DNA of 22,134 nucleotides, from positions 1 through 22,134 of IMG/VR virus record IMGVR_UViG_3300044972_000175; one strand, given 5' to 3'. The translations under genes and the position numbers were made by a program. The notes under the pieces were generated by a model. It made no database searches. It was given only the letters and a program-made list of their open reading frames with translations, and was not told the origin of the DNA. Within the stretch, counting starts at the first letter, position 1. Every line of letters starts with the position of its first letter. Positions 1 to 22,134 of this stretch are shown piece after piece. This DNA comes from a virus.

Positions 1-1
1 G

Positions 2-196
2 AAGGCGACGATCGCCGCGGACATCAAGGAAGTGTTCAGCGAAGCCCGCGCCACCGGCTTCGACGTCAAGATCCTGCGCAAGGTGATCGCGCTGCGCAAG
101 GTCGATCCCGACCAGCGCGAGGAGACCCGCTCCTTGATCGACACCTACATGCACGCGCTGGGCGACGCCGGCGATGACGAGGAGGCTTTGGTCTGA
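2..196 (+). CDS. DUF2312/GapR-like DNA-binding protein, 5' end missing
   Basis: An open frame enters from the left edge and ends at TGA 194-196, leaving 64 C-terminal residues. The visible part contains IKEVFSEARATGFDVKILRK, then a basic helix with RKVDPDQRE and a closing LIDTYMHALGD. This is the characteristic C-terminal part of DUF2312/GapR proteins. In Caulobacter GapR is a small helical nucleoid protein that binds overtwisted, AT-rich DNA ahead of replication forks and helps topoisomerases; that is family knowledge. A phage copy placed directly before a replication gene could assist phage DNA replication, which is inference. Its stop overlaps the next ATG by one base (TGATG), implying translational coupling. 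The start codon and N-terminus lie outside the window. Confidence 0.85.
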   Translation, partial: KATIAADIKEVFSEARATGFDVKILRKVIALRKVDPDQREETRSLIDTYMHALGDAGDDEEALV

Positions 197-2247
197 TGAC
201 ACGATACGGAGCCGAGCCAGCGGACTGGCAGCACCTCGACCGCCTCGGCATGGGCCCCGATCTCCTGCCGGTGGTCTCGAGGCCTCTTACTGCAGGCGCG
301 AAGATCAGCCCCAAGTCCGCGATGAAGGTGCCGGGCAAGACGCCCAGCCTTTACAACGGCGGCCAGATGGTGGTGGGCATCCCGCAGTGGACGGCGCACC
401 AGGCAACGCCAAAGGAGTTGCTGCGCTGGTCCTCAGAGCCCGACTACGGCATCTGCATTCAGACCCGCGAGACCCGCTGCCTCGACATCGACGTGAGCGC
501 GCCGGCCGTCGTCGCAGCGATCCTCCGCGCCGTCGCTGACGCCCTCGGCATCACCTTTCCGAAACGCTGGCGCCAGAACAGCGCCAAGTGCCTCCTGGCC
601 TTCAAGCTGGTCGGCATCTTCCCGAAGCGCGTGATGCGCGTCGAGGGCGGGATGATCGAGTTCCTCGGCAACGGCCAGCAGTTCATAGCCATCGGCACCC
701 ACCCTTCCGGGGCCCGATACGAATGGGAAGGAGGCCTGCCCGCCGAGATCCCCGAGCTCACGCCCGAGCAGTTCGAGACCCTGTGGTCGTCCCTCGAGAT
801 CCAGTTCGCGATCGACACGCCCACGATCTCCTCGGCCACCGAGCGCAAGCGCGGTGACGACATCGACATCGCCGACCCCGTGGCCGACTGGCTGCAGGAG
901 CAGGGCCTCGTCCTGGGCGAGGATCGCCGCGGCGGCCTGCTGATCGAGTGTCCGTGGACTGCCGAGCACAGTGCCGGTGAGCCGGGCGACAGCTCGACCG
1001 TCTGGTTCCCGGCAGGCACCAACGGTCACCCGACCGGCCACTTCAAGTGTCTGCACGCCCATTGCGAGGGCCGCAATCGGTCTGACTTCCTGGCCGCGGT
1101 TGGTTACGACGCCGGCGTTGCAGATGAGTTCGAGGATCTCGGCCCCGATCCGGATCGGGAAAACTCTGGCGGCGCCAATGACGCCATCAGTGAAAATGCA
1201 CCGAGCGGTAAGTCCGGGTTCACCCTGATCCAGGCGGCCGAGTTCGCGGCGCAACCCTCCGGCCGGTGGCTGGTCAAGGGGTTGATCCCGATGGAGGAGC
1301 TGGTCATCGTCTATGGCGCATCGGGCGCCGGCAAGTCCTTCGTGATGATAGACCTCGCGATGGCGGTGGCCCGTGGCGTCCCGTGGCGCGGGTGCAAGGT
1401 GCGCCAGGGCAAGGTTATCTACATTGCCGCCGAGGGCGGTGGTGGCGTCCGCAAGCGGCTCACGGCCTATGCCCAACACCATGCGGTTTCGTTGGGCAGC
1501 GTCCCGTTCTACGTCATCCACGCCAGTCCGAACCTGCTCGACAAGGCCCAGGTCAAGGCCCTGATCGACGCCATCAACGGGCTCGAGGATGTCGCGATGA
1601 TCATCTGCGATACCTTCGCCCAGATGACCGCCGGCGCGAATGAGAACGCCGCCGAGGACATGGGCCTGGCCATTGCCCACGTCAGGGCCGTGGGGCGCAG
1701 GTCCGGTGCCACTACAGTGCTCGTCCACCACGCCGGCAAAGACGCGGCCAAGGGCGCGCGCGGCTGGTCCGGTCTCAAGGCCGCCGCCGATGCTGAGGTT
1801 GAGGTCACGCGCGACGGCGACGATCGAGCCATCAACACGACGAAACAGAAAGATGCCGACGATGGCGCCAGCTGGGGCTTCAAGCTCGAGCGCGTGGCGA
1901 TCGGCATGGATGACGACGGCGACATCGTCGAGAGCTGCGTGATCGTGGAGAGCGATGTCGAGGTCGAGGCCGGTGTCAATGGCGGGCGGCGCAAGGCGAA
2001 GCCCTCCAGGCGCCCTGCGCCGTGGGAGCAGGTGCTGCTCGACACCTTCCAGGAACTGGCGATCGGTGGCGACGTGCTGAAGACCGAATTAATCCTCCGC
2101 GCCGCGAACAAACGGTCGGAGGAAGAGGCGGGCACGCTGCGCGACAGGAAGAAGAATGCCGGGAAGGTGCTCGCGAGGATGTCGAGGGGCGATGGCGCGG
2201 CGTTCATCAGCAGCAAGGAGGACGACTATGTATCGCTCGTCCAGTAG
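196..2247 (+). CDS. Primase-polymerase / RepA-type helicase fusion (phage replication protein)
   Basis: A 683-residue protein. The N-terminal part looks like a bifunctional primase/polymerase (archaeo-eukaryotic primase) domain: a LDIDV strand with acidic pair D97 and D99, followed by GMIEFLGNGQQFIAIG and a HPSGARYEW segment typical of that fold. A zinc-binding-like cluster follows: C252, H258, C285, H287, H289 and C290 (CPWTAEH ... FKCLHAHCEGR). The C-terminal half is a RecA-fold AAA_25/RepA-like ATPase: Walker A GASGAGKS at 374-381, an IICDTF Walker B-like strand, and VLVHHAGKDAAKGARGWSGL, the usual sensor/arginine region. The last ~80 residues look like a winged-helix tail. Expected role: unwinding phage DNA and laying down primers at the origin, probably the array directly downstream. 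Its start overlaps the upstream stop by one base. The domain calls are confident; the combined activity is inferred. Confidence 0.88.
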   Translation: MTRYGAEPADWQHLDRLGMGPDLLPVVSRPLTAGAKISPKSAMKVPGKTPSLYNGGQMVVGIPQWTAHQATPKELLRWSSEPDYGICIQTRETRCLDIDVSAPAVVAAILRAVADALGITFPKRWRQNSAKCLLAFKLVGIFPKRVMRVEGGMIEFLGNGQQFIAIGTHPSGARYEWEGGLPAEIPELTPEQFETLWSSLEIQFAIDTPTISSATERKRGDDIDIADPVADWLQEQGLVLGEDRRGGLLIECPWTAEHSAGEPGDSSTVWFPAGTNGHPTGHFKCLHAHCEGRNRSDFLAAVGYDAGVADEFEDLGPDPDRENSGGANDAISENAPSGKSGFTLIQAAEFAAQPSGRWLVKGLIPMEELVIVYGASGAGKSFVMIDLAMAVARGVPWRGCKVRQGKVIYIAAEGGGGVRKRLTAYAQHHAVSLGSVPFYVIHASPNLLDKAQVKALIDAINGLEDVAMIICDTFAQMTAGANENAAEDMGLAIAHVRAVGRRSGATTVLVHHAGKDAAKGARGWSGLKAAADAEVEVTRDGDDRAINTTKQKDADDGASWGFKLERVAIGMDDDGDIVESCVIVESDVEVEAGVNGGRRKAKPSRRPAPWEQVLLDTFQELAIGGDVLKTELILRAANKRSEEEAGTLRDRKKNAGKVLARMSRGDGAAFISSKEDDYVSLVQ

Positions 2248-2270
2248 TGGGGTTATTGGGGTTACATGGT

Positions 2271-2284
2271 GGGGTTATAACCCC
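2271..2284. repeat. 14-bp perfect palindrome, copy 1
   Basis: GGGGTTATAACCCC reads identically on both strands. An identical copy starts exactly 56 bp downstream. It is formed by two GGGGTT units facing each other, so it could bind a protein dimer. Confidence 0.9.
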
Positions 2285-2326
2285 ACTTGCTTTTCGCAAC
2301 CCCACTCAAAAAGGGGTGGGGTTATT

Positions 2327-2340
2327 GGGGTTATAACCCC
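2327..2340. repeat. 14-bp perfect palindrome, copy 2
   Basis: Second identical GGGGTTATAACCCC. It is preceded by another GGGGTT nine bases upstream (2318) and followed by AACCCC units at 2348 and 2357, the densest part of the array. Confidence 0.9.
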
Positions 2341-2381
2341 ACGACGTAACCCCACTAACCCCTGGGGTTGTTGGGGTTACT

Positions 2382-2410
2382 GGGGTTGTGTGTCTAGAAG
2401 ACACAACCCC
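2382..2410. repeat. Inverted repeat with 10-bp arms
   Basis: Arms GGGGTTGTGT (2382-2391) and ACACAACCCC (2401-2410) are perfect reverse complements around a 9-base spacer that contains CTAG. It can form a stem-loop or a spaced dimer site. No T-tract follows, so I do not call it a terminator. Confidence 0.85.
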
Positions 2411-2427
2411 ATAACCCCACCCCAGTG

Positions 2428-2452
2428 CCATTTTTTCACTTTTACCGGAAAT
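2428..2452. other. AT-rich tract inside the repeat array (possible unwinding element)
   Basis: About 25 bases containing TTTTTTCACTTTTA interrupt very GC-rich sequence and sit between two blocks of GGGGTT/AACCCC units. AT-rich tracts beside iterons are where replication origins usually open. The origin role is inferred. Confidence 0.4.
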
Positions 2453-2484
2453 GGGGTTGTAACCCCACCTGCTGGGGTTACAGC

Positions 2485-2766
2485 ATGACCGGCCGCAAGA
2501 CGACCTACCGCCCCGGCACGAGCTCCATCTGGAAGTGGATTGGCACGCCACCCGGCCACGAGGAGAAGCCGAACCCCAAGGCCCTGGCCGATCGGGAGAG
2601 GCGTCAGGCGATGGCTGACACGCGATCGGTGACGGGCAGGCTGCTCGGGGATCCTCCACCTGGGCGATCGGCGCTCGACCAGCGGCTCGAGGACGGTCGG
2701 CGCCGGGCCGAGGTGATCGAGGCGCTGAAACGGGTTCCCGAGAACGAGGGCACGAGCGATGAGTGA
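2485..2766 (+). CDS. Small hypothetical protein
   Basis: A 93-residue charged protein beginning MTGRKTTYRPGTSSIWKWIG and rich in Arg, Glu and Asp, with a helical-looking second half. I recognise no family, and see no signal peptide or membrane segment. The frame is open upstream to a GTG at 2425, but that would place coding sequence in the repeat array, so ATG 2485 is preferred. It has no classical ribosome binding site; the GGGG of the last repeat unit (2474-2477) sits 7 bases upstream and may serve weakly. Its stop overlaps the next ATG by 8 bases, linking it to the downstream regulator-like gene. The function is unknown; the position suggests an accessory early protein. Confidence 0.6.
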   Translation: MTGRKTTYRPGTSSIWKWIGTPPGHEEKPNPKALADRERRQAMADTRSVTGRLLGDPPPGRSALDQRLEDGRRRAEVIEALKRVPENEGTSDE

Positions 2767-3286
2767 TCACCCCGGCGACATCGTGAAGCCCACGAAGGAG
2801 CGGATGATGCGCGCTCCCGGCTTCGACGAGCTCACCGAGACGTTCCCTGGTGGCAATGTGCGGAAGAGTGGCGCTCGGAAGATCTGGTCGCAATTGGAGA
2901 ACCTTTACCGCAACCGGCGGCTGACCGATGAGCAGCATGCCGCCGGCGAACAGTACTACCGGGACTGGTATCTCAGCGGCCAGTCACCCAAGATCACGTC
3001 GAAGATGGCCGAGTGGGTGCAGAACAGCGCAGGCGGTGCTGGCAACATGGATGCGGCCGAGCGGCGCGTGTTTCACAGCAAGCGTTTCCACCAGGCGAAT
3101 GGCATCCTCGAGGAGATGGGTACACGCAAGTGCATCCACTGGCTGATCATCGCCGAGATGAAGCCCGAAAACATCGGCAGGAAGCATTGGGGCTATAAGG
3201 GAAAGCACTCCGCCGCAGCTGGAGCCGTCACCGGCATCAGCATTTCGCTGCAACGGTTGGCGGTGTTTTACGGGATCGCGAAATAA
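2759..3286 (+). CDS. Putative DNA-binding regulator, DUF6456-like
   Basis: A 175-residue protein. Residues ~40-75 include LYRNRRLTDEQHAAGEQYYRDW. The C-terminus has a helical block (CIHWLIIAEMKPENIGRKHWG, then SAAAGAVTGISISLQRLAVFYGI) that could be a helix-turn-helix. The order (L-Y-x-x-R-x-L-T-x-x-Q-x-x-A-G-E, then a C-terminal helix ending in LxxLAxxYG) resembles the alphaproteobacterial DUF6456 family as I remember it, but this is a by-eye match. It lies between the replication module and the packaging genes, where phages often place a late-transcription activator; that function is inferred. It overlaps the preceding gene by 8 bases. It is the last gene before the first real intergenic gap. 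Confidence 0.6.
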   Translation: MSDHPGDIVKPTKERMMRAPGFDELTETFPGGNVRKSGARKIWSQLENLYRNRRLTDEQHAAGEQYYRDWYLSGQSPKITSKMAEWVQNSAGGAGNMDAAERRVFHSKRFHQANGILEEMGTRKCIHWLIIAEMKPENIGRKHWGYKGKHSAAAGAVTGISISLQRLAVFYGIAK

Positions 3287-3318
3287 CACTCACCGTGTCA
3301 CATGGGTTTGTGAGAAAT

Positions 3319-3341
3319 TGGCACAATCGAACGATTTGCCA
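3319..3341. promoter_or_regulatory. Imperfect dyad in the 3287-3441 intergenic gap (candidate operator)
   Basis: TGGCA (3319-3323) and TGCCA (3337-3341) flank a second nested pair, ATCG/CGAT separated by AA, with a one-base offset between the two. It lies in the 155-bp gap between the regulator-like gene and the HNH gene. I see no convincing -35/-10 pair nearby. It could be a binding site for the adjacent regulator-like protein. The rest of the gap shows nothing I can name beyond the HNH ribosome binding site. Confidence 0.3.
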
Positions 3342-3441
3342 CACAACCTGACGGCCCCAGCCTCCCGGCACAGGGTGGACGATCCCAGCCGGATCACATC
3401 GCCTGCATGTCCCGGCCCGTCAGACCCCACCAGGAGCCACC

Positions 3442-3753
3442 GTGCGCCAGAGTCGAGCAGACAGCGCATCGTGGCAGCACCTCTACAACTCAACACGCTG
3501 GCGTAAGCTGCGCTTGATCCACCTCGGTGCTGACCCCCTTTGCCGCATGTGTGCAGACGAGGGACGCATCAAGGCCGCAACCGTCTGCGACCACATCCAG
3601 CCCCACAAGGGCGACGTTGCCCTGTTCTATGACCCGGCCAACCTGTCGTCCCTCTGCAAGCCGTGCCACGACAGGCACAAGCAGAGCGAAGAACGAACAG
3701 GCAAGGCAAAGCCGATCACCGGGTTGGACGGGTGGCCTGTAGGAAGCCCGTAG
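3442..3753 (+). CDS. HNH endonuclease (packaging-associated)
   Basis: A 103-residue protein. GTG 3442 is chosen because AGGAG (3432-3436) lies five bases upstream. The N-terminus reads WQHLYNSTRWRKLR, the usual lead-in of phage HNH proteins next to terminases. The ββα-metal core follows: zinc ligands C34-x2-C37 and C72-x2-C75, DHI at 50-52 with H51, N67 and H76 (NLSSLCKPCHDRHK). HNH proteins encoded beside TerS/TerL are known in HK97-type phages to act with terminase in cutting DNA at cos. The position here, just before the terminase genes with a cos-like motif between, supports that role. The protein is of normal family length and appears intact. Confidence 0.9.
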   Translation: MRQSRADSASWQHLYNSTRWRKLRLIHLGADPLCRMCADEGRIKAATVCDHIQPHKGDVALFYDPANLSSLCKPCHDRHKQSEERTGKAKPITGLDGWPVGSP

Positions 3754-3840
3754 GAGGCCACACGCTGGCACCTTGAGGCGCAGCCACAGGGGTACCAGCC
3801 AGCCCCGCCGACCAAGCCCACGCCCCCGCGGCGCCACGCT

Positions 3841-3863
3841 GGGGGTGGTCAAATCTCTAGCGG
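3841..3863 (+). other. cos-like motif in the HNH-terS intergenic region
   Basis: A G-run followed by GGTCAAATCTCTAGCGG lies in the 216-bp gap 3754-3969, between the HNH gene and terS. I recall very similar G-run plus TCAAATCTCTA sequences at the same place in many HNH/P27-terminase phages, where they are thought to belong to the cohesive-end region. That is recollection plus position; the cut site is not visible. The remainder of the gap has an AT-rich part (3885-3950) and one short inverted repeat. Confidence 0.45.
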
Positions 3864-3915
3864 GTTCCGACAGAACAGCGGTGCCGTTCAACAAATATTT
3901 ACGCCGCAACTTTTG

Positions 3916-3930
3916 AGGGTTTTTGACCCT
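3916..3930. repeat. Short inverted repeat upstream of terS
   Basis: AGGGT (3916-3920) and ACCCT (3926-3930) flank TTTTG, 40 bases before the terS start. It is too short for a confident terminator. It could be part of the cos/TerS binding region or a 5' leader hairpin. Confidence 0.35.
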
Positions 3931-3969
3931 ATTCCAACCATTCCGATCAGAAAGCATTGAGAAAAACGC

Positions 3970-4452
3970 ATGGGCAAACGCGGAACGAAACCGAAGCCGC
4001 TGGAACTCCGGCGCCTTGAGGGGAATCCGGCCAAGCGTCCGTTGAACCTGGACGATGCCGTCGTGGCCAATGGCCGCCCGCAGCCGCCCGACTATGTTTC
4101 CAACTACGCCCGCGAAGTCTGGGACCGGGTCATCGGCTCGATGCCCTCGACCGTTTACACCGCTGCGGATCAGGATCTGCTGGCCGCCTATTGCGTGGCC
4201 TCCGATCTGCACCGCAGCGCGGCGATGCAAGCTAAGCGCGAGGGCGCCGTAATCCCCGGTGAAGGGGAAGGAAGATCGTACGTCAACCCATGTATCAAGG
4301 TACTGAACGAAGCGGCGCAGAAGATGGCCATGATCGGAAGCCGTCTCGGGTTAGACCCCGCCGCAAGGGCGAGCCTCAAGGTTCCCAAGGACGAGAAGCC
4401 GAAAAGCAAGTTCGCGGGCCTCGTCGCATTTCCGGGCGGTCTGAGCGAGTAA
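3970..4452 (+). CDS. terS: Terminase small subunit, P27 family
   Basis: A 160-residue protein starting MGKRGTKPKPLELRRLEGNP, the signature N-terminus of P27-type small terminases (basic G-x-x-P-K-P segment, then LxGNPxKRPL). A central helical block (REVWDRV ... DQDLLAAYC) and LNEAAQKMAMIGSRLGLDPAARASL near the end are also typical. TerS recognises the packaging site and recruits the large subunit, so its site is probably the gap just upstream. The start ATG is supported by the family N-terminus; the ribosome binding site (GAG, 3959-3961) is weak. The 3' end overlaps the in-frame extension of terL by more than 150 bases in another frame. Confidence 0.93.
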   Translation: MGKRGTKPKPLELRRLEGNPAKRPLNLDDAVVANGRPQPPDYVSNYAREVWDRVIGSMPSTVYTAADQDLLAAYCVASDLHRSAAMQAKREGAVIPGEGEGRSYVNPCIKVLNEAAQKMAMIGSRLGLDPAARASLKVPKDEKPKSKFAGLVAFPGGLSE

Positions 4453-5993
4453 TCGCTTTTATCGAATGCCTTACCATCCCAAGCGGTGAAGGGCAGGGCG
4501 GGCCGTTCAAGCTGCGGCCTTGGCAGAAGCAGTTCATCCGTGATGTCTACGATCCGTTAGACGATCGCGGGCGACGCATTGTTCGGCGCGCGGTGTTCAG
4601 TGTCGCTAGAAAGAACGGGAAGAGCGCCATTATCGCGGCGCTGTGCATCGCTCACCTTGTCGGGCCGGAAGCGATCCCGAACGGGGAAATCTACTCGGCA
4701 GCGACTGAGCAAAAGCAGGCGGGCATTATTTTCAAGGTCGCGGAGCAGATCATCCGCGCCGACCCAGAACTGGCGGCAATGCTTACTGTGGTGCCATCCA
4801 CGAAAACGATCGTGTGCCGGTCCAATGGTTCGTTCTACCGAGCCATATCCGCGGAGGCGGGTTCGAAGCACGGGCTGAACCCGAGCGTTGTGATCTACGA
4901 CGAGCTTGCGCAGGCGCGAACTCGCGAACTGTATGACGTTCTCGACACCTCGATGGGCGCGCGTTCGGAGCCGCTGTTCATCGTCATCTCGACGCAGAGC
5001 AACGATCCGCAACATATCCTGTCACAGCTTATTGATGACGGGCTGCGGTCTGACGATCCGACCACGGTCACACACCTGTATGCGGTGCCGGATGATGTCG
5101 AAGACGTATTCGACGAAGCCACTTGGAAAGCTGCGAACCCGGCGCTTGGCGACTTTCGAAGCCTCGATGACATGCGGACAATGGCGCTTCGTGCCGCTCG
5201 CATGCCGAGCTTCGAGGCGACGTTTAGGAATCACTACCTCAACCAACGGGTTGACGCGCAATCGCCGCTTATCGCGCGGTCTGAATGGAATGCGTGCCTC
5301 GTGGACGAGACGCTGAAACACGGCGAGCCGGTCTATCTGGGGCTTGACCTGTCATCGACCACTGACCTCACCGCACTGGTGGCGATCAGTGCCGATAACG
5401 GTGACCGCATCAAGGCGTGGTTCTGGAAGCCGGGTGATCTGATCCGTGACCACGAACACCGCGACCGCGCGCCATACGGGCAGTGGGTGCGGGATGGCTG
5501 GATCGCGGCCCCGGATGGCAGGGCTATCGATTACGGGTTCGTAGCTCGAGCCATAGCCGAGATCGCGAGCGACTATGAGGTGCGCGGGCTGGCATACGAC
5601 CGCTGGCGCATCGACAACCTGATCCGTGAACTCGACGGCATCGGCCTCGCGTCCTACGTCGATGGCAAGGACACGGTGCCGAATGGCATGCGCCTTGTGC
5701 CATTCGGACAAGGGTTCAAGGACATGGCACCGGCCATCGACGCCCTTGAGGTGTCGGTGATCGAACGCCGCTTCGCTCACGACGGCAACCCCGTTCTGGG
5801 CTTCTGTTTTTCAAATGCCGTTGCGGTCACAGACCCTGCAGGCAATCGTAAACTGGACAAGTCAAAGACGCGGTTTCGCATCGACGGTGCGGTGGCTGCG
5901 GCAATGGCAATAGGGCTCAAGGCCCGCGACACCCAAGGCGGCGGCGAGACTGCTTCACCTTGGGACGATCCCAATTTCACGCTGGTGGCTTAA
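4290..5993 (+). CDS. terL: Terminase large subunit (ATPase-nuclease); true start uncertain
   Basis: From ATG 4290 the protein is 567 residues. The conserved body begins at RVIAFIECLTIPSGEG (codon 4446 onward). The ATPase has a deviant Walker A ARKNGKS (106-112) and Walker B VVIYDE (D204, E205). The RNase H-like nuclease has D353 and D359 (LGLDLSSTTDLTAL) and D532 (RIDGAVAAAMAIG). It drives DNA into the prohead and cuts the concatemer. There is no ATG, GTG or TTG between 4290 and the conserved body. The options are the long terS overlap from 4290, a rare ATT start at 4428 (giving MSGRSERVIAF), or -1 frameshifting from terS. The arginine-rich first ~50 residues look like a terS shadow, so ATT 4428 or similar is my preference, though a reference annotation would probably show 4290. 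The stop overlaps the portal ATG (TAATG). Confidence 0.93.
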   Translation: MYQGTERSGAEDGHDRKPSRVRPRRKGEPQGSQGREAEKQVRGPRRISGRSERVIAFIECLTIPSGEGQGGPFKLRPWQKQFIRDVYDPLDDRGRRIVRRAVFSVARKNGKSAIIAALCIAHLVGPEAIPNGEIYSAATEQKQAGIIFKVAEQIIRADPELAAMLTVVPSTKTIVCRSNGSFYRAISAEAGSKHGLNPSVVIYDELAQARTRELYDVLDTSMGARSEPLFIVISTQSNDPQHILSQLIDDGLRSDDPTTVTHLYAVPDDVEDVFDEATWKAANPALGDFRSLDDMRTMALRAARMPSFEATFRNHYLNQRVDAQSPLIARSEWNACLVDETLKHGEPVYLGLDLSSTTDLTALVAISADNGDRIKAWFWKPGDLIRDHEHRDRAPYGQWVRDGWIAAPDGRAIDYGFVARAIAEIASDYEVRGLAYDRWRIDNLIRELDGIGLASYVDGKDTVPNGMRLVPFGQGFKDMAPAIDALEVSVIERRFAHDGNPVLGFCFSNAVAVTDPAGNRKLDKSKTRFRIDGAVAAAMAIGLKARDTQGGGETASPWDDPNFTLVA

Positions 5994-7216
5994 TGAACAT
6001 TCGAGAATTATTCAGCCGCAGCCAGCCAGTGGCCGAGGCCCGCAGCATTGAGAATCCGGCGATCCCCGTATCCGCCGACAGCTTCCTGCGGTTCTTCGGC
6101 ATTTCGGGCGGCAACATTCCGGCTGTGACAATTGACAATGCCCTGAAGGTTCCGGCGGTTCACTCGGCGGTTGCGTTCCTCTCTCGGACCCTCGCGGCCC
6201 TCCCGCTCCATGCCTACAAGCGGACGGCAGATGGACCGGAGCGCCTGACCGGGAAGATCGAAATCATCATCCATGAGAACCCTAACCCGGACATGGACGC
6301 CTTCAAATTCCGGTCCTATTTCTGGCAACAGGTGTTCACAGGCGGTCGCGGTCTGGCGTGGATTGAGCGGGCGGGGCCAAACATTGAGGCCATCTGGCCG
6401 ATGGACCCGACCAAGGCGACGATCAAGCGTGTCAATGGTCGGATCATCTACGGGCTGGACGGTCGCGAGTATCCTGCGTCCGATGTGATCGACATTGCCT
6501 TCATGCTCCAGCATGACATGCTCAAGCATTACGGGCCTATCGCGCTTGCGGAAAAGGCCATCCAGCTCGCGCTGTCGATGAACGACTATGCGTCTGGCTT
6601 TTTTGCGGGCGGTGGTGTCCCGCCTCTGGCGCTTGTTGGCCCATTGCCCCAAGGCGCAGAAGCCATGAAGCGCGCAATGGCCGACATTCACCGCGCCATT
6701 GAAGTTGCCAAGTCGAGCGAGAAGCCGATCATCCCGATGCCGCCAGGGCATGAGTTGAAGCCGATTGGCTTTGATCCCGAGAAGGGCCAGATGACGGAGG
6801 CGCGGCGGTTCCAGGTTGAGGAGATCGCTCGCGCCTATCAGATGCCGCCGGTCTTCTTGCAAGACCTGACGCATGGCACGTTCAGCAATTCGGAACAGCA
6901 GGACCTGTTCTTCGTCAAGCACCTCGTCGGCCAGTGGGCGGCCGCGCTCGAAGGCGAACTAAACCTGAAGCTGTTCGGGCGTCTAAACAATAATAAATAC
7001 GTTGAGCATAACCTCGATGGTCTGCTCCGTGGTGACTTTGCTTCCCGCATGACTGGTCTGGCTCAGGCCATCCAGAGCGGTGTCCTGACGCCGAATGAAG
7101 CGCGTCTGATCGAGAACAGGCCAGCGCACAGCAACGTGGCCGCAGACGAATTGCACATTCAGGGCGCAACCGTGCCGCTTGGCAACAAGCCGCCCGCGCA
7201 GGAGATGCCTCAATGA
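5993..7216 (+). CDS. Portal protein, HK97 family
   Basis: A 407-residue protein starting at the ATG that overlaps the terL stop by one base. Diagnostic stretches are VPAVHSAVAFLSRTLAALPL near residues 50-70, then NPNPDMDAFKFRSYFWQQ and GGRGLAWIER. Further on come MPPVFLQDLTHGTFSNSEQQ and a C-terminal helix with NRPAHSNVAADELHIQG. This is the order of HK97-type portals. The dodecameric portal forms the DNA entry channel at one head vertex and docks the terminase. Length is typical. The frame is open further upstream into terL, but the overlapping ATG and family N-terminus decide the start. Confidence 0.95.
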   Translation: MNIRELFSRSQPVAEARSIENPAIPVSADSFLRFFGISGGNIPAVTIDNALKVPAVHSAVAFLSRTLAALPLHAYKRTADGPERLTGKIEIIIHENPNPDMDAFKFRSYFWQQVFTGGRGLAWIERAGPNIEAIWPMDPTKATIKRVNGRIIYGLDGREYPASDVIDIAFMLQHDMLKHYGPIALAEKAIQLALSMNDYASGFFAGGGVPPLALVGPLPQGAEAMKRAMADIHRAIEVAKSSEKPIIPMPPGHELKPIGFDPEKGQMTEARRFQVEEIARAYQMPPVFLQDLTHGTFSNSEQQDLFFVKHLVGQWAAALEGELNLKLFGRLNNNKYVEHNLDGLLRGDFASRMTGLAQAIQSGVLTPNEARLIENRPAHSNVAADELHIQGATVPLGNKPPAQEMPQ

Positions 7217-7827
7217 ACAACCGCGAACTCCGTCTCTTGACCGGCCTCAAGGTCGAAAAGCGAGAAGATGGTGCCGACTATATCCCAATGATTTCCGGCT
7301 ATGCCGCCGTGTTCGATACCGAGACGGTGATCGGCGGCAGGGAATGGGGCTTCCGCGAAAAGATTGCCAAGGGCGCTTTTGCCGAGGCGCTCAAGACTTC
7401 TGACGTTCGCGCGCTGTTCAACCATGAGGAGGATCACGTTCTTGGTCGCCTCAAGGCTGGAACGCTGCGGCTGACGGAAGACGAGCGCGGCCTCAAGGTT
7501 GAGATTGATCCTCCCGACACGCAGGATGCGCGCGACCTCATTACCAAAATGCAGCGCGGCGACATTGACCAGATGTCATTTGCGTTCACGATGGAAGGCG
7601 GCGTGCAGACTTGGGACGAGACGGGCGACATGGCTCTCCGCACCATTGAAAGGGTCGGGGCGCTTTGGGACGTCTCAGTTGTTACATTCCCGGCCTATCC
7701 CGAAACGGAAGCCGCAGCGCGCTCGCTTGCCGCCGTTCGCAAGGAACGCCAGCGCCAGAACTTTAACAACGCCGCTGCGCGACTAAAGCGCAAGGCGACG
7801 CAGGAACAGAAGTTCCGCAACATCTGA
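7213..7827 (+). CDS. HK97-type prohead protease
   Basis: A 204-residue protein, coupled to the portal by an ATGA overlap. It has the U35/S78 layout: SGYAAVFD near residue 28, KGAFAEAL at 53-60, the catalytic His in LFNHEEDHVLGR (H71), and the catalytic Ser in QMSFAF (S122). The C-terminal VTFPAYPETEA is a family hallmark. The herpesvirus-assemblin-like fold cleaves the scaffold (delta) domain of the capsid protein and itself inside the prohead. A basic tail (RKERQRQ ... RLKRKA) follows and may be removed during maturation. Placement between portal and capsid is canonical. Confidence 0.95.
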   Translation: MNNRELRLLTGLKVEKREDGADYIPMISGYAAVFDTETVIGGREWGFREKIAKGAFAEALKTSDVRALFNHEEDHVLGRLKAGTLRLTEDERGLKVEIDPPDTQDARDLITKMQRGDIDQMSFAFTMEGGVQTWDETGDMALRTIERVGALWDVSVVTFPAYPETEAAARSLAAVRKERQRQNFNNAAARLKRKATQEQKFRNI

Positions 7828-7905
7828 GTTTCACCCGCGCAAGCGGAGTCGGCGAGTGGCTTCCCGCTGCTGGCCTTTTCACCCCATGGACAGAAAGGAT
7901 TTACA

Positions 7906-9165
7906 ATGTCCATCACCGATCTGCACGACAAGCGGGGCCGCCTCGTTACCGAAGCCCGTTCCGCTCTTGAAGAGATCAAGTCCAACGCCGACGAGAGCCG
8001 CGCTGCGGAACTTGAGTCCCGTCACGACAAGATCATGGCTGAGTTCGACAAGCTCGACGCCACGATCAAGCGCGAGGAGAAGGTCGCCGAAGCTGAACGC
8101 CGCGCCGAAGATGTCCGCGCCAAGCAGCGCCCGATCCCGCAGGACGGCGAAGCTCGCGGCCAAGACAAGGCTGACACCCCGGAATACCGCATGGTCTTCG
8201 CCAAGGTTGTCTGCGGTATGCAGGACGAACTGACCTCCGAGGAGCGTTCCGTTCTGCGTCAGGGTTCGGCCAAGTTTGAGGCCCGTACCCAGACCGCTGG
8301 CACGACCACGGCTGGCGGCTTCACCGTCCCGACCGAACTCGCCACCTTCATCGACCGCGCCATGAAGGCGTGGGGTCCGATGTATGACGAGGCGAACTGC
8401 TCCGTCATCAGCACTTCGGCAGGAAACTCGCTGAAAATTCCGACTGTCGATGATACCTCGGTGGTGGCTGTCGCCCACACCGAAGGCACTGCGCTTACCG
8501 ACGATGCCGGTTCCGATGTTACGTTCGGCCAGAAGTCGTTGGATGCCTTTGCGTTCGACACCGAGTTCGTGAAGTGGTCTTGGGAACTCAACTCCGACAG
8601 CATCTTCGCTATGGAGCAGCTCCTCGGTGATCTGCTGGGTGAGCGTCTTGCGCGCATCGCCAACGTGCAGCTCACCACCGGCACCGGCTCGTCGGCTCCC
8701 AACGGTATTGTCACCGCCTCGGCTGCTGGCAAGACCGCCGCGTCGGCCACGGCCATCACCGCTGACGAGATCATCGACCTCCTGCACTCGGTTGACCCGG
8801 CTTATCGCCAGTCTCCGAAGGCGCGGTTTATGTTCAACGACAGCACGCTCTCGGCAATCCGCAAGCTCAAGGATGGTCAGGGCAACTACCTGTGGCAGAT
8901 GGGCGATGTAACCGCCGGTCAGCCCGGTACGCTGCTCGGCTATCGCTACAGCGTCAACCAGGCGATGGACAGCATTGCCGCGTCGAAGAAGGTCATTCTC
9001 TTCGGTGACTTTGGCAAGTATTACGTTCGCAAGGTCGGCGGCCCGGTGGTCGGCGTCATGCGCGAGCGTTTCTGGCCTGACCTCGGCATCGCTGGTCTGA
9101 TCCGCTTTGACGGCGAGATCGGCCAGTCGGCGGCGGTCAAGCACCTCGTCACCCCTGCATCGTAA
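7906..9165 (+). CDS. Major capsid protein, HK97 gp5 family, with delta domain
   Basis: A 419-residue protein with a strong ribosome binding site (AAAGGA 7894-7899). Residues ~5-75 are a charged heptad-like coiled coil (LEEIK ... DATIKREEKVAEAERRAED), the delta/scaffold domain removed by the neighbouring protease. The shell domain begins around TQTAGTTTAGGFTVPTEL (128-145), where most family members show GGxxVP. Further family motifs are SGAKTYPNG-like ANVQLTTGTGSSAPNGI and FMFNDSTLSAIRKLKDGQGNYLW. It assembles the icosahedral head. Cleavage probably falls near residues 105-130, which is inferred from HK97. A hairpin terminator follows, as is common after highly expressed capsid genes. Confidence 0.96.
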   Translation: MSITDLHDKRGRLVTEARSALEEIKSNADESRAAELESRHDKIMAEFDKLDATIKREEKVAEAERRAEDVRAKQRPIPQDGEARGQDKADTPEYRMVFAKVVCGMQDELTSEERSVLRQGSAKFEARTQTAGTTTAGGFTVPTELATFIDRAMKAWGPMYDEANCSVISTSAGNSLKIPTVDDTSVVAVAHTEGTALTDDAGSDVTFGQKSLDAFAFDTEFVKWSWELNSDSIFAMEQLLGDLLGERLARIANVQLTTGTGSSAPNGIVTASAAGKTAASATAITADEIIDLLHSVDPAYRQSPKARFMFNDSTLSAIRKLKDGQGNYLWQMGDVTAGQPGTLLGYRYSVNQAMDSIAASKKVILFGDFGKYYVRKVGGPVVGVMRERFWPDLGIAGLIRFDGEIGQSAAVKHLVTPAS

Positions 9166-9172
9166 TCAAGAG

Positions 9173-9200
9173 GGCGGGGGCTCCGGCTCCCGCCTTTCCT
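9173..9200 (+). terminator. Rho-independent terminator after the capsid gene
   Basis: Left arm GGCGGGGGC (9173-9181), loop TCCG, right arm GCTCCCGCC (9186-9194): nine pairs including one G-U wobble. The closing C(UCCG)G is a UNCG-type stable tetraloop. TTTCCTCTTT follows. Because the operon continues downstream, it probably attenuates rather than ends transcription, giving more capsid mRNA than connector mRNA. Confidence 0.7.
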
Positions 9201-9216
9201 CTTTGGAGTTTCCGAT

Positions 9217-9393
9217 ATGAAGATCAAGTTGCTCGTTTCGTTTGCTGGCGTGGACTTCGCGCTGGACGCTGGCACGGAAACCGACCGCTTCCCCGAAGCC
9301 GAAGCCATCCGCATGATTGAAGCCGGTTATGCCGAGCCCGTTGCTGTGGCATCGGTTGAGACTGCCACCCGCAAGGTCCGCGAGAAGCGATAA
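9217..9393 (+). CDS. Small protein between capsid and connector
   Basis: A 58-residue ORF with GGAG (9205-9208) eight bases before ATG 9217. It starts MKIKLLVSFAGVDFALDAGT and ends with a basic TRKVREKR. The pattern, a short beta-rich protein with FPEAEAIRMIEAGYAEPV, resembles small proteins often found between the capsid and the head-tail connector in HK97-like phages, whose role is not established. It starts after the capsid terminator and ends two bases before the connector gene, so it belongs to the connector transcript. Confidence that it is expressed comes from the ribosome binding site and the tight packing. Confidence 0.75.
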   Translation: MKIKLLVSFAGVDFALDAGTETDRFPEAEAIRMIEAGYAEPVAVASVETATRKVREKR

Positions 9394-9395
9394 CC

Positions 9396-9956
9396 ATGTG
9401 GTATCCCGCCTCCGTTGCCGCCCCGGCGTCTGAGCCTGTCACGTTGACACAGGCAAAGGCGCAACTTCGCGTGGATCATTCCGATGATGACACGCTGATC
9501 AACAGCTTAATCAAGGCGGCACGGGCGCACATCGAGGCTGCTTGTGCATCGCGGTTTTCCGCGCGCACGGGTGTTTCATTCAAGTGTGATGGGTTCGCGG
9601 ACCTTGCTCGTCTTCCAGAGGCCCCGGTTTCCTCCATCACTTCCATCACTTACCTTGACACCACGGGCGCATCGCAGACTCTCGCCAGCACTGTCTATGA
9701 AGTGCGAGCCGATGGCCTTGACGTTGGCATTGTTTTGAAGACTGACCAGACTTGGCCCACCACGCAGTCTGGTTCGCGTGTGACGGTCACGGCGGCGATT
9801 GGTTATGCGACGGCTCCAGAAGACATTTGCCACGCGCTGCTGATGCTTATCGCTCACTGGTATGAAAACCGCGCCACTGTGAACGTCGGCAACATTACCT
9901 CCGAGCTTCCGTTCGCAGTCAATGCGCTGATCTCTAACCATCGGCGCGGCGTCTGA
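9396..9956 (+). CDS. Head-tail connector protein, phiE125 gp8 / HK97 gp6-like
   Basis: A 186-residue protein. The N-terminal EPVTLTQAKAQLRVDHSDDDTLINSLIKAARAHIE pattern is the defining segment of phiE125 gp8/HK97 gp6-type connectors (L-x-E-A-K-x-x-L-R-x-D-x-x-x-D-D). After a beta-rich middle (TSITYLDTTGASQTL, the repeated S-I-T strand), the C-terminal helix PEDICHALLMLIAHWYENR is equally typical. Such proteins form a ring under the portal that seals the filled head and receives the tail. It starts two bases after the previous stop and ends one base before the next ATG. Confidence 0.92.
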   Translation: MWYPASVAAPASEPVTLTQAKAQLRVDHSDDDTLINSLIKAARAHIEAACASRFSARTGVSFKCDGFADLARLPEAPVSSITSITYLDTTGASQTLASTVYEVRADGLDVGIVLKTDQTWPTTQSGSRVTVTAAIGYATAPEDICHALLMLIAHWYENRATVNVGNITSELPFAVNALISNHRRGV

Positions 9957-9957
9957 C

Positions 9958-10290
9958 ATGGACGCAGGGCAACTGGACCGCAGGATTGTCCTCAGTCGGG
10001 CATCCTCAACCCTCGATGGTTTCAACGAGCCCGTCTATTCCTGGGCCACGCTGGCGACCGTGTGGGCGCAGATGGTGCCGGTTAACGACGGCGAGCGGAT
10101 GCGGGCGGGCGAGACGCTCGCGAACATGCAGAACCGGTTCACGATCCGGTGGTCCGCTACAACGGCCACAGTTGACCCCCGCGACCGGCTGACGTTCAAC
10201 GGGCGCGAGTACGATATAAACGGCGTCAAGCTGATCGGGCGGAACGAATACATCGAGATCACCGCGACCGCTCGGGCGGAAACGCCATGA
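9958..10290 (+). CDS. Head closure / head-tail adaptor protein
   Basis: A 110-residue, mostly beta-stranded protein: AGQLDRRIVLSR at the start, NEPVYSWATLATVWAQMVP in the middle, then RFTIRWSATT, RDRLTFNGREYDINGVKLIGRNEYIEITA. This matches the phage head-tail joining (SPP1 gp16-like) family, where a small beta-barrel closes the connector channel. Length is normal. It overlaps the next gene by ATGA. Confidence 0.9.
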   Translation: MDAGQLDRRIVLSRASSTLDGFNEPVYSWATLATVWAQMVPVNDGERMRAGETLANMQNRFTIRWSATTATVDPRDRLTFNGREYDINGVKLIGRNEYIEITATARAETP

Positions 10291-10868
10291 GCGTGATGGT
10301 GTCGGTCGCCGGCTTGCGGGAATTGGACCGGGCGCTGGGGATGCTCCCGAAGTCTACGGCTCGAAACGTCCTGAAGCGCACGCTCGATAAGGCAGCGCAG
10401 CCGATTGTTGCGGAGGCCAAGCGCCAAGTACCGGTGAAGACGGGAACACTGCGCGACAGCATCACCGCCTCAACGCGGATCAAGAACAAGACGGGAAGCG
10501 CAGAATTTGCTTCCGCTATGAAGGCTGGTCTTGGCAAGGCCGCCGCCCGGTCTGCACTTCTCGCTGCACGGCGGGCGAACAAAGGGCAGGGCTCATTCGC
10601 TGAAACCTATGTCGGCCCCGCTCGCGGCAAGGGCGTGATCCGTTACGCCCACATCGTGGAGTTCGGCAGTAACGACACAGCGCCGCATCCGTTCATGCGC
10701 CCGGCGTGGGACTCTACGAAAGACCAAGCCTTGAGCATCATCAAGGCGGAACTTGGCAACGAGATAATCAAAGCTGCGAGGCGCGTTGGCCGCAGCAAGA
10801 AGCAGTCCCTGGCCGCAAAGCAGAGCGCGTCAATGGCGGCGCTAATGGCTTTTGAGGCGGGATACTAA
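10287..10868 (+). CDS. HK97 gp10-like tail component
   Basis: A 193-residue protein. The core family features are VAGLRELDRALGML at the start, a helix KAAQPIVAEAKRQVPVKTGTLRDSI (the VPVxTGxLRxSI motif) and IVEFGSNDTAPHPFMRPAWD near residue 130. HK97 gp10-type proteins lie at the head-tail junction and are needed for joining. The basic C-terminus (RVGRSKKQSLAAKQS) is longer than in short members. A coupled ATGA start follows the head closure gene, and the DUF3168 gene begins immediately after its stop. Confidence 0.9.
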   Translation: MSVMVSVAGLRELDRALGMLPKSTARNVLKRTLDKAAQPIVAEAKRQVPVKTGTLRDSITASTRIKNKTGSAEFASAMKAGLGKAAARSALLAARRANKGQGSFAETYVGPARGKGVIRYAHIVEFGSNDTAPHPFMRPAWDSTKDQALSIIKAELGNEIIKAARRVGRSKKQSLAAKQSASMAALMAFEAGY

Positions 10869-11378
10869 ATGGAAGAGGCCCTCGTCGCATATCTGCTCGC
10901 TATCCCAGCGGCCAATAGCGCCGAAGCGTTGCTGCATTCTACGGTTTACGGGACAGAGCGCGGCGTGGCACTGGACTTCACGACCAATGCCTATGCGTCT
11001 GCGAACGCCACGGTGATGACGCTTCCCGCCATTGTTGGCTCGCGCATCCATTGGGTTCGCTCTCCGCAGGGTTCGGCCTCGCCTCGCGTGGTACTCTACA
11101 AGATTTCCGGCCTGCGGGACATGACGCTGAACAGCGGCCCCACTGGCTACGTTTCCAGCCGCGTCCAGTGCGATTGCTTCGGCACCAGCTATGGCAGCGC
11201 CAAGGCAGTCGCCCGCGCCCTAGAGGCCCGCCTGAGCGGCTACAGCGGCACGACCGGGAATGTTCGCTTTGAAGGCGCGTTCCTCGTTGGCGAGCGCGAC
11301 GATTTCTTCGACACGGACACGCCCGATAAGCTGTTCAGAACCAGCCTTGATTTTAACATTTGGACGAAAGGAACTTAA
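10869..11378 (+). CDS. Tail terminator / tail completion protein, DUF3168
   Basis: A 169-residue protein. The layout MEEALVAYLL, VVLYKISG, SSRVQCDCFG, SAKAVARALEARLSGYSG and a C-terminal strand LFRTSLDFNIW agrees with DUF3168 tail terminators, which cap the tail tube and fix its length. One insertion-like stretch, GVALDFTTNAYA at 10962-10997, precedes the usual VVLYKISG strand; the same short motif recurs at the C-termini of two adsorption-region proteins. The start ATG abuts the previous TAA directly. Confidence 0.85.
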   Translation: MEEALVAYLLAIPAANSAEALLHSTVYGTERGVALDFTTNAYASANATVMTLPAIVGSRIHWVRSPQGSASPRVVLYKISGLRDMTLNSGPTGYVSSRVQCDCFGTSYGSAKAVARALEARLSGYSGTTGNVRFEGAFLVGERDDFFDTDTPDKLFRTSLDFNIWTKGT

Positions 11379-11380
11379 CC

Positions 11381-11791
11381 ATGCCCTCCACGGCTGTCCT
11401 TGGCTACAACGTAGACTTCGCCATCTACAACGGCTCGACCTACACCCAGTTGGCCGAGGTCACCAACATCACCTGGCCCGGCTACAAGCGCGACGCAATC
11501 GACGTTACCTATATGGACAGCGCCGACCAGTTCCGCGAGTTCATCCCCGGCCTCATGGACGCTGGCGAGGCGACCGTCGAAATCAACTGGGTGCCGTCCA
11601 ACACGGATGTGATCGTTGCCGCTCTCACGGCTGCGACGGTCGGGCAGTTCAAGCTCACCTATAACGCTGGCGCTAACCTTGTGTTCAAGGCAATCGTGAC
11701 CAGCTACGAAATGCAGTCGCCCCTCGGTGAAAAGCTGTCGGCCACGGCAACCTTCAAGGTCACCGGCAAGCCAACCTGGGCTGCTTCGTAA
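11381..11791 (+). CDS. Major tail tube protein
   Basis: ATG 11381 is chosen over an upstream in-frame ATG (11360) because AAAGGA (11368-11373) sits seven bases before it; this gives 136 residues. Features are VLGYNVDFAIYNGSTYTQLAEVTNITWPG, DVTYMDSADQFREFIPGLMDAGEATVEINW and a C-terminal YEMQSPLGEKLSATATFKVTGKP. These are typical of siphophage tail tube proteins (lambda gpV N-terminal domain/GTA-like), a beta-sandwich that stacks in hexameric rings. Its strong ribosome binding site fits high expression. Its TAA overlaps the chaperone ATG by one base. Confidence 0.9.
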   Translation: MPSTAVLGYNVDFAIYNGSTYTQLAEVTNITWPGYKRDAIDVTYMDSADQFREFIPGLMDAGEATVEINWVPSNTDVIVAALTAATVGQFKLTYNAGANLVFKAIVTSYEMQSPLGEKLSATATFKVTGKPTWAAS

Positions 11792-12111
11792 TGGCTAACC
11801 CGGCGCGCGGCGAGGTCGCCTTCCGGGTGGCAGACGAGGACTATGTCCTAAAGTTTACCACCAACGCGATCTGCAAGGTTGAGAAAGAGTTGGAAGAGGG
11901 CCTCAATTCAATTCTCCAAAACATGCAGCGCGTGACCACCGTTCGCGCGCTCTTCTGGGCGGGGCTGCACTTCTATCGGCCCAACCTCACCGTTCCGCAG
12001 ACTGGCGACCTCATCGACCGCGTTGGCATGGGACCGGCTACGGAGGCCATCGGCAAGGCGCTCACAGCAGCGTTCTCTCCTGCCACTGAGGGCGACGCCC
12101 CAAACGCATAA
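11791..12111 (+). CDS. Tail assembly chaperone, short form (GTA gp10 type)
   Basis: A 106-residue protein: GEVAFRVADEDYVLKFTTNAICKVEKELEEGLNSIL, then RALFWAGLHFYRPNLT and a flexible acidic tail. This is the usual pattern of GTA_gp10/TAC_11 chaperones, which keep the tape measure soluble and recruit tail tube subunits. It ends at TAA 12109-12111, four bases after a slippery heptamer, so this short form should be the major product. It plays the role lambda gpG plays. Confidence 0.88.
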   Translation: MANPARGEVAFRVADEDYVLKFTTNAICKVEKELEEGLNSILQNMQRVTTVRALFWAGLHFYRPNLTVPQTGDLIDRVGMGPATEAIGKALTAAFSPATEGDAPNA

Positions 12112-12443
12112 ACCCAGAAGCACGCACCGATTGGGACGATCTCCACCTGATATGGATGGCGAGCGGCCACGATCCCGCGCGGTTCTGGGACCTGACAATG
12201 CGCGAAGTAGATCGCGAGTTTCGAGCAACCGCAAAGATACGCGAGCGCGAGACAAACGAAAGGCTTTGGCTGGCTTGGCATATTGTGGCGCTAGACCGAA
12301 CCGAGAAGCTGCCGAAACTTGAGACGCTGATGATTAAGTCAAGCGCACCCAAACCGAAACTGGCAGGCGATCAAATGCTGTTCGCGATGAAGTCGATCTT
12401 CCTAGCGTTCGGTGGCGACCCGGCAGACTTGAGGACTGAGTAA
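11791..12443 (+). CDS. Tail assembly chaperone, frameshifted long form (G-GT type)
   Basis: Translation shifts -1 at 12099-12105 and continues RINPEARTDWDDLHLIWMASG from codon 12105 to TAA 12441-12443, for a product of about 217 residues. The downstream part (FWDLTMREVDREFRAT ... RLWLAWHIVALDRTEKLPKLETLM) resembles the T part of known GT fusions (tryptophan-rich FWxLTxRE, then AWHxAxLxRxxKLPKLExL). An independent start at ATG 12156 exists, but it would discard the conserved WDDLHLIWM upstream and has no clear ribosome binding site. The tape measure gene begins with a TAATG overlap, the standard context. The long form is expected to be a minor product. Confidence 0.85.
12099..12105 (+). promoter_or_regulatory. 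-1 ribosomal frameshift site CCCAAAC
   Basis: In the chaperone reading frame the last codons are GCC CCA AAC GCA TAA. This gives C CCA AAC, an exact X XXY YYZ heptamer, with one sense codon between it and the stop. Slipping back one base enters an open frame of 112 codons ending at 12443. I saw no obvious strong downstream hairpin by eye. Confidence 0.85.
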
Positions 12444-14122
12444 TGAGCCAAGCACAGATCGGTAATCTGAATGTGTCGCTGGGCATCAATACCGCCCAGT
12501 TTGCGGCAGGGCTGTCGCAGGCTCAAAGCTCGCTTGCCACCTTTGGCAAAGGTCTAAAGGCGTTCGCTACCGGCGCAGCTGCTGTCGGTATCTTCAGCCA
12601 ATCAATCGCGGCGCTAAAAGACGTTGCCGATATGGGCGACGTTGCCGAAAGCATCGGCATCACAGCCGAGCAGATGCAGGTGTTCAACCGCCTCGCTCTT
12701 GCGTCTGGCGCGTCAACCGATGTGATGACGCGCGGACTTCAGTCAATCGCGGAGCAGTCCGTAGACACCAATTCAAAACTGGCCCAGCTATTCGCGGCGA
12801 ATGGCCTGGTAACATCCGGCAAGACTATGAACCAGATCATTCTGGATTTCATGGAACTCCTGAAGAATGCGCGAACGCCAGCCGAACAGTTGGCTATGGC
12901 GACAGAAGTGCTCGGCGCAAAGGTTGGCCGTCAGCTTGTTGAAGCTCTCCGCACTGGCTCTCAAGGCTGGCAGGAAGAGTTCGGGAATATGCGGGAGTCC
13001 GGGAACTATCTTGCGAACGAGTCTGTTGTTGACGCACAGCGGATCGAGACAGCTTATAATCAGGCTATTGCAAGCATCGCAACCGCTTGGCAACGGATGG
13101 TTGTCAAGATGCTGCAAGGCGCTGAGAATGTTGCGGCTGCTCTTGATCCTATCATCAATCCAGACTTCTCAAAGCCGACAGCTGGTGGCGAGTTGTTTCG
13201 TTATCTATTTGGCGGGCAGACCACGCCAGGGTTCGGAGAGTCTCCGGGGTTCCTGAAGAACTCACCGTCTGTAAACATGGGGCCGATGGGAGGCCCCGGC
13301 CAGTTCGCTCCGATCCCTTCCAAGGTTAGCGTTCTGCCAGTTGATCCGCCCAAGATACAGAAAATCACAAAGGAAGTTGACGAGGCGACGGATGCTCTTG
13401 AGCGTCTGAAATCTGAAGGACAAACCTTGTGGGAGTCAACCCGCACACCGATTGAATCCTACCAGCTGGGCATTCGCAACCTGAACGGCTTGTTGCAACA
13501 GGGCGTTATCGAACACGACACATACGACCGCGCAGTGAAGCAGCTTCAAGACGAGTTCAGCGAGGCTGTTCCTGCCGCTTATGAGTTTGGAACCGCGCTC
13601 CAGAGCATCGGCCAGACAATCATGGACACGCTGGGGTCCGCTATTGAAGGTCTGATTTCCGGGACAATGAGCCTGAAGGACGCCTTCACGAGCATGACCG
13701 CGAGTGTTGCTCAACAGCTTTCACAGCTGGCCGCGCAACTTATAAAGTCTTCAATCTTCAAACTGCTCTCGATGCTGGCCGGTGGCATGGGTGGCGTCAC
13801 GGTTGGCGGGATGTCGTTTGGTGGGTTCTACGCTGACGGCGGCAACCTCGGCTCCGGCAAGTGGGGCATCGCTGGCGAGAATGGTCCCGAGATCATCCAC
13901 GGGCCTGCGGCAGTCACGCCGATGGGCGGTGCTTCAGCGCCCCAGATGAACGTGACCGTTATCAACAATTCGTCGGCCTCGGTGAACACCCGCAAGAACT
14001 CTCGGGGCGAACTGGAAGTGATGGTCGAGGACATGCTTGCCGAGAAGCTCATTCGCGGCGGCAACAAGATCGACGCGGCGCTTGCTCGAGGTTACGGGCT
14101 TCGGAGGGCTGGCAGATCATGA
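12443..14122 (+). CDS. Tail tape measure protein
   Basis: A 559-residue protein following the chaperone pair, as tape measures do. The N-terminus (LNVSLGINTAQFAAGLSQAQSSL) matches tape measure starts. Long helical stretches follow, with hydrophobic patches near residues 35-60 and 430-465 and a Gly-rich C-terminal segment with ADGGN and GENGPE (478-483), a common tape measure ending. It sets tail length and is ejected toward the cell envelope. With roughly 0.15 nm per residue seen in other siphophages, the tail would be about 80-90 nm, short for the class. Its TGA overlaps the next ATG (ATGA). Confidence 0.9.
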   Translation: MSQAQIGNLNVSLGINTAQFAAGLSQAQSSLATFGKGLKAFATGAAAVGIFSQSIAALKDVADMGDVAESIGITAEQMQVFNRLALASGASTDVMTRGLQSIAEQSVDTNSKLAQLFAANGLVTSGKTMNQIILDFMELLKNARTPAEQLAMATEVLGAKVGRQLVEALRTGSQGWQEEFGNMRESGNYLANESVVDAQRIETAYNQAIASIATAWQRMVVKMLQGAENVAAALDPIINPDFSKPTAGGELFRYLFGGQTTPGFGESPGFLKNSPSVNMGPMGGPGQFAPIPSKVSVLPVDPPKIQKITKEVDEATDALERLKSEGQTLWESTRTPIESYQLGIRNLNGLLQQGVIEHDTYDRAVKQLQDEFSEAVPAAYEFGTALQSIGQTIMDTLGSAIEGLISGTMSLKDAFTSMTASVAQQLSQLAAQLIKSSIFKLLSMLAGGMGGVTVGGMSFGGFYADGGNLGSGKWGIAGENGPEIIHGPAAVTPMGGASAPQMNVTVINNSSASVNTRKNSRGELEVMVEDMLAEKLIRGGNKIDAALARGYGLRRAGRS

Positions 14123-14619
14123 CGATCAGCCAAGCCCTTAAAGAGGTTTACGCTTCGGCCCCGGCGACACAGCGATATGTAGAGACACTCTCCTTCAGCC
14201 ACTCTCTGTTTCCACAGACGTTCTATATGACCAACGACAACCAGCCGTGGTCCTACCTTCTTGAAACCGGCCAGCTGGTGACCTTCTCTGTCATGCCATT
14301 CCAGATTGTCCTGCCGTCCCTCGACGGCAAGGGCAACCAAGACATGAGGCTGACCATTGCCAACATCGGTCGGGAACTCATCGACCCACTTGAGGCCGCC
14401 ATTACTAAACCGTCAGAGCCGGTGCAGTGTGTATACCGGGTGTATCTCGATCAGGCCTCGAGCAGCCCGCAGAACAGCCCGCCGCTGGCCCTCATCATCA
14501 CCGGCGTCCAAGTCAACCGGGACGCAGTGTCTGCAACGGCGAACCGTACGGACGTTTTGAGCAGGGCGTTCCCGTATAATTTCTACAAACTGGCAACATT
14601 TCCGGGCCTCCGTCGATGA
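14119..14619 (+). CDS. DUF1833 tail protein
   Basis: ATG 14119 gives 166 residues; GGAGG (14103-14107) is 11 bases upstream and the start overlaps the tape measure stop. An upstream in-frame extension to 13861 is a tape measure shadow. The sequence ALKEVYASAPATQRYVETLSFSHSLF and the strand YMTNDNQPWSYLLETGQLVTFSV resemble DUF1833, small beta-sandwich proteins beside NlpC/P60 genes in many Gram-negative siphophages; their place is the distal tail or tail tip hub. The closing SRAFPYNFYKLATFPGL is also typical. Exact function is not known. Confidence 0.82.
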   Translation: MTISQALKEVYASAPATQRYVETLSFSHSLFPQTFYMTNDNQPWSYLLETGQLVTFSVMPFQIVLPSLDGKGNQDMRLTIANIGRELIDPLEAAITKPSEPVQCVYRVYLDQASSSPQNSPPLALIITGVQVNRDAVSATANRTDVLSRAFPYNFYKLATFPGLRR

Positions 14620-15023
14620 CCTTGGATGATTTTGTCGGGCTTCCATACCGCGAAGGCGCGCGAGGTCCAGACGAATACGATTGTTATGGCCTCGTCGCGG
14701 CGGTGTTTAGGGCCGTGCGCGGCGTTGAGTTGCCAGACTGGTATCAGCCTGCCCCCGGCCAGCGAGGGGCCTCACGGGCGATCTCTGCGGCTCTGGCTGG
14801 CGAGGTGGACGGTGGTCGCTCTGTCCGGGTCAATTGGCCGGATGATCTGCCGGAAGAGTGGGACATCGCCATCGTCGGCAGCGCCGACCGCGCGCACCAT
14901 GTCGGTGTCTGCGTGGCTGGTGGCGTTCTCCACGCTTCAAAAGCGTTTGGCTCTGCGTGGCATTCGCTCTCGCGGTTTTTAACATTTTATCCTCGGACGG
15001 AGTTTTACCGGTGGCATCGCTAG
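14616..15023 (+). CDS. NlpC/P60 tail-tip peptidoglycan hydrolase
   Basis: A 135-residue cysteine peptidase. The catalytic Cys lies in YDCYGLV (C23); the His is in HHVGVCVAGGVLHA (H95, with H106 the other conserved position). Phage NlpC/P60 proteins in this position cleave cell-wall peptides during DNA injection or help tail tip assembly, like lambda gpK. No signal peptide is present, as expected of a virion-carried enzyme. It starts with an ATGA overlap and overlaps the next gene by 13 bases. Confidence 0.92.
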   Translation: MTLDDFVGLPYREGARGPDEYDCYGLVAAVFRAVRGVELPDWYQPAPGQRGASRAISAALAGEVDGGRSVRVNWPDDLPEEWDIAIVGSADRAHHVGVCVAGGVLHASKAFGSAWHSLSRFLTFYPRTEFYRWHR

Positions 15024-17296
15024 TCCTCCTCCGTAACCCGCTGGCACCGCACACGCGGGAGGTTTACCCGTTGCCCGACGGCTCGCTGGTCATTGACTGG
15101 CTGCAAGAGCATTACCCCGATGGGTTCGGTATGCCCTGCCGGTTCTACCTTAACGCCACCGAGAAGCCGCTCGACGATCTGGACTATCCGCTCGCCGACG
15201 ATGATGTGGCGACGATTGCGGTCATGCCTGGCATTGATCCGGGTACAATTACGCTGAGTGCATTCCTGATCCAGCTTGCCATCGGCGCAATCCTTGCGGG
15301 TGCCTCTCTCGCCCTCACATATTTTTTCCGACCCAAGGAACCGTCCGGTTCCAAGGGCAAGCCGCTCACGATCTATGATGTGTCAGGCGGCCAGAACTCA
15401 GCGCGACTTGGCGAGGCCGTGCCTGTGGTCTACGGCTCAGTCCTGACCATTCCGGACTACATCGCGCAGCCGTACACGTGGTTTGATTGGTCACAGCAAA
15501 ACTTTCAGCAGCCTTACAACGGCATCCAATACCTCGACCTTCTGCTCTGCGTGGGCCAAGGCAACATTGACGTTCCGAACATCTATCTTGGCGACACTGG
15601 ATCAACCACACCAGATGCCGGGGTCGTGACATGGCGGGCCTTCAAGCCGTCCGAGCATCAAGGCACGATGGGCGTGATCGCCACGGCAATGGGCGGCGGC
15701 TTTTACGAAAACGTCGTGACCTCGCCAGAGGTTAGCAATCAGGAGTTCGTGGACGGTAACGACGTTGCTGGTTATTTTGCCACATGCAAATCCGGTAACA
15801 AGGGGCGCTACTTCCAGATCGACATAGTGTTTCCCGCCGGGCAGACCAACCCGTCTGACGGTGGCAACGTCAATGGGCGCGACACGCAGTTCCGAATCTT
15901 GTGGCAGGAACTCGATGACAACGACACCGCGGTTGGCGCAGTGGTGACGAAAGTTGTGACGGCCTCGACCAACAGCGCGAAAACGGTCACAGACGCCAAC
16001 GGCGGAACTACCGTCACAACATCGACAACAGAGAAGAACAAAACGCAGATCGGCTCCCCGATCCGCAGATCATACAAGATCGACACCGGGCGCAGCGCCC
16101 GCTGGGCGGTGAAGATTGAGCGCATCACCGCCGCGCCGAACGCGGTGAACGGGACCGACCGCTTCATCTGGACCTCGCTGAAACTGTATGCCGATTACCC
16201 GAGCGGCGCGGCATACGGCGATGTGACTTTGTTGGCCGTCCGCGTCAAGGCATCACAGGGACTTGGCAACGACGCCTCTGTCCGCATTCGTGCGCGGGCC
16301 AACCGCAGGCTCCAACCGCCAGGGGGCGGCACTGAGGTCGCCACCAGCAGCGGCGCTTATGCGTTTGCCGATGTCTACACCAACCAGACGTACGGGGCGA
16401 AGCGGCCAAGCAGCGAGCTTGACCTGACCGCCCTTGCCAACCTCCACACGAAATGGACCGGCTACCAGTTCAATTTCGTTTTCACCGACCGGACAACCGT
16501 GTGGGAAGCACTGCGGACAATCACCACCCCTTTCGCCGCCGAGCCGGTGCCGGTCGGCCCGGTCATGTCTATCGTGCAGGACGGCGTGAAGGCGGTACGT
16601 TCCGCGCTTTTCAGCAACGCCAACATTGTCTCGAACAGTCTGACGGTCGGCTACTCCTGGGACGAGGAGGGAGCCACGGACGGCGTCGAGATCGAATACA
16701 TTGACCCCATAGATTTCCGTCCGGTTTATGCCCTTTATCCCTCGACGGCGTTGCGACCAGAACAGTTCATGCTGCCCGGTGTGACCAGCGCCACACACGC
16801 GGCACAGTACGCGCTGCTGACTTGGCAGCGCCGCCAGGGTCAGCGAAAGCGCGTGACCTTTGATACCGAACTTGAGGGCATGCTCCTCCAGCTGGGCGAC
16901 CGGATCGGCGTATCGCACAACGTCCCGAAGTGGGGAGACAGCGGACTCATCGTTGCCGTCTCTGGCCTCACGCTGTCAGCCGACCACAACCTTGACTGGT
17001 CGGGCGGCACCAAGTCGATTGTGCTCCGCAAGCCAGACGGGTCTGTGACCGATCCGATCTCGGTGACGCGCGGTGTGTACGACTATCAGATCGTGCTGCC
17101 GTCCTCGTCCCCCACCACGATCAACGTGGACAACGACTACGAATACACCTCGTTTGCCTTTGGCTCATCCTCGACATTGGTTCGGGATTTCATTGTGACA
17201 TCGACGCAGCCGACCGGAGAAAACACTGTGACGGTTGAGGCTGTGAACTATGCGCCCGCGATCTTTACGGGCTGCATGAGCTATATGGTCAGCTGA
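15011..17296 (+). CDS. TipJ-type tail tip / host specificity protein
   Basis: GTG 15011 is preferred because GGAG (14999-15002) is eight bases upstream and VASLVLLRNPLAPHTREVYPLP is the usual family start; the product is 761 residues. Upstream in-frame codons only mirror the NlpC gene. Residues ~82-106 are strongly hydrophobic (FLIQLAIGAILAGASLALTYF), a membrane-like segment known in lambda J/I-type and TipJ proteins. Next comes GGQNSARLGEAVPVVYGSV (126-144), a TipJ hallmark. The long beta-rich remainder should form the tail hub and fibre base. It contacts the receptor or carries fibres that do. The TGA overlaps the next ATG (TGATG). It is about two-thirds the length of lambda gpJ, so receptor contact may be delegated to the downstream fibres. 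Confidence 0.85.
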   Translation: MASLVLLRNPLAPHTREVYPLPDGSLVIDWLQEHYPDGFGMPCRFYLNATEKPLDDLDYPLADDDVATIAVMPGIDPGTITLSAFLIQLAIGAILAGASLALTYFFRPKEPSGSKGKPLTIYDVSGGQNSARLGEAVPVVYGSVLTIPDYIAQPYTWFDWSQQNFQQPYNGIQYLDLLLCVGQGNIDVPNIYLGDTGSTTPDAGVVTWRAFKPSEHQGTMGVIATAMGGGFYENVVTSPEVSNQEFVDGNDVAGYFATCKSGNKGRYFQIDIVFPAGQTNPSDGGNVNGRDTQFRILWQELDDNDTAVGAVVTKVVTASTNSAKTVTDANGGTTVTTSTTEKNKTQIGSPIRRSYKIDTGRSARWAVKIERITAAPNAVNGTDRFIWTSLKLYADYPSGAAYGDVTLLAVRVKASQGLGNDASVRIRARANRRLQPPGGGTEVATSSGAYAFADVYTNQTYGAKRPSSELDLTALANLHTKWTGYQFNFVFTDRTTVWEALRTITTPFAAEPVPVGPVMSIVQDGVKAVRSALFSNANIVSNSLTVGYSWDEEGATDGVEIEYIDPIDFRPVYALYPSTALRPEQFMLPGVTSATHAAQYALLTWQRRQGQRKRVTFDTELEGMLLQLGDRIGVSHNVPKWGDSGLIVAVSGLTLSADHNLDWSGGTKSIVLRKPDGSVTDPISVTRGVYDYQIVLPSSSPTTINVDNDYEYTSFAFGSSSTLVRDFIVTSTQPTGENTVTVEAVNYAPAIFTGCMSYMVS

Positions 17297-17778
17297 TGGA
17301 AACCTTCTATCCGAGCGATCTGCCGCTGCCAAAGATTGAAGGCTTTTCGGCAGAGGTTGCGTCTGGCCTTATAAAGACCGAGACACCAACCCATCAGGCG
17401 CAGCGGCGCGTGTTCTCGACCATGCCGCATCGCTTCTCGTTGACCTTTGTCCTGAGCTTTCAGAAATGGGCAACCTGGTATAGCTGGGCGTCAGGCAATG
17501 GCTATCGCTGGTTCGATCTGGAACTCCCGACCATGTACGCGGGAATGGTATCTGCGGACATCGCGCCGATCACAGTCCGGTTTGTTTCCGACATTGTTGC
17601 CTCAAAGGTATCGCTGACTGATGTGCAAGTCACCGTCATGGCGGAAAGCGCACCGTCAGCGATGATCCAGAGGCAGACGAGCGGCGCTGAAGGTCTGCTT
17701 GGCGTCACCCGGAACAACTATGAGCCCGCCGGAATTGCGCTCGACTTCACCGATAACTCGTCGGCTGTGAGAATCTGA
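17296..17778 (+). CDS. Small tail protein, paralogue A
   Basis: A 160-residue protein. YPSDLPLPKIEGFSAEV, QRRVFSTMPHRFSLTF, FQKWATWYSWASGNGYRWFDLEL and VRFVSD align along the length with the next gene. The general pattern (WPxxLPxP, xxRxRR, a QxxxFxxW, GxxWF) is shared by short proteins in many proteobacterial siphophages, whose role is not established. It ends in GIALDFTDNSSAVRI, a motif seen again in the protein at 20659. It lies directly after the tail tip gene and its TGA overlaps the paralogue's ATG, so the two are made together; both probably decorate the tail tip. Confidence 0.75.
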   Translation: METFYPSDLPLPKIEGFSAEVASGLIKTETPTHQAQRRVFSTMPHRFSLTFVLSFQKWATWYSWASGNGYRWFDLELPTMYAGMVSADIAPITVRFVSDIVASKVSLTDVQVTVMAESAPSAMIQRQTSGAEGLLGVTRNNYEPAGIALDFTDNSSAVRI

Positions 17779-18299
17779 TGGCAAACTATCCAGACGGCTT
17801 GCCCCTTCCGCTTGTTGCGGACTATTCGGTTGCCACTGTCATGGGTGTTTCCGCCGTTGAGTTCGAGGGTGGCAACAACCGGCAGCGCCGCACATCGGCT
17901 CGCCAGCGTCACACGTTCGGCCTGTCGTTTGTGTTCACCACGGGGCAGCTCTGGGAGTGGCAATCATGGGCCAACCAGAGCGGTTACGATTGGCACCTGA
18001 TGCTACTGGAGAGCGCCTACTCAGGGTTCTCGTCCCTGGGCGACCGGCTCATCCAGCACTATATCCGCTACACCTCTGACATTGGCATTGAGACGATTGG
18101 CAACGGCTACCTCCGTGTCATGGTTTCGGCAGAGCTCGATCTCGACCGCCCGCCCAGCGGAAACATCTCAACGACCGGCAGCTGGTATGTGGCAGGCACG
18201 CCCGCCAGCCCAGCAGCCGACACGATCACAGCCGGAAGCCCGTCTTCACCGGCCACCAACACGATCACGGCGGGTACGCCCGCAATCCCCGCCGCCTAA
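17778..18299 (+). CDS. Small tail protein, paralogue B with repeat tail
   Basis: A 173-residue protein. Residues 1-130 (YPDGLPLPLVADYSV, RQRRTSARQRHTFGLSF, QLWEWQSWANQSGYDWHLML, IRYTSDI) are clearly related to the preceding gene. Instead of that gene's GIALDFTDN ending, it carries Gly-Thr-Pro-Ala repeats (two full and one partial 13-residue units). Tandem genes with different tails suggest duplication followed by divergence. The repeat tail could be a flexible linker to the fibre encoded next; that is inference. The gene is TGATG-coupled to its paralogue. Confidence 0.75.
   Translation: MANYPDGLPLPLVADYSVATVMGVSAVEFEGGNNRQRRTSARQRHTFGLSFVFTTGQLWEWQSWANQSGYDWHLMLLESAYSGFSSLGDRLIQHYIRYTSDIGIETIGNGYLRVMVSAELDLDRPPSGNISTTGSWYVAGTPASPAADTITAGSPSSPATNTITAGTPAIPAA
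18195..18296 (+). repeat. 39-bp in-frame tandem repeat
   Basis: Units start at 18195 and 18234, with a partial third at 18273, encoding G-[TS]-P-x-S-P-A-x-[DN]-T-I-T-A. Bases differ mainly at wobble positions while the residues are kept, so selection appears to preserve the peptide. Confidence 0.85.
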
Positions 18300-18311
18300 A
18301 GGAACATTCAA

Positions 18312-20330
18312 ATGACTGACACCGCCGCACGCCAGCGGCAGCTCATCGGCTCGACTGCCGCATGGGCTGCAAACAATATTGTCCTCGGCAACGGTGAGAT
18401 TGGCGTCGAGGTTGTCTCCGGGTCAGACGTTCGCATCAAGATTGGCGACGGCACCTTGACCTTCTCTGCGTTGCCCTATGCCTCGGCCTCTAGCACGGCA
18501 ATCAATGCAGCCACTCAGGCCGCACTCGACGCAAAGGTTGCCTTGGCTGGCGGCACTATGACCGGCCTCCTAGTCCTGTCGGGTAATCCATCCGCCGCAC
18601 TTGGTGCCGCCACAAAACAATACGTTGACGCGATCAACACCAGCCTTTCGACATCAATATCTGGCAAGCTCTCGACCGCTGGCGGAACGCTCACCGGATC
18701 GCTGACGCTGGCCTCCGATCCATCGTCTGCGCTGCAAGCCGCCTCCAAGCAGTACGTTGACACAGCCGCCGCGCTGAAGGTGAACAAAGCGGGCGACACT
18801 ATGACCGGCGCACTGGTGCTGGCCGCTGACCCGTCAGCCGCTCTTGAGGCAGCCACGAAACAGTACGTCGATGGCGGCGGATATCAGACCACAGTGGGCG
18901 GCTCCGCTACCTATAGCGGCAAGGTGGTTAAATTAAACTCCGTCGGTATCATTGACGGCTCAATGCTTCCGGTTGCCGCAACCTACCTCGGAACCGTCAG
19001 TCTCACCGCCGCCTACGCTCTGTCTGGAACATTCTCGACCGGCAACTACTATGCCGTGTCAACGACAGGCACCGTTGACAGTTCGTGGAACAGCCGCCTC
19101 ACTGGCTCGCCTGCAACCTGTAGCGCCGGTCAGTCGATCATCTACAACGGCGCTACAAGCAAGTGGGACCTAGTCGGTGACACGACATCCGCCACTGCCA
19201 TCAACGGGAAGCTCGACAAGGCTGGCGGCACCATGACAGGGGCGCTGATCCTCGCCGCTGACCCGACTGTCGCCCTTGGCTCCGCGACAAAGCAATACGC
19301 TGACACCATGCTTCCGAAAGCCGGTGGCACAATGACGGGGCTTGTGACCTTGTCTGCCGACCCGAGTTCTGCGCTGCATGCCGCCACGAAGCAGTACGTT
19401 GACAGCGCAGGCACTGCGGTCACTTCTGGGTACATCGCAGCCGACACCGCGCTATCCAGCACGCTGACATCCTCTATTGCTGGCAAGCTGCCGCTGTCCG
19501 GTGGCACCATGACCGGCGCGATCACGCTTTCCGGCGCTCCGAGTTCTGCGCTACATGCGGCGTCAAAAGATTACGTTGACACATCTGTGTCTGGATTTGC
19601 ACTCAGGTCCAACAACCTGTCGGACCTGTCCAACGCCGCGACTGCTAGGTCCAACCTTGCCGCTGCTGGCACGGGCGTCACCAACACATTCAGTCAGGTC
19701 CAAACCTTTAACGGCGGCATCTCTCCGGGGGTGGTTATCAAGGGGCAGGGAGGCCTAGAGGGCGGCGAGCTTCATTTAGAAAAGCCAGCGTCTGGGTCAA
19801 CCCTTGCTGGGAATGTATTCATTGACTCTTATGCTGATAATATTCGTATCCTTGAGGGCGGCGGAACCTTTAGGGGTGCCTACCTCAACATAGCCAACTG
19901 CGCGTCTGGTGCAGGCACCGCCATACTGACAACCGCTGACCAGCAGACGGTGCTTCTCGGTACGCTGACCACGACAAGCGGGGCCACTGCACCTCTGACA
20001 GGTCAAAACCTCTCAACATACCGCCAACTCTATATCTCAGTTTCCAACGTGTCCGGCACGAACGGAAGCGCGCGATCGCTTACCCTCAATGGCATTGTTT
20101 GCAGTTCTTCCGCAAACACTGCGGCATCAACTTATTGGGGCTGGATGACGGTTGATCTTAATTCGGGGCAAGGCCTTCTTATGTCACAGAGCTACATATC
20201 ACCCTCTGGGCTGTTAGGCATTACGCAGGGCGTCACTGGACTCAATCGCGGCTCAACCTCAATCACGTTTGGCTGGGATGCAACCAACTTGTTCGATAGC
20301 GGAACGATCCTTGTCTACGGCTTGCGCTGA
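18312..20330 (+). CDS. Tail fibre with six GGTMTG-QYVD repeats
   Basis: A 672-residue fibre with a strong ribosome binding site (AAAGGAA 18298-18304). Residues ~1-60 (RQRQLIGSTAAWAANN, LGNGEIGVEVV, VRIKIGDGTLTFSALPY) match the N-terminal domain of major tropism determinant-like and other fibres that attach to the virion. Residues ~78-423 contain six copies of [KTL]-[AS]-G-x-T-[ML]-T-G-x(12)-A-[AT]-[KS]-[QD]-Y-[VA]-D. After a Ser/Ala-rich bridge, the last ~230 residues are a beta-rich C-terminal region (FNGGISPGVVIKGQGG ... WGWMTVDLN ... TSITFGWDATNLF) presumed to bind the receptor. It is probably a trimer. No reverse transcriptase or diversity-generating template is present in the window. Confidence 0.87.
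   Translation: MTDTAARQRQLIGSTAAWAANNIVLGNGEIGVEVVSGSDVRIKIGDGTLTFSALPYASASSTAINAATQAALDAKVALAGGTMTGLLVLSGNPSAALGAATKQYVDAINTSLSTSISGKLSTAGGTLTGSLTLASDPSSALQAASKQYVDTAAALKVNKAGDTMTGALVLAADPSAALEAATKQYVDGGGYQTTVGGSATYSGKVVKLNSVGIIDGSMLPVAATYLGTVSLTAAYALSGTFSTGNYYAVSTTGTVDSSWNSRLTGSPATCSAGQSIIYNGATSKWDLVGDTTSATAINGKLDKAGGTMTGALILAADPTVALGSATKQYADTMLPKAGGTMTGLVTLSADPSSALHAATKQYVDSAGTAVTSGYIAADTALSSTLTSSIAGKLPLSGGTMTGAITLSGAPSSALHAASKDYVDTSVSGFALRSNNLSDLSNAATARSNLAAAGTGVTNTFSQVQTFNGGISPGVVIKGQGGLEGGELHLEKPASGSTLAGNVFIDSYADNIRILEGGGTFRGAYLNIANCASGAGTAILTTADQQTVLLGTLTTTSGATAPLTGQNLSTYRQLYISVSNVSGTNGSARSLTLNGIVCSSSANTAASTYWGWMTVDLNSGQGLLMSQSYISPSGLLGITQGVTGLNRGSTSITFGWDATNLFDSGTILVYGLR
18543..19580 (+). 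repeat. Six dispersed 87-bp fibre repeats
   Basis: Repeat units start at 18543, 18675, 18786, 19218, 19317 and 19494, each about 29 codons, with a consensus KAGGTMTGALxLxADPSSAL then AATKQYVD. Spacers range from 4 to 115 residues. These units are common in phage fibres and a likely substrate for recombination that changes shaft length. Confidence 0.9.
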
Positions 20331-20381
20331 CCTCTGCGCTGCATTCATCACTATTTGAAACTCCAAATGAAGGAATAGACT

Positions 20382-20666
20382 ATGCCTCAGAACACCACGA
20401 AGAATGTGGCCGCTGCCACTTGGACCCAGCTGACCGACGCAAACATTGCAACGGTCACGTTCCAGAACATCAGCGGCAATTTCGTGCTTGTGAAGGGAAC
20501 CGTTGGCGCAACAGCCCCGACTGATGTCACTGGCTCGATCCGCTATAACCCAGGGCAGGGCGAGCGCAACGTCTTGCTGACCGACCTGTTCCCCGGCTTG
20601 TCCGGTGTCAACCGCGTCTATGCGTGGGCTCAGGACGGCGCACAGGTAGTCGTGAGCCATGCGTAA
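20382..20666 (+). CDS. Small virion-associated protein
   Basis: A 94-residue protein with a good ribosome binding site (AAGGAA upstream of ATG 20382). It has beta-strand character: TWTQLTDANIATVTFQNISG, VLVKGTVGATAPTDVTGSIRYNPG and VNRVYAWAQDGAQVVVSHA. Similar VxRVYAxAxxGAxVxVSHA proteins occur near the fibre genes of alphaproteobacterial phages, as I recall; their function is unknown and they could be small tail or decoration proteins. Its last 8 bases overlap the start of the next ORF, so the two are coupled. I see no signal peptide or membrane segment. Confidence 0.75.
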   Translation: MPQNTTKNVAAATWTQLTDANIATVTFQNISGNFVLVKGTVGATAPTDVTGSIRYNPGQGERNVLLTDLFPGLSGVNRVYAWAQDGAQVVVSHA

Positions 20667-20892
20667 GATTGTGTCGCCGCTTGACGGCATTCGATCTCCG
20701 CTGAACACCTACGGGATTGCTGCATTCCCGGCTGCGGTTCTTCTATCGAGCGAGCCCAACGGTTTCGCCATCGACTTCATGTCTGACACTTATGCGATCA
20801 GCAACAACAGTGGCGCTGAAAGCCTCATCTTCAATGATGGCTTTGGCTTTGCCGCTGACTTCACAGACAACTCTTATTCGGTGAGGACTTAA
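20659..20892 (+). CDS. Small protein with repeated GFAxDF motif
   Basis: A 77-residue protein starting inside the previous gene (8-base overlap). It begins MRKIVSPLDGIRSPL. It then carries two copies of a short motif: NGFAIDFMSDTYAISN (about residues 34-49) and FGFAADFTDNSYSVRT at the C-terminus. The second nearly copies the C-terminus of the tail protein ending at 17778. I recognise no family. The C-terminal placement of the motif in two proteins suggests it docks these proteins on a shared partner; that is inference. Length and coupling support a real gene. Confidence 0.65.
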   Translation: MRKIVSPLDGIRSPLNTYGIAAFPAAVLLSSEPNGFAIDFMSDTYAISNNSGAESLIFNDGFGFAADFTDNSYSVRT

Positions 20893-20893
20893 C

Positions 20894-22134
20894 ATGCCGA
20901 CAACCACTGGCAAGGCCAGCGAGCTAATCACGTTCTCTAGAACATCGAACGCAACGCTCGTTGATAGCGACGGGCGCATAAAATGGGCTCCCCACAACCT
21001 CCTGCTGGCGTCTGAGCAGTTTGATGCTGCTAGCTGGACGAAGACAAACCTATTGGCTTTTGGCTCAGGCTCTACTGCTAACACTATTTCCGCTCCAAAC
21101 GGGACTACTACAGCGGATTTACTGACTCCAAACACCACAAACGCGTCTCATCGCACTGTAGGTCAGACACTTCCGGTTACTACGTCTATGACATTTGCCT
21201 GTTTTGTAAAGGCTAACGGCTACACAAAAGTTGGTATCCGTGAGAGCGATGCCTCTGGTGCTGGTGCTGCGTTTAATTTGTCTGGGTCTGGATCAGTTAT
21301 TGGTGTGTACGACACGGCTGGCGGAACTGTGACAGAACCAAGCATCACGCCGCTGGCGAGTAATTGGTTCCTGATCTCTTGTAAGGTATCGTTTGCCAGC
21401 AACACTCAGATGAGTTGTGGCATTTATATTCTGAGCCCATCCTATGCGTCAGGCGATCTTCAAGTGTCTTGGGCGCCCAATGGAACGGATGGGATTTATG
21501 TTTGGGGCGCACACGCCTACCGCAGCGACCTCGGCGGCATGAAGGCCAACACCTCCGCGTATCCGATGTACAACCCGACTACGCCGAAGAATTTGCTGGG
21601 GTTTAGCGAGGACTTCAGCAATGCGGGGTGGACAAAAGCTAACATTGCAGCCTTTGGGTCTGGCTCAGTATCGAACGCCATCCTTGCGCCGAACGGATTG
21701 CAGACGGCTGACAAAATAGTTGCCTCTAACTCCGCCAGTGCGACACGGGCCATATACCAGAACTTCACTCCTGTATCAGGCAGTACATACGTGGTTTCGG
21801 TCTACGCAAAATCCGCTGAGTACTCCAAGCTTGCGCTTCAAGAAATTGCTGCGGGGCGCTTTGGTGCTACATTTGATCTAACAGCGCAGACATCTACATC
21901 ACTTGGCGGTGGTGGTTATGTCTCAAGCAGCATCACTCCTGTAAGTGACGGTTGGTTTAGGTGTAGCGTTACATGGACTGGTAGCGGCGCAGCCGCAGTG
22001 ACAATGATTGGTTATCCTGCTGGCGCTACAGTATCAGCGTCGGGTACCTCGTATGCTGGAGACGGCACCTCTGGCATCTACCTCTGGGGCGCACAACTCT
22101 CCGACAGCGCGTCCCTCGACACCTACGTGCCGAA
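20894..22134 (+). CDS. Tail fibre/spike protein with duplicated domain, 3' end missing
   Basis: ATG 20894 with GAGGA (20883-20887) six bases upstream opens a frame that stays open for 413 codons to the window edge. The start (GKASELITFSRTSNATLVDS, then GRIKWAPHNLLLASEQFD) is a common beginning of phage fibre/spike proteins with carbohydrate-binding-like jelly-roll domains. Two domains repeat 198 residues apart, at N35 and N233, each opening NLLxxSExF, then WTKxNxxAFGSGS and xAPNG, and closing GIYxWGA. Role: probably receptor or polysaccharide binding. Bases here look less GC-rich than upstream (one hand-counted line is 30 of 60). The stop and any C-terminal domain are outside the window. Confidence 0.85.
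   Translation, partial: MPTTTGKASELITFSRTSNATLVDSDGRIKWAPHNLLLASEQFDAASWTKTNLLAFGSGSTANTISAPNGTTTADLLTPNTTNASHRTVGQTLPVTTSMTFACFVKANGYTKVGIRESDASGAGAAFNLSGSGSVIGVYDTAGGTVTEPSITPLASNWFLISCKVSFASNTQMSCGIYILSPSYASGDLQVSWAPNGTDGIYVWGAHAYRSDLGGMKANTSAYPMYNPTTPKNLLGFSEDFSNAGWTKANIAAFGSGSVSNAILAPNGLQTADKIVASNSASATRAIYQNFTPVSGSTYVVSVYAKSAEYSKLALQEIAAGRFGATFDLTAQTSTSLGGGGYVSSSITPVSDGWFRCSVTWTGSGAAAVTMIGYPAGATVSASGTSYAGDGTSGIYLWGAQLSDSASLDTYVP
20993..22132 (+). repeat. Tandem duplicated fibre domain (protein level)
   Basis: Domain 1 begins about 20996 and domain 2 about 21590, a spacing of 594 bases. Both read E-[QD]-F-x-x-A-x-W-T-K, then AFGSGS and APNG, and end IYxWGAxxxxS. The DNA has diverged but the peptide pattern is strong. 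Confidence 0.8.

Follow-up and report, generated by a model that had tools for sequence, protein, structure and literature searches.

The stretch of viral DNA analyzed here (the window) comprises 22,134 nucleotides. Near its start, a plus-strand gene (positions 196 to 2247) encodes a 683-residue primase-helicase, and the following gene on the same strand (2485 to 2766) encodes a 93-residue protein of unknown function. The window derives from a tailed phage or prophage: genes for terminase, portal, protease, capsid, and tail proteins lie downstream. Positions 2 to 193 cover the end of the preceding gene. Its phage matches carry the annotation DUF2312 domain protein, which we take to be the GapR family, and the DNA of this segment is similar in rhizobial phages. 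Farther downstream, positions 18312 to 20330 encode a tail-fibre-like protein with repeated KxGGTMTGAL...DPSxALxAATKQYVD units.

The primase-helicase combines an N-terminal Prim-Pol domain (PF09250; residues 44 to 187, positions 325 to 756, plus strand; E = 4.9e-9) with a RepA-type AAA_25 helicase domain (residues 350 to 517, positions 1243 to 1746, plus strand; E = 4.5e-42). In Foldseek searches, the best PDB matches of its AlphaFold model were to the RSF1010 RepA helicase (1nlf, 1olo, and 1g8y; E ~1e-10). The C-terminal ~80 residues (residues 604 to 683, positions 2005 to 2244, plus strand) were modeled as a winged helix both in the whole-protein model and separately. The AF2 model built from 33 diverse C-termini reached a pLDDT of 93 and a pTM of 0.83, with the topology H-H-H-E-E. 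Its PDB fold matches were mostly winged-helix proteins (linker histone, Z-beta, forkhead, and PhoP) and individually weak (E of 0.5 or worse, probability up to 0.84). Residues 648 to 662 (positions 2137 to 2181, plus strand) form the predicted recognition helix of this domain, the proposed reader of the array described below.

An array of GGGGTT/AACCCC hexamers fills the entire gap between the two genes, beginning 1 base past the TAG stop (2245 to 2247) and ending 5 bp before the ATG at 2485. Eighteen hexamers occur within 231 bp (2249 to 2479), in the orientation order +++--++---+++--+-+. A dinucleotide model predicts ~0.1 for this interval, and a chance origin of the array was rejected on this count. 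For the whole 22 kb, the same model predicts 9.1 hexamers, with just five seen outside the array. All 17 TGGGGTTR octamers of the window fall inside it; together with one AGGGGTTA, they form the mixed-orientation blocks of the array (2248 to 2480). Within it lie two copies of a 14-bp palindromic iteron pair, GGGGTTATAACCCC (2271 to 2284 and 2327 to 2340), a near-palindromic pair, GGGGTTGTAACCCC (2453 to 2466), and a 10-bp-arm inverted repeat, GGGGTTGTGT/ACACAACCCC (2382 to 2391/2401 to 2410), surrounding a hairpin with a 7-bp stem, TGTGTCTAGAAGACACA (2389 to 2405). An AT-rich tract, a possible melting site, separates iteron blocks at about 2430 to 2451. The array, pairs, hairpin, and tract are given without strand. 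Our recount agrees with a preliminary description of this DNA regarding the 18 hexamers, the two identical palindromes, the inverted repeat, the AT-rich tract, and the adjoining primase-helicase gene. The strict 9-bp period that it reported is fair for many hexamers (5/17 intervals are exactly 9 bp) but not universal, as 4/17 are 8 bp.

We collected a first set of 133 distinct helicase loci from viral and bacterial contigs and scored an array wherever one 7-mer occurred at least five times, with copies on each strand, in the 600 bp that follow the helicase gene on its 3' side. Arrays were found in 53% (70/133) of the helicase 3' flanks, compared with 1% (1/112) of the helicase 5' flanks and 1% (4/357) of the 3' flanks of other open reading frames (ORFs). 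Between helicase and other ORF 3' flanks, the odds ratio was 98 (Fisher p = 4e-42); p values in this analysis are optimistic, as they assume independence, yet related sequences are not independent. A second set, gathered later by querying with the helicase from CRP-823, a Roseobacter phage, gave arrays in 26/35 helicase 3' flanks, 0/24 helicase 5' flanks, and 1/45 other ORF 3' flanks. Same-strand spacing of the copies peaks at 9 bp (range, 7 to 11), independent of the word. About half of the first-set relatives had no array at the threshold of at least five copies. No array was present at positions 3550 to 3614 of Caulobacter phage GB2A, a closely related isolate (L291; helicase domain, 49%) with almost no intergenic space past the helicase gene; thus, some members must use another site.

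The repeated word itself changes with lineage (GGGAGTT, TCGGTGC, TCGGGTA, TGCAACG, TTTGTAG, and others), and the arrays are therefore not merely inherited copies. The closest relatives found (L126/L127, 63% identical) have no GGGGTT array; where the window has its array, they instead have GGGAGTT 15 times, distributed over both strands. The search of relatives that the preliminary description had proposed thus retrieved equivalent arrays, but not the GGGGTT word in the closest of them. Its rule that absence of the array from close relatives would refute an origin would misfire here, because an array of another word stands in place of the missing one. The arrays accompany Prim-Pol, PriCT-2, and TOPRIM primases alike, persisting as the primases are swapped. 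Of the copies of TTTGTAGT in the complete genome of CRP-823, all (10/10) lie within the array. Circular phage-plasmids also carry arrays, namely, Caenibius p1 (TGCGGAA, 12 copies), Methylobacterium currus (TGTTGCG, 8 copies), and M. radiotolerans pMRAD08 (GTCCGGT, 6 copies).

Comparison of the relatives suggests which part of the protein reads the word. Given ATPase and primase identity, word similarity correlated with C-terminal identity at a partial r of 0.54 for pairs with an ATPase (AAA) identity of at least 0.6 (255 pairs; permutation p = 0.001) and of 0.86 for an identity of at least 0.8 (25 pairs). The ATPase and primase partials were near zero at the former cutoff (primase, -0.09). Across all 66 arrays, the C-terminal partial was 0.17 (p = 0.002) and the primase partial 0.16 (p = 0.004). 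As a linkage control, the gene on the far side of the array, which is equally close, correlated at just 0.09 to 0.18 with the word; physical linkage was rejected as the sole cause of the tracking. The next gene (93 residues in the window) is, on this comparative evidence, not the reader, as its similarity among relatives does not parallel that of the word. The columns that best track the word are 643 and 648 to 654, where the predicted recognition helix begins.

Individual pairs illustrate the same relationship. L155 and L156 share 91% of the primase and 96% of the ATPase but 55% of the C-terminus, and their words are TCGGGTA and TCGGTGC. Corresponding values are 98%, 97%, and 69% for L162/L142 (CGGTGCA versus TGTTGCA) and 94%, 95%, and 52% for L240/L227 (TTGCAGT versus CCTTCAT), while L231/L211 share 98% of the ATPase and 36% of the C-terminus (CAAGGGT versus TGCAACG). 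In the converse case, L206/L208, the primase (54%) and ATPase (71%) have diverged, the C-terminus is 95% identical, and one word is held in common. L169, with an overall identity to the window of 48%, has the word TGGGGTC, closer to TGGGGTT; its C-terminus is 59% identical to that of the window, compared with 45% for L126. The ~80-residue C-terminal domain thus appears to recognize the array word.

Many arrays also contain a hairpin with a CTWWAG-like apex, found in 28/133 helicase 3' flanks versus 1/357 controls in the first set and in 6/35 versus 0/45 in the second. It usually lies between inverted iterons, without a T-run, and its apex is mostly CTTTAG or CTATAG on the gene-sense strand. 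Examples include L126/L127, L143, L149, L170, L250, L266, and others (e.g., CACCCCCCTTTAGGGGGGTG), in addition to positions 2389 to 2405 of the window; the central TGTGTCTATAGACACA hairpin of L126/L127 is the counterpart of TGTGTCTAGAAGACACA. A TNNA loop is favorable in DNA hairpins. The CTWWAG hairpin is a possible site of single-strand initiation or extrusion.

Given its site beside a replicative helicase, its iteron layout, the confinement of the word in the window and in CRP-823, and the arrays of phage-plasmids, the GGGGTT array 3' of the helicase gene is most likely the replication origin of the phage. We consider it probable, with some assurance, that this is a self-specific iteron origin read by the C-terminal winged helix of the helicase, with sites that load the helicase and with reader and array changing as a cassette. 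The comparisons cover the array, its conserved position, word switching, C-terminal tracking, and the predicted winged helix; direct binding, origin function, loading geometry, and a role for the hairpin are what we infer. In the proposed mechanism, the array would be the phage's own origin, an iteron cluster whose TGGGGTTR sites would be bound in double-stranded DNA by the winged helix of the helicase-primase. With sites in both orientations, each strand would receive helicase assemblies close to the AT-rich tract and the hairpin. The RepA-type ring would then unwind the DNA, with priming by the N-terminal Prim-Pol. As a specificity cassette, the final ~80 codons would change together with the array next to them, and the primase, ATPase, and neighboring genes would be exchanged independently of it. 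The GC-skew change at the arrays was not in the expected direction and gives no support for an origin.

A cluster of operators, bound by a separate regulator that controls the downstream late genes, would account for an intergenic array of mixed orientation upstream of the next gene, and some phages do have dispersed operator-looking repeats (e.g., TTGGTTGC in Escherichia phage slur05). We regard this as unlikely, since the array lies at the 3' rather than the 5' end of the helicase gene, no sigma-70-like promoter was matched, no copies of the word occur outside the array in the window or CRP-823, and the word tracks the C-terminus of the helicase rather than the neighboring gene. Our initial hypothesis was that the Prim-Pol domain present in the window gene recognizes the repeats as template sites in single-stranded DNA, so that the primase, and not the helicase tail, reads them. 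The NrS-1 phage PrimPol-helicase initiates at such a short motif, TTTGGTTA, which some array words resemble (PMC8718748, PMC7102993). The NrS-1 motif differs in having two genomic copies, one per strand at mid-genome, that are read by the primase/HBD without an array. In an NrS-1-type system, the site should follow the PrimPol domain, and here the word does not follow the primase: the primase partial is -0.09 given the C-terminus among similar helicase cores, L162 and L142 differ in word despite their near-identical primase parts, and arrays also stand beside helicases with PriCT-2 or TOPRIM primases. This hypothesis was dropped and is now judged quite improbable.

A transcription terminator or folded RNA, with the repeats as by-products of its stems, would explain why folding of the strand is much more favorable than that of shuffled sequences (z = -10.5) and why two terminator-like sites were matched. 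Both of these sites, however, are inverted iteron pairs, from which strong stems are expected; 9-bp direct repeats serve no role in a terminator, the CTWWAG hairpins lack a T-run, no Rfam family was matched, and no tRNA was found. Such a reading has very little probability in our view. The preliminary description had termed the array telomere-like and suggested a combined iteron and G-quadruplex-forming origin. While the iteron origin is the reading best supported by the comparative evidence, the remainder did not hold. The four-G runs and the telomere-like hexamer would suit a structural element of this kind, but G-quadruplex prediction retrieved no four-tract motif on either strand (G3+ with N1-7 or N1-12), and relatives have GGGAGTT, TGCAACG, or TTTGTAG at the same place, with words devoid of G-runs among those replacing the G-rich one; relatives conserve the layout and not the G-runs. 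We consider a G-quadruplex or telomere-like element extremely improbable.

The iteron origin proposed here has likenesses to several known replication systems. Of the RepA/RepB'/RepC proteins of RSF1010 (IncQ), RepA is the closest solved structure to the window helicase. Iterons, helicase, and primase cooperate in RSF1010, which has hairpin initiation sites; it uses three proteins, whereas in the window the functions seem fused in one. The P4 alpha helicase belongs to SF3, and the P4 origin has a distant second element. As described in PMC4234260, P4 alpha is a single polypeptide with a primase, a helicase, and a winged helix that binds origin repeats. The window protein would share this plan, its winged helix being predicted (pLDDT, 93; weak fold matches), but the P4 primase is of the TOPRIM type (PMC4234260). 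pRN1 ORF904 and BIP-1-type phages combine a prim-pol, a helicase, and a C-terminal winged helix, with the origin directly 3' of the gene (PMC4234260); the pRN1 origin differs in being a ~100-nt stem-loop without iterons, and the helicase is of SF3. The SCCmec helicase Cch2 binds direct repeats located just downstream of the gene that encodes it (PMC7581432), although this helicase is of the D5 family and the iterons are just three, of 5 nt.

SaPIs and other PICIs also correspond in layout. According to PMC7581432 (Ubeda 2007 as cited there), the SaPI Rep helicase uses its C-terminal domain to bind iterons that directly follow its gene, and Gram-negative PICIs follow the same rep-ori plan (Fillol-Salom 2018, PMC6092414). 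As in the window (2248 to 2480) and its relatives (70/133 and 26/35), an initiator helicase gene is followed immediately 3' by an origin of short iterons. The role of the C-terminal domain in origin recognition may have a parallel here, where the word strongly tracks the C-terminus in the comparisons. The iteron sets of SaPIs/PICIs flank an AT-rich region, and the window has its tract at 2430 to 2451; across relatives, AT enrichment was weak, and the AT-richest 20-mer showed no preference for the largest inter-iteron gap (12 cases versus 11.7 expected), with AT content there above the locus mean. In contrast to SaPIs/PICIs, the helicase here is of the RepA type (AAA_25, RecA fold), primases are exchangeable, and words number in the dozens. 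The carriers also differ from these satellites, being tailed phages and phage-plasmids with a terminase of their own; the window has portal, protease, capsid, and tail genes.

The preliminary description knew of no standard description of this architecture. That statement was right only in part, since in SaPI/PICI replicons the iterons directly follow the gene for the Rep helicase (PMC7581432, PMC6092414). The open PMC literature searched contained no description of GGGGTT arrays beside a phage primase, of RepA-like helicase iterons, or of such a phage class. The mode of action would resemble that of PICIs/SaPIs and P4, with the helicase type, tailed-phage replicons, exchangeable primases, and many words as the apparently new elements. 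On balance, we favor the view that these loci represent a replicon class, widespread in tailed phages and phage-plasmids and apparently not described before, in which a RepA-type helicase is fused to exchangeable primases and has its own origin-reading winged helix, reader and array switch as a cassette, and dozens of distinct words lie on a 9-bp lattice, often with a CTWWAG-capped hairpin. The origins of most metagenomic phages are unknown, and a mixed-strand 7-mer with 9-bp spacing 3' of a RepA-type helicase offers a sequence rule for predicting them. Initiator-origin coevolution can be tested directly in naturally occurring pairs whose helicases are nearly identical yet differ in C-terminus and word, as can replicon compatibility and a winged-helix recognition code; such pairs could also supply sets of orthogonal replicons.

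A search of viral contigs for the pattern GGGGTTN3GGGGTTN3GGGGTT retrieved many coding repeats but also arrays next to replication genes of unrelated kinds. Similarly built GGGGTT/AACCCC arrays lie directly 3' of other replication genes at L081:3604-3740, L070:3297-3584, L023:4140-4260, L048:2065-2340, and L011:10686-10900. The gene types at these arrays are an 877-residue Prim-Pol, a PriCT_2-DUF927-Cch HTH protein, a Toprim-DUF3987 protein, a polymerase/primase PHROG, and one unknown 879-residue protein. These sequences suggest that the layout extends beyond AAA_25 helicases. In phage slur05 (L298), the iteron GCGGGACA is clustered a second time at positions 16986 to 17241. TTGGTTGC occurs in 22 scattered copies across the slur05 genome and in about 8 to 10 copies in a 900-bp noncoding stretch of Edwardsiella phage eiAU (L293; 4194 to 4930) and is possibly a second, operator-like repeat.
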